From Lachnospiraceae bacterium (GTDB lineage: Bacteria; Bacillota; Clostridia; Lachnospirales; Lachnospiraceae): 64,000 nt of DNA. Shown here one piece after another: positions 1-64,000 of the stretch. The translations under genes and the position numbers were made by a program. The notes beneath the pieces were generated by a model. That model was given only the letters and a program-made list of their open reading frames with translations. It was not told where the DNA came from and searched no databases. How positions within the stretch are numbered: the stretch's first letter is position 1; each line of letters opens with the position of its first letter. The stretch is from the NCBI GenBank assembly GCA_024694625.1, contig JAILJP010000032.1, positions 16,717-80,716 of the forward strand, in the 5' to 3' direction.

Positions 1-77
1 ATTACATGTATGCTAGGTACTGGCTATTTGTTTTGGTTTTATTAGTAAACTTTGAAAGGGGTAAAGACGTTGTAAAT

Positions 78-1163
78 ATGCCTATTTTAGATTTGCCGTA
101 TGAGTATGACTTATCATCTATTGAGAAAAATGGTTTATCAAATGCGGAAATCATTTTCATTAACAAGGTGTTTGGGATAGAAGCAAAGGGTATTTTGTCA
201 TCGAAGCGGCTTAAAAAGAAGGATTATTATACAACGACAGAGATTCTTCCTGCGTTGGCATATGCAATATATATTTGCAATACTCATGCTAAGGAAATGG
301 GAGCCTTAAATCTGTTTGACGCAAGAAAGGGGTATTCTTCAGAACGAATTTTAAATAAGTTAGGACCGGAGTTTGAGGGAATCAACTCTAGAACTTTAAA
401 TTATACATTAGCGTATTATTTTGAAAAAACTGGGGATCAAGCAACTCAATATAGAAAGGATGTGTACCGCTATTTATCAATATTGAGAGGACATATGATG
501 GAGACGCCGATGTCTATTTCAGCTGTAACTGCCTGTTACATTAAATCGTTGGCAGAAAATGACAATGTTGAAGAAATGGCGCGTGGAATAATAGAAAAAG
601 GACCTTTTGGGTGGATGTATATAGCATTGCTTAACGCAGCTGAGTGCTTACCGAATAATACGAACATGGAGGTACAGGCGGTAGTAAATGCACGAGATAT
701 TTTTCGCCCTTCGGATGCTGAACAGATTTCCAAGTTTTATTTAAACATTGATAAAGAACGCGAAGAGTGTCTTTTAGAATTGAAAAAATACAATAAAAGC
801 ATAATTCAAGATTTTATTGCAAACTTAGGGAAAATAGGAACGTTTCGTGACGAAAGCCGATTTCCTTGTTTGTTTGCAAATGCGTGTCCTCATAAAGAAA
901 AACAGTGCAGGTATTGCGAGTTTAGTGTTAAAACGTTGCTGGCAATGGAGACGTATGAAGACGAACTTAAAAAAATAGTAAAGCAGCTAAAGGAAACAGG
1001 CAACGATGTTGTTAGAAAGAAAAATCTTTATTTGTTTACTATTATTCTTAATGTTTTTAATGACTTTCAAAAGATGTATGGAAAAGATGTGCTAGAAGCC
1101 CTGATTGATGTAGATGAATTACATGATTTGGTTCGCTTAGTTGATTCACTTGAAAAGGAGTAA
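78..1163 (+). CDS. Hypothetical protein, first gene of a recombinase operon; C-terminal Cys cluster (CLFANACPHKEKQCRYC)
   Basis: ORF 6..1163; start at 78 (MPILDLPYEY) more plausible than 6; 2 nt before the next recombinase gene. Confidence 0.55.
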   Translation: MPILDLPYEYDLSSIEKNGLSNAEIIFINKVFGIEAKGILSSKRLKKKDYYTTTEILPALAYAIYICNTHAKEMGALNLFDARKGYSSERILNKLGPEFEGINSRTLNYTLAYYFEKTGDQATQYRKDVYRYLSILRGHMMETPMSISAVTACYIKSLAENDNVEEMARGIIEKGPFGWMYIALLNAAECLPNNTNMEVQAVVNARDIFRPSDAEQISKFYLNIDKEREECLLELKKYNKSIIQDFIANLGKIGTFRDESRFPCLFANACPHKEKQCRYCEFSVKTLLAMETYEDELKKIVKQLKETGNDVVRKKNLYLFTIILNVFNDFQKMYGKDVLEALIDVDELHDLVRLVDSLEKE

Positions 1164-1165
1164 GT

Positions 1166-2731
1166 ATGGTTGGAGCATTACGACAGGAAACTGTTATAGA
1201 GAACGGTAGAAAAACATCAGCAGTTCTTGAAAAAAATATCACAATCGATACGTATTCAGAATTTGAGTATTTGCAAAAGTTTAAGGAACTTAAACGAAAA
1301 GGCATTTTGGTTAATTGTGAGTTTGCTGATAATGTGTGGAATATCAAGGAAGAACTAAAAGATGTGGTACACCATCCAAGTTTTTTTGATGGCAATAATG
1401 TGCCTTTGAAGTATTATTCAATACTGTTGCTTGAGAATAATAGTTCTGCAAATGTTGCAAAGGCTGTGCGTTTTATTTCGCAGATCATCTTGGTCACAGA
1501 TGGGCTTACGGAGGATTGGGAGCTTAAGGATGGACAATATAATGTCACACCACATATGATTTCTCTGGTGCAGGGATACTTTGATTATGTTGGAATAGAA
1601 AAGAGAGTAGCAAGGCAGTATATAGAACCATTAAAGGAAATATGTGATTATTCAAGCCAATGCAGAAAACTTCCGATATTGGAAAGCTTGATTAAGTTTA
1701 ATTTGATAATTGAGGGATTTGAAAAGGAGATGACGAATAAAGATTTCAGATTCCTGCCAGTTGTATTGTGGTGGAAGCTGACGATGGTTATTCCTATGCG
1801 TCCTGTTGAGTTTTATACAATCAAACGAGAGTCAATATATACAAGCGATGGTAAGTATTATATCCGTGTTAACAGGTCGAAAAAAAGCGATCCGGATGAT
1901 GAAAAAAAACATGTGGTGCCTTTAATAAGCGAATTTGAAATTTCAAAGGAATTATATGATTTGTTCCTTCGATATATTGAGAAGTACATACCGGGAGAAG
2001 AAGATTATCTGTTTAATGTGAATACTATGGCTAGGACGAGCGTGAGAAATAAACGAGACTTTGTTGGGAGAAGTTTGTACGACTCTCTGTTAAATAGTTT
2101 TTTTGATGAAATAGTGATTCAAAGATTCGGATATACAGTTGTTGAAAAAGAAAAGAAGCAAACGCTCGAAGAGAATGAAATAGAGTTTATAAATTATGGA
2201 GATACAAGACACTTTGCATTTTTAAACTTGATTCTATCTGGATATAATCCGTACGATATTGCACAGCTTGGCGGTCATCGTAACTTAAGTGAGCAGATGA
2301 GCTATTATGGTGGAGCGAAGCCGTTTTGTAGCTCGTATGCATATGTTTTGGCAACTGGAATCGTTGATAAATTACCTAGGGACATCAGTTTTGGCCAACA
2401 GCGTATGATAGAACATAGAAAGAGTTTATTATTGGATAAAGCAGATGCGCGAAAGTTAAATAAGGGTTATTGCTTATCGAAGAATTTCCCTTTTGAGTGT
2501 GTTGGGATTGATTGTGCAAAGGGAAAATGTGAGTATTTCAGACACGATAATGATGAAGACATTGAGCGCGATATGGAGGAAGTTGAGAAAGATATAGAGA
2601 AAAACGTTAGTTTTTTGAAATCGATCGTATATACGGAACCAATGGACTCGATATCTCGTCAAGAAACGGTTGCAGATACGAATGAAAAAATAGTTCAATT
2701 GTCACGACTGATTCGGGAAAGAAGAGGTTAA
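1166..2731 (+). CDS. Tyrosine recombinase/integrase (Tn554 TnpB-like)
   Basis: Motifs MRPVEF, RVNRSKK, GDTRHFAFLNLILSGYNPYDIAQLGGHRNLSEQMSYYG match arm-R, K, RxxH/GGH and Y boxes; C-terminal Cys cluster. Confidence 0.85.
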   Translation: MVGALRQETVIENGRKTSAVLEKNITIDTYSEFEYLQKFKELKRKGILVNCEFADNVWNIKEELKDVVHHPSFFDGNNVPLKYYSILLLENNSSANVAKAVRFISQIILVTDGLTEDWELKDGQYNVTPHMISLVQGYFDYVGIEKRVARQYIEPLKEICDYSSQCRKLPILESLIKFNLIIEGFEKEMTNKDFRFLPVVLWWKLTMVIPMRPVEFYTIKRESIYTSDGKYYIRVNRSKKSDPDDEKKHVVPLISEFEISKELYDLFLRYIEKYIPGEEDYLFNVNTMARTSVRNKRDFVGRSLYDSLLNSFFDEIVIQRFGYTVVEKEKKQTLEENEIEFINYGDTRHFAFLNLILSGYNPYDIAQLGGHRNLSEQMSYYGGAKPFCSSYAYVLATGIVDKLPRDISFGQQRMIEHRKSLLLDKADARKLNKGYCLSKNFPFECVGIDCAKGKCEYFRHDNDEDIERDMEEVEKDIEKNVSFLKSIVYTEPMDSISRQETVADTNEKIVQLSRLIRERRG

Positions 2732-2735
2732 TAAT

Positions 2736-3290
2736 ATGGCGAGAAATTTTAAATACACAGAAGACCAAATAGTAGAGTTCGTAAAGAAGTATGTAAAAGA
2801 ACATATTGACGAAAAGTTAAAATTTGACACACTTTATGAGGCGTTGGGGATATCGCGCTCTGCGGCTTACAGGGAACCATATTATACGATTCTAAAAAAT
2901 GAAATTGCTAAATACAATTATGCTCCGGCAAGGATTGCTGCAAAGGTCAAAAAAATGTCGGCGCTGTCTGAAGTCATAGACAAATGTAATGATAACCCTA
3001 ACTTGTTGAAAAAAGAGCTAATAAGTATGGGTGAGCTACTTAAACAACAGGAGAATAATCATAGAGATTACGTTGAAGAGATTGAAAAGCGATTGGAAAA
3101 GCTGAAAGCCGAAAATGAATCTTTAAGTGATGATTTGAGAAGAAAGAACGATGAATTTAATATTTTGTTGGATAAGTATAATTATTACGTATCAGGCAAA
3201 GAATCAATGGCTAATTTGAAGGATAATTCTAAAAAAACAAAACGAACAACATTTGAAGACCAGTTTAGGGAGCTTTTTGGTGATGCGTGA
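2736..3290 (+). CDS. TnpC-like/DUF6262-type DNA-binding accessory protein with coiled coil
   Basis: N-terminal HTH-like segment (ALGISRSAAYREP) then coiled coil; directly after the tyrosine recombinase as in Tn554-type elements. Confidence 0.6.
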   Translation: MARNFKYTEDQIVEFVKKYVKEHIDEKLKFDTLYEALGISRSAAYREPYYTILKNEIAKYNYAPARIAAKVKKMSALSEVIDKCNDNPNLLKKELISMGELLKQQENNHRDYVEEIEKRLEKLKAENESLSDDLRRKNDEFNILLDKYNYYVSGKESMANLKDNSKKTKRTTFEDQFRELFGDA

Positions 3291-4440
3291 ATTAATATAT
3301 GCCGTGTTAGCGAATACATTAGATGATATTGAACCTTATGATGTAGTTCATCGGGAAAGAAACCAAATATATCTGCCGGAGCAGGATGTTATTATTTCTT
3401 TCTGCAACGACATTACAAAGAAGTACCCATCGGATAAAGCTGTTATAGTTCATTCTGAAGACGAAGCTCCAAATCTGACATATTTGAATTATTATCCGAA
3501 AGAGATTTCTTTTGAGGAAGCATGTAGAATAGTAAAGTCGATATTTGAAGAGTTTGGTTTAATGACTGAGGTGTGTACGGATTCTATTGTGCTACCAAAA
3601 GTGAAAGAACGATACAATGAAGCTGTTGATAAGATGGATAAACGCTATAGGGAAAGAATAATTGAGAAGTTAGTATCCGCTGATGATTGCTTTTATCCGC
3701 CAGAAGAAGATTTCCTGAAAAATTGGTTTGAAATGCAGCCTCGTTACTACTCAATCGAATACGATTATAATGGGCAAAAAGTAATTGTGGTAAATGATAC
3801 TGTATATGGTGGTTGGGGGTATTATTTTTCTGCTGCATCAAAATATTTGGCTATAACAGGAAAAAGTGAAATCACACAGCGGGATGTGTGGAGGGATTTA
3901 AAACTTGGTTTTTGGATAGCTGATCAAAGGAATGCTTTTCGCGGAGTTGGAGGCCATGCGTCTTCGGAGAGATTGCAATTGCTGAATACAATCAATTTTA
4001 AATTAAATGTGTTTGAGGATGCATTTGAACAGAACATGACGAGGCTAGCTGAATATAAAAGAGAAAACGGGCATTGTAATCCGGAAAAACGCGAGGTGTA
4101 TAGGGGGTGGAATATCGGGTATTTTTGCCAGAAAGCAAGAGTGGATTACAAAAAAGGTTCAATGGCGCAGGAGCGAGTGCAAAGATTTGATGCGATGGGC
4201 TTTGATTGGGATCCCTTGGAGACAGAGTGGAATCGTCGGCTGGAGCAATACAAGAGATATATTGCTGAAAATAACGGTAAAGCGTATATAGCCAGACGTA
4301 CAAAGTATGAAGGTGAAAATCTTGGCGCGTGGGTCGAAACACAGCGAAAATGGTATGCGGCAGGAAAGATGAGTGAAGATCGATATCATGCGTTAAAAAA
4401 GATTGCGCCGAGTTTTGAAACAAATCCGCAAGATTCGTAA
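3283..4440 (+). CDS. Helicase-associated (HA) repeat protein
   Basis: Two tandem HA-like units (WNIGYFCQKARVDYKKGSMAQERVQRFDAMGFDWDP; LGAWVETQRKWYAAGKMSEDRYHAL); start overlaps the TnpC-like stop by 8 bp. Confidence 0.65.
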   Translation: MRELIYAVLANTLDDIEPYDVVHRERNQIYLPEQDVIISFCNDITKKYPSDKAVIVHSEDEAPNLTYLNYYPKEISFEEACRIVKSIFEEFGLMTEVCTDSIVLPKVKERYNEAVDKMDKRYRERIIEKLVSADDCFYPPEEDFLKNWFEMQPRYYSIEYDYNGQKVIVVNDTVYGGWGYYFSAASKYLAITGKSEITQRDVWRDLKLGFWIADQRNAFRGVGGHASSERLQLLNTINFKLNVFEDAFEQNMTRLAEYKRENGHCNPEKREVYRGWNIGYFCQKARVDYKKGSMAQERVQRFDAMGFDWDPLETEWNRRLEQYKRYIAENNGKAYIARRTKYEGENLGAWVETQRKWYAAGKMSEDRYHALKKIAPSFETNPQDS

Positions 4441-4581
4441 CCTGTAGTTATAGATGAAGTCATAATGTGATATTATTCTATTGATGAATAGTGTGACAGA
4501 TTCTATGCAACAAACATAAAATCTTGGTTGCAAAAATAGATAATATAAGAAACTAGCTTGGCAATTAGAAGGGGGAGTCAA

Positions 4582-4884
4582 GTGAGCGTGCTAAATAAGA
4601 AACAGATGTCCGAAGAGGATATCAAGTTAAATTACATCACACCAGCGTTACAATCTAGATGGTCTGAACATATTACGATGGAGACAAAGGTTAAGCTTGC
4701 CAATGAAGATCGCAAGAAGAAAGTCTTTGATTACAATATGTTTGAGTGGACATATCCCGGCGGTCTTGCTACGAATGCCCATAGGAAGTATATAAACCGG
4801 ATGCAGGAAATGCGAGAGGATAACGAGTGTTTTAAGAAGGAAATGGAACAGGTTGAGAATAGTGAACAAGACGGGGAGCAATAA
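4582..4884 (+). CDS. Small protein whose N-terminus resembles type I restriction HsdR N-terminus (LNKKQMSEEDIKLNYITPAL); possible fragment
   Basis: GTG start after GGGGGAG SD; N-terminal similarity only, remainder unlike HsdR. Confidence 0.45.
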   Translation: MSVLNKKQMSEEDIKLNYITPALQSRWSEHITMETKVKLANEDRKKKVFDYNMFEWTYPGGLATNAHRKYINRMQEMREDNECFKKEMEQVENSEQDGEQ

Positions 4885-4885
4885 T

Positions 4886-6745
4886 ATGGGAGAAGTCGTA
4901 CGGGGTTCGAGATCAAAAAAAACGCATGAGCAATTCTTGAATGAGATAGGTATCATTAATCCCAATATTGAAATTATAGAGAAGTACAAGGGGTGTAAAG
5001 AGAAACTTGAAGTAAAGTGTCTAATATGTGGTAATGTTTGGCGTGCTGCACCTTCAAAACTACTTATAGGTAGAGGGTGCCCAAAATGCGGTAGAAAAAA
5101 AGCTGCAGAGGCAAGAAGAAATTCGTTTGACAAAGTGCAAAAGAAATTGCACGAGATTAATCCTAATATAGAAATAACAGGTGAATATGTTTCTGTAGAT
5201 AACCCCATCGATTGTAAATGTTTGAAATGTGGTTTTATCTGGAAACCAACATTATCAAATTTGTATGCAGGGAAGGGGTGTCCGAAATGTTCTGGAAGAT
5301 ATCAACGAACACACGAGGAATTTGTCAATGAGTTGCACGATATCAGCCCTAATATAGAAGTAATTAGTACCTTTATAAATACGTCAACAAAAGTGAGATG
5401 TCGTTGTTTAGAGTGTGGATATATTTGGGAAAGCGTTCCTAGTAGTTTGCTAAGTGGGACAGGATGTCGTAATTGCGCAGTAAATCGAAATACAGGGACT
5501 AATCGGGTACATGACGATGTTCGAGTTTTCATCTATTCACCGGAAACTTTTATTGATGAAATATATAAAGATAACAAGAATTCAACCATTACACTTCTGG
5601 ATAAATATGTTGATTCTACAACAAAAATAAAATGTAAATGCGAATTGTGCGGGTACGAATGGTTAGCAATGCCTTATGTTCTAAAGAAAGGGACAGGATG
5701 CCCGCAGTGTAATCAACGGAGAAAGACAGATGACTATTTTAGAAAACAGGTAAGGGATAATGGTTTTGAGATTGATATCTTGGGAGAGTATAAGGGCGCT
5801 CACTCAAAAATAAAATGTCGTTGTCAAAATTGTGGCTATATTTTTGAAGCTACAGCCCATAGCATTCTACAAGGGCACGGGTGTCCCGAATGTAGTCGTA
5901 AAAAGTTGGGAGATATTAAGAGAAAAACGCAAGACCAATTTGTCGACGAGTTAGCAAAAACACAACCCGATATATTAGTTACAGGTAAGTATAAAGGAAA
6001 TAATACTCCTGTAAAATGTAAATGCCTGAATTGTAAATATATATGGTCTCCTAGACCAGCAGATTTGCTTGCTGGAAAAGGCTGTCCAGAATGCAATGGG
6101 AGAAATGGTACATCTTTTACCGAACAACTGATTTCTCTTGCATTTGAGAATGCTCTTGGAGCAAATAAAGTTTTCAATAGATATAGAAATGCTATTGGTA
6201 TGGAATTAGATATATATATTCCGGATCTGAATTTGGCTATAGAACCAGGTTCTTGGTATTGGCATAAAGATAAGACTCAAAGAGATAATGAAAAAAAACG
6301 TTTATGTACTGATAAGGGGATACGGTTAATCACTATCTATGATTCTGTCGATTTAGATGCCGGTATTCAGGAGGGTGATGATTGTTATGTATATTATCAC
6401 TCCCTGTCTGAGTCAAAGTACTATCCTGAATTAAAATCCCTGATTGTTGATTTGTTAGAACAATACGACTTAAACTGTGAAAATCTTGAGACCAATTTTG
6501 ACGAAATGGTTATATCGGCAAAACGGCGTTCGAGACGGAGGGGAACAAAGAAATTTATAAAAGAAATGGAACTTGTAAACCCTGATATTGAGATTCTAGG
6601 GGAATTTCAAAGAGTTCACGAGAAAATAGAATGCAAATGTCGGAAATGTGGATATATTTGGGAAACACCTCCTAGTAGTTTGTTAAGTGGGTCAGGATGC
6701 CCTAAATGCAATGGAGGTTATAAAAAACACATCAGGAATTCATAG
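4886..6745 (+). pseudogene. Zinc-ribbon repeat protein with embedded Vsr/PD-(D/E)XK-like endonuclease domain (5' part, frameshifted)
   Basis: Seven CxxC-x(n)-CxxC units (~60 aa each) plus SFTEQLISLAFENALG...ELDIYIPDLNLAIEPGSWYWHKDK...KGIRLITIYD; frame breaks in A6 at 6722-6727 and two further ribbons continue in -1 frame. Confidence 0.75.
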
Positions 6746-7140
6746 AGCAAATATCGATTATCAATCCTAATATAGAAGTAATTGGTGAATATACAGGAGA
6801 TGCAAATAAGATTTCCTGTAAGTGTCGCATATGTGGTAATAAGTGGTCACCAAACGCTTCATCTTTAATACAGGGGAGCGGTTGTCCGAAGTGTGCTGCC
6901 AAAAAGCTTGCAAAGTTGTTTGCGAGAACACAAACAGAATTTATAGAAGAGTTACGTAATATTAACCCCACTATAGAAGTACTAGGTGAGTATAAAAATG
7001 CACGAACTAAGATTCTATGTAAATGTAAAGTTTGTGGGAACGAATGGCAACCCATTCCAGATGTTTTAATCAATAGGGGTGGAGGATGTCCTGTATGCGC
7101 AAGAAAAAAAGCATGGGAAAAACGTAAATCTAGTAATTAG
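6727..7140 (+). pseudogene. 3' continuation of the zinc-ribbon repeat protein (ribbons 8 and 9) in the shifted frame
   Basis: -1 frame from 6727 reads THQEFIEQISIINPNIEVIGEY...GCPKC and TQTEFIEELRNINPTIEVLGEY...GCPVC. Confidence 0.75.
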
Positions 7141-7148
7141 CATTTGGT

Positions 7149-7186
7149 GGAGATGAATCAAGAGAGATTCATCTCCGCTATTTTTA
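7149..7186 (+). terminator. Rho-independent terminator downstream of the zinc-ribbon gene
   Basis: Perfect 11-bp stem GGAGATGAATC-aagaga-GATTCATCTCC followed by GCTATTTTTA. Confidence 0.65.
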
Positions 7187-7763
7187 TGTACTTGTAAACA
7201 GATGCCCGGGAACAATCCATAATGCGGGACATCTCGGATATGTTTATGCTTCCGGCTTTCTACATCTGATAGTACTTCCAAAACTTGTCAGGGAGAGTAT
7301 CCTTTGTTGTTACGGGTCTCCCAATCTGTTTACCTTTGGTGGCAGCATTCTTCATACCGGACTTGACTCTTTGTGAAATAATGTTACGTTCCATTTCAGC
7401 AAATACACCCCACATCTTAACCATTCCTTCTGTCATCGGATCCATTTCGCCTTTGGAGCAGTCAACACGGAAGGACCCACCGATATCAAGGATTAGTCTT
7501 TTGTCTTTGATGGTTTGAAGAATCTCGCACAGATGCTTTGTGGAACGAGTAAGCCTTGATACTTCTGTGGTGGCTATGGTATCTCCCTCGAATATGATAT
7601 CCATAAGTTTCATCAGTTCGGCACGGTCATCCTTGGTACCGGATTCATATTCCCAATAGATGTATTTGTCATCGGTAACGCCAAGGGTATACAACTCTCG
7701 TTTCTGGCGGTCAATGTCCTGACGTTCTTCATTTGTTGAGCAACGGGCATATCCATAAATCAT
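7158..7763 (-). pseudogene. Serine recombinase (resolvase/invertase family), interrupted by in-frame TAG at 7260-7262
   Basis: MIYGYARCSTNEERQDIDRQ..., VSRLTRS, EMERNIISQR motifs; HTH (KAGSINISEMSRIMDCSRASVYKYIKI) continues in frame after the TAG to TGA at 7158. Confidence 0.8.
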
Positions 7764-7768
7764 ATAGA

Positions 7769-8185
7769 TTACTCCTTATTAACTAATTTCTTGCATAATT
7801 TTAATATGAGTTCTTGAGATTCTTTATCTAGTTCTTTATATATACGTAAATATTCTTCTTCAAGCGAATTATCTGGGATTGTGTTATTTACGAAATCCGT
7901 TTTGTTGATTACTCTAAGTTTCATCTTTTCATAATCGATAGGATTTCCGAAAACAGAATCTTCATAATCCCAAAGAACTTCACCTTTATCTATTAATCCT
8001 TCTATTTCTTTCCATTCTGAATCAAGAATAACTTCTGATACTTTAGCAATACCTTCTTTAACGTGGGACTCATACCACATCTCTTTATACTTCTTTTTTT
8101 CAATATTAGTTACAAAAAGAAATGAATAACCAGTTGATAGAATACAATCAGTTCGATCTAATAACTTTTGAATAGATTTTCGCAT
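7769..8185 (-). CDS. Hypothetical protein
   Basis: 138 aa ORF 5 bp upstream of the recombinase, same strand. Confidence 0.5.
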   Translation of the reverse strand: MRKSIQKLLDRTDCILSTGYSFLFVTNIEKKKYKEMWYESHVKEGIAKVSEVILDSEWKEIEGLIDKGEVLWDYEDSVFGNPIDYEKMKLRVINKTDFVNNTIPDNSLEEEYLRIYKELDKESQELILKLCKKLVNKE

Positions 8186-8490
8186 TTAAGTCTCCTTCTA
8201 ATATAGATTGATAATGTAATGTTTAAGAAAAGGTAGTCTGATTTTCTTTTACAAAAATCAGCCCTTTTCTTATATATTTTTGATGGATTTCAAGTGTATA
8301 TGAAACCATCTGTTTTTGTATACACTATAGTTTTTGCAAAAAATGCGCAATGAATATAGGTATACAAAATGGGCGCTGGTTTTTGTGCATATATGCATTT
8401 GAGTTGTATATGGAAGGAATAACATAGATTTAGTTTAAAATTGAAACCTTAAATCCTTGATAGTATAATACAGTTCAAAAGGTGGTTTAT

Positions 8491-9807
8491 ATGAAAAAGA
8501 AAACGAATTTTAGAAAATTTATATATGGCTTATTGGTAGCAACACTTGTCCTTTGTGCTTTGCCAATGGTTAATACTTCTGTAGAAGCTGCATCTAAACC
8601 GAAGATTACTTCATTTACAGAGTCAAATGTAAACACTGGTACAAAAATGAAGGTTACATTTAAGGCTTCTGGCACTAAATCTTATAAGGTATGGGTATCT
8701 ACAAAGAAATCTTCCGGTTTCAAGAAAATATCTTACAAAAAGAAAGACACTGGAAAGAATGAAACCTATACAATTAAGAAATGTGGTTCAGCAAAGATTA
8801 AAGAGAATAAGACCTATTATGTCAAAGTAACGATTTATTCTAAAAAGAATTACAAGGGAACAAAGGTTACAAAAACATATAAAGTGTATTCAGCTCCTAC
8901 AACCGCAAAGCTATCTGTATCCAAAACCACAACTTCTGGAGCTACTATTAGTTGGAAGAAAGTGTCCGGAGCTACAAAGTACCAGGTGAAATTAAATGGC
9001 AAGACCTATACTCAAAAAGGATTGTCTAAGGCATATACCAACTTAGGTGCTAATACCAACTATACGGTAATGGTTCGCTCCTACAAGCAGATTAAGGTGA
9101 ACGGGAAGACCGTTAAACTCTATTCAGTATGGAAAACTATTGATTTTGCAACTGCAAAACAGACTACAACGGGAAACTCAACAACAACTCCCGTTGTGAA
9201 GACAGATGTAAATACTACTTACGGAGCTTGGCAGAACATCAAGTCTACTGCAACAGTAAGACAGTCTGCAGAGAACGAGAAAAGAACAGAAGATACGGAT
9301 GTATATAATGGAGTAAATATTCAAGTGTGTGAAAACTGTGGCAGAATATTTTGCGGAAATCAAGCTAGTAGTACACCAAATCATTGTGACGTATGCCACC
9401 CAATCGCTTATGGATTTGGATGTTACAAAATCGGCACTCTAACCACAGAGACCACGCCAGTTTACAACGTAACTACAGAGGATATGAGTGAAGCATATCG
9501 AACTGTAACAACTGTCACATACTATTCTGATGGTACGAGCAAGACTTCTTCTACCACACAAAGATATGTAGATGTGTATGGTACTACACTTCGCACCACA
9601 AGCACTTTGGCAGATGAATCCGAGTGGGAAGTGAACTACACGTATCGGATCAATCAATATTATGCGGAGTTGTTTGATTATGAGAATGGAGAGCCTATTG
9701 ATACAGGCGGCGGATATGGGCTATTCAAAATGAATGGAGATTGGTATTTTGGAAATTTATCTGATTACACCAAGTTCCCTAGCAATGATAATGTAATTCT
9801 CGAATAG
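8491..9807 (+). CDS. Secreted protein with Fn3-like domain and C-terminal CxxC...CxxC module
   Basis: Signal peptide (KKKTNFRKFIYGLLVATLVLCALPMVNTSVEAA), SKTTTSGATISWKKVSGATKYQVKL Fn3-like, VCENCGRIFCGN...HCDVCHP. Confidence 0.7.
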   Translation: MKKKTNFRKFIYGLLVATLVLCALPMVNTSVEAASKPKITSFTESNVNTGTKMKVTFKASGTKSYKVWVSTKKSSGFKKISYKKKDTGKNETYTIKKCGSAKIKENKTYYVKVTIYSKKNYKGTKVTKTYKVYSAPTTAKLSVSKTTTSGATISWKKVSGATKYQVKLNGKTYTQKGLSKAYTNLGANTNYTVMVRSYKQIKVNGKTVKLYSVWKTIDFATAKQTTTGNSTTTPVVKTDVNTTYGAWQNIKSTATVRQSAENEKRTEDTDVYNGVNIQVCENCGRIFCGNQASSTPNHCDVCHPIAYGFGCYKIGTLTTETTPVYNVTTEDMSEAYRTVTTVTYYSDGTSKTSSTTQRYVDVYGTTLRTTSTLADESEWEVNYTYRINQYYAELFDYENGEPIDTGGGYGLFKMNGDWYFGNLSDYTKFPSNDNVILE

Positions 9808-9854
9808 GAGAGAATATTTGTTGCAATTATGTCGCATCGTGCTATAATGAACAT

Positions 9855-9944
9855 AGAAAAAGTGCTACCGATGACGGTTAGCCTAGATTTATAAGCAAAA
9901 AATGATCGCTCAGTTTTCTAGGAGGGCGGTCATTTTGCTTTTTT
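9855..9944 (+). ncRNA. Putative antitoxin small RNA of a type I TA-like locus
   Basis: TTGCAA(9821)-N16-TATAAT(9843) promoter; ends in hairpin AAATGATCGC...GCGGTCATTT + T run. Confidence 0.5.
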
Positions 9945-10016
9945 ACCTAACTTGTAACCTATGCTGAATGCACCGCATAAAAGCGTTGTTAAAGCACAAT
10001 ATTCTAAGATAGTCAA
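9930..10016 (-). CDS. Putative 28-aa membrane toxin peptide MTILEYCALTTLLCGAFSIGYKLGKKAK (TTG start)
   Basis: Hydrophobic core with basic tail; own promoter TTGATA-N17-TATAAT on minus strand (10164..10136); convergent with the small RNA. Confidence 0.45.
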   Translation of the reverse strand: MTILEYCALTTLLCGAFSIGYKLGKKAK

Positions 10017-10178
10017 TTCGCATCAGTCCTTTCATTATATTTCCCCTTTCAACGCCCTTTCATACGAGAAAGGGGATGAAAATTGATAGAAACAATAAAA
10101 GGCTAACCGCCACCGTTATAAGTAGCACCTTTATTATTATAACAAAGTAAAAATCATGTATCAATAAAATGAGCAAAG

Positions 10179-10207
10179 AAGAACACGTTTATGTGTTCTT
10201 TTTTTGT
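10179..10207 (+). terminator. Intrinsic terminator
   Basis: AAGAACAC-gtttat-GTGTTCTT + T run. Confidence 0.6.
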
Positions 10208-10308
10208 GTCCATTTTTAGTTGTAAAAATTGCAATATATTTTGCACTATTTTCAAAAAAATAAGGATTTCGGGTTTACAATAGGGGCAGAAAAAAGGAGG
10301 TAGAAACA

Positions 10309-10719
10309 ATGGAGCAACAGCAACCAGATCAGTATTACATACCAGACAATTATTCAGACGAACATCAATTCCGAGGGATACCTTATAGGAATATCATAGA
10401 AGCGTTAATAGTGGTTTATGTATTCTACAAATTGATACAAGCAACACCATTTGTATTATCCATACGCCTTACAGCAGTTCTAATTGTATGTGGTGGCTTG
10501 GGCGTGTTCTTTTTAATTGGAATTAAAGGAGAAAGCGTGACGCAATTCTTTTTATCATTTTTAAAGTATAGAGAGAATAAAAAGACATATCACCTTAGAC
10601 CAGTAGGATATAAAACAGCGAAAGAAAAGAAACGTGAGGATAAAAATGATAAGTTTAAAAAAGCAATCAAAGGAAGTAAAGAAAAAGTCAAAGAAATCAC
10701 AGGCATCTTCAGAACTTAA
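10309..10719 (+). CDS. PrgI-like conjugation membrane protein
   Basis: QYYIPDNYSDEHQFRGIPYRNIIEA + two TM segments, basic tail; resembles PrgI family upstream of VirB4 in ICEs. Confidence 0.6.
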   Translation: MEQQQPDQYYIPDNYSDEHQFRGIPYRNIIEALIVVYVFYKLIQATPFVLSIRLTAVLIVCGGLGVFFLIGIKGESVTQFFLSFLKYRENKKTYHLRPVGYKTAKEKKREDKNDKFKKAIKGSKEKVKEITGIFRT

Positions 10720-10777
10720 TAACCCAAAAAATGAAGTGGATGAGTTCTTTGGTGATAAGGTGATGTATTATATTTAG
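10646..10777 (+). pseudogene. N-terminal remnant of a VirB4-like ATPase gene
   Basis: Overlapping 43-codon ORF (MISLKKQSKEVKKKSKKSQASS...) in the position VirB4 normally occupies after PrgI; truncated. Confidence 0.4.
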
Positions 10778-10881
10778 TTGTTAGAATGTTATTTACCTAC
10801 ATTGATTTATTAATTATAGTAAACTTCTTTCATTTTGAGACAATTCATTTTGAGATTATTGGTTCCTCTATATTTATAATT

Positions 10882-11406
10882 ATGAAGTACAGTACGATTA
10901 AATACAGAGATATTGCAAACGGAGAGGGCGTGAGAAACGTCCTTTTTGTTTCCGGTTGCACCCATCATTGCAAAGGTTGCTTTCAACCTCAGACATGGGA
11001 TTTTGATTATGGCGATGAATGGGAGGAAAACATTCAGGAGGAATTTCTGAATCAATGTGAACCTTCCTTTATTGAGGGAGTGACCTTCCTGGGAGGGGAA
11101 CCCATGGAGGAAGTAAACCAAAAAGGATTGTTGCCTTTGGCAAAAGCCTTTAAGCAAAGGTTCCCGGAAAAAACCATTTGGTGTTTTACCGGATATACCT
11201 TGGAGGATGATTTGTTGAAGGAAGATGGAAAAGCACATTTTTCCACAACGGAGGAGTTTTTATCCCTGATTGATGTTTTAGTGGACGGGGAATTTGTATT
11301 GGAGAAAAAAGATATTACCCTTCAGTTTCGAGGAAGCAGTAATCAGCGTATCCTGGAAAGAAATGATAAGGGAGAATGGGTTACCTGGAGTAAAAAAATG
11401 AGATAA
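10882..11406 (+). CDS. nrdG: Anaerobic ribonucleoside-triphosphate reductase activating protein
   Basis: MKYSTIKYRDIANGEGVRNVLFVSGCTHHCKGCFQPQTWDF; radical SAM CxxxCxxC. Confidence 0.93.
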   Translation: MKYSTIKYRDIANGEGVRNVLFVSGCTHHCKGCFQPQTWDFDYGDEWEENIQEEFLNQCEPSFIEGVTFLGGEPMEEVNQKGLLPLAKAFKQRFPEKTIWCFTGYTLEDDLLKEDGKAHFSTTEEFLSLIDVLVDGEFVLEKKDITLQFRGSSNQRILERNDKGEWVTWSKKMR

Positions 11407-11441
11407 ATGGGGGCTGTCCGACATTCAATTCGGAGCCTCTA

Positions 11442-11484
11442 TTTTTGTGCCCTTTTTGTGCCTCTTTTGTAACCGTTTTGTGTC
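11442..11484. promoter_or_regulatory. Four direct repeats TTTTGTG(CC) at exact 11-bp spacing
   Basis: GT dinucleotides at 11447, 11458, 11469, 11480; lies upstream of 11542 ORF and near an OmpR-type regulator. Confidence 0.5.
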
Positions 11485-11541
11485 TTTGGGGATGCTAGAA
11501 TACACACAACAATGTAGGTGTGTATCAAGAGAGGAAGTTTT

Positions 11542-11751
11542 ATGAAACAGCTGAAATATTTTATAAAATTAAGTGTTCCATTTTTCGCAATTGGTATGAC
11601 AGTGGTTGCGGGGGTTGTTCTTTTGTTTATGATGCCTGTTATGGCGCCTTCGATTGTTGCATCCGGGGCAACCGGTGTACCGTCTTACTACATTGTAGCA
11701 ATGGGCGGGATAACTGCATTGCCTTTGATTTATGCGTTGAAGCGAAGATAA
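11542..11751 (+). CDS. Small membrane protein
   Basis: 69 aa, two hydrophobic segments, after GAGAGGAAG SD. Confidence 0.55.
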   Translation: MKQLKYFIKLSVPFFAIGMTVVAGVVLLFMMPVMAPSIVASGATGVPSYYIVAMGGITALPLIYALKRR

Positions 11752-11925
11752 TAGCTACGGGAATTTTATCAATATAGCCGCTGGGAGTCTCATTGGAAGG
11801 AGGCTCCCTTTTGTTTTGCCGTTTTGCAATTTGAAGGCAATGGTTTAAAATATAGTCATGATTTAAGGTAACTTTTAGGTTAGGGGTATAAGATATTAGT
11901 TACTATACAAGAAAAGAGGGATATT

Positions 11926-12603
11926 ATGAGACTGTTATTGGCCGAAGATGAAAAAGAAATGTCAAACGCAATTGTAGCGGTGTTAAAACATAATCATTAT
12001 TCTGTTGATGCGGTATTTGATGGAGAAGAGGCCCTGGACTATCTTGATACAGAATTATATGATGCAGCAATTTTGGATATTATGATGCCGAAAAAAGACG
12101 GGATTTCCGTTTTAAAGGAAATTCGACAAAAAGGTTTGGACATACCTGTGATTTTACTGACGGCGAAGTCGGAAGTGGATGACCGCGTAGAAGGTTTGGA
12201 TGCAGGGGCGGATGATTATCTTACCAAGCCTTTTGCAATGAAGGAGCTTTTGGCACGAATCCGTTCCATTACCAGACGTCAGGGAGAAGTGAAGGACAAT
12301 ATCCTCACATTTTCCAATTTGAAACTGGACAGGGCTACATTTTTAATGTCTACGGAACAGGATTCCGTACGATTGGCAAACAAGGAATTTCAAATGCTGG
12401 AAATGCTTTTGCAAAATCCCGGCCAGATTATTTCCACCGAACAGTTTATGGATAAAATCTGGGGATATGATTCGGAAACAGAGTTAAATGTGGTTTGGGT
12501 ATATGTATCTTACCTGCGAAAGAAACTTTCCAAAATCGGTGCAAAGGTAAATATTAAAGCAGCCCGTGGTGTAGGTTATTTGGTGGAGACGGAAGATGAT
12601 TAA
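11926..12603 (+). CDS. OmpR/PhoB-family response regulator
   Basis: MRLLLAEDEKEMSNAI...DIMMPKKDG...LTAKSEVDDRVEGLDAGADDYLTKPF + winged helix. Confidence 0.95.
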   Translation: MRLLLAEDEKEMSNAIVAVLKHNHYSVDAVFDGEEALDYLDTELYDAAILDIMMPKKDGISVLKEIRQKGLDIPVILLTAKSEVDDRVEGLDAGADDYLTKPFAMKELLARIRSITRRQGEVKDNILTFSNLKLDRATFLMSTEQDSVRLANKEFQMLEMLLQNPGQIISTEQFMDKIWGYDSETELNVVWVYVSYLRKKLSKIGAKVNIKAARGVGYLVETEDD

Positions 12604-13849
12604 AAGCCTTCGGAAAAAATTTATAGCGATTACCATGGTTTCGGTTTTTGTTGTGCTTACACTTTTAATCGGATCCATCGATATATTAAATTATTATAAT
12701 GTGCGACAAAACATTTCCTTGGAAATGTCTCTTTTGAAAACCTATGGGGGAGATTTGACCTCCATGAAAAAAGAAAGAGGAATGCGTCCGGAAATGGGAG
12801 GAGAGCAGGGAAAAATCAATTCTGAGACTCCTTTTTCCATTCGATATTTTACGGTGACGTTGAACTCTGACGGTACGGTAGATGCGGTAAACACAAATGA
12901 TATCGCTGCGGTTTCTGAGATGGAGGCGCGCTCCATTGCTAAGCTTTTGCAAAGCAGTGGGAAGACCAAGGGTTTTTATGACGATTATGCCTATGAAACC
13001 ATTACGGTGGAAACTTCTTCGGGAGAAGAGGGAGAGATGTACATTTTCATGAATTGCAGAGAAGAGCTGTCTTCCTTTAGAAGTTTTCGGAATATCAGTT
13101 TGGGGATCAGCTTTATCGGTTTGGTTTTGGTGTTTGTATTGGTGGTGCTTCTATCCAAAATTGCCACAAAACCTGTAGCGGAAAGTTATGAAAAACAAAA
13201 GCATTTTATTACGGATGCTTCTCATGAAATAAAGACACCGCTGGCCATTATTGAAGCGGATACAGAAGTGCTGGAAATGACGGAAGGGGATAACGAGTGG
13301 CTGAAAAGTATTCGAAACCAAATCAGTCGTTTGTCCTCTCTGACGGAGAAGCTGGTATTTTTGTCACGAATGGATGAAGAAAACACGAAGCTGGAAATGC
13401 GGGAGTTTTCTCTATCCCAAACCGTCTCTGAAGTGACGGAATCCTTCCTCCCCGTGGCAAAGGCAAAGGGGAAAGAATTGACAATGGAAATTGAACAAAA
13501 CGTTTTACTTCACGGAAATGAGGGGACGATTTCCCAATGCATTTCTCTTTTGGTGGATAACGCCATGAAGTATTCTGATGAAGTTGGAAAAATATCCGTA
13601 TCCTTGAAGACGGTGGCAAAGAATAAAAAACAAATCAGTGTCTATAATACGGTGGATGAAATTGCCGTTGGAAATCATGATGTGCTATTTGAACGGTTTT
13701 ATCGTTCGGATGCTTCTAGAAGCACCAAAACCGGAGGGCATGGAATCGGTCTTTCTGTGGTAAAGGCGATTGTGAATGCTCACAAAGGAAAAGTGACGGC
13801 AGAAAGTAAAGACGGAACCTCCATTGAATTTCGAATGATTTTGCCTTAA
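12596..13849 (+). CDS. Sensor histidine kinase
   Basis: TM segments, HFITDASHEIKTPLAII H-box, GHGIGLSVVKAI G-box. Confidence 0.95.
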   Translation: MIKSLRKKFIAITMVSVFVVLTLLIGSIDILNYYNVRQNISLEMSLLKTYGGDLTSMKKERGMRPEMGGEQGKINSETPFSIRYFTVTLNSDGTVDAVNTNDIAAVSEMEARSIAKLLQSSGKTKGFYDDYAYETITVETSSGEEGEMYIFMNCREELSSFRSFRNISLGISFIGLVLVFVLVVLLSKIATKPVAESYEKQKHFITDASHEIKTPLAIIEADTEVLEMTEGDNEWLKSIRNQISRLSSLTEKLVFLSRMDEENTKLEMREFSLSQTVSEVTESFLPVAKAKGKELTMEIEQNVLLHGNEGTISQCISLLVDNAMKYSDEVGKISVSLKTVAKNKKQISVYNTVDEIAVGNHDVLFERFYRSDASRSTKTGGHGIGLSVVKAIVNAHKGKVTAESKDGTSIEFRMILP

Positions 13850-13924
13850 AAGAAGACGCTCAAAGTTGCGATGTGTGCTAGAATAGATATGTAAGAAGTA
13901 TTTTTTGCATAGGAGGATGAGGAT

Positions 13925-14407
13925 ATGACATATGCAGAATTGGTAAAACAGGTGAAGAAAAATATCAAGGTTTCCGACAAGACGCTGGCAAAGAATCACT
14001 TCGCTGTGGAGTTTGATATCCAGGGAGAAGGAGAGGGCGCATTTTATGTGGAGTTCTTTGACGGTAAAGTGGATGTGGAACCCTACGAATACTATGATTA
14101 CGATATTCGTATTCGTACCGATGCTGCTACCGCCTTGGAATTAACCGGCGGTAAATTGGATTTTGAGAAAGCTCTTTTGACTGGTCGATTATCGGCAGAA
14201 GGAAAGGTAGACCGACTGACAAATTTGGGACGTGTGCTGAAAAAGGATTCCAAAAAGATTTCTAAAAAAGAAGATCCCAAGAAGATTTCAAAGAAGACGG
14301 AGCCGAAGAAAATTTCCAAAAAGCCTGCTGCTAAATCCATAGGGACAAAGAAAGCTACAAAGGCAATCGGAGCGAAAAAGACAGCCGGACACATTACGGC
14401 AAAATAG
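13925..14407 (+). CDS. SCP2-like domain protein with Lys/Ala-rich C-terminal tail
   Basis: SCP2-like body (KNHFAVEFDIQGEGEGAFYVEFFDGKVDVEP) then KKISKK repeats and AAKSIGTKKATKAIGAKK tail. Confidence 0.6.
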   Translation: MTYAELVKQVKKNIKVSDKTLAKNHFAVEFDIQGEGEGAFYVEFFDGKVDVEPYEYYDYDIRIRTDAATALELTGGKLDFEKALLTGRLSAEGKVDRLTNLGRVLKKDSKKISKKEDPKKISKKTEPKKISKKPAAKSIGTKKATKAIGAKKTAGHITAK

Positions 14408-14417
14408 AATAAAACCA

Positions 14418-14475
14418 TAAAGCCCCTTTTGAAATGTCAAATCAATTTGTTTGATGTTTCGAAAGGGCTTTTTTG
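14418..14475 (+). terminator. Intrinsic terminator
   Basis: AAAGCCCcTTTTGAAAtgTCAAA...TTTGAtgTTTCgAAAgGGCTTTTTT. Confidence 0.7.
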
Positions 14476-14647
14476 TGCTGAAAAGACAGAAGAACCGTCC
14501 TTAAGTATCAGTTGTGTAAAATTAAATGAAAAGATGAAAATTATTCATAGTCCCAAAGGGGAAAATGTGGACGAATGAGGTTGATTTGTACAGAAAAAAT
14601 GATTATGATTCATAATTGTCTCGAAAAAAAGTGACAGGAGGATTGTT

Positions 14648-16690
14648 GTGAAAAAAAGTGATGATAAGAGTACTTCTGTAAAGAGAAGTTCGATTAATGC
14701 TAAGATTACAGTATTTTTTGTAATTATTCTTGTGCTGAGTATTTTGATTACAGAGGGTATTGCAATTACAAGAAGTAAGTCAATGATTACAAAGTTGATT
14801 GACTCTACATTAAAGAATGAAGTGTCCACCGACGCAGGTGAGATTAACAGAGAATTGAATTCCACTTTCTACTATTTAAATGGAATTGCTGATTCTGTTG
14901 AAAGTGTAAGTTTTGCTTCAAATGAAGATTTGATGGCATATCTTCAAGGTACCATTAACCGTTATGATATGATTCCTACCGGTGCTTACATCGCCTTAAA
15001 TGACGGAACATTTTTGTATCCTGCAGATGCTTCTTTGGCAGATGGATTCGATGCGACGCAAAAAGACTGGTATAAGCAGGCCCTTGGCTATGACAATAAC
15101 TGGTTTTACTTCTATGATGTTCCTTATTTTGATACGGCGACAGGAGATTTGTGTGCAACCGTTATCCGTCACATTCATTTAAAAGACGGAAGAGAAGGCT
15201 GCTTTGCTGCAGATTTGATGATGGCAACAGCACAGGCTTCCTTAAGTGAAGTTCAGCTTTATGAAAGCGGAAAAGCGATGATGGTTACTGCAGATGGTTT
15301 GATTTTGTCCTATGAAAACAGCGAAGCTTGCGGTTCAAACCTCAGTGATTTTGCTGATGATAAGTTTTTAACCGGCGTTTCCGAAATGCTTTCTGCAGAA
15401 GACGGAGACGTAAAGACAGTTTCTGCCGGCGAAAAATACTATATGAGTTCTTCTACCATTTCCGGTACGGATTGGAAGGTAATTATTTATGCAAAACAGT
15501 CAGAAGTAATGGCTGAATTAAATACCTTGATTTTGATGTTGATTGTATTCTCCTTGATTGCGGTCGTTGTGGTAATTTTGGTAATGAGTCAGTTGTTGAA
15601 GAGAATGATCAAAACACCGGTTACTTCTTTAACTTCAAATATTGAAAAGATTGCCGGCGGTGATTTTACCGTAGATATTACTTCTCAGGGTAACGATGAA
15701 ATCGCTGTTATGAATTCTGCCATGGGAGATTTTGTTTCCTCTATGCGTGGAACCTTAGCTGATATTAAAGATACTGCAGGAAACTTGATGTCAGATGCCA
15801 ACGATTCCAAAACAACAGCAGAATCTTTGGAGATGGCTGCAAACAATCAGTCTGAGTCTATGGATCAGATCCGTGGTACTGTAGAGAATTTGGCAGATGC
15901 CGTAACAGAAGTAGCAGAAAGCGCAACCACTTTGGCACAGACCGTAACAGATGTTACAGAAGGTGAAAAGAAGGTTGAAGAAGCAATGCAAGCCCTTGTA
16001 GTGAAGGCAAACAGCGGACAGAAGGATATGCAGACCGTATCTGAAGGTATGGATGATGTGGTCAATGCCATGGGCGATATGTCCGATGCAGTAGCCAGCG
16101 TGGATGATGCTGCAGATCGAATTACAGAAATCGTAGATATGATTAACTCCATTTCTTCCCAGACAAATCTGTTGTCTTTGAATGCTTCTATTGAAGCTGC
16201 AAGAGCTGGAGAAGCAGGAAGAGGATTTGCTGTAGTTGCATCAGAAATTGGTGACTTGGCGAAAAACTCCGCAGATGCTACAAATCAGATTGCGGAAATC
16301 ATTAAAGATATGTCTACCAGAGTAAAATTGCTTTCTGAAAAATCAGAAACAAACTCTGAGTTAATTAACAACAGTGTGGGCTATGTTACTGCTGCAGCGG
16401 AAACCTTCCGTGAAATTACCGTAGAACTTTCCGATGCATCTGATACTTTGTCTGTAATGGCAACACAGATGGCTACAGTAAATGATGTGGCAACCAGTAT
16501 GGCTTCCATTTCAGAAGAACAGTCTGCTGCTACTCAGGAAATCGCTTCCAATGTGGAATTGGTAACAGAAGCAGCAAAGGGTGTTGCAACTTCCAGTGAA
16601 ACAGTAGCAAATGCAGCTAACTCTGTAGCAGATGCAGTAGACGTTATTCACCAGAATTTGGAAAGATTTACGATTCAGGAAGAAGCGTAA
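14648..16690 (+). CDS. Methyl-accepting chemotaxis protein (Cache sensor, HAMP, MCP signalling)
   Basis: Two TMs, [32 protein letters not shown] hairpin. Confidence 0.95.
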
Positions 16691-16733
16691 TTCCAATCTT
16701 ATGTTCCAATAGATTAAAAAGAATATGATTTTT

Positions 16734-16790
16734 ACGGACCCTTTGGGCGTGGTGCCAGTGGATGGCATTGCTGCAAGGGTCCGTTTTTTA
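16734..16790 (+). terminator. Intrinsic terminator
   Basis: ACGGACCCTT...AAGGGTCCGT + T run. Confidence 0.75.
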
Positions 16791-16802
16791 TTTGAAAATA
16801 GG

Positions 16803-16872
16803 TTGACAGACATAAAAATCGTGATACAATGAATATATGAACAGATATTCATATGAAAGAGTTTTCATATGA
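16803..16872 (+). promoter_or_regulatory. Promoter and ArsR/SmtB-type operator
   Basis: TTGACA(16803)-N16-TACAAT(16825); inverted repeat ATATGAA-N6-TTCATAT (16835-16854) and second TTCATATGAA at 16864. Confidence 0.6.
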
Positions 16873-17249
16873 ATGGAAAGGAAGGTAGTATGGCAATACA
16901 AGATGTAGAACATTGCGAGTGCTCAGAAATTCATCAGAACACCATAGAACAGGTGCTAGAACAGATGCCGGATGAAGACGTGCTTTATGATTTGGCAGAG
17001 CTATTTAAGGTCTTTGGTGATTCCAGCAGAATTCGAATTTTATTTGCACTTTATGGGGCGGATATTTGTGTTTGCGATTTGGCAGAAACTTTAAATATGA
17101 CCCAATCGGCGGTGAGTCATCAGCTGAAGATTTTGAAACAGTCCAAGCTGGTGAACAGTCGAAGAGAAGGAAAGCAGGTTTATTATTTTTTGGCGGATGA
17201 TCACGTACGACGCATCATCGCCCAAGGAATGGAACATGTGACAGAATAG
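16869..17249 (+). CDS. ArsR/SmtB-family metal-responsive repressor (CadC-like)
   Basis: ADICVCDLAETLNMTQSAVSHQLKILKQSKLVNSRREGKQVYYFL. Confidence 0.9.
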   Translation: MNGKEGSMAIQDVEHCECSEIHQNTIEQVLEQMPDEDVLYDLAELFKVFGDSSRIRILFALYGADICVCDLAETLNMTQSAVSHQLKILKQSKLVNSRREGKQVYYFLADDHVRRIIAQGMEHVTE

Positions 17250-17260
17250 GAGGAACTATT

Positions 17261-17476
17261 ATGAAAAAGAAATTTAAATGTGAAGTAGATTGCGCAAACT
17301 GCGCTGCAAAAATGGAAGATGCAGGTAAAAAGGTAGAGGGTGTGTTGGATTTGAACATTAATTTTATGACCCAGAAGTTTACCTTGGAAGCAGAGGAAGA
17401 TAAGTTCCAACAGGTATTGGATGAAGTGGTTAAGATCTGTAAAAAAGTTGAACCGGATTTTGAAATTGAGGTATAA
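17261..17476 (+). CDS. Heavy-metal-associated (HMA) domain protein
   Basis: VDCANCAAKMEDAGKKVEGV. Confidence 0.9.
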   Translation: MKKKFKCEVDCANCAAKMEDAGKKVEGVLDLNINFMTQKFTLEAEEDKFQQVLDEVVKICKKVEPDFEIEV

Positions 17477-17478
17477 CC

Positions 17479-19356
17479 ATGACAAAAAAGCAAAAAAAAA
17501 TGCGTAACCGAATATTTGTGACTGCTATTTTGTTTGTTGCGTTAACCTTAGGGGAAAAAGTGCTGGGATTGGGGAGCCTCCCTGTATATGTTTTGGCACT
17601 TTTTTATGTGGTCCCCTATTTGATTATTGGATATGACGTTATCCGAAAAGCAGCGATTAACATTTCGCACGGTCAGGTCTTTGACGAGAATTTTCTTATG
17701 ATGATTGCCACCTTTGCGGCCTTTGCCATTGGGGAATATGATGAGGCTTTGGCAGTGATGCTCTTTTATCAAATCGGAGAACTGTTCCAGGGATATGCTG
17801 TGGGGAAAAGTCGTCAGTCCATTACGGAAATGATGAGCATTGCTCCGGAATATGCCAATTTGGAAACAGACAATGGTTTGGAAGAAGTGGATCCGGATGA
17901 TGTGGAATTGGGAAGCATCATAGTGGTAAAGCCGGGAGAAAAAATCCCATTGGACGGTGTTGTGGTGGAAGGAGATTCCTTCGTGGATACTGCGGCCCTT
18001 ACCGGTGAATCGGTGCCTCGACATGTGGGAGTGGAGGATGATGTGATTTCCGGTTGTGTCAATGGAGAAGGGACACTTCGTATCCGTACCACAAAGGTAT
18101 ACGACGACTCCACTGTGGCAAAGATTTTGGAACTGGTGGAAAATGCCTCATCCAAGAAGGCGAGATTGGAAAACTTTATTACCAGATTTGCAAAGTACTA
18201 TACTCCTGTGGTGACCATCGGTGCCTTGCTTTTGGCTGTGTTGCCACCTTTGGTTTTAGGCGGCGGTGCTTTGGTTTGGTTTAATTGGATTAAAAGAGCA
18301 TGTATCTTTTTAATTGTTTCCTGTCCCTGTGCGCTGGTGATTTCAGTTCCTTTGGGATTTTTCGGAGGAATCGGAGCCTCTTCCAAACTTGGTGTTTTGG
18401 TAAAAGGAAGCAACTATTTGGAAGCCATCTCCCAGATGACAACGGTGGTTATGGATAAAACCGGAACTTTAACCAAGGGAAATTTTGTGGTATCTCAAAT
18501 CTATCCCGCAGGAGAAACTTCCAGAGAAGCATTGTTGGAATTGGCGGCATATGGAGAGGCCTATTCCAATCATCCCATTGCAAAGTCTATTGCCAGTGCC
18601 TATGGAAAAGAGGTGGAAATTTCCCGCCTTTTGGAGCATAAGGAAGTGCCCGGACATGGGATTGAGGTTTTGCTGGACGGTGAAAAATTGCTGGTGGGAA
18701 ATGCAAAACTGTTAAAATTACACGGGATTTCTTTTGAAGAATGCTTCGATGTGGGAACGGTGGTATATGTTTCCTATAACGGAATTTTTGCCGGAAGTCT
18801 TGTGATTTCCGATGAGGTAAAGAGTGGTGCAAAAGAAGGAATTTCCCAAATGAAAGCAGCGGGAATCGAAACCACCATTATGCTTACCGGTGACCGTACT
18901 TCCACTGCAGAGGCTGTGGCAAAAGAATTGGGCATTGACGAAGTAAGAAGTGAGCTTTTGCCTGGGGATAAAGTGGATGCTATGGAAGAAATTTTGTCAC
19001 AGAATGCTGAGGGAAAAGTTGGTTTCGTGGGAGACGGAATCAATGATGCGCCGGTATTGATGCGTGCTGATGTGGGAATCGCCATGGGCTCTTTGGGAAG
19101 CGATGCGGCCATTGAAGCGGCAGACATTGTGATTATGGATGATGACATTCGAAAGATTTCCGATGTTGTGTTTATTGCAAAAAAGACCCTTCGCATTGTG
19201 AAGGAAAATATTTGGTTTGCCATTGGAGTAAAAGTACTGGTTCTTGTTTTGGGAGCGTTAGGTCTTGCCAATATGTGGGAAGCGGTATTTGCCGATGTGG
19301 GCGTGGCAGTGATTGCGATTTTGAATTCCATGCGTGCACTGAACTATAAAAAATAA
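17479..19356 (+). CDS. Heavy-metal P1B-type ATPase (Cd/Zn/Co class)
   Basis: SCPCALVIS, DKTGTLT, SNHPIAKSI, GDGINDAPVL. Confidence 0.95.
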   Translation: MTKKQKKMRNRIFVTAILFVALTLGEKVLGLGSLPVYVLALFYVVPYLIIGYDVIRKAAINISHGQVFDENFLMMIATFAAFAIGEYDEALAVMLFYQIGELFQGYAVGKSRQSITEMMSIAPEYANLETDNGLEEVDPDDVELGSIIVVKPGEKIPLDGVVVEGDSFVDTAALTGESVPRHVGVEDDVISGCVNGEGTLRIRTTKVYDDSTVAKILELVENASSKKARLENFITRFAKYYTPVVTIGALLLAVLPPLVLGGGALVWFNWIKRACIFLIVSCPCALVISVPLGFFGGIGASSKLGVLVKGSNYLEAISQMTTVVMDKTGTLTKGNFVVSQIYPAGETSREALLELAAYGEAYSNHPIAKSIASAYGKEVEISRLLEHKEVPGHGIEVLLDGEKLLVGNAKLLKLHGISFEECFDVGTVVYVSYNGIFAGSLVISDEVKSGAKEGISQMKAAGIETTIMLTGDRTSTAEAVAKELGIDEVRSELLPGDKVDAMEEILSQNAEGKVGFVGDGINDAPVLMRADVGIAMGSLGSDAAIEAADIVIMDDDIRKISDVVFIAKKTLRIVKENIWFAIGVKVLVLVLGALGLANMWEAVFADVGVAVIAILNSMRALNYKK

Positions 19357-19382
19357 ATTTTTGTATAGCCATAAAGAGAAAG

Positions 19383-19421
19383 AAAAGCTACAACGAATAA
19401 GGTTTGTTGTGGCTTTTTTTG
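19383..19421 (+). terminator. Intrinsic terminator
   Basis: AAAAGCtACAAC...GTTGTgGCTTTTTTT. Confidence 0.65.
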
Positions 19422-19502
19422 TGCTTTCGTAGTATATTATAAAAGCAAGACTGTATCATCGGTCTAATAGTGGCTTGGATGGGCTTGATGGGGGAAGAAG
19501 TT

Positions 19503-21203
19503 ATGGAAACAAAAAAACATAAGGTATTGGTGATTGATGACTCTATTACCAATAGAGAGATTTTAAAATCGATTCTCTGTGATGAAGTTGATGTGGTGGA
19601 ATTTGACAACGGACGCGACGCTGTCGATTACCTAATGGATAATTTTTATGATTTCGATTTAGTGCTTTTGGATTTGGTTATGCCGGAGATGAATGGCTTC
19701 GAAGTATTGAAGTTTATGAAGCATAAGCACATGATTGATTATTTGCCGGTAATTATGATTTCCGCAGATGATGAAGAACGAAACGTAGAATATGCCTTTG
19801 ATTTGGGTGCCATAGATTTTATCAGCAGACCTTTTTCTGAGCGAATAGTACTTCGCCGGGTGCTGACTACCATTTCTTTGTTTGAAAAGCAAAAAGAACT
19901 GATCAAGCAAATCGATCGACAGTTTAAAGCGGATGACCAAAAAGTGGATGAGTTGACAGGACTGGATTATAAACAAAGTTTCTATAATAAAGTTTATACT
20001 CATTTGCAAAACCGGGGGGAGGACGCTTTGTGGATGGTGGCTATTGACATTGACCATTTTAAGTTATTTAATAACTTCTATGGCTGGGAAAAAGGAGACC
20101 AGTATCTTCGTGTTTTGGGAAGATATTTAAAAGAGTTTACCCGCCGACACGGAGGCATTGCCGGTTATCTGGGCGGTGATGATTTTGCAGTGCTTTGTCC
20201 GAAGAATCGCTCCGTTTTGGATGATTTAAAACGCCGTATGCAAACGGATTTGGATCGGGACAAAAACTTTGGAATCGGATTCGGACCAAAGTTTGGGTTC
20301 TATGAAATAGAAGACCCTACAGAAACCGTAGAAAAAATCTACAACAATGCAGTGATTGCCTTATCTACCATTTCGGGAGACTATACAAGACACATCGCCT
20401 GGTACGATTCTTCCATGATGGGACAGTTACAGACAGAATACGAATTATTGTCGGATATTCGCAGAGGCGTAGAAGAAAAAGAATTCTTTGCCTTTTTGCA
20501 GCCCAAGGTAAATATGAGAACCGGTGAAGTGATTGGTTCGGAAGCCTTGGCCAGATGGTATCACAAAGAAAAGGGCGTGGTTCCTCCTGGTGCCTTCATT
20601 CCTATATTGGAGGGAACCGGATTTGTTTCCACTGTGGACAAATGTATTTGGAAATACACCTTGGATTGGTTAAAGGATATTACAGAGAGGGGATTAAAAC
20701 CTTTACCTGTTTCCATAAATGTTTCGAGAGCTGATTTTTATGCTATGAGCGTTTCGAAGTTTTTGGTGAAAGCCTGTGATGAAAGAAACCTGCCTCATGA
20801 CTTGATTCAGATAGAAATCACAGAAAGCTCTTATATAGAAGATTATATTATGATTGAGGAGGAAGTGGAGAAACTTCACGAAGCCGGATTTAAGGTTTTG
20901 ATGGATGATTTTGGAAGCGGATATTCCTCACTAAATGCGTTGAAAAACATGAATATCGATATGTTAAAGATCGATATGAAATTCTTGGATTTGAATAACG
21001 ATAATACGACCAAAGGAATAGGAATTCTTGAAGGGGTATTAAATATGGCTGAGCTGTTGAAACTTCCCACCATTGTTGAGGGAGTGGAGACACAGGAACA
21101 GTCGGAATTTTTAATGAAAAACGGCTGCGATATAGCACAAGGATATTATTACTATCACCCCATGCCCTGTGAAGAATTCGAAAAACTTTTGGGAAAGAAA
21201 TAA
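19503..21203 (+). CDS. Response regulator with GGDEF (GGDDF) and EAL domains
   Basis: Receiver VLVIDDSITNREIL; YLGGDDFAVL; SEALARW, LMDDFGSGYSS, VEGVETQEQ. Confidence 0.95.
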   Translation: METKKHKVLVIDDSITNREILKSILCDEVDVVEFDNGRDAVDYLMDNFYDFDLVLLDLVMPEMNGFEVLKFMKHKHMIDYLPVIMISADDEERNVEYAFDLGAIDFISRPFSERIVLRRVLTTISLFEKQKELIKQIDRQFKADDQKVDELTGLDYKQSFYNKVYTHLQNRGEDALWMVAIDIDHFKLFNNFYGWEKGDQYLRVLGRYLKEFTRRHGGIAGYLGGDDFAVLCPKNRSVLDDLKRRMQTDLDRDKNFGIGFGPKFGFYEIEDPTETVEKIYNNAVIALSTISGDYTRHIAWYDSSMMGQLQTEYELLSDIRRGVEEKEFFAFLQPKVNMRTGEVIGSEALARWYHKEKGVVPPGAFIPILEGTGFVSTVDKCIWKYTLDWLKDITERGLKPLPVSINVSRADFYAMSVSKFLVKACDERNLPHDLIQIEITESSYIEDYIMIEEEVEKLHEAGFKVLMDDFGSGYSSLNALKNMNIDMLKIDMKFLDLNNDNTTKGIGILEGVLNMAELLKLPTIVEGVETQEQSEFLMKNGCDIAQGYYYYHPMPCEEFEKLLGKK

Positions 21204-21219
21204 AGGAGATTAATCTTAA

Positions 21220-22134
21220 ATGTCAAACTTGAATCTTGGGGATGAAATCATCAGACTGAAAGAAGAAAGAAATGCTGTCATCATGTGCCATTACTACGTG
21301 CAGGATGAAGTACAGGATTTTGCTGATTATATAGGTGATTCCTTTTTCTTAAGCCGAAAGGCTACTGAAATTGAAACTGATGTGATTGTCCTTTGTGGAG
21401 TTCGCTTTATGGGCGAAAGTGCAAAGGCTTTAAATCCCGGAAAAGTAGTACTTTTACCCGCAGAAGATGCGGATTGTCCTATGGCGCACATGGCTACGGT
21501 GGAATCTGTGGAAGAAGTTCGCAAGAACTATGATGATGTGGCAGTGGTATGCTATGTAAACTCCACAGCAGAATTAAAAGCCGTAAGTGATGTTTGTGTT
21601 ACCAGTGCCAATGCTTTAAAGATTGTATCTCGTTTGCCCCAAAAGAATATTTTCTTTATCCCGGATCAAAACCTTGCACATTATATTGCAGAGCGTTTAC
21701 CGGAGAAGAATTTTATCTTTAATGACGGATATTGTCATGTACATCATAAGATTACAAAAGAGGATATTTTGGAAGCAAAGGAGAAACACCCCAATGCTCA
21801 GGTGGTAGTTCATCCTGAATGTAAGGCAGAGGTGTGTCAGTTGGCAGATTATATTGGAAGTACCTCCGGTATTATTCAATATGTCAAAAACTCCGACTGC
21901 GAAGAATTTATCGTTGTAACCGAGATGGGTGTATTGTATGAGTTGGGCTTACAGGCTCCCGGTAAGAAGTTTTATACCACCGGGGTTACACAGGTTTGCC
22001 CCAATATGAAAAAAATCACGCTGGAAAAAGTTTATCAGGCGTTGAAAAATATGGAACCTAGGGTAGAGATGGCAGAAGATCTGATGATCGGTGCCAGAAA
22101 ACCTATGGAAAAAATGCTGGATTTGGCTAAATAA
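21220..22134 (+). CDS. nadA: Quinolinate synthase
   Basis: RNAVIMCHYYVQDEVQDFADYIGDSF; VVHPECKAEVCQLADYIGSTSGI. Confidence 0.97.
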   Translation: MSNLNLGDEIIRLKEERNAVIMCHYYVQDEVQDFADYIGDSFFLSRKATEIETDVIVLCGVRFMGESAKALNPGKVVLLPAEDADCPMAHMATVESVEEVRKNYDDVAVVCYVNSTAELKAVSDVCVTSANALKIVSRLPQKNIFFIPDQNLAHYIAERLPEKNFIFNDGYCHVHHKITKEDILEAKEKHPNAQVVVHPECKAEVCQLADYIGSTSGIIQYVKNSDCEEFIVVTEMGVLYELGLQAPGKKFYTTGVTQVCPNMKKITLEKVYQALKNMEPRVEMAEDLMIGARKPMEKMLDLAK

Positions 22135-22150
22135 TCGAAAGAAGAGACAT

Positions 22151-23500
22151 ATGAATAACTATTACGATGTAGTCATTGTGGGCTGTGGAGTGGCCGGATG
22201 TTTTGCCGCACTTCATTTACCGAAGAATACATCAATTTTAATGATCACAAAAAGTGATTTGGAGGAAAGTGATTCCTTTCTTGCGCAAGGGGGAATTTGC
22301 GTCCTAAAAAACGAGGGCGACTATGATTCTTTCTTTGAGGATACTATGCGCGCCGGTCATTATGAGAACCGGAAGGAATCTGTGGATATGATGATTCGTT
22401 CTTCCAGATCCGTTATTAATGAGTTGATTTCCCATGGAGTTGACTTTGAACGGGAAAATGGAGAACTGTTATATACCAGAGAAGGTGCCCATTCTACCAA
22501 TCGCATCCTTTATCATGAGGATATTACGGGCAAGGCCATTACCTCTGTTCTTTTGGAACGGGTAAAGGAACTTCAAAATGTTTCCTTATTGGATCATACC
22601 ACCATGATTGATATTTTATGTCATGATAATCGTTGTGACGGTATCTTGTTGCGCCAAAAAGACGGACGATTAAAACCGGTGATGTGTTCCCATATGCTTT
22701 GGGCATGCGGAGGAATCGGTGGTATTTTTGATAACTCCACAAACTTCCCTCACTTAACAGGAGATGCTTTGGCTCTTTCCCTTCGCCATGGCATTCGTTT
22801 GGAAAATGTGGATTATGTTCAGATTCACCCCACCACCTTGTATTCCAAGAAAAAGGAACGTAGATTTTTGATTTCCGAATCCTGTAGAGGAGAAGGAGCA
22901 AAGCTTCGGGATCAAAACGGAAAGCGCTTTGCAAATGAACTTTTGCCAAGAGATGTTTTGACCGGAGAGATACGTGCCCAGATGCAAAAAGAAGGAAGCG
23001 ACTTCGTGTGGCTTGATTTTACCGGAATTACAGATCTTGACGTAACCAAACGTTTTCCTAACATTTACAAGAAGTGTTTGGAAGAAGGATACGATATTAC
23101 CAAGGATTGCATTCCTGTAGTTCCTGCCCAGCACTATTTTATGGGCGGTGTTTATGTGGATTTGGACGGATTGACGTCTATGAAGCATTTGTATGCTGCA
23201 GGGGAGACCTGCTGTAACGGAGTTCACGGCAGAAACAGACTGGCCAGCAATTCTTTGTTGGAAAGTTTGGTATTTGCAAAAAATGCAGCCAATCATATGA
23301 AGAAAACCGATGAAGACTGGGGTGCAGAGCATCGCAGATATCATCTTATGGATGTAGCGGATTTGCCCTTAGGTGAAATCTTGGAACGTTATGATATCGA
23401 TTTAAAAGAATACGAAGATTTGAATCGATATTTTGATGAGAACAAAGCCATGATTTGGGGAGAAATCCATAAAGAAGAAAAGGAGAGAAAAGCCTTATGA
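22151..23500 (+). CDS. nadB: L-aspartate oxidase
   Basis: VVIVGCGVAGCFAALHL; QHYFMGGVYVDLDG; ETCCNGVHGRNRLASNSLLESLV. Confidence 0.97.
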   Translation: MNNYYDVVIVGCGVAGCFAALHLPKNTSILMITKSDLEESDSFLAQGGICVLKNEGDYDSFFEDTMRAGHYENRKESVDMMIRSSRSVINELISHGVDFERENGELLYTREGAHSTNRILYHEDITGKAITSVLLERVKELQNVSLLDHTTMIDILCHDNRCDGILLRQKDGRLKPVMCSHMLWACGGIGGIFDNSTNFPHLTGDALALSLRHGIRLENVDYVQIHPTTLYSKKKERRFLISESCRGEGAKLRDQNGKRFANELLPRDVLTGEIRAQMQKEGSDFVWLDFTGITDLDVTKRFPNIYKKCLEEGYDITKDCIPVVPAQHYFMGGVYVDLDGLTSMKHLYAAGETCCNGVHGRNRLASNSLLESLVFAKNAANHMKKTDEDWGAEHRRYHLMDVADLPLGEILERYDIDLKEYEDLNRYFDENKAMIWGEIHKEEKERKAL

Positions 23501-24348
23501 CAGATGTAACAACATTGTTAAATGCAGATCCTTTGATTTTGCAGGCGTTAAGAGAAGATATTTCCAGCGAAGATGTGACAACCAATGCCATTATGCCGGA
23601 AGCAAAAATGGGGGAAGCCCAGTTGATTTGTAAAGAGGACGGTGTGATTGCCGGACTTCCTATTTTTAAACGTACCTTTGAACTTTTAGATGAAGCTACC
23701 GTAGTGGACTTAAAGGTAAAAGACGGAGACGCAGTGAAAAAGGGAGAGCTTCTTGCAGTGGTAAAAGGAGACATTCGTGTTCTTCTTTCCGGTGAACGTA
23801 CCGCGTTAAACTATTTGCAGAGAATGAGTGGAATCGCCACTTATACATCAAAGGTTGCTGTTTTGTTGGAAGGCAGCAAGACAAAGCTTTTGGATACAAG
23901 AAAGACGACACCTAACAACCGTTTGTTTGAAAAATATGCGGTAAAGGTTGGGGGAGGATACAACCATCGTTACAATTTATCAGATGGTGTATTGATCAAA
24001 GACAATCATATCGGCGCAGCAGGAAGCGTTTTTGAAGCGGTTAAAAGAGCAAAGGATTATGCTCCTTTTGTTCGTAAGATTGAAGTTGAAGTGGAAACCC
24101 TTGAAATGGTAAAAGAGGCAGTGGAAGCCGGTGCGGATATTATTATGTTGGATAATATGTCCCATGAACAGATGAAGGAAGCAATTGCCATTATTGACGG
24201 AAGGGCAGAAACTGAGTGTTCCGGAAATATTACCAAGGAAAACGTCAAGGCAATTTCTGATTTGGGTGTGGATTATGTATCTTCCGGTGCATTAACTCAC
24301 TCAGCACCAATTTTGGATGTTTCATTAAAAAATTTACATACAATTTAA
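23497..24348 (+). CDS. nadC: Nicotinate-nucleotide pyrophosphorylase
   Basis: LSGERTALNYLQRMSGIATYT; LLDTRKTTPNNRLFEKYAVKVGGGYNHR. Confidence 0.97.
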   Translation: MTDVTTLLNADPLILQALREDISSEDVTTNAIMPEAKMGEAQLICKEDGVIAGLPIFKRTFELLDEATVVDLKVKDGDAVKKGELLAVVKGDIRVLLSGERTALNYLQRMSGIATYTSKVAVLLEGSKTKLLDTRKTTPNNRLFEKYAVKVGGGYNHRYNLSDGVLIKDNHIGAAGSVFEAVKRAKDYAPFVRKIEVEVETLEMVKEAVEAGADIIMLDNMSHEQMKEAIAIIDGRAETECSGNITKENVKAISDLGVDYVSSGALTHSAPILDVSLKNLHTI

Positions 24349-24396
24349 TGGAATGCTGTAGCAATACAGAGGAAAGAAGAAAAAGGAGAAATCAAC

Positions 24397-25398
24397 ATGA
24401 AAAAAAGATTATTTGCAGTACTGTTATGTATGACCACTGTGATGATGGGGTTGTCGGCATGTGGGGGCGCACAGGGATCTGACAGCGCTTCTCAGGGAGG
24501 AAACCTGTCAGATGCAAAATATACGGTTGGTATTTGCCAGCTGGTACAGCATGAAGCATTGGATGCAGCAACAGAAGGATTCAAAGCAGCACTTACAGAA
24601 AAGTTAGGGGATGATGTAGCCTTTGATGAACAAAATGCTGCTGGTGATTCAGCAACTTGTGCAACTATTACAAACGGATTCGTATCTTCCGGATATGATT
24701 TGATTATGGCCAATGCTACAGCTTCTTTATCAGCTGCTTCTGCAGCTACGGGAGATATTCCCATTGTGGCAACATCCATTACGGATTATGCAACTGCTTT
24801 AAATATCGAGGCATCTGATTGGGAAGGAAAGAGCGGAATCAACGTTACCGGTACATCAGACTTGGCTCCTTTGGATCAGCAGGCTGATATGGTAAATGAA
24901 TTATTCCCGGAAGCAAAGACGGTTGCAATTTTATACTGCTCAGCAGAAACCAATTCCAAGTATCAGGCAGAAACCATTACAAAGTATTTGGAAGAGTATG
25001 GATACAAGGTAAAAGACTTTACTTTCTCTGATTCCAATGACGTGGCTCAGGTTACACAGGCTGCCTGTGACGAAGCAGATGTTATTTACATTCCTACCGA
25101 TAACACGGCAGCGAACTGTATTGAAAACATTAACAATATTACATCAGCTGCAGCAAAGCCCATTATTGCCGGAGAAGAAGGCATTTGTGCCGGCGGCGGA
25201 GTGGCAACCTTGTCCATTGATTACTATGATATTGGATATGCGGCAGGTCTTATGGCTTATGATATTTTAGTAAACAACACCAATCCCGGAGAAATGGATA
25301 TTCAGTTTGCTGACGAAGTAAAGAAAGAATACAATCCGGAAGTTTGTGAGGCTCTCGGTATTGCCGTACCAGAGGATTACGAAGCGATTGAAGAATAA
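24397..25398 (+). CDS. ABC transporter substrate-binding lipoprotein (TrpX-like family)
   Basis: Lipobox LSACG; AATEGFKAAL, YIPTDNTAANCIENI. Confidence 0.9.
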   Translation: MKKRLFAVLLCMTTVMMGLSACGGAQGSDSASQGGNLSDAKYTVGICQLVQHEALDAATEGFKAALTEKLGDDVAFDEQNAAGDSATCATITNGFVSSGYDLIMANATASLSAASAATGDIPIVATSITDYATALNIEASDWEGKSGINVTGTSDLAPLDQQADMVNELFPEAKTVAILYCSAETNSKYQAETITKYLEEYGYKVKDFTFSDSNDVAQVTQAACDEADVIYIPTDNTAANCIENINNITSAAAKPIIAGEEGICAGGGVATLSIDYYDIGYAAGLMAYDILVNNTNPGEMDIQFADEVKKEYNPEVCEALGIAVPEDYEAIEE

Positions 25399-25451
25399 AT
25401 CATTATTTTTGCCGGGCTTTGTGCCCGGCAGAAACAGTTTTGGAGGAAACA

Positions 25452-26375
25452 ATGTCTTTTGTTAACTTAATAAATGCATTGCCTGGAGATGTGGCTCAGG
25501 GTATGATCTGGGGCATTATGGCAATCGGCGTATACTTAACATTTCGAATTTTGGATTTCGCAGATTTGACAGTGGATGGCTCTCTGGCAACCGGCGGAGC
25601 AATTTGTGTGGTTTTGATTTTAAACGGAGTTCCCGCTCCTGTTGCATTGGCAGCAGCTTTTGGCGTGGGTATTTTGGCAGGACTTGTAACAGGATTGTTA
25701 CATACCCTTTTGGGCATTCCCGGAATTTTAGCCGGAATTTTGACCCAGATCGCCCTTTACTCCGTGAACTTAAATATTCTTGGAGGCTCAAACTTAGCGG
25801 TAAACGTGAACCAGTACCCTTTACTTGTGTCTCTTCGTTACTTACCCAAAACAATGGTGATTTCCGTTGCCTTTGTTGCGGTAATCATTGGAATTATGTA
25901 CTGGTATTTCGGAACAGAACAGGGAAGTGCTATTCGTGCCGTTGGTAACAACCCGGCAATGAGCCGTGCCCAGGGAATCAACATCAACCTTATGAAGGTG
26001 ATTGCCCTTGCATTAAGTAACGGTTTTGTGGCATTGTCCGGTGGATTGATTGCCCAGTATCAGGGATTCGCAGATATCAATATGGGCCGTGGTGCGATCG
26101 TAATCGGATTGGCTGCGGTAATTATTGGGGAAGTAATCGGACATGCCATTGTTGGAAAACGTATGAACTTTGTCTTACGTCTTACCTTCGTGGTAGTGGG
26201 TGCAATTATCTATTACATTGTCATCGGTGTAGTGTTATGGTTAAAGATGCCTACCAACGATTTAAAATTGTTTACGGCAATTATTGTTGCTATCTTTTTG
26301 GCTGCGCCTTATTTAAAGGGACAGTCACAGAATTCTTTCCGTAAAGCGGGAAAAAGAGGAGGTAGCGCAAAATGA
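25452..26375 (+). CDS. ABC transporter permease (BPD type 2 family)
   Basis: RILDFADLTVDGSLATGGA; AIRAVGNNPAMSRAQGI. Confidence 0.92.
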   Translation: MSFVNLINALPGDVAQGMIWGIMAIGVYLTFRILDFADLTVDGSLATGGAICVVLILNGVPAPVALAAAFGVGILAGLVTGLLHTLLGIPGILAGILTQIALYSVNLNILGGSNLAVNVNQYPLLVSLRYLPKTMVISVAFVAVIIGIMYWYFGTEQGSAIRAVGNNPAMSRAQGININLMKVIALALSNGFVALSGGLIAQYQGFADINMGRGAIVIGLAAVIIGEVIGHAIVGKRMNFVLRLTFVVVGAIIYYIVIGVVLWLKMPTNDLKLFTAIIVAIFLAAPYLKGQSQNSFRKAGKRGGSAK

Positions 26376-27166
26376 TGAGAGTAACCAATATACATAAAAC
26401 CTTCAACCCCGGAACCATCAATGAAAAGGTGGCCTTAAACGGAGTGGATTTGACCTTGGAAGAGGGAGAATTCGTTACCGTAATCGGAGGAAACGGTGCC
26501 GGAAAGTCTACCTTGTTAAACGCGGTAGCAGGAGTGTGGCCGGTAGATGAAGGAACCATCGAGATTGATGGTGTAGATGTAACAGGGCTGTGTGAATATA
26601 AAAGAGCTGCATATCTTGGAAGAGTATTCCAGGATCCTATGACAGGAACTGCAGCAGATATGGAAATTGAAGAAAACCTTGCTCTTGCAGCAAGAAGAGG
26701 AAAATCCAGAGGCCTTCGTTGGGGAATTACCAAAGAGGAAAAAGAACGGTATTACCATTTGCTGAAGGAGTTGGATTTGGGACTTGAGGAACGAATGACA
26801 GCGAAGGTTGGACTTTTGTCCGGCGGACAGCGTCAGGCGTTGACTCTTTTGATGGCAACCATGCAAAAGCCGAAGCTTCTATTATTGGATGAGCATACGG
26901 CAGCATTGGATCCGAAAACGGCGGCTACCGTATTGGATGCTACAGAAAAGGTGATCAAAGAGAACAACCTCACCACTATGATGGTTACCCACAATATGAG
27001 GGATGCCATTGTTCACGGAAACCGTTTGATTATGATGAATGAAGGAAAAATCATATTGAATATTTCCGGGGAAGAGAAGAAGAATCTTACCATTGAGGAC
27101 TTGTTACATAAATTTGAAGAGGTTTCTGGAACAGAATTTACGAACGATCAGGCGATTCTTTCCTAA
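26372..27166 (+). CDS. ABC transporter ATP-binding protein
   Basis: GGNGAGKSTLLN, LSGGQRQALTLLMATM, LLLDEHTAALD. Confidence 0.96.
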   Translation: MMRVTNIHKTFNPGTINEKVALNGVDLTLEEGEFVTVIGGNGAGKSTLLNAVAGVWPVDEGTIEIDGVDVTGLCEYKRAAYLGRVFQDPMTGTAADMEIEENLALAARRGKSRGLRWGITKEEKERYYHLLKELDLGLEERMTAKVGLLSGGQRQALTLLMATMQKPKLLLLDEHTAALDPKTAATVLDATEKVIKENNLTTMMVTHNMRDAIVHGNRLIMMNEGKIILNISGEEKKNLTIEDLLHKFEEVSGTEFTNDQAILS

Positions 27167-27277
27167 ATCTTAAAAATTTATTAAATATATGGGATATCTA
27201 TTGCGTTGTATGAAATTTAATTTTATAATTTCACTACTTTCGAAGAGGGGAAGACAGTAATAGATTCGGAGGATTAC

Positions 27278-29305
27278 ATGAACGAAAACAATAACAAAGA
27301 CCGTAACGGCGGAAACGAAAACAAAAACAATAATCATCAGCCTCTTATGATACTGGTGCTGTTTTCGCTGATTGCTCTTTTAATTACAACTTATTTTTGG
27401 AACAGCGGAGCATCTTCCACAAGGGTAGAAATCAGCTATACCCAGTTTATTGATTTGGTGGAAGAGGATCAGGTGAAATCTGTGGAAATTACCAGTGAGA
27501 CCATTTCCATTACCTTAAATGAGGATTCTGATTTTACCGCCTCCAAAGAACAACAGGAAGTGGCAGACACTTATTTGAAAAGTACCGGTCAGAATTTGGA
27601 AGTGACCTATTACACCGGATACTTAAATGATGAAGAATTGTTGCCACTTTTGAAAGAGCATAACGTGGAAGTAAAAAGAGGAAGTTCCGGTAATACTTCG
27701 GCTATTATATACAATGTTTTGAGCTTTGTGGTTCCCCTTTTGATTCTGTGGGTGCTCTTTGGCCTGTTTATGCGAAACATGGGTGGCGGTGCCATGGGCG
27801 TTGGAAGAAGCAACGCAAAGGTATACGTTGAAAAAAGCACCGGTGTAACGTTTGCCGATGTGGCAGGACAGGATGAGGCTAAGGAATCTCTTCAGGAGAT
27901 GGTAGACTTTTTGAACAATCCCAAGAAGTATACCTCCATCGGAGCGAAACTTCCAAAGGGTGCTCTTTTGGTGGGCCCTCCGGGAACAGGTAAAACACTT
28001 TTGGCGAAAGCAGTTGCGGGAGAAGCAGGGGTACCTTTCTTTTCTTTGGCAGGTTCTGATTTCGTAGAAATGTTTGTTGGTGTCGGTGCTTCCCGTGTAA
28101 GAGATTTGTTTAAAGAAGCGCAAAAACAGGCGCCTTGTATTATTTTTATTGATGAGATTGATGCCATCGGTAAGAGCCGTGACTCCAGATTTGGCGGAGG
28201 GAACGATGAGCGTGAGCAGACATTGAATCAGCTTTTGGCGGAAATGGACGGATTTGATTCCTCCAAGGGAGTTTTGATTTTGGCTGCTACCAACCGACCG
28301 GAAGTTTTGGATAAGGCATTACTTCGCCCCGGAAGATTTGACCGTCGAATTATTGCTGACCGTCCGGACTTAAAGGGACGTGTAGAAACTCTAAAGGTTC
28401 ACGCCAAAGATGTTCACATGGATGAGACTGTGGATTTAGAGGCTTTGGCATTAGCGTCCGCCGGATTGGTGGGATCTGATTTGGCAAACATTATAAATGA
28501 AGCTGCAATTATTGCTGTTAAATCAGGCAGAAAATTTGTAAATCAGGAAGATTTATTTGAAGCTTTTGAACTTGTGGCTGTAGGCGGTAAAGAGAAGAAA
28601 GACCGGGCTATGAGTGATAAAGAAAGAAAACATGTGGCTTACCACGAAGTAGGTCATGCCCTGGTTTCTGCTTTGCAGAAAAACTCCGAACCGGTGCAAA
28701 AGATTACCATCGTTCCAAGAACCATGGGTGCTTTGGGATATACCTTACAGACGCCGGAAGAAGAGAAGTTCTTGGAAACAAAGGAAGAACTGGTGGCAAA
28801 GATTACCACTTACATGGGTGGACGTGCTGCAGAGGAAATTGTGTTCGGAACCTATACTTCCGGAGCTGCCAATGATATTGAAAATGCAACATCCATTGCG
28901 AGAAACATGGTAACCAGATTCGGTATGAGTAAGAAATTTGGTATGATGGGTCTTGCTACGGTAGAGAGCCAGTATTTGGAAGGTCGTGCATCTTTAACCT
29001 GCGGAGAAGAGACAGCGGCAGAAATCGACAAAGAAGTTCTTTCCATGATTACGGAATGCTACGAAACAGCATATTCCCTTTTGGAAGAACATCGAGATAT
29101 TTTGGATAAGATTTCCGATTACCTCTATGAACATGAAACCATTTCCGGTAAGGAATTTATGGGCCTTTATCGCGAAATGATGGGCATAGAAGAAACTGCG
29201 GAAGAAAAACAGGAAGAGATGTTTGTAGACGAAGCGGAAGAAGAATTGTCTGCAAATACCAAAGGTCAACATATTGATATCGCTGCAGGAGATACATATG
29301 TTTAA
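27278..29305 (+). CDS. ftsH: ATP-dependent zinc metalloprotease FtsH
   Basis: [26 protein letters not shown]. Confidence 0.97.
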
Positions 29306-31139
29306 TATTGAAGAAGAACTTACAAAACTCCCGGATCAACCGGGAGTTTATATTATGCATGATGAAAAAGATGCCATCATCTATATCGGAAAGGCGTTAA
29401 GTCTTACAAAGCGCGTACATCAGTATTTTCAGGCTTCTCATGATGAGGGAATCCGAAAGAAGCAAATGGTTTCCCACATTCGCAGATTTGAATATATTGT
29501 GACGGATTCCGAGTTGGAGGCGTTAGTTTTGGAGTGTAACCTCATAAAGGAACACCGACCAAAGTATAACACCCTCCTTCGGGATGATAAGACCTACCCT
29601 TATATTAAAGTGACTCTGGGAGAAGCCTATCCCAGGGTTTTGTTTTCCAGAGAATTAAAAAAGGACAAGGCAAAATACTTTGGCCCTTTCACCAGTGGAA
29701 ATGCGGTGAGAGACACCATTGACCTGGTACAAAAGCTCTATAAGCTTCGAACCTGTAATCAAAAATTCCCGGAAGCCTTTGGAAAAAAACGCCCCTGCTT
29801 AAACTATCATATGAACCAATGCCCCGGCGTTTGTACCGGAAAGGTTTCTCAGGTGGAATATGCCAAAAACGTGGAGGCGGCCATTGCCTTTTTGGACGGC
29901 AAATATGAGCCGGTGGTAAAAGAACTGAAAGAAAAAATGCAGCAGGCCTCTGATTCATTGGAATTTGAAAAGGCGGCAGGCTATCGTGACCTTTTGGAAA
30001 GTGTCAAAGCCTGTATGGAAAAGCAAAAAATTACGGCATCCGACGGAGAAGACAAGGATATTGTTGCAGTGGCAACGGACAGAGAAGATGCGGTGGTTCA
30101 GGTTTTCTTTATTCGAAACGGAAAAATGATTGGTCGGGATCATTTCTTTTTAAATGTCCATATGGAAGAAACCAAGTCGGATATTATTGAAGCTTTTTTA
30201 CAGCAGTTTTATGCGGGAACTCCGGTAATTCCTAAAGAGATTTATGTTCAGGAAGAGTTGGAAAGGGTGGATACCATTTCCGACTGGCTGTCTCAGAAAA
30301 AGGGGAAAAAGGTTTACCTTCGTACGCCGAAAAGAGGGGCGAAGGAGAAACTGGTGGAACTGGCGGAAAAGAATGCAAAGATGGTATTGGATTCCGACAG
30401 GGAGAGAATCAAGAGAGAAGAGGGCCGAACCATTGGGGCGATGAAAGAAATCGCAGCCCTAATCGGTATGGACCATATTCACCGTATGGAGGCATATGAT
30501 ATTTCCAATACATCGGGATTTGCTTCTGTAGGTTCTATGGTAGTGTTTGAAAAAGGAAAGCCCAAGCGCAGCGACTACCGAAAGTTCCGGCTGAAAACCG
30601 TGGAGGGTCCCAATGATTACGCTTCTATGAAAGAGGTACTGACGCGACGATTCTCCCATGGACTTCGGGACAAGGAAGACCACTTGGAAAACAGTTTTAC
30701 CTCTTTCCCTGATGTAATTATGATGGACGGTGGAAAGGGTCAGGTGAACATCGCCATGGAGGTGTTGCAGGAGCTTCACTTAGACATCCCTGTGTGCGGT
30801 ATGGTAAAAGATGACCGACATCGTACCAGAGGACTGTATTTCCAAAATGAAGAAATTCCCATTGATAAACATAGTGAGGGATTTAAGCTTATTACCAGAC
30901 TACAGGATGAGGCGCATCGCTTTGCGATTGAGTATCACAAGTCTTTGAGAGGAAAGGCCCAGGTTAAGAGCTTTTTGGATGATATCGAGGGAATTGGACC
31001 CACCAGAAGAAAGGCGTTGATGCGTAACTTTGAAAGCGCGGCGGATTTGAAAAACGCTACGCTGGAAGAATTACTGGAAATCCCGGAAATGAATGGGGAG
31101 GCGGCGGAAAATGTATACAATTATTTCCGCCGAGGATAG
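29298..31139 (+). CDS. uvrC: Excinuclease ABC subunit C
   Basis: [42 protein letters not shown]-terminal HhH. Confidence 0.97.
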
Positions 31140-31197
31140 ATTGACAATCGTATAAAATGCTATAATATTGAAGGGTAATCAAAAAGGAGGTTTTGAT

Positions 31198-32133
31198 ATG
31201 GGAGATGGAGCAAAACTTTCCGTAATTGCGGAAAAACTAAAACTTAAGAATTATACATCAAATATAAAACTGGATGAGCATGAAGTAACCATGGCGGATG
31301 TAAACCGTCCGGCGTTACAGCTCAACGGATTCTTTGATCATTTTGAGGCAGGAAGAATCCAATTGATTGGTATGGTGGAATGGACCTATTTGCAGAGCGA
31401 ACAATCCAAAGAAGAACGTTTGGAAAGTTTTGATAAACTTTTAAGTTATGACATTCCCTGTATTATCTTTTGCCGTGGTTTTGTTCCGGATAAGCGAATT
31501 CTGAAAATCGCCGGAGAAAGAAATATCCCGATTTTAGGAACAGAACGTGGAACATCCGAATTCATGGCAGAATTAATTCATTTGTTGAATTACGAGTTGG
31601 CACCTATGACCTCCATTCACGGAGTGTTGGTTGACGTATACGGCGAAGGCCTTTTGATTACCGGTGAAAGCGGAATTGGAAAATCCGAGGCAGCACTGGA
31701 GTTGATTCGAAGAGGTCACCGTTTGGTTGCGGATGACGTGGTAGTAATCCGACGCACATCCAATAACACCCTTATGGGAAGTGCACCGGCTGTGACCAAG
31801 CATTTAATTGAACTTCGAGGCATCGGCATTATTGATGTTAAGAGCCTTTTTGGTGTGGAGTGTGTAAAAGAAAATCAAAAAATTGATTTTGTGATTAAAC
31901 TGGAAGACTGGAAAAAAGAGGCGGAATACGATCGTATCGGCCTTGAAGATGAGTATATGGAAATCCTTGGCAATAAGGTAACCTGTCACAGTCTGCCCAT
32001 TCGTCCCGGACGAAACCTGGCAGTTATCTGTGAAACCGCTGCAGTAAACCATCGTCAGAAGAAGATGGGTTACAACGCTGCTACAGAGTTGTATCGCCGT
32101 GTACAGGATAATATTGCAAAGGCAGAACAATAA
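31198..32133 (+). CDS. hprK: HPr kinase/phosphorylase
   Basis: GESGIGKSEAALELIRRGHRLVADDVV. Confidence 0.96.
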   Translation: MGDGAKLSVIAEKLKLKNYTSNIKLDEHEVTMADVNRPALQLNGFFDHFEAGRIQLIGMVEWTYLQSEQSKEERLESFDKLLSYDIPCIIFCRGFVPDKRILKIAGERNIPILGTERGTSEFMAELIHLLNYELAPMTSIHGVLVDVYGEGLLITGESGIGKSEAALELIRRGHRLVADDVVVIRRTSNNTLMGSAPAVTKHLIELRGIGIIDVKSLFGVECVKENQKIDFVIKLEDWKKEAEYDRIGLEDEYMEILGNKVTCHSLPIRPGRNLAVICETAAVNHRQKKMGYNAATELYRRVQDNIAKAEQ

Positions 32134-32149
32134 ATTAGAAAGAGGGACA

Positions 32150-33568
32150 ATGATGGAAAGAGTAAATGCATGGAAGAAATATCCGGAAGGAAAAAAGAGA
32201 AAGGCAGTCATGGACTTTGCTGAAGGATACCGTCAGTTTTTGTCAAAATGCAAAACGGAACGGGAGTGCACTTCTTTCTTTATAGAGGAAGCAGAGGCTT
32301 GCGGATTTAAAGATTTATCCAAGATTATTGAGAAAAACAAAAAATTAAAAGCCGGAGATAAGGTATATTTGTCAAACCGTGGAAAAGGTCTTGCTCTTTT
32401 TGTAATCGGTAAAGATCCTTTAGAAAATGGTATGAGTATTTTGGGAGCACATATTGATTCTCCACGTATGGATTTGAAACAGAATCCTTTGTACGAAGAT
32501 ACAGAGATGGCACTTCTTGATACCCATTACTACGGCGGAATCAAAAAGTATCAGTGGGTTACCCTTCCTTTGGCGTTGCACGGTGTTGTGGCAAAGACCG
32601 ATGGAACTTTGGTAAATGTAAATATCGGTGAAGAACCCACAGACCCTGTTTTTGGCGTATCCGATCTTTTGATTCATCTTGCCGGAGAACAGATGGAGAA
32701 AAAGGGCGCTAAGGTAGTAGAAGGAGAAGCTTTGGACGTTTTAGTAGGAAGCATTCCTTTGGAAGCTGCTGTGAAGGGCAAAAATAAAGAAGAGACCGAG
32801 AATAAGAAGGATTTGGTAAAACAGAATATTCTTCGTATCTTAAAAGAAAAATATGATATGGAAGAAGAAGACTTCCTTTCTGCAGAAATCGAAGTGGTAC
32901 CTGCAGGAGCAGCAAGAAACTATGGCTTCGATGAAAGTATGATTATGGGATATGGCCATGACGACAGAGTTTGTGCATATCCTTCCTTTAAAGCAATTAC
33001 AGAAGCAAAGAATCCAAAGAAGACATTGGCTTGCCTTTTGGTAGATAAGGAAGAAATCGGAAGCGTGGGTGCCACCGGTATGGAAAGCCGTTTCTTTGAA
33101 AATACAGTAGCAGAACTTGCAAACTTAACCGGAGAATACTCTGAGTTGGTGGTAAGACGTGCTCTTACAAATTCCAAAGCACTTTCTTCTGATGTTAGTG
33201 CTGCATACGATCCAAACTATCCTTCCGTAAACGAAAAGAAAAATACCTGCTATTTTGGAAAGGGCCTTGTGTTCAACAAATATACCGGTTCTCGAGGAAA
33301 GGGAGGATCAAATGATGCTTCCGCTGAATACATGGGCGAACTTCGCGGTATGTTTGAAAAAGGTGACATCGCTTTTCAGACTGCGGAACTTGGAAAGGTA
33401 GATCAGGGTGGCGGCGGAACCATCGCTTACATTTTAGGAAATTACTCCATGCTTGTCATTGATTCCGGAGTAGGTGTATTAAACATGCACGCACCCTGGG
33501 AAATCATTAGCAAGGTGGATTTGTACGAAGCTTACAGAGGATACGGTTCTTTCTTAAAGAATGCATAA
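32150..33568 (+). CDS. M18 family aminopeptidase
   Basis: GAHIDSPRMDLKQNPLYED, VDKEEIGSVGATGMESRFFE. Confidence 0.93.
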   Translation: MMERVNAWKKYPEGKKRKAVMDFAEGYRQFLSKCKTERECTSFFIEEAEACGFKDLSKIIEKNKKLKAGDKVYLSNRGKGLALFVIGKDPLENGMSILGAHIDSPRMDLKQNPLYEDTEMALLDTHYYGGIKKYQWVTLPLALHGVVAKTDGTLVNVNIGEEPTDPVFGVSDLLIHLAGEQMEKKGAKVVEGEALDVLVGSIPLEAAVKGKNKEETENKKDLVKQNILRILKEKYDMEEEDFLSAEIEVVPAGAARNYGFDESMIMGYGHDDRVCAYPSFKAITEAKNPKKTLACLLVDKEEIGSVGATGMESRFFENTVAELANLTGEYSELVVRRALTNSKALSSDVSAAYDPNYPSVNEKKNTCYFGKGLVFNKYTGSRGKGGSNDASAEYMGELRGMFEKGDIAFQTAELGKVDQGGGGTIAYILGNYSMLVIDSGVGVLNMHAPWEIISKVDLYEAYRGYGSFLKNA

Positions 33569-33571
33569 CAT

Positions 33572-34477
33572 ATGAAAAAAGAATTGGAAAATCAGTTAAA
33601 AAATATTGTAAAAAAAGGATTGGTAGCAGTAGATGAACCTATGAGCGCCCATACAACGTTTCGTATCGGTGGACCGGCGGACTACTACGTAGAGCCTACC
33701 TTCGAAGAGGTAAAGGAACTTCTTTTCTTTTTGAAAAAAGAAAACATCCCCTATACCTTAATCGGAAACGGAAGCAATCTTTTGGTATCCGATGAAGGAA
33801 TTGAAGGTGTTGTGGTTTCCTTTGGAAAAGAAATGAGCGAAGTGTCCTGGGAGAAAGAAGTGGTTCGTGCCAAAGCTGGAATCCTTTTATCCAGACTGGC
33901 ATCCTTTGCTGCGTCTAAGTTCTTGAGTGGTTTGGAGTTTGCTTCCGGAATTCCCGGTACCTTGGGAGGCGCCATTACCATGAACGCCGGAGCCTACGGT
34001 GGAGAAATGAAAGACGTGGTACAAAGCGTAACGGTTTTGGATGGGGATGAAATTAAAGAGTATTCCGGTGAAGAAATGGATTTTTCCTACCGTCACAGTC
34101 GCGTGTTGGATGAGGATTTGATTGTGTTGGAAGTTACCATGAAACTTCAAAGTGGAAGGGAGGAAGAAATTCTTTCTTCCATGAAAGAGTTAAACAAAAA
34201 ACGTGTGGAAAAACAACCCTTAAACTTCCCCAGTGCCGGTAGTACTTTTAAGCGACCCGAAGGTTATTTTGCAGCCAAGTTAATTGAGGATGCAGGATTG
34301 AAAGGCTACACTGTGGGTGGAGCCAAAGTTTCGGAAAAGCATTCCGGATTTGTGATAAATTTTGATCATGCTACTGCAAAAGATGTGTGTACTCTGATGC
34401 AGGACATACAGCGGATTGTGAAAGAAAAATTTGATGTTTCTTTGGAACCTGAGGTTCGTTTGATAGGAAGATTTTAA
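33572..34477 (+). CDS. murB: UDP-N-acetylmuramate dehydrogenase
   Basis: HTTFRIGGPADYYVEP, GIPGTLGGAITMNAGAYGGEM, FPSAGSTFKRPEGYFAAKLIEDAGLKG. Confidence 0.97.
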   Translation: MKKELENQLKNIVKKGLVAVDEPMSAHTTFRIGGPADYYVEPTFEEVKELLFFLKKENIPYTLIGNGSNLLVSDEGIEGVVVSFGKEMSEVSWEKEVVRAKAGILLSRLASFAASKFLSGLEFASGIPGTLGGAITMNAGAYGGEMKDVVQSVTVLDGDEIKEYSGEEMDFSYRHSRVLDEDLIVLEVTMKLQSGREEEILSSMKELNKKRVEKQPLNFPSAGSTFKRPEGYFAAKLIEDAGLKGYTVGGAKVSEKHSGFVINFDHATAKDVCTLMQDIQRIVKEKFDVSLEPEVRLIGRF

Positions 34478-34478
34478 T

Positions 34479-35357
34479 ATGAAATTAATTATTTTAACGG
34501 GAATGTCCGGTGCAGGAAAACATACTGCTTTTAAAACATTGGAAGATTTGGGTTACAATTGTGTAGATAACCTTCCCATTCCATTGCTGAAAAGCTTTGT
34601 GGAACTGGCATGGAAAAACGAGGCGGAGACCAACAAGGTGGCCGTTGGGATTGATGTTCGTTCCGGTGAATCCATTGAGACGGTGGAAGAGACCTTAAAT
34701 GAAATTGAAGCAGACGGTAAAGAAGTGGATATTGTCTTTTTGGATGCGGAAGATGAAGTTTTGGTTGCCCGATACAAGGAAACCAGAAGAAGTCATCCTT
34801 TGGCAATGAAGGAAAGCATTTATGACGGTATTGCTTTGGAACGGCAGCAGATTTCCTTTTTGAAAGACCGGGCGGATTATGTGATTGATACCACCCATCT
34901 TTTGACCAAGGATTTAAAGGCAGAGCTTCGAAAAATCTTTTTGGAACACCAGACCTTCAAAAGCCTTTTTGTGACAGTGATGTCCTTTGGATATAAGTAT
35001 GGAATCCCTCAGGATGCGGATTTGGTATTTGATGTAAGATTCTTGCCAAACCCTTATTATGTTACAGACCTTCGTCCTATGACGGGAAATGACCAGCCCA
35101 TTCGGGATTACGTAATGAAAAGCGATGTTTCCAAGGAGTTTTTGGAAAAACTTAAGGATATGATTACCTTTTTGATTCCCAGTTATATTGAAGAGGGAAA
35201 GACCCAGTTGGTAATCGCTATCGGATGTACCGGGGGAAAGCATCGTTCCGTTACCATTGCCAATGAAATCTACCAAAACCTTTTGGGGTTGGATGAGGGG
35301 TTTGGCCTTCGCATTGAACACAGAGATATTGAAAAAGACCGAAAGAGAGGAAAGTAA
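34479..35357 (+). CDS. rapZ: RapZ/YvcJ-family nucleotide-binding protein
   Basis: GMSGAGKHTAFKTLEDLGYNCVDNLP, DVRFLPNPYY, IGCTGGKHRSV. Confidence 0.96.
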   Translation: MKLIILTGMSGAGKHTAFKTLEDLGYNCVDNLPIPLLKSFVELAWKNEAETNKVAVGIDVRSGESIETVEETLNEIEADGKEVDIVFLDAEDEVLVARYKETRRSHPLAMKESIYDGIALERQQISFLKDRADYVIDTTHLLTKDLKAELRKIFLEHQTFKSLFVTVMSFGYKYGIPQDADLVFDVRFLPNPYYVTDLRPMTGNDQPIRDYVMKSDVSKEFLEKLKDMITFLIPSYIEEGKTQLVIAIGCTGGKHRSVTIANEIYQNLLGLDEGFGLRIEHRDIEKDRKRGK

Positions 35358-36217
35358 TGTCCTTTTCTCAGGATATAAAAAAAGAGCTGATGGGAGAAAT
35401 CCCAAAGCCCAGACATTGTATTATCGCCGAACTGGCGGCTTTGACCTTTACCCTTGGAAAATGGGGAGAAAAAGGGTTTTACATAGAGTCTGAAAATGAG
35501 GAATTAAAAAGAAAGTTCTTTACTTTACTAAATAAAACGATTACTATAAGTGAGTATGACGATGTGCTTTCCAAGGAGGCCGTTGAGGAACTTTTTGAGG
35601 TGTTGAAAGTAAAAGACAATACCTTTGAAATGAATGGTCTTCTCATACAGCAACCCTGTTGTAAAAAAGCATTTATAAGAGGAATCTTTTTGACTTCCGG
35701 TTCTGTCAGTGACCCGTGGAAGGGCTATCATTTTGAGACGGCGCTTTCCAATGAAAGTTTGGCGAAGAGTGTTCGGGAAGTGATTTGTTCCTTTGGGATA
35801 GATGCCAAGATGGTGGAACGAAAACAGCAGACGGTTGTCTACGTAAAAGAAAGCAATCAAATTGAAGATTTACTTGCCTTGATGGGCGCCAATGTTGCAT
35901 ATCTGAAATTTGAAAATGTTCGTATTGAAAAAGAGATGCGAAATTCCATTAATCGTCAGGTGAATTGCGAAACAGCCAACATTACAAAAACAGTATCGGC
36001 TGCGGTTCGCCAAATAGAGGATATAAGGCTGATTGAGGAGACAAGAGGCCTTTCGTCGTTACCGAAAAACCTGCAGGAAATTGCAGTGCTTAGAAAAGAA
36101 CACCCGGATATGGCGTTGAAAGATTTGGGGAATCTTATGGATCCGCCTGTGGGAAAATCCGGAGTGAATCATCGGTTACGTCGTATTGGGGAGATTGCAA
36201 AATCAATCCGCAATTAA
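35357..36217 (+). CDS. whiA: DNA-binding protein WhiA
   Basis: RGIFLTSGSVSDPWKGYHFE, VNCETANITKTVSAAVRQIEDI. Confidence 0.96.
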   Translation: MSFSQDIKKELMGEIPKPRHCIIAELAALTFTLGKWGEKGFYIESENEELKRKFFTLLNKTITISEYDDVLSKEAVEELFEVLKVKDNTFEMNGLLIQQPCCKKAFIRGIFLTSGSVSDPWKGYHFETALSNESLAKSVREVICSFGIDAKMVERKQQTVVYVKESNQIEDLLALMGANVAYLKFENVRIEKEMRNSINRQVNCETANITKTVSAAVRQIEDIRLIEETRGLSSLPKNLQEIAVLRKEHPDMALKDLGNLMDPPVGKSGVNHRLRRIGEIAKSIRN

Positions 36218-36233
36218 TTTAGGAGGAACTGTT

Positions 36234-36482
36234 ATGAAGAAGAATGTTGTCATTCAGATGAGCAACACAATGGAGGCAACACCGATTGCACATTTGGTAC
36301 AATTGGCTAATCAGTTTGAAAGTCGTGTTTACTTTGAGATGGACACAAAGAGAGTAAACGCAAAGAGCATTATGGGTATGATGAGTTTGGTACTTTCTAC
36401 CGGAACAACAGTTACCATCGATGCTGAGGGAAGTGATGAAGATAAGGCAATTGATGCCATGGAAGATTTTCTTACAACCTAG
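36234..36482 (+). CDS. HPr-fold protein, Crh-like (no His15)
   Basis: MEATPIAHLVQLANQFESRVYFEMDTKRVNAKSIMGMMSLVLSTG: Ser46 box kept, GLHARPA replaced by TMEATPI. Confidence 0.88.
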   Translation: MKKNVVIQMSNTMEATPIAHLVQLANQFESRVYFEMDTKRVNAKSIMGMMSLVLSTGTTVTIDAEGSDEDKAIDAMEDFLTT

Positions 36483-36500
36483 ATTTTTTAGAGAGCAACT

Positions 36501-37388
36501 ATGAGTAAAAAATTACTGTTTGTATACAACCCTCATTCCGGAAAAGGAATGATTAAGCAGAATCTGTCAGATATTATGGATTGTTTGATTAAGGCAGATT
36601 TTGAAGTGACAATTTACGCAACACAGGCAGCGGGAGACGCTGTCAACAAGTGTTGTGAGGAAGCCCAAAACTACGATCGGATTGTATGCTCCGGAGGAGA
36701 TGGCACCTTGGATGAGGTGGTTACCGGAGTGATGAAGTCCGGACATAGGGTTCCCATTGGTTATATTCCTGCGGGAAGCACCAATGATTTTGGAAACTCT
36801 TTGGGCATAGATAAAGAAATGCTTAGCGCAGCACATATTGCGGCGGGAGAGCATTCTTTTTTATGCGATGTTGGAAGATTCGGGGAAGACTATTTTGTCT
36901 ACGTGGCTGCTTTTGGTATTTTTACAGAAGTATCCTATGCTACAGACCAGAATCTGAAAAACATGTTGGGACATGCCGCTTATATTTTGGAAGGAATGAA
37001 ACAGCTTTGGGATATTCCTTCTTTCCGTATGTTGGTAGAACATGACGGTAATATTTTCTATGATGAATTTATCTACGGAATGGTGACAAATACCATGTCA
37101 GTAGGTGGATTTAAAGGTATTATTCCGGGAAACATTGAATTAAACGACGGACTTTTTGAGGTGACTTTGATTAAGACACCGAAGAATCCCATTGAGTTAA
37201 ATGAAATCCTGGCCTTTTTGACAGGATTGGCAAAGGATACGGAATTGGTGTACTCCTTTAAAACCAATCAAATCAAGTTTACCTGTAACGAAAAGGTGCC
37301 CTGGACATTGGACGGGGAATATGGCGGAGATCCGGAAAGCGTTTTGATTTCCAATATCCCTCAGGCTATGGAAATCATAGTTGAATGA
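36501..37388 (+). CDS. Diacylglycerol/lipid kinase family protein
   Basis: FVYNPHSGKGMIKQNL, CSGGDGTLDEVVTGVM, GYIPAGSTNDFGNSL. Confidence 0.93.
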   Translation: MSKKLLFVYNPHSGKGMIKQNLSDIMDCLIKADFEVTIYATQAAGDAVNKCCEEAQNYDRIVCSGGDGTLDEVVTGVMKSGHRVPIGYIPAGSTNDFGNSLGIDKEMLSAAHIAAGEHSFLCDVGRFGEDYFVYVAAFGIFTEVSYATDQNLKNMLGHAAYILEGMKQLWDIPSFRMLVEHDGNIFYDEFIYGMVTNTMSVGGFKGIIPGNIELNDGLFEVTLIKTPKNPIELNEILAFLTGLAKDTELVYSFKTNQIKFTCNEKVPWTLDGEYGGDPESVLISNIPQAMEIIVE

Positions 37389-37495
37389 GGCAGGGATTTA
37401 AGCTATAATTGAAAGCGGAAATCTTACGGGAAAGCCCGTGTTGATAATAATATCCTTCTGAATTTCAGAGGGGGAAAGAATGGAGGAAACTATTT

Positions 37496-38359
37496 ATGTT
37501 AGTATCTGCAAAAGAAATGTTAGACAAAGCAAAAGCAGGACACTATGCCGTTGGTCAGTTCAACATCAATAACCTTGAATGGACAAAGGCTATTTTACTT
37601 ACTGCTGAAGAATGCAAGTCACCTGTAATCCTTGGTGTATCTGAGGGTGCAGGAAAGTACATGACAGGATTCAAGACCGTAGCTGCTATGGTTAAGGCTA
37701 TGGACGAGTCTTTGGGAATTACAGTTCCTGTAGCTCTTCACTTGGATCACGGTACATACGAAGGAACAAAGGCTTGTATCGAAGCTGGATTTACTTCTGT
37801 TATGTTTGACGGTTCTTCTTATGACATCAACGAAAACGTTGAAAAGACCAAGGAATTGGTTGAACTTTCTCACAAGAACGGGATCTCTATCGAAGCTGAA
37901 GTAGGTTCTATCGGTGGTGAAGAAGACGGTGTTGTTGGTATGGGTGAATGTGCTGATCCCGACGAATGCAAGATGGTTGCTGACCTTGGTGTTGACATGC
38001 TTGCAGCTGGTATCGGAAACATCCACGGTGTATATCCTGAAAACTGGGCTGGTCTTTCTTTCGAGACTTTGGATGCTATTCAGCAGAAGACAGGAGCTAT
38101 GCCTTTAGTACTTCACGGTGGTACAGGTATTCCTGATGATATGATTGCAAAAGCTATCTCTTTAGGCGTATCTAAGATCAACGTTAACACAGAGTGTCAG
38201 TTAGTATTTGCAGAAGCTACAAGAAAATATATTGAAGCCGGCAAGGATCAGCAGGGTAAAGGATTTGACCCTAGAAAACTTCTTGCACCGGGAACAGATG
38301 CTATCAAAGCTAAAGTAAAAGAAAAGATGGAATTATTCGGTTCTGTCGGCAAAGCTTAA
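37496..38359 (+). CDS. fba: Class II fructose-1,6-bisphosphate aldolase
   Basis: VALHLDHGTYEGTKACIEAGFTSVMFDGS, LVLHGGTGIPDDMI, ISKINVNTE-type motif. Confidence 0.95.
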   Translation: MLVSAKEMLDKAKAGHYAVGQFNINNLEWTKAILLTAEECKSPVILGVSEGAGKYMTGFKTVAAMVKAMDESLGITVPVALHLDHGTYEGTKACIEAGFTSVMFDGSSYDINENVEKTKELVELSHKNGISIEAEVGSIGGEEDGVVGMGECADPDECKMVADLGVDMLAAGIGNIHGVYPENWAGLSFETLDAIQQKTGAMPLVLHGGTGIPDDMIAKAISLGVSKINVNTECQLVFAEATRKYIEAGKDQQGKGFDPRKLLAPGTDAIKAKVKEKMELFGSVGKA

Positions 38360-38381
38360 GTAGTACTTATGTTTTGAATCT

Positions 38382-38414
38382 AAGGGGGTGCCTTTATTTG
38401 GCATCCCTTTTTTA
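38382..38414 (+). terminator. Intrinsic terminator
   Basis: AAGGGggTGCC-tttattt-GGCATCCCTTTTTT. Confidence 0.75.
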
Positions 38415-38442
38415 AAGTAAATTATAGAAAAGGATCAATACA

Positions 38443-40563
38443 ATGGAGAAAGATTATTTTAATGTTGCGGATATTTTCGGTGAAAACGTGTTTAATGACG
38501 CAACCATGCAGGAGCGTCTTCCGAAAAAAACCTATCAGAAGTTAAAAGAAACCATTCGCCAGGGAAGAGAGCTGGATATTGAAACAGCAGATGTGGTCGC
38601 TCACGAAATGAAGGAATGGGCAATCGAAAAGGGTGCTACACACTATACTCATTGGTTCCAGCCCCTTACCGGTGTAACTGCGGAAAAACATGATTCCTTT
38701 ATTTCAGCTCCAAAGGAAAACGGAAAGATCCTTATGAGCTTTTCCGGAAAGGAATTGATTAAGGGTGAGCCGGATGCTTCTTCTTTCCCTTCAGGTGGAC
38801 TTCGAGCTACTTTTGAGGCAAGAGGATATACAGCTTGGGATCCCACTTCTCCGGCTTTTGTAAGACAGGATGCCGCGGGTGCAACACTTTGCATTCCCAC
38901 AGCTTTTTGTTCTTATACCGGTGAAGCTTTGGATCAAAAGACTCCTTTGCTTCGTTCCATGGAAGCAATCAATAAACAGTCTATTAGATTGATTCGTTTG
39001 TTTGGAAATACAACATCCAATCGTGTAACACCTTCCGTAGGTGTGGAACAGGAATACTTCTTAATCGATCGGGAAAACTTCCTGGCACGTAAAGATTTGG
39101 TTTATACCGGACGTACTCTTTTGGGTGCTATGCCTCCCAAGGGACAGGAAATGGACGATCATTACTTCGGTGCAATCCGGGAGCGTATTGCAGCCTTTAT
39201 GAAGGATGTAAATATCGAGCTGTGGAAGCTTGGGGTATCCTCCAAAACACAGCATAATGAGGTTGCTCCTGCACAGCACGAGTTAGCGCCTATTTATGCA
39301 GAAGCAAACGTAGCGGTAGACCACAACCAGTTAATCATGGAAACCTTAAAGAAGGTGGCATATCGTCACGGATTACAGTGTCTGTTGCACGAGAAGCCCT
39401 TTGCCGGTGTAAATGGTTCCGGTAAGCATGACAATTGGTCATTGGTTACAGACGATGGTATCAACCTTTTGGAGCCCGGTAAAACACCTCATGAAAATGT
39501 TCAGTTCTTATTGGTTCTTTGCTGTATCTTAAAAGCAGTGGATGAGCATGCGGATTTGTTAAGAGAGTCTGCTGCAGATGTGGGAAATGACAACCGTTTA
39601 GGTGGAGATGAGGCACCTCCGTGCATTATTTCCGTTTATCTTGGAGAACAGTTGCAGGACGTATTGGATCAGTTGATTCGTACCGGTACTGCTGACCACA
39701 GTATTTCCGGTGAGAAGTTGGATACCGGTGTTACTACACTTCCTGACTTCTTGAAGGATGCTACCGACAGAAACCGTACCTCACCTTTTGCCTTCACCGG
39801 TAATAAGTTTGAGTTCCGTATGGTAGGTTCTGAAGACTCTGTTGGTGAACCCAATATCGTATTAAATACCATTGTTGCTCAGGCTTTTGCTGAGGCTTGT
39901 GATGAGTTGGAAAAAGCAAAAGACTTCAACATGGCTGTACATGATTTGATTAAGAAGCTTGCAAAAGATCATCAGAGAATCGTGTTCAATGGTAATGGAT
40001 ATTCTCCGGAATGGGCAAAGGAAGCAAAAAAGCGTGGCTTGTCTATTATCAATAATATGTTGGATGCAATTCCCGCATTGACTTCCGAAAAGTCAATTTC
40101 TTTGTTTGAAGAGTTCAATGTATTTACAAAGGCGGAATTAGAGTCCCGTGCGGAAATTGAATACGAAATCTATGCAAAGAAACGTAATATTGAAGCAAAG
40201 GTAATGATTGATATTGTTCGTAAACAAATCATTCCTGCGACCATTCGTTATACTACCGTTCTTGCAGAATCTGTGAATCAGGTTCGTTCTGCTGCAGAAG
40301 CAGCGGATGTAAGTACTCAGGTGGAAATGCTTACAGAAGTATCTGCTTGCTTAAAGGATACCAAAGAAAAGCTTGTAAAACTTGAAGAGTACGAAGCAAA
40401 GGGGGTAACCCTTTCCGATACCAAAGAAAGAGCCTTCTATTACAGAGACTATGTATTGCCTGCAATGGAAGCGGTTCGTAAGCCGGTAGACCGTTTGGAA
40501 ATGTTGGTGGACAAATCTATGTGGCCTATGCCTTCTTACGGAGATATGATTTTCGAAGTGTAA
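38443..40563 (+). CDS. glnN: Glutamine synthetase type III
   Basis: [66 protein letters not shown]. Confidence 0.96.
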
Positions 40564-40571
40564 ACAAAAAT

Positions 40572-40607
40572 AAAAGCGTAATCGCAATTTGCGATTACGC
40601 TTTTTTT
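40572..40607. terminator. Bidirectional intrinsic terminator
   Basis: AAAAGCGTAATCGCaatttGCGATTACGCTTTTTTT. Confidence 0.85.
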
Positions 40608-40618
40608 ATGTCTTTTTA

Positions 40619-43285
40619 TTAGTCGTTGTTTTCTTCGACTTCTACGGAATCGGAAGTGGTATCTTCAGAAGATGTATCTTCTGATTCGTCTTCCGATGAC
40701 TCCTCTTCTTTTTTCTTCTTCTCTTCTTCTTCCTTTTTCTTTTGCTCTTCAGCCTCTTTTGCAGCCTTTTCAGCGGCTTCTTTGCTGTGAACGGTACAAA
40801 TCTGAGATAAGAACTCTTCGCTTAGCATATAGGGCGAATCTGCAGAACCGGTGCTGCTTCCACCAACCATATAAACACCGCTGTGAGTAGAGGTGCAGTA
40901 TTCATTGGCAATCTGACCGGATTCATCACACAAGGTAACGGCAATGTGATGGTCGCAGGTCTCTGTGGGTTGTGTGCCTTCTGCAAAGTATTCGGTATAG
41001 AGCATGGAGCCTCTGGGGTCGCAATTACATACCCCGTCTATGGGCAACAATCCGGATTTGGAACATACTGTCACCTGTACGATGCCGCTTGGCATGGTAA
41101 AGTCTTTGTATTCTAATCCTTCGTGAATACGGCTCATTACCTGACGCCAGATATTCTTTGAATATACTGTACTTGACTGAGGAGAGTTGTCATCGCAACC
41201 GCCCCAAATAGAAGCAGTGTAGTAAGGAGTATATCCGCAGAAAACAGTATCTCTATCCTTGGTAGTGGTACCGGATTTTCCGGCTACAGCCATGTTTGAG
41301 ATATTGGCTCTGGTACCTGTTCCACTGGTCATTACATCTTTCATGGCACTGGTTAACAGCCAGGCTGTGGTGTCTTTTAATACCTTGGTGGATTCGTTGG
41401 TGGTGTTGTCCAATAAAACGTCGCCGTTGTAATCTAAAACCTGGGTGTAGAAGACAGGTTTGTTGTAATTTCCGCTGTTAGCAATGGTTGCGTAAGCAGC
41501 GGTTAATTCCAAGTTGGTAACACCGTTTGTAATACCACCCAAGGCTAAGGCCTGGTTGTTATCTCCGCTGTCCAAGGTAGTGATTCCAAGTTTTTCAACA
41601 TATTCATATCCCAAAGAGGTTCCGATTTGTGTCAGTGTTCGAACGGTAACCACGTTAATGGAATTGGTAATTGCGGTTCGAATGTTGGTAAAGCCTCGGT
41701 AGCTGTTGTCGTAGTTGGAAAGGGAGGTTCCGTTGGCGTAGGTCATGGGAGCATCATCCTGAACAGAAGCCAAGGTCAAACCGCCGGCATCTAAGGCGGG
41801 AGCATAGGCTGCCAAAACTTTAAAGGTGGAACCGGGCTGTCTGGTAATGCCGGTAGCACGGTTTAAGGTTTTGCTTCCTGTTTTGTCTCCTCGACCGCCC
41901 ACAATGGCGGCCACATATCCGGTGGATTGATCCATAACGGTCATTGCTGCCTGGGGCTGTAAGGTAAATACTACGGATTCTCCTGCTTCAGAGATGGTAT
42001 CTCCTTCTTCCATGATTTCATCTTTGTAGGCATCAATGGCAGCCTGGGCTTCTTCTTCGGAGTTGAAGTTGATGCTGTAGTTTTTATTCGCTGCCTGATA
42101 ATAGGAGAGCATGGTCTGTTCGCTGTAGTTTTCGTAAGTGCCGTCTGCTTTTGTGACGGTGAGTCGATAACTAAAGGAGACCTTTGGATCAGTAGCATAG
42201 TTTTCACTGTTGTTAATTTCTTCTTCCACAATTTTTTGGATGTTGGAATCCTGAGTGGAATAAATGGTTAAACCACCGGAGTAAAGCTTTTGGTAAGCTT
42301 CGGTTTCTGTGTAACCCTTTTGTTCCATTAAATCGTCAATTACCTGATCCGTAAGGGCATCTACAAAGTAGGAAGTGGAAGAGGTATCGATTTCGTTGTT
42401 AATGATCTGAATTCGACTGTACACGTCATCGTTGATGGCTTCTTCGTATTCGCTTTCGCTGATATAGCCCTGATCCAACATGTTTTGCAAAACTTTTTTG
42501 CGGCGCTTTGCGTTTTCTTCAGGATAACTGATGGGGTTATACTTGGAAGGGTTCTGGGTAATACCGGCAATGACTGCACACTCGGAAAGCGTAAGATCGC
42601 TAACGGACTTATTAAAGTACCGTTCGGAAGCAGCCTGAACACCCAGAGTATTCTGGCCAAGGTTAATGGTGTTTAAGTAGTTTTCCAAAATCTCATCTTT
42701 GGAAGTGACTTTTTCTAACTGGATGGCCAAATACTGTTCCTGAATCTTTCGGTCAACCCTTTCTTTAAAGGTCGTCTCACTGGTCCAGGTGGTAAAGTAG
42801 TTGTTTTTTAACAACTGCTGTGTAATGGTGGAAGCACCTTGGGAAGCTTTGCTTCCGCTGAAAACGTTTACCACATCCACAACAACCGCACGGATGATAC
42901 CTTTTACGTCGATACCGTTGTGTTCGTAAAATCTGGCATCCTCAATGGCAACGAAGGCATGTTGCAAATCCTCAGGAATCGAATCCAAAGTAACATACTC
43001 TCGATTGGCACCGGAAGAGGCGAGGTTTTCGATTTCTACACCGGCATTGTCATAGATGGTGGTGGAGAATCCCTCTGGTGAAATATCTATGGTAGATACA
43101 TCCGGTAAATCATTAATCAAGTTGGTGACGTAAAATGCTGCGCCTCCAAGTCCAATCGCAACAAGGAGTGCGATACAAATCAGTAATGTTTTTATAAATG
43201 ATATGCCGAATTTTTTTCGGGCCTTTGCTTTCTTGTTAGATAAAGCAGCTTTATTCTTCTTCAAGTTTTTCTTCCCGTAATTCAT
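40619..43285 (-). CDS. Class A penicillin-binding protein (PBP1A-like)
   Basis: AFVAIEDARFYEHNGID, GASTITQQLLKNNYF, RQPGSTFKVLAAYAPAL, GKSGTTTKDRD; acidic/Lys low-complexity tail. Confidence 0.95.
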   Translation of the reverse strand: MNYGKKNLKKNKAALSNKKAKARKKFGISFIKTLLICIALLVAIGLGGAAFYVTNLINDLPDVSTIDISPEGFSTTIYDNAGVEIENLASSGANREYVTLDSIPEDLQHAFVAIEDARFYEHNGIDVKGIIRAVVVDVVNVFSGSKASQGASTITQQLLKNNYFTTWTSETTFKERVDRKIQEQYLAIQLEKVTSKDEILENYLNTINLGQNTLGVQAASERYFNKSVSDLTLSECAVIAGITQNPSKYNPISYPEENAKRRKKVLQNMLDQGYISESEYEEAINDDVYSRIQIINNEIDTSSTSYFVDALTDQVIDDLMEQKGYTETEAYQKLYSGGLTIYSTQDSNIQKIVEEEINNSENYATDPKVSFSYRLTVTKADGTYENYSEQTMLSYYQAANKNYSINFNSEEEAQAAIDAYKDEIMEEGDTISEAGESVVFTLQPQAAMTVMDQSTGYVAAIVGGRGDKTGSKTLNRATGITRQPGSTFKVLAAYAPALDAGGLTLASVQDDAPMTYANGTSLSNYDNSYRGFTNIRTAITNSINVVTVRTLTQIGTSLGYEYVEKLGITTLDSGDNNQALALGGITNGVTNLELTAAYATIANSGNYNKPVFYTQVLDYNGDVLLDNTTNESTKVLKDTTAWLLTSAMKDVMTSGTGTRANISNMAVAGKSGTTTKDRDTVFCGYTPYYTASIWGGCDDNSPQSSTVYSKNIWRQVMSRIHEGLEYKDFTMPSGIVQVTVCSKSGLLPIDGVCNCDPRGSMLYTEYFAEGTQPTETCDHHIAVTLCDESGQIANEYCTSTHSGVYMVGGSSTGSADSPYMLSEEFLSQICTVHSKEAAEKAAKEAEEQKKKEEEEKKKKEEESSEDESEDTSSEDTTSDSVEVEENND

Positions 43286-43433
43286 AAAAACTCCTTTTTA
43301 AACATAATTATGATAATTATAGCAGATGTTATCATTATTATAAAGAAAAATGGATGGGTGCAGGAGGAGAGGGGATGGGTCACAGTGGAATCAACGGTGG
43401 AAAAAAAGCCGGGCATTTTATATAATTGGCAAT

Positions 43434-44075
43434 ATGGAATATGAAATTTATAAAGACGGTGAAGGAAAAATAACAGAAAAGAAGTCGGTGTTTATCGCGG
43501 CAGTTGCCTCAGTGAAAACAGAAGAAGAGGCTTTAGAATTTATCAGCGCTAAGCGAAAAGAACACTATGACGCGAGACACAACTGTTTTGCTTATATTGT
43601 GGGAGAGCAGGACGAGTGTGTTCGGTCTTCCGATGATGGAGAGCCCAGCGGAACAGCAGGCAGACCTATCTTAGATGTTTTGACCGGGGCGCATTTGCAC
43701 AATGTGGTAGTTGTGGTTACCAGATACTTCGGAGGCGTGTTGCTGGGAACGGGAGGCTTGGTAAGAGCCTATTCCCAGGCTACCAAAGAAGGAATTGAAG
43801 CGTGCATCCTTTTGGAGAAAAACTACGGAAAGAAACTTAAAATTTCTATGGACTATACACTTTTGGGAAAAGTTCAGTATATTTTAAAGGAAAGAAATGT
43901 ATTCATTGTGGATACGTTGTATGATGCAGATGTGACCATAGAAGCATACGTCCCGTTGGAAGATGTGGATGCTTTGGAAAAGGAACTTGTGAACCAAACA
44001 GGGGCCAAGGCAAGCCTGGATTGGGGAGATTCGGTGAGTTATGGAATTGCAGAAGAAAAGCTTGTGCTGTTTTAG
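43434..44075 (+). CDS. IMPACT/YigZ family protein
   Basis: KKSVFIAAVASVKTEEEAL, HNCFAYIVGEQDECVRSSDDGEPSGTAGRPIL. Confidence 0.93.
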   Translation: MEYEIYKDGEGKITEKKSVFIAAVASVKTEEEALEFISAKRKEHYDARHNCFAYIVGEQDECVRSSDDGEPSGTAGRPILDVLTGAHLHNVVVVVTRYFGGVLLGTGGLVRAYSQATKEGIEACILLEKNYGKKLKISMDYTLLGKVQYILKERNVFIVDTLYDADVTIEAYVPLEDVDALEKELVNQTGAKASLDWGDSVSYGIAEEKLVLF

Positions 44076-44088
44076 CACAAGCTTTTTC
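44056..44088. terminator. Bidirectional intrinsic terminator
   Basis: AAAAGCTTGTGCT-gtttt-AGCACAAGCTTTTT. Confidence 0.8.
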
Positions 44089-44092
44089 CTTT

Positions 44093-46015
44093 TTATTTTT
44101 GCTTAAAATAATCTTTTAAATTTTCAATAGGAATAGGTTTTGCATAATTATATCCTTGAATATAGTCAAAACCGTGATTGATACAGAAGCTCTTTTGCTC
44201 TTCTGTTTCCACACCTTCCACCAAAGGGGAAATGTGGCTTTCTTTTAGCATATGAATCAAAGCGCGAATCATTTCTTCTGTGTTTTCATCTTCCATGGCC
44301 TTATATAAGATGGATTTATCAAACTTAATGGTGTGAAAGTCTCCAGAGGTTAAACGATCAAAGTTGGAGTATCCGGTACCGAAATCATCCAGGTAGAAGT
44401 GGATGCCTTCATCGTTCATGCTTTGCATGTTGTTGGACACCACGTCGTAGTTTTCATAAACGGAGGATTCCGTAACTTCCAAGCGAATCTTATTGGGATC
44501 CACGCCATTGTGCTCGATGATGTTTAATAAATCATCGGTCATACTTTTTACGGACAGTTCCAAAGGAGAGCAGTTTACTGTAATACAGTCGTATTGGTAA
44601 TCGTCTCCCAATGATTTGATTTCTTTACATACCTTATCCAAAATAATACAGGTTAAGGGGTGAATACACCGGCTTTCTTCCGCAACGGGAATAAAGGAAC
44701 CGGGATATAAAATATTTCCGTCAATTTCCAAACGCATCAGCGCTTCGGCACTGACAAAGGCTTCGTTCTCAACAGAATAAATGGGCTGTGCATAGGCAAG
44801 GATTCTGGCATCGCTTAAATCCTTCCTGTCTCGGATATCTTCCAGTGCCAAATGGACACGGTAGTATTTCATGAAATCTGTCATCTCTTTATTGCCGGCG
44901 AACAAAATCTCGTTTTCCGCACTGTCGTTTAGCCTGTTCTGCAAGAAAGAGTAGTAATGCTGGAGAATATCCAGGTTCTGCAGGAAGGGATGATTGGTAA
45001 TTGCCACAACCTTGTAGTAGGCAGGGAGATAATCATTTCCCATGGGATGGTTGACAATATCCATGATTTCATCCAAATATTCTCTTCCGGTTATTTCAGT
45101 ATCTAAATAAGTAAATGCAGCATAGGTGCTGGTGGAAATACGGTATGCATAACTCCGTTTACAAATGCGTTCCGTTCTTCTTGCAATGTCAGAAATAATA
45201 TTGTGTATCATGGACTCCTGAAGAACAAAATTTGTCTTTTCCAACTGAGGGATGGAGACGAATACAACGATAAAGTTTTTGTGCTTTTTAATGGAATCGG
45301 AAATCTTTGCATTTAAAGGATCTCCGTTTTGGGTTCCTGTTTCCTCGTCATAAGGATTGCTGTGGAACAACAAATAGGTTGCCATAAAAGGTATGGTATA
45401 GGTCAAACTAATGAAGATGTTATTTAAAAACAATCCCTGAAGTACTAAAGTAAATCCAAGGGACACGGAAAAAATTTGCATACTTAAAAGGATTACTTTG
45501 GGCAGATAATTTCGATGAATAAAGGTAATTACCTGTACAATCAGGCAGGCTGAAATACCAAAGGCACAGCAAAACAGGATAAATGACTTTAATCGCAGGG
45601 TGTCCGTAGGGAAGGTATGCTCACCACCTCGAATCAAAGCAAAGTAGATATAACCGATTATGATATAAAAAAACGTAAAAATGAAGGCACTTACCAAGGC
45701 CGGTTTTTTATAAGCAGAACCGTATATTAGATAATAGATATAGGACATTATTAAATTTAATATGGAAATATAACAGAAGCCGTAAAGAATATAACATATA
45801 ATCAGAGCCGCTTTATTATAAGGAAAGACTCCGTTTACACGATGTCCCAAATGTAAGAGAATCATGCTTCCAATCATTCCTATAATAATTCCGACAAAGT
45901 TAATTCGATATCCGATTGTTTTTCTGGGATTGGAGTAAAGCATGAAAAACAATACTAAACATCCCAATGTAATACTGGAGATTTCTCCATAAACATTTAT
46001 TGCCATATAATACAC
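44093..46015 (-). CDS. Membrane EAL-domain c-di-GMP phosphodiesterase
   Basis: Multiple N-terminal TMs; AYAQPIYS..SAEALMRLE, RLEVTESSV, YLDDFGTGYSNFDRL, VEGVETEEQ. Confidence 0.93.
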   Translation of the reverse strand: MYYMAINVYGEISSITLGCLVLFFMLYSNPRKTIGYRINFVGIIIGMIGSMILLHLGHRVNGVFPYNKAALIICYILYGFCYISILNLIMSYIYYLIYGSAYKKPALVSAFIFTFFYIIIGYIYFALIRGGEHTFPTDTLRLKSFILFCCAFGISACLIVQVITFIHRNYLPKVILLSMQIFSVSLGFTLVLQGLFLNNIFISLTYTIPFMATYLLFHSNPYDEETGTQNGDPLNAKISDSIKKHKNFIVVFVSIPQLEKTNFVLQESMIHNIISDIARRTERICKRSYAYRISTSTYAAFTYLDTEITGREYLDEIMDIVNHPMGNDYLPAYYKVVAITNHPFLQNLDILQHYYSFLQNRLNDSAENEILFAGNKEMTDFMKYYRVHLALEDIRDRKDLSDARILAYAQPIYSVENEAFVSAEALMRLEIDGNILYPGSFIPVAEESRCIHPLTCIILDKVCKEIKSLGDDYQYDCITVNCSPLELSVKSMTDDLLNIIEHNGVDPNKIRLEVTESSVYENYDVVSNNMQSMNDEGIHFYLDDFGTGYSNFDRLTSGDFHTIKFDKSILYKAMEDENTEEMIRALIHMLKESHISPLVEGVETEEQKSFCINHGFDYIQGYNYAKPIPIENLKDYFKQK

Positions 46016-46281
46016 TCACCAATTCTTCGTTATTTTTCTTTCACAGAAAAAACCACTTTAATCATATTTACTGTATAATCAGTTGTCAACGGATTTTGGG
46101 AAAAAAGTGTTTTTGCAATAAAAAAGAAAAAATCTTTCGTTTTACTTTAGATTTACATTTCTACGGTAAATGTATATGCATAATACAAATTTGAAGATTT
46201 GTTCATTGAAAAAACCTTTTTTCGGGAATAAAATCACTAAAAGAAAATGAAATTAGAATCAGAGGAAATAGGAGGTTTAAT

Positions 46282-47766
46282 ATGGCTTCTGTAGCAGAAA
46301 ACATGAAACACGCAGCAGAAAGACAGGCTTTTTCCGTAGCAATTGATAGATTTTTAAATCATTTGGACAAGCAAGATGAGGCTCAGAGAGGAGAAACTTA
46401 CGTTAAGCTTGTAAACATGGCAGAAAAGTTCTGGGGAAAAGGAAATGAGGAAACCATGAACAAGGTTCGTGCAGCCGTATCCGATCCGAACAACCGCTGG
46501 GTGAAATACATCAACAAAATTATTGACGAGACGAATCCACAGTTTGCAAAGAAGTTCATTTTGAACTTGGGTTACGAAGCATTCTTCCGTGGAACAAAAA
46601 TGATTCGTGCCAACCGTGAAAAATATAAATGCAATATTCCTTGGTTGATTTTATTTGATCCTACCATGGCTTGTAACATGCATTGTGTAGGTTGCTGGTC
46701 AGGTACATACGGTCACAAGGCAAATCTTACTTTTGAAGACATGGATAAGATTGTTACCGAGGGAAAAGAGCTGGGTGTATATCTTTACATGATGACCGGT
46801 GGAGAACCTATGGTACGTAAAGCAGATATTATCAAGCTTTGCGAGAAGCATAACGATTGTATCTTTGCCGCTTATTCCAACTCTACTTTAATTGATGAGG
46901 AACTTTGCAAGAAGGTAGTTGAATTAGGAAACCTTACCTTTATGCTTTCCATCGAAGGTACACCTGATACTAACGATGCGCGTCGTGGTGAAGGACATTA
47001 TGCAGCTGTTATGAAGGCAATGGATTTGCTTAAGAAATATGGTATCGTTTACGGTACTTCCATTTGTTACACAAGAGATAACATTGAAGCAGTTACCAAT
47101 GATGACTTCTTAAGATTTATCTCTGATAAGGGCGCTCGTTTTGGATTCTATTTCCACTACATGCCTGTTGGAAACAATGCAGTTCCCGAGCTTATGCCTA
47201 CAGTAGAGCAGCGTAAGAAGATGATTGAAAAGATTCGTTGGGTGCGTTCAAAGGACAGCGATATTGAATTCTATCCTATGGACTTCCAGAACGATGGAGA
47301 ATATGTTGGCGGATGCATTGCCGGAGGAAGAAACTACTTCCATATCAATTCAAACGGTGATGCAGAACCTTGTGTATTTATTCATTATTCCAATACCAAC
47401 ATTCATGAGAACAGCATCTTAGAGATGTTACAGTCTCCTTTGTTTATGGAATACCACAAAGGACAGCCTTTCAACCGCAACCACTTACGTCCTTGTCCTA
47501 TGCTTGAGAACCCTCAGCTTTTACGTGAGATGGTAGAACGAAGTGGTGCACATCAGACCAACTTAGAGTCTCCCGAAGAGGCAGATCACCTTTGTGCAAA
47601 ATGTGATGACTATGCAGCTGAGTGGGCTCCTGTAGCTGATGAAATCTGGGCTAACCAGACACACAGAAAGCATACATACGAAAACTATTCTCAGGAACAC
47701 AGAGAGCATCCTGAGTTGGCAGCTTTTGAGACCTTAGAAGAAAAGAAAGAGTCTAAGGTAGGCTAA
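46282..47766 (+). CDS. Radical SAM protein with SPASM-like C-terminus
   Basis: DPTMACNMHCVGCWSGTYG, MMTGGEPMVRKADI, later Cys cluster CPMLEN...HLCAKCDDY. Confidence 0.88.
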   Translation: MASVAENMKHAAERQAFSVAIDRFLNHLDKQDEAQRGETYVKLVNMAEKFWGKGNEETMNKVRAAVSDPNNRWVKYINKIIDETNPQFAKKFILNLGYEAFFRGTKMIRANREKYKCNIPWLILFDPTMACNMHCVGCWSGTYGHKANLTFEDMDKIVTEGKELGVYLYMMTGGEPMVRKADIIKLCEKHNDCIFAAYSNSTLIDEELCKKVVELGNLTFMLSIEGTPDTNDARRGEGHYAAVMKAMDLLKKYGIVYGTSICYTRDNIEAVTNDDFLRFISDKGARFGFYFHYMPVGNNAVPELMPTVEQRKKMIEKIRWVRSKDSDIEFYPMDFQNDGEYVGGCIAGGRNYFHINSNGDAEPCVFIHYSNTNIHENSILEMLQSPLFMEYHKGQPFNRNHLRPCPMLENPQLLREMVERSGAHQTNLESPEEADHLCAKCDDYAAEWAPVADEIWANQTHRKHTYENYSQEHREHPELAAFETLEEKKESKVG

Positions 47767-47789
47767 TGATAATATAAAATGAAAGATTT

Positions 47790-47821
47790 CCGCCTCGGTA
47801 AGAATCGAGGCGGATTTTTTT
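47790..47821. terminator. Intrinsic terminator
   Basis: CCGCCTCG-gtaagaat-CGAGGCGG + T run. Confidence 0.75.
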
Positions 47822-47913
47822 GTGCGGTTTTATCTAAAAAAGAAAAAATTGTTATAGGGAATTTGAAATTTTTATAGTATGATTTTGAATATGAAGAAAA
47901 AGGGGGTACACCT

Positions 47914-50352
47914 ATGGCATTAGCGAAATATGAAACACAACACATTGATATAGTAAGAAAGCTTTCTCCGGAATGTATGGTGCTTTTGAAATCCAACGGG
48001 GATTTTCCATTGGAAGCACCGGGGAAAATTGCATTATACGGAAATGGGGCGCGAAAAACAGTTAAAGGCGGGACCGGATCCGGAGATGTAAATTCAAGGT
48101 TTTATGTGACGGCAGAATACGGACTGCAAAAGGCGGGATTTTTTATCACAACGGACAGATGGTTGGATGCCTATGATGAGCTTCGCGTGAAGTCTCATGA
48201 GTCTTTTGTAAAAAAAGTGAAAGAAGAGGCAAAGGCAGCAAAGGTTCAGGCCATGGTTTATGGTATGGGCAAGGTGGAAACGGAACCAAATTACGAGTTA
48301 CCCCTGGATGGAGAGGGCGACCTTTGTGTATATGTTCTTGCCAGAAACTCCGGAGAAGGAAATGACAGAACACCGGAAGCAGGGGATATAAGTCTTACGG
48401 CTACAGAAAAAAGAGATATTTTAGCATGTCAAAAAAAATATAAGAAGTTTATTCTGGTATTAAACGTAGGTGGAGTAGTCGATCTTTCAGAGGTAATGGA
48501 AGTAGAGAATATTCTTCTTCTTTCCCAGCTGGGAGTAGCTACCGGTGATGCTTTGGCAGATGTTTTACTTGGAAAGGAATCGCCGTCTGGAAAATTGACC
48601 ACTACCTGGAGCAGCTGGGGGGATTACTCTAAGATTGGAGAATTTGGAGATAAGGATATTACCAGATACAAGGAAGGGGTTTATGTAGGGTATCGTTATT
48701 TTAACAGTGTAGGCAAAAAGCCACTGTTTCCCTTTGGATTTGGTCTTTCTTATTCCACATTTAAAATGGAAAAGAAGGATATAAAGATTAAGGGAACCAA
48801 AGTTTTTGTCACAGTTTCAGTAAAAAATACCGGTGGTTTTCCGGCAAAGGAAGTGGCACAGCTTTATATAACCTGTCCTTGGGGAAAACTGGATCAGCCC
48901 TATCAGAAGCTTTGTGCCTATGGAAAAACGAAAAAACTTTCTTCCGACGAAAGTGAGGAGCTCACCTTATCTTTTGGTATGGAAGAGATGGCATCCTATG
49001 ATGAGGAAAAGGCTTCCTTTGTTTTGGAAAAGGGCCAGTATATTTTACGACTTGGAGCAAACAGTGAACAAACACAGGAAGTTGCTGCCATTAATCTTTC
49101 TGAGGATGTGGTGGTTCGCAAGTTGAAGAGAGTGGGAGGAAATACAGATTTTAAGGATTTTATTCCCGAAAAAACTTGGGCGGACACTGCAAAAGAAGGT
49201 GTAGAGGTGGTATCGGTAGGAGCCAACGCCTTTGATGAATTGAAGTGGCCTGCACCGTCAAAGCCACCGAAAGCAGCCTATGAATTTGTATCTAAGCTTT
49301 CCGACGAAAATCTGGTGTATATGAACCTCGGTCAGTTTAAAGAAGCAGCCGGAATTGCTTCTGTGATTGGTGATGCCTCTATTCATGTGGCAGGTGCTGC
49401 AGGGGAAAGTTGTTCCAAAGTAGAAGGGATTCCTCCGATTATTATGGCGGATGGACCGGCAGGACTTCGTTTAAACAAAGAATATGTAAAGACAAAAGAC
49501 GGGGTGAAGGCCGTAGGTAACACGATGCCAGAGGGCTTTGATGATTATATGTCTTCTATTGCAAAGTTTGCAATGAATACCTTCCTTAATAGAAAGCCTA
49601 AGGGAGAGGTTTATAATCAGTATTGTACAGCTATTCCTATTGGAACCGCTTTGGCTCAGGCCTGGAATGATGAAGTGTGCTATACCTGTGGTGATGTGGT
49701 AGGTGAAGAAATGGAAATGTTTGGCGTTCATCTTTGGTTGGCACCGGCATTTAACATTCACAGAACACCTCTTTGTGGAAGAAACTTTGAGTATTGCTCT
49801 GAAGATCCTTTGATTAGTGGAAAAGTAGGAGCTGCTATTACCAAGGGTGTGCAAAAACATAAAAACTGCGGAACAACCATTAAACATTTTTGCTGTAACA
49901 ATCAGGAATACTCCAGATATCAAAATAACAGCATGGTGTCAGAACGTGCATTGCGGGAAATCTATTTAAAGAATTTTGAAATCTGTATTCGGGAAGCTGC
50001 GCCTATGGCTCTAATGACTTCCTACAATTTATTGAACGGTGTTCATACTGCAGAGCGGGAAGACTTGTTAAAAGGCGTACTCCGTGAAGAATGGGGATAT
50101 GAGGGAATGGTTATGAGTGATTGGATTATTGCCATGTTAAACGATAAGTCTGCAAAGAACAGAACCACCCATTCCGCACCGGCAATGAAAGCCGGAAACA
50201 ATGCCTTTATGCCAGGCAGTAAAATAGATTTTGATCGGGCCATGCAAGCATTGCATGGAGAAAGTAAAGAAGGCTACACCTTAACCAGAGACGATCTGAG
50301 TTATAATGCAGCCTATACTTGTGATATTAGTTGGAAACTTCATCAATCATAA
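47914..50352 (+). CDS. Glycoside hydrolase family 3, inverted domain order (C-domain/Fn3 before catalytic N-domain)
   Basis: N-terminal LLKSNGDFPL..IALYGNGA and FPFGFGLSYSTF; C-terminal IMADGPAGLR, GCGTTIKHFCCNNQE, VMSDWI. Confidence 0.92.
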   Translation: MALAKYETQHIDIVRKLSPECMVLLKSNGDFPLEAPGKIALYGNGARKTVKGGTGSGDVNSRFYVTAEYGLQKAGFFITTDRWLDAYDELRVKSHESFVKKVKEEAKAAKVQAMVYGMGKVETEPNYELPLDGEGDLCVYVLARNSGEGNDRTPEAGDISLTATEKRDILACQKKYKKFILVLNVGGVVDLSEVMEVENILLLSQLGVATGDALADVLLGKESPSGKLTTTWSSWGDYSKIGEFGDKDITRYKEGVYVGYRYFNSVGKKPLFPFGFGLSYSTFKMEKKDIKIKGTKVFVTVSVKNTGGFPAKEVAQLYITCPWGKLDQPYQKLCAYGKTKKLSSDESEELTLSFGMEEMASYDEEKASFVLEKGQYILRLGANSEQTQEVAAINLSEDVVVRKLKRVGGNTDFKDFIPEKTWADTAKEGVEVVSVGANAFDELKWPAPSKPPKAAYEFVSKLSDENLVYMNLGQFKEAAGIASVIGDASIHVAGAAGESCSKVEGIPPIIMADGPAGLRLNKEYVKTKDGVKAVGNTMPEGFDDYMSSIAKFAMNTFLNRKPKGEVYNQYCTAIPIGTALAQAWNDEVCYTCGDVVGEEMEMFGVHLWLAPAFNIHRTPLCGRNFEYCSEDPLISGKVGAAITKGVQKHKNCGTTIKHFCCNNQEYSRYQNNSMVSERALREIYLKNFEICIREAAPMALMTSYNLLNGVHTAEREDLLKGVLREEWGYEGMVMSDWIIAMLNDKSAKNRTTHSAPAMKAGNNAFMPGSKIDFDRAMQALHGESKEGYTLTRDDLSYNAAYTCDISWKLHQS

Positions 50353-50376
50353 GTTTCATTCAGAATTCACAAAAGA

Positions 50377-51534
50377 TTATTTTAAAATAATGCAACGGAT
50401 TTCGTCTTCAGAGGCGGTGAGAGAACCTTGAATCATTTCAGGTTTTCCGCCGCCTTTTGCGTTTAGTTTTTCCCGAAGCTCTTTTGCCAAAAGAGAGCAG
50501 TCTTTTTCACGGGATCCGATGATAAAGTTGTATCCGGAGTCGTTTTTGTTGAAAATTCCGCAGTAACCGGGGTGACTTTGGGTGAGGTTATTTACTTCAT
50601 AGCGCAAAATGTTAGCGTCGGTATTTGAAGTAAACAGCAAAACGTCTTTTTCATCTGCGGGAAGGTTGGCACTTTGCAGGGATAACAATTCTTTTTGCGC
50701 TTCCATGTTGTTGTGACGCAACTCACCGATATCCTGTTTCAGTTTTTCTACAGCAAAAACGATTTCATCCATTTTTGCTGAGGTGCTGTGGGAAATATCC
50801 CGGCATTGAGAAAGACGCAGACGATAGTCATAGAGTGCCCGCATTCCGCAAAGTATGGAAAGTCGAACTCCCCCTTTGTAATTTGTAATATCCACAACCT
50901 TTAAAAGACCTACCTCTGCAGTGGATTTCACATGGGGAGCGCAGCATGCGCAAATGTCCGTGTCTTCAATGGCAACGATACGAATGGGACCGTTTAATTC
51001 CTTTTTACTTCGGTAATTCAGTTTGTCCAATTCCTCTTTGGAAGGATAGTAGCAGGTGATTTTTTTGTCGGCAAAAATAGCTGCGTTGGATTTTTCTTCC
51101 AAATCGTAGATTTCCTCTTCGGTCATAGGACCATCATAATCCATGGTTACAATGGAATCACTTAAATGGAATCCCACATTTTCGTATCCGAATTTCTCGT
51201 GAACCAATCCGGAAAAAATATGTTCTCCGGTGTGCTGCTGCATGTTGGAAAAACGGTGGGCCCAGTCGATTTTACAGGTCACATGATCTCCTTCTTGGAA
51301 AGGAGTCTGTCCACCGGTAAGGGTATGGGTAATGATGTCATCCCTGATTTGTACGTCCACCACGTCCCATCCCTGAATGGAACCTTTGTCTGGAGTTTGT
51401 CCTCCTTCTTCAGGGAAAAATACCGTTTGATTTAAAACAAGTTCACAGGTGTTGTCATCGGTTTCTTTGCAGGAAACTACGGTAGCTTCACAGGATGTGA
51501 GATATGCATTGTCGTCATATAGTTTTATTGTCAT
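50377..51534 (-). CDS. Alanyl-tRNA editing protein (AlaX type, with DHHA1-like C-terminus)
   Basis: TVFFPEEGGQTPDKG, NMQQHTGEHIFSGLV, CACCAPHVKSTAEVGLLKV, AKGGGKPEMIQGS. Confidence 0.93.
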   Translation of the reverse strand: MTIKLYDDNAYLTSCEATVVSCKETDDNTCELVLNQTVFFPEEGGQTPDKGSIQGWDVVDVQIRDDIITHTLTGGQTPFQEGDHVTCKIDWAHRFSNMQQHTGEHIFSGLVHEKFGYENVGFHLSDSIVTMDYDGPMTEEEIYDLEEKSNAAIFADKKITCYYPSKEELDKLNYRSKKELNGPIRIVAIEDTDICACCAPHVKSTAEVGLLKVVDITNYKGGVRLSILCGMRALYDYRLRLSQCRDISHSTSAKMDEIVFAVEKLKQDIGELRHNNMEAQKELLSLQSANLPADEKDVLLFTSNTDANILRYEVNNLTQSHPGYCGIFNKNDSGYNFIIGSREKDCSLLAKELREKLNAKGGGKPEMIQGSLTASEDEIRCIILK

Positions 51535-51745
51535 AGATGTTCTTTCCTTATACAAAATAGTGGATGAGATAGTTGCTATCCAATCCACTAATAAAGGTAT
51601 CATAAAAGGTCTTTTTTTACAAAAACCGCTGAATAGTAAAAAAATGAAAAAAGTACTTGCATTCCTATAGACTCTTCTGTATAATGTCTATTGTTGACTT
51701 GGTTCAACGAAACAGCCCAACCCGCTGAAGATATTTAATATATAA

Positions 51746-51756
51746 TGCCCAGTCGC
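51746..51756 (+). repeat. Partial copy of tRNA-Gln 5' end
   Basis: ATAATGCCCAGTCGC (51742-51756) identical to 51798-51812. Confidence 0.6.
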
Positions 51757-51801
51757 GCAAGGTGTTGGTATCGTCGCAGCTGAGTACAAAAAATTAAATA
51801 A

Positions 51802-51874
51802 TGCCCAGTCGCCAAGTGGTAAGGCAACGGACTCTGACTCCGTCATTTCCAAGGTTCGAATCCTTGCTGGGCAG
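51802..51874 (+). tRNA. tRNA-Gln(CTG)
   Basis: 7-bp acceptor TGCCCAG/CTGGGCA; anticodon stem ACGGA/TCCGT with loop CTCTGAC (anticodon CTG); T-arm AAGGTTCGAATCCTT; CCA not encoded. Confidence 0.9.
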
Positions 51875-51877
51875 CGC

Positions 51878-51907
51878 AAAGCCATCTCTTTAGAGATGGC
51901 TTTTTTT
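51878..51907 (+). terminator. Intrinsic terminator after tRNA-Gln
   Basis: AAGCCATCTC-ttta-GAGATGGCTTTTTTT. Confidence 0.85.
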
Positions 51908-51908
51908 A

Positions 51909-51957
51909 TACTCTGACTGTAACGAGATAAAACGGTTCCGAATCCTTGCTGGGCAGC
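51909..51957 (+). pseudogene. Degenerate 3' half of a second tRNA-Gln
   Basis: ACTCTGACTGTAAC...GGTTCCGAATCCTTGCTGGGCAGC matches tRNA from anticodon loop to acceptor, with an extra C. Confidence 0.65.
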
Positions 51958-51962
51958 TCAAA

Positions 51963-51990
51963 AACATCTCTTTTTCAGAGGTGTTTTTTT
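51963..51990 (+). terminator. Intrinsic terminator after tRNA remnant
   Basis: AACATCTC-tttttca-GAGGTGTTTTTTTT. Confidence 0.7.
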
Positions 51991-52056
51991 TATTCTTATA
52001 AAAGAGTTATAATAATAGCTAACTAATGAAAACGTAATATGTGAAAGGGGAAACAA

Positions 52057-52737
52057 ATGAATTATCAGATTGATGGCGGAAACTTGCCGGTTTTAAAAGT
52101 GCAGTTGAATGAAGGGGAGATTATTTCCTGTGAGTCCGGCGCAATGTCCTGGATGGATGATGAAATCGAAATGCAGACCCAGGCTGGCGGACTTGGTAAA
52201 ATGTTTGGAAGAATGCTTACCAATGAGCATGCGTTTTTGAATACCTATGAGGCTAAGAGAGCGGGAGAGATTGCTTTTTCTGCAAAGTTTCCCGGTTCCA
52301 TTCGGGCAGTGGAAATCACACCGGGCAACGGATTGATTGTTCAAAAAGGCTCATTTTTAGCCAGTGTAGGGGATGTTACCAACGAAGTTTATATTCAGCA
52401 AAAAATTGGTCGCGGACTTTTTGGTGGAGAGGGATTTTTGATGCGTCGTTTTACAGGGAACGGTCTGGTATTTTTGGAAGTGGATGGTTCTGCTCACGAA
52501 TATGAAATCCCTGCAGGAGACTGTAAGATTGTAGACACAGGATATGTAGCAGCAATGTCAGAAAGCTGCCGTATGGAAATCCGTACCATTAAAGGTGTTA
52601 CAAATGTGCTCTTCGGCGGAGAGGGATTATTTAACACAGTAGTTTATGGCCCCGGAAAGGTAGTACTTCAGAGTATGCCTATTGCATCTACTGCAATGCA
52701 GTTGTATCAGTACATGCCTCATCCCAGTAGCAACTAA
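52057..52737 (+). CDS. AIM24/TIGR00266 family protein
   Basis: VQLNEGEIISCESGAMSWMDDEIEMQTQ..., GLFGGEGFLMRRFTGNGLVFLE. Confidence 0.9.
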   Translation: MNYQIDGGNLPVLKVQLNEGEIISCESGAMSWMDDEIEMQTQAGGLGKMFGRMLTNEHAFLNTYEAKRAGEIAFSAKFPGSIRAVEITPGNGLIVQKGSFLASVGDVTNEVYIQQKIGRGLFGGEGFLMRRFTGNGLVFLEVDGSAHEYEIPAGDCKIVDTGYVAAMSESCRMEIRTIKGVTNVLFGGEGLFNTVVYGPGKVVLQSMPIASTAMQLYQYMPHPSSN

Positions 52738-52831
52738 GAGAATGCTTAATGGGTAAGAAACAGTTTGTACCTTACAGTGTTTTCTGAAATCTTTTTAGAA
52801 AAAGATTTTTGTTAGGAATTATACTGTGAAA

Positions 52832-52880
52832 TAAAAGTCCCTGTGTTTTGAGATCAGCCTCAAACCACAGGGACTTTTTT
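52832..52880. terminator. Bidirectional intrinsic terminator
   Basis: AAAAGTCCCTGTGttTTGAG...CTCAAaccACAGGGACTTTTTT. Confidence 0.8.
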
Positions 52881-52909
52881 GTAAGAGTAGGAGTTCGTTT
52901 TTTTATATA

Positions 52910-54850
52910 TTAGGCAAGAAATCCGTAAGCACGGTTTACTGCGTCTAAGGAAGCTTCCATAATTCTTCCCGGACGGGCAGCGTCACCCACAACGACTACT
53001 TCATCAAAGGCTTCTTTTAAAGGTGCAAGTAGAGAGTTTTCGGATTTTACACCGATAGCAAGGATGACATTATCCGCATCGATGTGAGATGTGGTCTGAT
53101 CCTTTGTGCTTTCTACGTTTACGCCGGTAGCGTCAATGGAAAGTACCTTTTGTCCGGTGCAGATAGTTTCGTCAAATTTTGCAACACGAATCTGATAATC
53201 TACAAGAACAGAGCGATATAATCCGCGACCGATTTCATCCATCATTTCGATTAAGGAAACTTTACGTCCGTCATAAGCTAGTGTTTCTGCAACTTCCATA
53301 CCGGTATTTCCACCACCGATAACAGCGACAGAGCCTTCTTTTACGGTTTTTGCACCGGATAAGAATTCTTCTGCTGTAATTACATTGTCTCCGTTTACAC
53401 CATCAAAGGCAGGAACAATAGGAGTACCACCAGTAGTTAAAAATACACCTACAGGGTTAATGGATTTTACAGTGTCTACATCAGCTTCGCAGTTCAGACG
53501 AACTTCAATGCCGGCTGCTTTTACACGGGCAATAAGGCTGTCTTTGTAAGCACCTAATTTATCCTTTAATACAGGCTTGTCAGCAAGATTTAACTGACCA
53601 CCCAATACGTCACATTTTTCAAAAATAACGGGAGCAAATCCGCGGGATTTTAATGTAAGCGCTGCTTCCATTCCGGCAGGGCCACCACCGATAACAGCTA
53701 CAGGTCTGTTGTCACCGTTTTTCTCATACCGGGAAAACTCAACTTCACGACCGCAACGAGGGTTTACAGTACATTTAATATGTCCAAGCTGTCCGATGGA
53801 ACCGAAGCAGTTTAAGCAACCGATACAACGGTTTACTTCATCTGCACGACCTTCTTTTGTTTTTTTCATAAATTCAGGATCGGCTAAAGATGCACGGGCA
53901 AGTCCGATATAATCGCAGATGCCTTCTTCCAAAAGTGCCTCAGCAACGGAAGGATCCTTGATGTTGTTTACGGCAATAACAGGAATGCTAACTGCTTCTT
54001 TAATGGCTTTAGCCAAATGCTTTTTCCATCCCTGAGGATAGGATGAAGGCTCTACAATAGTTGTAGATGATTCATAAATACCACTGGAAACATTGATGAC
54101 GTCGATTCCACATTCTTCCAATGCTTTCGCAATAGGAACAGTCTGTTCTAAGGTCAGTCCGCCCTCTACAAATTCGTCTGCACTGATACGAACGGAAATA
54201 GGGAAATCTTTGCCGCAGGTAGCACGAATGCCGGCAATGATTTCTCCCATAATGGTAAATCTCTTCTCAAAGGATCCACCGTATTTATCTTCTCTGACAT
54301 TGGTGTAAGGTGATAAGAATTCATCCAAAAGATATCCGTGAGCAGCATGAAGTTCCACACCGTCGATGCCTGCAGCCTTGGCAATGTTGGCACCTTTAAC
54401 AAATGCTTTTATCAAATCTTCCACTTCTTCTGTTTCCAAAGCACGAGGCTCTTCCTGAGTTACTTTACAGGTGATGGCAGAAGGAGCAACAATCTGACGA
54501 CCTTCAATCATTGCGGATTTGTTTTCACGTCCGGGATGATGAAGCTGAACGAAAATCTTTGTGCCATAGCGGTGTACACGGTCTGCAAGACGCTCTAATC
54601 CCGGAATGAGCTTGGGATCGTTGGCACCTAGCTGGCAGAGCATTCCGGTTCCGTACATGGGTTCAACACGAGTGATTTCTGTGATGATTAAGCCAATACC
54701 ACCTTTTGCTCTTTCTTCATAGTAACGGATAATGTGTTCGTTTGCCTGTCCGTCGGGCTCAGCAAGACCAACGCCCATAGCAGGCATTACGGAACGGTTT
54801 TTGATAGTCAGTCTTCCAATCTGACCTTCTTCGAATAATTTGTTGGACAT
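52910..54850 (-). CDS. NADH:flavin oxidoreductase / 2-enoate reductase family (OYE + FeS + FAD/NAD domains)
   Basis: MSNKLFEEGQIGRLTIKNRSVMPAMG, CIGCLNCFG...CTVNPRCGRE, AVIGGGPAGMEAALTL. Confidence 0.94.
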   Translation of the reverse strand: MSNKLFEEGQIGRLTIKNRSVMPAMGVGLAEPDGQANEHIIRYYEERAKGGIGLIITEITRVEPMYGTGMLCQLGANDPKLIPGLERLADRVHRYGTKIFVQLHHPGRENKSAMIEGRQIVAPSAITCKVTQEEPRALETEEVEDLIKAFVKGANIAKAAGIDGVELHAAHGYLLDEFLSPYTNVREDKYGGSFEKRFTIMGEIIAGIRATCGKDFPISVRISADEFVEGGLTLEQTVPIAKALEECGIDVINVSSGIYESSTTIVEPSSYPQGWKKHLAKAIKEAVSIPVIAVNNIKDPSVAEALLEEGICDYIGLARASLADPEFMKKTKEGRADEVNRCIGCLNCFGSIGQLGHIKCTVNPRCGREVEFSRYEKNGDNRPVAVIGGGPAGMEAALTLKSRGFAPVIFEKCDVLGGQLNLADKPVLKDKLGAYKDSLIARVKAAGIEVRLNCEADVDTVKSINPVGVFLTTGGTPIVPAFDGVNGDNVITAEEFLSGAKTVKEGSVAVIGGGNTGMEVAETLAYDGRKVSLIEMMDEIGRGLYRSVLVDYQIRVAKFDETICTGQKVLSIDATGVNVESTKDQTTSHIDADNVILAIGVKSENSLLAPLKEAFDEVVVVGDAARPGRIMEASLDAVNRAYGFLA

Positions 54851-54949
54851 GATAATCCTCCCTTTCATACATTTGGATATTACCCCGGTTTATCCAGGTC
54901 TCCTCTTATTACTTGCAACAGAAAAACGTATGAAGGGTGGAATAAGTGA

Positions 54950-55441
54950 TTACGTTGTAGACCGGTTTATGCTTTTTACATAAACATTGTCTGAAAGTGA
55001 TGATTTTAAAGCTTCTGCCAAGTGTGCACGGTAATCTGCAGGAATGCGGTTTAGCGCCTCAAACATTGGTGAAAAGTGACAGCGAAGTATTTGCTCGGAA
55101 TATGCCATATAGAGCTTTTTCCCCTTGTCATTTACTTCAATCTGTATTTCTTTTTTGCTTCCGGGTCGTAATGATTTGGTGACCAGTCCTTTTGCTTCCA
55201 GACGATTGACAATCTTTGTAAAATTAGATTTTGTAATACCTAATCTGGAAGCGATTGTGGACATGTTATCATGTAATTCTTCGTTTTCCAAAAGGTATTC
55301 CAAAACCTGAATTTGTGCATAGGAATATTGCACATCCTCAAATTCCAGCTTCTCAAGTTTATATACCCCAGCATAAATATTACAGTACTTGATCAGCGCT
55401 TCAACGAGTTCTCTGTTGTCTCCCATCCATTTAAGCTTCAT
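54950..55441 (-). CDS. MarR-family transcriptional regulator
   Basis: wHTH: MSTIASRLGITKSNFTKIVNRLEAKGLVTKSLRPGSKKEIQIEVNDKGKKL. Confidence 0.9.
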   Translation of the reverse strand: MKLKWMGDNRELVEALIKYCNIYAGVYKLEKLEFEDVQYSYAQIQVLEYLLENEELHDNMSTIASRLGITKSNFTKIVNRLEAKGLVTKSLRPGSKKEIQIEVNDKGKKLYMAYSEQILRCHFSPMFEALNRIPADYRAHLAEALKSSLSDNVYVKSINRSTT

Positions 55442-55499
55442 GTCAAAATCTCCTTTTTCTTTTCCTATATCCATATACTATAGCTTCAAAAAGAGTATC

Positions 55500-55549
55500 T
55501 TGCAATTAGCTTTATTCATAGTATAATATATTTAGTTTCCAATGGAAAC
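55500..55549 (+). promoter_or_regulatory. Promoter plus palindromic operator, probable MarR site
   Basis: TTGCAA(55500)-N16-TATAAT(55522); perfect GTTTCCA-a-TGGAAAC at 55535-55549. Confidence 0.55.
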
Positions 55550-55586
55550 AAAAATTTAATATTTTTATTTGTAAAGGGGGACTTAT

Positions 55587-57623
55587 ATGAACACAAATAA
55601 AAAAACTCTCAGAGTGCTATGTCTGGCACTCGTCCTGATCTTACTGGGAAGTGCCATTGCGGGGTTAATTAATAGCAGCTTCACCGGTGTTAAGGTCAGT
55701 CGTATTTCATTTGAAACGGCAAATGGAGAGCTTAGCGGGCTTCTCTATATGCCAAAGGATGCTTCGGAATCCAATCCGAAACCTACCATCATTGTTACTC
55801 ACGGTTATTTGAATTCGGCAGAAATGCAGGATGCCAACGCCATTGAACTTTCCAGAAGGGGATTTGTGGTTTTGGCATTGGATCAGTACGACCATGGTCA
55901 CTCTGCTCTGAATGCCGAAAACTACATGTCTGATGACTTCCTTGGAATGTGGATGCCGTTTTGGGTAAACTCCATGAACGATGCTGTAACTTATATGTAT
56001 GAACAGCCTTATGTACTAAAGGATGAAAATGGAAATGGCGTTATCGGAGTGACCGGTCATTCCATGGGAGGATTTTCATCTACTATGGCACTTGCCATGG
56101 ATGAGATGCAGTATGCAGAAACCGGCGTAAGAAAAATTATGGCTGGATTGACGGAAGGATCTGATTTTTCCTATACATCCTTTGCCCAGGTGGATGTGGC
56201 TACAGCCGATGCATTAGGTGGCGGAAGAGTTATGGGAAAAGTAGCCGCGCAGTATGATGAGTTCTTTTTCAATGATCCATCCGAAACAGTGAATACCGTT
56301 CGCCATAAAGATTATGTTTCCACAGATGAAGCCAAAACATGGCTGGAGCAGAGCGCGCCGGAAGCAAATACATGGTACGACACGGCAGACGGCGGCAAAC
56401 GAATCATCTATCAGCCCGCACAAACACATCCATGGAATCATTTTTCGGCTGAGACTACAGGTTATGCTATTTCATTTTATATGACAGCATTTGCAGATTA
56501 TGTAGATATGCTAAACGATATTGAACCATCATCTCAGGTGTGGCAGTTGAAGGAATTCTTTGAACTGATTGCTTTGATTGGATTTGTATTGTTATTTGTA
56601 CCGGTTGTAACACTGATTACAAAGCTTCCATTCTTCAAAGAAGCAGTTACGGAAAAGATTCCTGTTCGTGTATCGCAGACTTCAGGAGCAGGAAAAGTGG
56701 TAGGAATTGTTGCTTTAGTAATTGTGGCTCTTTTACCTGCGATTTTCTATACACCCTTGGTGGATGGAGGAGCAGGTTCAACGGTAGTAAACGTTTTGAC
56801 TTGCCTTGCTGTAGCCGGAGCTGTTGTGGGAGCGGTTTGCTGTTTTGTATCTGCAAAAGCAGGAAACAAAGCTGCCCGAAACGGAAGCCTTCTGGCAATT
56901 CTTTCCGGTGTGTGCCTGGCGCTTACCTCTCATTTTGCTATGTATGAAAACATTACATTCTGGAGTGCGCCGGCTGTCAGTGATATCGCTTACTGGACCA
57001 TAAATGCAGCTCTGATTTCTTTTCTTGCTACTTCTTTGATTTTTGTGATTTCAAAAGCAAAAGAGGGAGTAAAGCTTTCAGACTATGGTGTGGTATGCTC
57101 AGCAAAAACCATACTTGCCGGTCTTTGCACCGCTATTGTTGCAGTGGCAGCAGGATATCTGGTACTGGCACTTATGGATGTGCTGTTTAAAGCAGACTTT
57201 AGAATCTGGACCTTTGCGTTTAAAACCTGGGATGTAAATATTTTGCCGGCAGTATTAAAATATTTACCTACCTTCCTTTTGTTTTACATCGTATCCACAG
57301 TATCTATTACGGTAAACACCAATACAGAGGGTACAAAAGGGGTGAAAGGTTATTTCCTTGCTATGTTTTTAAATGCCGGTGGTATTTTAATCTGGCTCAT
57401 TCGTCAGTATGGAACTCTTTTTGCAACCGGGGTAGCTGCTCACCCTGAGTCAGCTTTGTCCGGAATTGTACTTGTTGCTATGGTGCCTACTTTAGCAGTT
57501 GCAGCCATTCTATCCAGAGCTTTGTATAAGAGAATGGGAAATATTTGGACACCTGCATTTTTAAATGCAATTCTAATGACCATTATGACATTGGCGAATA
57601 CCACTGTGTTCCTAAAAGTGTAA
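55587..57623 (+). CDS. Alpha/beta hydrolase with C-terminal multi-TM domain
   Basis: PTIIVTHGYLNSAEMQ, GVTGHSMGGFSS, then many TM segments. Confidence 0.88.
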   Translation: MNTNKKTLRVLCLALVLILLGSAIAGLINSSFTGVKVSRISFETANGELSGLLYMPKDASESNPKPTIIVTHGYLNSAEMQDANAIELSRRGFVVLALDQYDHGHSALNAENYMSDDFLGMWMPFWVNSMNDAVTYMYEQPYVLKDENGNGVIGVTGHSMGGFSSTMALAMDEMQYAETGVRKIMAGLTEGSDFSYTSFAQVDVATADALGGGRVMGKVAAQYDEFFFNDPSETVNTVRHKDYVSTDEAKTWLEQSAPEANTWYDTADGGKRIIYQPAQTHPWNHFSAETTGYAISFYMTAFADYVDMLNDIEPSSQVWQLKEFFELIALIGFVLLFVPVVTLITKLPFFKEAVTEKIPVRVSQTSGAGKVVGIVALVIVALLPAIFYTPLVDGGAGSTVVNVLTCLAVAGAVVGAVCCFVSAKAGNKAARNGSLLAILSGVCLALTSHFAMYENITFWSAPAVSDIAYWTINAALISFLATSLIFVISKAKEGVKLSDYGVVCSAKTILAGLCTAIVAVAAGYLVLALMDVLFKADFRIWTFAFKTWDVNILPAVLKYLPTFLLFYIVSTVSITVNTNTEGTKGVKGYFLAMFLNAGGILIWLIRQYGTLFATGVAAHPESALSGIVLVAMVPTLAVAAILSRALYKRMGNIWTPAFLNAILMTIMTLANTTVFLKV

Positions 57624-57721
57624 ATATTGAATAAAAGATCAAAGTGGCTTTTTATGGATTTTTGCTTGAAAATTTGATACAATGCCCTCTGTGTGAATGA
57701 AAATGAAATACGGAGGATGAC

Positions 57722-58189
57722 ATGTTACAGTATATTATTTGTTTCTTTATATCTATGGTGCCCTTAATCGAGCTTCGTGTTGCGGTTCCTTACGGACTGG
57801 CTATGGGATTGGACCCTATGATTGTTTATCCCGTTTGTATCGTGGGAAATATGCTTCCCGTACCCATTATTTTCTTCTTTGCAAGAAAGGTTTTGGAATG
57901 GGGAAAAGATAAGCCTGTGATTGGAGGATTTTTCACCTTCTGTTTGGAAAAAGGACATAAGGGTGGAGAAAAACTTCAGGAAAAAACAGGCCAGGGTTTA
58001 TATGTAGCACTTTTCCTTTTTGTAGGAATTCCCGTTCCGGGAACCGGAGCCTGGACCGGAACATTGGCTGCATCACTTTTGGATATGGATTTTAAAAAGA
58101 GTGTTCTTGCCATTGTGTGCGGTGTAGTATTGGCCGGAATTATTATGGGCGCCGGAGCTGCCGGATTATTGGCACTGTTCGGACTATAG
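57722..58189 (+). CDS. Small multi-drug export protein (COG2426-like)
   Basis: SMVPLIELRVAVPYGLAMGLDP, VGIPVPGTGAWTGTLAASLLDMDFKKS. Confidence 0.88.
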   Translation: MLQYIICFFISMVPLIELRVAVPYGLAMGLDPMIVYPVCIVGNMLPVPIIFFFARKVLEWGKDKPVIGGFFTFCLEKGHKGGEKLQEKTGQGLYVALFLFVGIPVPGTGAWTGTLAASLLDMDFKKSVLAIVCGVVLAGIIMGAGAAGLLALFGL

Positions 58190-58208
58190 GATATAGAATT
58201 AATTACGT

Positions 58209-58266
58209 GAAAAAATCCCTCGGGAGTCAGGTGGGAATCAACCATCTGATACCTGAGGGATTTTAT
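58209..58266. terminator. Bidirectional intrinsic terminator
   Basis: AAAATCCCTC...TCAGGTGG...CCATCTGA...GAGGGATTTT. Confidence 0.75.
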
Positions 58267-58325
58267 TGTTTCTAAAATACGAGATGAAATGATTGGTGTA
58301 TATTCAGTTCATCTATCCAAAGAAG

Positions 58326-59237
58326 TTAAATGTTTAGTTTTCCGACAAACTCCTTTACAAGCTTGTCGTAGCCTGCTTTATCCGACATACAGGACCAGGC
58401 ATGGTCTGCGCCGGGGAAAAAGTGAATTTCCTTGTAGCAGTTTTGGGCATGTTTGTAATTGATTTCGGAATGCTTTTTGTCGATGAAGGTATCGGCGTCT
58501 CCATGAATAAATAAAATGGGTGTGGTGTTGTCTTTTAGTGCCATGCAAGGTTTCACATCGGAAAAATAAAATCCGTGAACAATTTTGCACCAAACGGATG
58601 CCAAAGATGCAAAAAACTTCGGCAGATGCATTTGGTCACCGATTAATTCAGTGAGTAACATCTGCAGATCTGCGTATCCGCAATCGGCTATACAGAACTT
58701 AAAATCCTGGGTTAATCCAAGGGCAGAAAGACTAATGGCGCAACCTAAACTCTCTCCGTGGATGCCGATTTTTATATGAGAACCAAACCGTTTTTGAAGG
58801 GCATTTTTTACTTCGATTAAGTCTTTTTTTTCCCAATATCCCATGGTGGTAAAGCAACGTTTGTTGGCACCGTGATGGCGATCGTCATAAATATAAATGT
58901 TGTAACCTAAGTCATAGAAGGTTGGAATATATCGGAAACTTCCGTAGCGGTTGGATGTATAACCGTGGGTGATAATACAAAATTTGTCCGGATCAGCATG
59001 TTCTCCTCTGTTGTAAATCAAAGTTCCGTGAAGAAGATAACCGTCGAAGGATGTGACATCCCATTCTTCTTTTTCGTAGGAATCCCAGTCTCCCCAGTTG
59101 TCATGTTCTTTTTCCAGTTTTGCACCGTCTTCCATGGAGCGCACCTTAGGTGTCAAAACATAGTACATACAAAAATAGGAAATGCCTAAAACGGCGATGA
59201 GTAAGATCAATAGAATGATTAGTATAACTTTTAGCAT
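58326..59237 (-). CDS. Alpha/beta hydrolase, membrane-anchored
   Basis: N-terminal TM; CIITHGYTSNRYG, GIHGESLGCAISL, LFIHGDADTFID. Confidence 0.9.
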   Translation of the reverse strand: MLKVILIILLILLIAVLGISYFCMYYVLTPKVRSMEDGAKLEKEHDNWGDWDSYEKEEWDVTSFDGYLLHGTLIYNRGEHADPDKFCIITHGYTSNRYGSFRYIPTFYDLGYNIYIYDDRHHGANKRCFTTMGYWEKKDLIEVKNALQKRFGSHIKIGIHGESLGCAISLSALGLTQDFKFCIADCGYADLQMLLTELIGDQMHLPKFFASLASVWCKIVHGFYFSDVKPCMALKDNTTPILFIHGDADTFIDKKHSEINYKHAQNCYKEIHFFPGADHAWSCMSDKAGYDKLVKEFVGKLNI

Positions 59238-59365
59238 GATATTTCCCCCTTTAAATCCTTACTACCAATGATTATTGTAACACTGACAAAATAGGAATCA
59301 ATGCTTAATTCAAGAGAAAATGTGGTATAATTTCAAGTCGAAAAATAAGTAGGAAACAATTTGAA

Positions 59366-61147
59366 ATGAAAAGTCGTAACAAAGAAGACAGTTTAATAAA
59401 GTTTTTTCACGCAATTCCCGATCTTTTGATTTATCAGGTGATTACCAAGGGATTGCTGTTTGTGCTGGTGTATTTATTGAAGCAGGCAGCACTATGGTAT
59501 CTCTATCGAATGGGAAGAAGCGCCATTACCAGTGGGGATCTGCCCTATATTTTGCGTACTCCTCAGGGATGGGTGGTTTTAGTCATTGGACTATTGGCTC
59601 TTTTGATTTATACGGTGTTTGATATTAACGCTATGTTTTTGCTAAGCGATAATGTGTTACATCAGAGAAAGAAACCCTGGTGGTCCATATTAAAGGAAGC
59701 CTTTGTATCCCTTCGTTATTTCACCCATCCTCAGGGATTTTTTGTCACCCTTTATATGGGACTTTTGGGACCATTGATAGGAACGGCAGCAGGGATTTCT
59801 TTTATGGTGGGATTTTCTGCACCAAACTTTATATTGAATTATATTTCAGATAATCTTTGGCTTCGTGTGCTGGTATTTTTGGGTGTGATTCTCTATTTGT
59901 TTGTTATGGGGATTTATATTTTTACTATTTTAAATGTTATCTTCAAGCGGCAAAAAATCAATGTGGGAATGAAATCCTCCCGTTATCAGGTGACGGCACA
60001 CTGGAAAGAATTTTTGTCGTCTATGGTGGGATTTTTTCTTCGGGCCGGAGGAATTTTTCTTTTGGTGGAAGTGGGAACCTATTTTTTTCCTATGGCGCTA
60101 CTTTCTCTTTTGCCCCTGCCGCAGTTTTGGGCAAGAGCATTGCAAATCTTTTTCACAGCCGCCTTTTTGCTGGGGAACTACCTTTATGTGCTACTCTTTT
60201 GCCCATTTTTAGCAATGAAGATTACGGTGCTGTATGAGTATTATGAAAACCTTCAGACACCGGTAATTTTTCCGGGAAGGGAAAATGTGAAGCGAAACAG
60301 ATTGGCAGCGGCAGGATTAGCGGTTACCCTGGTAGTAATTAGTTTGTTGGGAGCCTGGAATTTCGACACCTTCTTTCCTGTGGGACATTCGGTAAGAATC
60401 GTAGCCCACAGAGCCGGAGGAAATCTTACAACAGAAAATACGGTTTCAGCCTTAAAAGAAGCGATTCGTTACGGAGCGGATGTTGCAGAGATTGATGTGC
60501 AGCGTACCGCCGACGGAGAATATATTGTATGCCACGACAAGGACTTGGAAAAGCTTACGGGAGTGGCAGGAGATCCAAAGAAACTTACTTTGGCAGAAAT
60601 CAAAGAATACCGCATTAAAAATACGGCAAGACCTTGGGAGGAAGGGGATGAAATTCCTACCTTAGAAGAGATGTTGGATGCGGCGGAAGGAAACATCGAT
60701 TTGTTTATCGAGTTAAAGGGAAAAACTGCGGATGAGCAAATGGTAAAGGATGTTTATGAAATGGTTCGGGAAAGAAATATGCTTTCCCAGTGTGTGTTCA
60801 TTTGTTTTTCTTACGGAACGGTGGAATATATTGAAGATACTTATCCGGATGTGGAGACAGGTTATCTGGTTTATTTTTCCTTTGGAAATCTGGAGGATTT
60901 AAACTGTGATGATTTGTTTGTAGAGACAGAGTGTCTTTCTGCCGGCGAGATTGACCGCATTCATGAAAACGGGAAAAAGGTTGGCGTCTGGACAGTGAAT
61001 GCCACATCGGATTTAAACCTTTGGCTTTTGAGTGACGTGGATTTTATCGTAACAGATGAGGTGCGGGGAGCATTGGCATTGAAACGCATTTTATATCACG
61101 GGGATGACAGCGAGCGAATCCTTAGCGGATTGTCCTTAAGATTCTAA
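59366..61147 (+). CDS. Glycerophosphodiester phosphodiesterase with N-terminal membrane domain
   Basis: Multiple TMs; VAHRAGGNLTTENTVSALKEAIRYGADVAEIDVQRTADGEYIVCHD. Confidence 0.93.
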   Translation: MKSRNKEDSLIKFFHAIPDLLIYQVITKGLLFVLVYLLKQAALWYLYRMGRSAITSGDLPYILRTPQGWVVLVIGLLALLIYTVFDINAMFLLSDNVLHQRKKPWWSILKEAFVSLRYFTHPQGFFVTLYMGLLGPLIGTAAGISFMVGFSAPNFILNYISDNLWLRVLVFLGVILYLFVMGIYIFTILNVIFKRQKINVGMKSSRYQVTAHWKEFLSSMVGFFLRAGGIFLLVEVGTYFFPMALLSLLPLPQFWARALQIFFTAAFLLGNYLYVLLFCPFLAMKITVLYEYYENLQTPVIFPGRENVKRNRLAAAGLAVTLVVISLLGAWNFDTFFPVGHSVRIVAHRAGGNLTTENTVSALKEAIRYGADVAEIDVQRTADGEYIVCHDKDLEKLTGVAGDPKKLTLAEIKEYRIKNTARPWEEGDEIPTLEEMLDAAEGNIDLFIELKGKTADEQMVKDVYEMVRERNMLSQCVFICFSYGTVEYIEDTYPDVETGYLVYFSFGNLEDLNCDDLFVETECLSAGEIDRIHENGKKVGVWTVNATSDLNLWLLSDVDFIVTDEVRGALALKRILYHGDDSERILSGLSLRF

Positions 61148-61242
61148 GAATGAACGGGCGATGAGGCTTTTTGTTTTACGTTGGAGATTTTTGTGTTAGA
61201 ATAATTGGCAACTGATTTAATGGACTACAGATAGGTGAAGCG

Positions 61243-61944
61243 ATGTATGAAATGAAAATCCGTGTCCCCTATAATGATATAGGCGTGGACGCATATATGA
61301 CAGAAACCGGAATAATAAATGAGTTTCAAAATTGTTGTACTTTTCAAAGTGAAGACATTGGCTTTGGACTGGAAAGAATGTTGGGGAATCATATGGGATG
61401 GTTTCTGATTTCCTGGCAGGTACATATTTATGAAAAGCCTTATTATGGCGAAAATGTTGTGGTGGAAACCAGGCCTTATCACCTAAAGGGACCTTTTGGA
61501 AACAGAAATTTCATTTTGAAGGATGAATTGGGAAAAGTGTTTGCAGAGGCAAATTCCATGTGGATTCTTATGAATCTTGAAAAAGAGATTCCTGTTCGTA
61601 TTTCAAAAGAAATGAAAGAAGCCTTTGGCGAGGATGAACCATTGGATATTACCTGGCCGGATCGCAAAATTGAGCTTTGGGATAATCGTAAAAAAGTATA
61701 TGAATTTGAGGTGTCTCCCATGCATGTGGATACAAACGGTCACATGAATAATACTTATTACATAGATGGAGCGATCGCCGCCCTTCCAAAAGAGTTTGTC
61801 ATTAAGGAAATGTATGTGGAATATAAGATGCAGGCAAAGTTGGGCGATAAGGTAATCGTAACGAAGGCATTCGAAGAGGGTAAAACCCAGGTCGTATTGG
61901 AAAATGAACCCGGGGATGTGTTTGCAACAGTTGTGTTTGCGTAA
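61243..61944 (+). CDS. Acyl-ACP thioesterase
   Basis: NEFQNCCTFQSEDIGFGLERM, VSPMHVDTNGHMNNTYYIDGA. Confidence 0.9.
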   Translation: MYEMKIRVPYNDIGVDAYMTETGIINEFQNCCTFQSEDIGFGLERMLGNHMGWFLISWQVHIYEKPYYGENVVVETRPYHLKGPFGNRNFILKDELGKVFAEANSMWILMNLEKEIPVRISKEMKEAFGEDEPLDITWPDRKIELWDNRKKVYEFEVSPMHVDTNGHMNNTYYIDGAIAALPKEFVIKEMYVEYKMQAKLGDKVIVTKAFEEGKTQVVLENEPGDVFATVVFA

Positions 61945-61968
61945 GTGTACGAGAAAGGACGGATAGAC

Positions 61969-62805
61969 ATGTTAAAATTAGGAGAATATCAGACTCTTAC
62001 CATGGTGAAAAAGGTAGAGTTTGGAGTTTATTTAGCAGAAAACAGAGGCGATGAGGATAAGGTGCTTTTGCCGGCGAAACAGGTGCCGGAGGGATTGCGT
62101 ACGGGAGACGAAGTGGAAGTGTTTTTGTACAGAGATTCCCAGGATCGAATGATTGCAACCACTGCACGTCCGCTGATTAAAATGGAAGAAGTAAAGCCTC
62201 TTGCCGTAAAGGAAGTTACAAAAATCGGAGCTTTTTTGGACTGGGGATTGGAAAAGGATTTGTTTTTGCCTTATAAGGAAATGACAGAAAAAGTTAAGGC
62301 AGATCAGGAGATCCTGATTCGATTATATACAGATAAAAGTAATCGTTTGTGTGGAAGTATGAAGCATATTTACGATTACTTAAAGCAGTCCTCGCCCTAT
62401 CAGATAGGAGATGAGGTGAAGGGACGTATTTACGAATTTGGTCATGATTTTGGAACATTTGTGGCAGTGGATGATTTGTATTCTGCCATGATTCCCAAGC
62501 ATGAGGATGTATCCGGATATCATATTGGAGATATCCTTTCATTGCGGGTTACCAATGTAAAAGAAGACGGAAAGTTGGATGTATCCTTGAGGGAAAAATC
62601 CTACGTGCAAATGGAAGATGACGCAGAGGCACTGCTTTCGCTCATTGATGCCTATGCCGGAGTACTTCCCTTTACAGAAAAAGCTTCTCCGGAAGTAATC
62701 AAAAGAGAAACCGGATTGTCAAAAGCTGCATTTAAAAGAGCAGTGGGACGTTTGTATAAGGAAAGAAAAATTGATTTGACCGACGGAAAAATCCGCCGTG
62801 TTTAA
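61969..62805 (+). CDS. S1 RNA-binding protein, CvfB/YitL-like
   Basis: GVYLAENRGDEDKVLLPAKQVPEGL, ITKIGAFLDWGLEKDLFLPYKEM-type S1 repeats, C-terminal wHTH. Confidence 0.9.
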   Translation: MLKLGEYQTLTMVKKVEFGVYLAENRGDEDKVLLPAKQVPEGLRTGDEVEVFLYRDSQDRMIATTARPLIKMEEVKPLAVKEVTKIGAFLDWGLEKDLFLPYKEMTEKVKADQEILIRLYTDKSNRLCGSMKHIYDYLKQSSPYQIGDEVKGRIYEFGHDFGTFVAVDDLYSAMIPKHEDVSGYHIGDILSLRVTNVKEDGKLDVSLREKSYVQMEDDAEALLSLIDAYAGVLPFTEKASPEVIKRETGLSKAAFKRAVGRLYKERKIDLTDGKIRRV

Positions 62806-62828
62806 TAAAAAAGAAAGAAGGTTACAAT

Positions 62829-63203
62829 ATGAAAAACATTATCAGTACTGACAAAGCACCTGCAGCAATCGGACCTTATTCCCAGGCTGTGGAAATCGGA
62901 GGCATTGTTTACACTTCCGGTGTTATCCCTGTTGATCCTGCAACAGGAAATATTCCAGAGGGAAGCGTAGCTCAGGCCGAGCAGGCTTTTACCAATATGA
63001 AAAATCTTTTAGAAGCTGCCGGAACATCTATGGACAAGGTATTAAAGACAACTGTCTTTATCAAAGAGATGAACGACTTTGGCGCAATCAATGAAGTATA
63101 TGCAAAGTACTTCCCGGAACCTTATCCGGCAAGAAGCTGTGTTGAGGTTGCCCGTCTTCCAAAAGATGTTATGTTGGAAATTGAAGTGATTGCAGAAAAA
63201 TAA
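62829..63203 (+). CDS. ridA: RidA family deaminase
   Basis: APAAIGPYSQAVEIGGIVYTSGVIPVDPATG, YPARSCVEVARLPKDVMLEIEVIA. Confidence 0.95.
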   Translation: MKNIISTDKAPAAIGPYSQAVEIGGIVYTSGVIPVDPATGNIPEGSVAQAEQAFTNMKNLLEAAGTSMDKVLKTTVFIKEMNDFGAINEVYAKYFPEPYPARSCVEVARLPKDVMLEIEVIAEK

Positions 63204-63267
63204 AATGAACATAAAAAAAGCTTCGCCTAGATGAGAAATCATCAATGGAGAAGCTTTTATTTTGTAA

Positions 63268-63471
63268 TTAAATGCTCATGTCGAAATTGCCGCCTACAGA
63301 AGGATTGACGGATAACTCCATGCCTGGTGCGGAAGAAATCATCTGTGCAACTCCTGCACCTTCCATCTTCATCGCATCCATTGACATATCCAAAACGGCA
63401 TAGCCTACGTCGTTGTAGGTCTGGGCACGGGATAAATATGTAGCTAATGCGGCAACACCTGTAACATCCAT
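63268..63471 (-). CDS. YjfB family putative motility protein
   Basis: MDVTGVAALATYLSRAQTYNDVGYAVLDMSMDAMKMEGAGVAQMI; promoter TTGTAA-N16-TATAAT upstream. Confidence 0.75.
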   Translation of the reverse strand: MDVTGVAALATYLSRAQTYNDVGYAVLDMSMDAMKMEGAGVAQMISSAPGMELSVNPSVGGNFDMSI

Positions 63472-63687
63472 AGACTCACCCCTTTCATCAGATAATTACC
63501 TAACTATATTATAACACGATATATCCCCGTTACAACAAATTTTTCATAACCACCATTAATGGTATCTTTTTTCCCTCCCCCTTGGGGTTGCCCCTCCCTC
63601 CCCCTGCCATTTTGCAAGGATGTTAGAAACTCTTGATGCTAAATACGAGCATCCTTTTTGTGTCCGGACAACAATTTACAGTTCGAA

Positions 63688-63993
63688 GCAAGTGTGCGCC
63701 AAAGACAAAGACTTGTTGTTTATTTATAGCGCTTTTCAAAACTCAAGGTGAGCCGGCTTAAGTCACCGTTCGCTAAGTAAAAAGACGAAGCATGTTTTTA
63801 GATGTCGGCACCACACACAATCTCAGTCCATTTCGGTTATGTGTTCTCGGTGCCGTCCATGGCACCTCGTACCGACATCTGTAAAAAACATGCTTCTTTT
63901 TTACTAAGCTCACTTTAAAGCGCTCGGCTCACCTTGAGTTCTGAGAAAGCACATATTTAATTTACTCAAGTCTTTGTCAGGCACACATCTTGC
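63688..63993. repeat. Long nested inverted repeat (~306 nt), candidate MITE or structured ncRNA
   Basis: Collinear perfect stems: GACAAAGACTTG/CAAGTCTTTGTC, AACTCAAGGTGAGCCG/CGGCTCACCTTGAGTT, GAAGCATGTTTTT/AAAAACATGCTTC, AGATGTCGG/CCGACATCT, GGTGCC/GGCACC. Confidence 0.75.
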
Positions 63994-64000
63994 GGCAGAA

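Follow-up and report, generated by a model that had tools for sequence, protein, structure and literature searches.

What might a protein read and cut when its nuclease domain sits inside a chain of zinc ribbons, and what would a bacterium or a mobile element gain by carrying it? The question is raised by a gene in a window of 64,000 nucleotides, which corresponds to positions 16717–80716 of contig 12 (C12) in the draft genome of a gut Lachnospiraceae bacterium (2.3 Mb, 123 contigs). Positions given below are those of the window unless C12 or a homologous locus is named.

Gene layout and reading frame

The open reading frame (ORF) lies on the forward strand at 4886–6745 and encodes 619 amino acids plus a stop; its start codon is one base past the stop of the upstream ORF. 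Six ribbons come first. Their cysteine quartets are at 5018–5089 (CLICG..GCPKC, first Cys at residue 45), 5219–5290 (residue 112), 5405–5476 (174), 5639–5710 (252), 5822–5893 (313) and 6023–6094 (380), and all six match DUF4379/CapR. An EDxHD/Vsr-like nuclease domain follows at 6104–6511 (residues 407–542), and then ribbon 7 at 6638–6709 (first Cys at residue 585), the last in the ORF's own frame. At a run of six adenines (A6, 6722–6727) the reading frame shifts by -1. Ribbon 8 (6823–6894, first Cys at nt 6823; DUF4379/CapR) and ribbon 9 (7024–7098, first Cys at nt 7024) are encoded in this second frame, which ends at 7139, also on the forward strand.

Each ribbon and nuclease block described in the first-pass annotation was found in its place. 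Its description of a nine-ribbon protein holds for the number of units; as ribbons 8 and 9 lie in the -1 frame beyond the A6 tract, that count crosses the frame break, and the protein as sequenced has seven ribbons, reaching nine only when both frames are joined. Programmed -1 frameshifting was considered and rejected, since the codon phase at the A6 run does not fit the canonical X_XXY_YYZ slippery heptamer. The likelier cause is thus either a mutation that shifted the frame or, the assembly being a draft, a homopolymer error. If the break is real, the window copy may be truncated after ribbon seven.

Ribbons and their variable loops

In Pfam, the ribbons of the ORF match DUF4379 (PF14311, E = 1.8e-36) and CapR (PF21817, E = 7e-28), and the out-of-frame piece with ribbons 8 and 9 matches CapR at 6.9e-15. 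Scores were 124.6 bits against a gathering cut-off of 24.5 (six stretches) and 97 against 24.2, so that by profile similarity the ribbons are treble-clef DUF4379/CapR units. Both the ribbon and the nuclease matches are far above chance by their Pfam and PHROG E-values, which come from different tools and are not comparable with one another. In a model of the full ORF, small domains line up one after another, each predicted well (mean pLDDT 82), but their packing is unreliable (pTM 0.41).

We compared individual ribbons among thirteen orthologues that share a fixed layout of two ribbons, nuclease, one ribbon and an altered last unit, in which His residues replace the second CxxC. Units at the same position are 50–62% identical between these proteins, whereas units inside one protein are 34% identical. 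Shannon analysis of the thirteen located the position-specific columns, numbered from the first Cys, at -10 to -5 and at +9 to +24. Both loop stretches differ between ribbon positions and are conserved within each position (z up to 22, a contrast to which kinship among the thirteen sequences contributes), and the Tyr/Cys/Gly/Trp scaffold around them is invariant. This is the pattern to be expected if every unit touched its own part of a single fixed site.

Predicted fold and relatives of the nuclease domain

AlphaFold2, run on an alignment of twenty-seven sequences from the window and the fetched loci, predicted the nuclease fold with high confidence (pLDDT 91.3, pTM 0.87). Five residues, S4, E7, D36, E47 and H54, are invariant across forty-three nuclease relatives; all are kept in the window copy (E7 at 6122, D36 at 6209, E47 at 6242 and H54 at 6263), and they are probably the active-site residues. 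Where cousins carry IEYDGxxWH, the window protein has the variant IEPGSWYWH.

Foldseek searches of viral models returned a phage endonuclease, a treble-clef protein and several homing endonucleases, with E-values down to 1e-7; the match to the treble-clef protein, from a Listeria phage, has a TM score of 0.68 on the query. Against the PDB the nuclease model had no significant match (top hit BsoBI, E 0.12). In a profile search of a phage library, phrog_559 covered ribbons and nuclease together (4.5e-112), and phrog_3339, annotated as a homing endonuclease, matched the nuclease alone (6.8e-14). With tblastn, phage Hef-type homing endonucleases were found in 168 records. By all three approaches the domain is homologous to phage EDxHD/Vsr homing enzymes, in keeping with the Vsr/PD-(D/E)XK-like fold first proposed for it. 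The suggested DUF559 affinity was not borne out: no Pfam family, DUF559 included, matched the nuclease block with the E threshold relaxed to 10, and the EDxHD/Vsr homing-type outgroup is the better home. The label 'HNH endonuclease' attached to phrog_559 should not be propagated, because the predicted fold is not HNH.

A similar pairing of parts has been described in phage group II introns, where three to five CapR-like domains are followed by an EDxHD/Vsr-like nuclease (NAR 2025, gkaf761; PMC12350094). The repeated domains in that study, of about sixty amino acids and related to CapR, DUF4379 and DUF723, are predicted to bind DNA, and its authors recognise a large, previously unrecognised outgroup of EDxHD/Vsr homing enzymes with thousands of unannotated relatives (PMC12350094). 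The window protein shares the repeated CapR-like domains and the EDxHD/Vsr-related nuclease. It differs in plan, its nuclease being internal with ribbons on both sides, whereas the intron enzymes have N-terminal CapR-like domains and a C-terminal nuclease; it differs also in setting, as the intron enzymes lie within phage introns and the window subfamily consists of bacterial genes outside introns. PHROG 559 and PHROG 3339 are likewise phage families, unlike the bacterial window gene.

I-Bth0305I (PDB 3r3p), the founding EDxHD homing endonuclease, resembles the window protein in its Vsr-like fold, in an I-E...W segment and in being a long multi-domain reader of DNA. Sequence similarity between the two is marginal (E 0.53), however, and I-Bth0305I has no ribbon array and lacks the IEPGSWYWH form of the motif. 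The Vsr mismatch endonuclease is alike in broad fold, and a phage 'DNA mismatch endonuclease' was among the Foldseek matches (E 3.6e-3), but Vsr has no ribbon arrays and the window gene adjoins no dcm-type methylase. By analogy only, zinc modules in series with a nuclease domain recall engineered zinc-finger nucleases; the window protein is a natural one, with treble-clef ribbons instead of C2H2 fingers and with its nuclease in the centre.

The enzyme class is therefore known but hardly studied, and the window protein is a variant of it, with its nuclease inside the array and its gene outside introns. What is new is that ribbon arrays enclose the nuclease in a subfamily of bacterial proteins that spans several phyla and is under purifying selection. 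New too are the two loops per ribbon that vary by position and are conserved between orthologues, and the carriage of the gene as mobile cargo.

Members of the subfamily

A genome scan identified twenty-four members of the same subfamily, sharing the motif GTSFMEQ...IGMELDIYIP...AIEPGxWxxHK...RD. Their hosts are Clostridia, Bacilli, Tenericutes, Saccharibacteria, Bifidobacterium and Olsenella, mostly as ruminant-gut metagenome-assembled genomes (MAGs), which also make up most of the genomes behind the survey. A first scan of viral contigs with the whole protein as query gave no match, and another viral-contig scan added one member. The thirteen orthologues of fixed layout belong to this subfamily. 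Whole-gene dN/dS was 0.09–0.17 in eight pairs of relatives, and the subfamily is under purifying selection.

Relatives also occur on plasmids and phage-plasmids of Lactobacillales and Bacillales (L005–L012). In most of them the nuclease, of the IEYDGxQHF type, is C-terminal and comes after the ribbons, and one is situated between terminase and portal genes.

The island in the window genome

Two relatives of the same genus (G001 and G004) lack the island, with nrdG directly after nrdD. In the window genome 13.8 kb separate these genes, which bounds the island at C12:13744 and about C12:27585 (window ~10869), and the genes downstream are collinear with those of the relatives. Its absence from the relatives makes the nuclease gene cargo of the island, and in this respect the earlier description of an accessory island with recombinases was accurate. 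The right flank is the native nrdG (10869–11406, forward strand), the gene that follows nrdD directly in the relatives. Two nrdG genes flank the island, at C12:13887–14420 and at window 10885–11406; the left one is 52% identical to the native nrdG of the relatives and stands beside nrdD as if brought by the island itself.

A tyrosine recombinase in a TnpB-like position (1166–2731, forward strand; Phage_integrase, E = 2.3e-4) follows a 385-aa protein with no Pfam family match (6–1163, forward). Another ORF resembling a tyrosine recombinase is found ahead of the window, at C12:14528–15724, and a 184-aa coiled-coil protein (2736–3290, forward) is TnpC-like in position, by arrangement only. The recombinases stand in series, one of them with a weak Phage_integrase match; a Tn554-like element would have adjacent tyrosine recombinases TnpA and TnpB plus TnpC, and the island may be of that kind. 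Two ORFs upstream of the nuclease, the gene at 3253–4440 (forward) encodes Helicase-associated (HA, PF03457) repeats, three in number, in a protein that lacks a nuclease. The 108-aa ORF that ends one base before the nuclease start (4558–4884, forward) had been taken for a type I R-like fragment; the likeness amounts to 36 residues of its N-terminus (PADLOC REase_I, E = 0.0023), and the remainder is unrecognised. Convergent with the nuclease is a fragment of a serine recombinase N-terminal (Resolvase) domain (7260–7763, reverse strand). By eye, the ORF at 10309–10719 resembles a PrgI-family protein of conjugative elements and is perhaps what remains of an ICE within this island. A search of window positions 1–14000 against Rfam gave no RNA anchor.

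Genomic context of homologues

The association with mobile DNA extends beyond the window, and homologues are not confined to housekeeping contexts; relatives of the class move between bacteria as single-gene passengers, often adjoining tRNA genes. A same-strand tRNA or tmRNA gene lay at most 1.5 kb upstream at 7 of the 18 loci with enough upstream sequence, with none on the opposite strand (binomial P ~2e-8 against a rough expectation). No Rfam match appeared when the non-tRNA loci were searched for RNA anchors. At three loci the nuclease is the only gene of an insert bounded by copies of a tRNA 3' end, of 35 bp (L080), 18 bp (L069) and 26 bp (L065). One extra tRNA-end copy lies upstream of the gene at L063, where the contig ends just downstream, and no clear tRNA-end repeat was found at L060, L061, L073 or L082.

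Empty counterparts exist for nuclease-bearing islands, both between nrdD and nrdG and at the tRNA site of L080. Three relatives of L080 (G434, G436 and G439) have a single repeat copy at that tRNA and no nuclease gene in the stretches read, and a fourth (G437) has a short empty cassette there. In a fifth relative, G438, a tRNA-Leu insert has its right end in common with L080 and lacks the nuclease; GGTCACAA is present in one copy in G438 and in one copy on either side of the nuclease gene in L080. A palindromic intergenic repeat at L080:7244–7426 (AATGATGTT...AACATCATT) is dispersed, with many copies in related Clostridia genomes. Arm-type repeats as nuclease sites were tried and rejected: repeated 9-mers were present at few loci only, and were different at each, one set in L080 belonging to the dispersed intergenic repeat.

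Two loci from different hosts have ends in common. L069 (Saccharibacteria, tRNA-Val) and L073 (Clostridia, tmRNA) are 73% identical over 373 bp from the CCA end and have the same right end, TAGTCCCACCA; mis-binning of one MAG contig is a possible cause. Another Saccharibacteria genome, G550, has an insert at the same tRNA-Val site with the same bounds, other genes inside and no nuclease. In the L069 genome itself (L132:1–4236), an operon of an NgoMIV-type restriction enzyme and a C5-methylase follows the same noncoding segment that precedes the nuclease, the two copies being 88% identical over 117 bp. The other cargo in G550 and this operon behind the same left segment make the nuclease one of several exchangeable cargoes. 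A NERD protein and a large serine recombinase are adjacent to the operon.

All-against-all comparison of neighbours identified no conserved partner gene. Only three loci, in Bacilli and Tenericutes, have two neighbours in common, one interpreted as an integrase and the other as a Mob relaxase. On the reverse strand of L044, an 8.5-kb insert between copies of a tRNA-Leu 3' end (from the tRNA-Leu end to 14697) contains two ribbon nucleases and two other ORFs (592 and 315 aa); no integrase was recognised in it.

Proposed function and alternatives

We give about even chances to the reading that the protein acts on its own as a site-specific DNA endonuclease, that mobile elements carry it as accessory cargo and that its most likely use is to cut rival DNA. 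The ribbon arrays on both sides of the EDxHD/Vsr-type nuclease would read DNA. Each ribbon has two variable loops, and its Cys/Gly/Trp/Tyr scaffold is fixed, so that the chain would read a long composite site, within which the central domain, presumably metal-dependent, would cut. The carrying element would in this way cut site-bearing DNA of rival elements or phages, and a host without the site would need no partner methylase. For the use of a homing enzyme in competition between phages there is a published precedent from phage PhiPA3 (PMC11620839). Several points count against this reading. The nearest relatives that have been characterised are homing enzymes, and selfish spread is enough to account for those; the neighbours show no defence enrichment, the PDB gave no significant match, the window copy has a frame break and the full model a low pTM.

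Selfish spread is a serious rival, if a somewhat unlikely one. A free-standing homing endonuclease would cut the allele that lacks it and be copied in by repair, with no benefit to the host. Its nearest relatives by tblastn, Foldseek and PHROG are phage homing endonucleases, similar enzymes lie inside phage group II introns (PMC12350094), and the S. carnosus relative sits between terminase and portal genes. The nuclease-free insert of G438, with its single GGTCACAA, fits such an allele; simple deletion accounts for it equally well. The thirteen orthologues, however, have matching ribbon signatures and hence probably one target, yet occupy different chromosomal places, and homologue genes are not within introns or split genes.

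A defence nuclease proper, acting as a restriction-like antiphage system of the host, seems unlikely, a little more so than homing. It would agree with the upstream segment held in common with a type II restriction-modification operon in the L069 genome, and with GmrSD-type genes beside L071 and an FRG-domain gene beside L061. The defence role raised as a possibility in the first-pass annotation was nevertheless not supported by the neighbourhoods, and a defence-island reading was rejected: in PADLOC, the seventy-seven nearest neighbours of homologues had 43 matched families as against 155 for seventy-seven genes more than 4 kb away. No PADLOC model fitted the window nuclease (best E 0.0015), and no sensor partner was found. 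Methylases were likewise absent from the genes near the window gene and from the list of families for homologues' immediate neighbours.

A further reading, which we consider improbable, makes the nuclease responsible for mobility: it would drive the self-insertion of a new kind of single-gene element at the 3' ends of tRNA and tmRNA genes. The repeat-bounded inserts of L080, L069 and L065, with the nuclease as only gene and no integrase, suggest as much, as do the strong same-strand tRNA association and the ends common to L069 and L073, with the left starting at CCA. The G550 insert, with other cargo inside the same bounds, weakens this reading. A large serine recombinase adjoins the tRNA at L082, and inspection by eye places a tyrosine integrase and a relaxase with the nuclease at L055, so that movement is explained by recombinases acting in cis or trans. 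Many homologues lie away from tRNAs, and the window copy is on a recombinase-bearing island.

Ribbons of other families can bind RNA and tRNA genes are frequent near homologues, but an RNA- or tRNA-cutting enzyme with RNA-binding ribbons is very improbable, given that DNA is the substrate of all nuclease relatives with known activity and that integration sites account for the tRNA proximity; of the modular DNA- or RNA-recognition nuclease first proposed, the modular array with its nuclease stands and RNA recognition finds no support.

Should the ribbons read DNA unit by unit, this large unannotated class would be nature's equivalent to engineered zinc-finger nucleases, possibly with a code that can be read, and would illustrate how gut bacteria's small mobile elements come to be armed with single-gene, methylase-free nucleases. 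The position-specific loops and the orthologues with 2+2 units (~410 aa) make such a code testable on a small protein.

Interchangeable repeats and tandem genes

Wider Lachnospiraceae cousins keep the plan of array, nuclease and array, with DUF4379 ribbons, HA repeats or another repeat. HA repeats in place of ribbons are new for this class; seven to twelve copies surround the same Vsr-like nuclease at L052:7442–10717 and, on the reverse strand, at L041:7455–9494, and they may read DNA in the way proposed for the ribbons. We tentatively extend the proposal to a family of re-targetable cutters of rival DNA, in which interchangeable arrays (DUF4379/CapR, HA and the third repeat) flank the nuclease and set its target unit by unit, in the ribbons by way of the two variable loops, although we think this rather doubtful. 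The HA-repeat nuclease of L052 begins beside a tRNA-Ala. The third repeat, unnamed and of about sixty amino acids (CLGEKRMMNCGxxATCIxYRNxxDIDVxFEDGTIV), flanks the same nuclease domain at L056:5631–7703.

Ribbon nucleases also occur in tandem, at L062:4926–8806, L082:7557–10915 and L044:6247–11346 (reverse strand). Both members at L044 are of the IEYDG type. The tandems at L062 and L082 each combine one nuclease of the EPGxW type with one of the IEYDG type, and the pair may form a unit of two enzymes.

Follow-up and report, generated by a model that had tools for sequence, protein, structure and literature searches.

The 64,000-nucleotide stretch of Lachnospiraceae DNA analysed here (the window, from genome G000) ends inside a large palindrome, one of many copies dispersed in its genome. 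We consider this repeat to be, on balance, probably a non-coding, MITE-like palindromic element that encodes at its apex an RNA of the TwoAYGGAY/CsrB type, capable of binding CsrA. Two features are new. The CsrB-clan RNA TwoAYGGAY forms the tip of dispersed, multi-copy palindromes that are gained and lost, and each giant version has outermost arms of ~35 bp that match each other but vary from copy to copy.

A sequence-only reading of the window had described a nested hairpin at its end. Folding bore this out: the segment 63650-64000 has an MFE of -141.5 kcal/mol against -79.5 ± 5.1 for shuffled sequences (z = -12.2), and 0/100 shuffles folded as well as the native sequence. The complementary blocks reported there, including AACTCAAGGTGAGCCG/CGGCTCACCTTGAGTT, and the internal GGTGCC/GGCACC hairpin are present in the sequence, and the ORF listing contains zero ORFs of at least 100 aa across the palindrome, in keeping with its description as non-coding. 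The hairpin is real, but the proposed extent of ~306 nt was too short, as the palindrome starts near 63553 and passes 64000. The suspicion that it was the edge of a larger repeat continuing past 64000 was right in part; the repeat is cut there by the contig end, position 64000 being the final base of contig C12 and the assembly breaking inside the repeat. The end of C12 overlaps contig C73 by 94 bp, and contig C120 fits the same overlap equally. The outer arm of C12, however, matches the arm of C73 best (score 35.0; runner-up 23.0), and two congeneric genomes have the C12 genes next to those of C73, in the same order. Because outer-arm match and synteny both select C73, we took it as the continuation of C12. 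By self-alignment, the joined element is a palindrome of about 576 bp, of which 63553-64000 (no strand assigned) lies in the window and ~130 bp continue to about C73:222. Its MFE is -324.5 versus -159.2 ± 6.4 for 25 shuffles, which is approximate because our own shuffling procedure was used. Copy-specific arm matching placed an outer, C-rich hypervariable arm at 63573-63608 (no strand assigned) and its G-rich partner around C73:172-208, outside the window; the arm pattern itself matched at C12:80302-80322 and C73:172-192. The neighbouring 67-aa gene (63268-63471, minus strand), which we take from its sequence to be YjfB-like, belongs to the context and not to the element. According to the flanking ORFs, it is transcribed away from the element, as is the ORF on the C73 side.

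The tip of the palindrome matches the TwoAYGGAY RNA family (RF01731) at 63761-63920 on the minus strand over the full model (1-168), scoring 49.6 bits (gathering 43), and both terminal AYGGAY loops read ATGGAC. Hairpin 1 (63849-63866, minus strand), supported by sequence, Rfam alignment and loop statistics, is the GGTGCC/GGCACC stem noted above. Its minus-strand hexaloop ATGGAC (63855-63860) is closed by C-G, that is, CANGGANG, the loop motif of the RsmE consensus (PMC6849547). As in CsrB-type RNAs, GGA is presented in a hairpin of the CANGGANG consensus, in the window by hairpin 1. The Rfam alignment places the second AYGGAY loop, also ATGGAC, at 63826-63831 (minus strand), where the stem is degenerate in the window copy. 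The "long structured RNA" suggested by the sequence-only reading therefore holds to the extent that a known family, TwoAYGGAY, is contained in the palindrome, but the TwoAYGGAY/CsrA-type hairpins and the strand had been missed. E. coli CsrB, which served as a control, is a member of Rfam clan CL00106, and so is TwoAYGGAY. A match to the plant miRNA MIR2646 in Rfam (47.9 bits versus a gathering score of 245) was rejected as a generic long-hairpin match. TwoAYGGAY was first described with its function unassigned (Weinberg et al. 2010, PMC2864571), and CsrA binding has already been proposed for it (PMC4333381); this idea is therefore not new. The same genome also holds a second, different TwoAYGGAY subfamily at C87:1-129 (L044) and C88:1-129 (L059), both cut by contig ends and scoring 68.5 bits, above the family of the window.

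The apex structure varies by compensatory changes while its loops are retained. In 20 copies from genome G072, 98.9% of the cells in 44 predicted apex pairs are paired, and two-sided changes are found in 17/44 pairs. The covariation score of 0.258 compares with 0.095 for shuffled and at most 0.069 for slid controls. Both apex loops hold C-A-N-G-G-A-N-G, the CANGGANG type, in 20/20 of these copies. A GGA-loop hairpin was found on the RF01731 strand in 85 of 95 copies (14 genomes) and on the opposite strand in 2, although recruitment of these copies by the RF01731 model or by similarity biases them toward GGA loops. The variation of the stems around the loops is the independent part of the loop evidence.

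The palindrome is not a single-copy sequence lacking relatives, the outcome that the sequence-only reading had named as fatal to its claim. A BLAST search found ~13-16 copies in the genome, some cut by contig ends; they are mostly 93-96% identical, with one divergent copy on C67. The element comes and goes between genomes as a mobile element would: the window copy and the copy on C26 correspond to orthologous intergenic regions without the element in G001 and G004, where the flanks of the empty sites are 71-83% identical to G000, and in the reverse case, 18 bp of G000 stand at the position of a ~628-bp insertion with a copy in G004. Genome G067 has three near-identical copies, each between different genes. 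We infer that the element probably transposes actively. The element is short, non-coding and multi-copy, has inverted-repeat ends and is present or absent at orthologous sites, as expected of a MITE, one of the options raised by the sequence-only reading. Of the other MITE features, no clear target-site duplication was seen at the insertion sites inspected, where species divergence blurs the element ends, and no transposase was found in these analyses. No longer version with separated ends, i.e., an autonomous partner, was detected by BLAST in the G000 genome, which is 88% complete. Pre-existing palindromes as insertion targets were rejected, as a search with the arm consensus gave element arms only and none unoccupied. 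A pattern scan across named genomes gave no matches. We also observed oppositely oriented TwoAYGGAY pairs a few hundred bp apart in G015 (C47:139778-140356 and C33:53805-54433), G067 (C123:25808-26314) and G408 (C152:70082-70502). In the left flanks of L111-L118 and L122 of G067, the TwoAYGGAY palindrome and another long hairpin (TTCAGCCGTGTATCATATGC...GCATACGATACACGGCTGAA) are fused; these composites have ends that resemble TAAACTGNAGTTTA and lie at or adjoining gene stop codons.

The majority of TwoAYGGAY copies lie within palindromes of ~220-390 bp, and giant palindromes (~490-770 bp) were found in G000, G001 and G004, as well as in G079 and G406 (another genus). The giant forms have only short landmarks in common, yet they are self-complementary along nearly the whole rod. 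Four G000 copies have both of their outer 35-bp arms on one contig; arm agreement among them is 0.90 within a copy and 0.64 between copies, and the true arm pairing ranks best of 24 in this small test. The adjacent 80 bp of eight G000 copies agree at 0.94 (0.98 without C26). Likewise, the arm scores of eight single-contig copies in G406 are 91-144 within and 15-71 between copies; L188 and L190 have a core score of 315 and an arm score of just 30. Plain drift of old copies was rejected as the source of the arm differences: the core of the element is only ~73% identical between species, below most flanking genes, and is therefore not frozen by constraint, yet copies within the G000 genome are mostly 93-96% alike with arms at ~65%. 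A host origin of the C-rich arms of G000 was also rejected, as they were not seen at the empty sites. We hypothesize that arm-to-arm copying, by template switching in a cruciform, probably keeps the outer arms alike. In L186, L188 and L198 of G406, a short inverted repeat extends into the flanking host DNA with scores of 42, 32 and 31, compared with a maximum of 26 between copies. This pattern was noticed post hoc, after looking, and on a preliminary view it would be consistent with one side having been copied onto the other. The flank repeats lie 320-470 bp from the palindrome centre and include the last codons of neighbouring genes; the one at L188 is TCTTAGGAATCTAATCACAAG versus TCTTAGAATTCTAATCACAAG.

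By a query protein with 59-72% identity, the named genomes closest to that of the window are the Lachnospiraceae MAGs RUI243, RUI453 and Red_deer_3_mag_118, whose names suggest a Lachnospiraceae bacterium that is probably uncultured and from a ruminant gut. The genome of the window encodes CsrA (C63:3335-3493, E = 4.8e-25). Of 397 Lachnospiraceae genomes, RF01731 was found in 65 (58 genera), and CsrA scored above the cut-off in 208. CsrA is present in 62/65 genomes with RF01731 and in 146/332 of the others (odds ratio 26, p = 3e-16, with kinship ignored). Two of the exceptions, G212 and G401, have flagellin, and for this reason CsrA may simply be missing from their draft assemblies; the third, G363, has one RF01731 match and neither CsrA nor flagellin. 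CsrA and flagellin occur together in 206 genomes, CsrA alone in 2 and flagellin alone in 7. Because their presence is nearly identical, CsrA and motility are inseparable in this association, which could instead reflect motility or lineage. In a class-wide sample, RF01731 was found in 36/391 genomes, and it is multi-copy outside Lachnospiraceae too, e.g., with seven matches scattered across the single contig of G475. Extra divergent CsrA-like ORFs were seen in G072 (C54:10614-10763 and C54:11975-12139) and in G015, G067 and G023. They adjoin a flagellin gene, and one of those in G072 lies ~1.2 kb from a TwoAYGGAY copy.

If the element acts as a CsrA-binding RNA, a copy would be read from the minus strand of the window, via a neighbouring promoter or by read-through, and its ~600-nt transcript would adopt a rod-like fold with a junction and one or two hairpins as its cap. 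In the cap hairpins, GGA would be exposed to CsrA within CANGGANG-type loops, and the many dispersed copies would jointly titrate the protein, an effect that CsrB achieves from a single locus; an alternative outcome would be that nearby transcripts are placed under CsrA. Transcription, CsrA binding and titration by the element are predictions. We tentatively extend this model to the possibility that the mobile giant palindromes of Clostridia constitute a distributed CsrB, with their arms regenerated at each locus by side-to-side copying that includes host DNA. If this were true, each jump would add sites that bind CsrA and would tune or parasitise the CsrA-flagella switch, and each copy would carry its own matched barcode.

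The repeat might instead be purely selfish palindromic DNA, in which single-stranded hairpins serve as the recognition site of a putative transposase or replicase and resemble CsrA sites only secondarily. Its long DNA-level palindrome, present in many copies and variably between species, would suit such a role, and the matched arms together with the inverted flank repeats indicate copying at the DNA level. A promoter search of the element also revealed no clear promoter (five promoter-like sites versus 2.7 expected). We nevertheless regard this explanation as unlikely: the loops equal the CsrA consensus base by base and on one strand while the stems vary, RF01731 tracks CsrA-encoding genomes, and the genome search revealed no autonomous partner. 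Even the folded recombination site of integrons, which the sequence-only reading had offered, shares a long, imperfect and internally asymmetric palindrome with the element. This reading is extremely improbable, given that Rfam assigns TwoAYGGAY and that the copies stand singly between unrelated genes, and not in a cassette array as required for attC.

A cis-acting element, which on insertion near genes brings their transcripts under CsrA or adds a strong terminator or RNA-stability structure without any titration in trans, would agree with the cis-regulatory type of RF01731 in Rfam and with the copies of G067 directly at gene ends. Inward-facing intrinsic terminators were also found at 29/197 palindrome edges versus 3/191 control windows (outward-facing, 7), which could stem from insertion into the intergenic space that follows genes or from a true preference. 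The G000 copies, however, lie in mixed gene orientations between unrelated genes, and copies differ between species, which makes an exclusively cis-acting role quite improbable.

Compared with known systems, the tip of the element is TwoAYGGAY (PMC2864571) by its full-length match above gathering and both AYGGAY loops. The Rfam model spans just ~168 nt, whereas here the RNA caps a palindrome of ~580 bp that is dispersed in many copies, a setting not described in the papers we found that name the family. With the CsrB/RsmZ sRNAs, the element shares GGA-presenting hairpins, the CsrA/RsmE consensus and clan CL00106. Unlike these sRNAs, which carry many sites at one locus, it offers one or two predicted sites in each of many dispersed copies and is a giant rod present or absent between species, for which CsrA binding is predicted. 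QMITE1/2 of Coxiella burnetii are MITEs, some of which serve as sRNA genes (PMC5896051), and they, too, are non-coding, have inverted repeats, measure a few hundred bp and occur in many copies. In contrast to QMITE1/2, the RNA part of the element belongs to the CsrB clan and spans many Clostridia, the outer arms are copy-specific, and no target duplications were seen at the sites read. REP elements are also dispersed intergenic palindromes, but they measure 20-40 bp (PMC3733652), compared with palindromes of ~220-770 bp with a conserved RNA tip here.

Many bacteria have no known CsrB-like antagonist of CsrA, and Bacillus and Campylobacter use the protein FliW (PMC4894983). A many-copy RNA family with CsrA-type loops that is gained and lost in flagellated Clostridia makes the question of an RNA antagonist directly testable there. 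TwoAYGGAY, an RNA family so far without an assigned function, gains a genomic setting, and in their matched hypervariable arms the copies preserve a natural record of the changes that long palindromes undergo in bacterial chromosomes.
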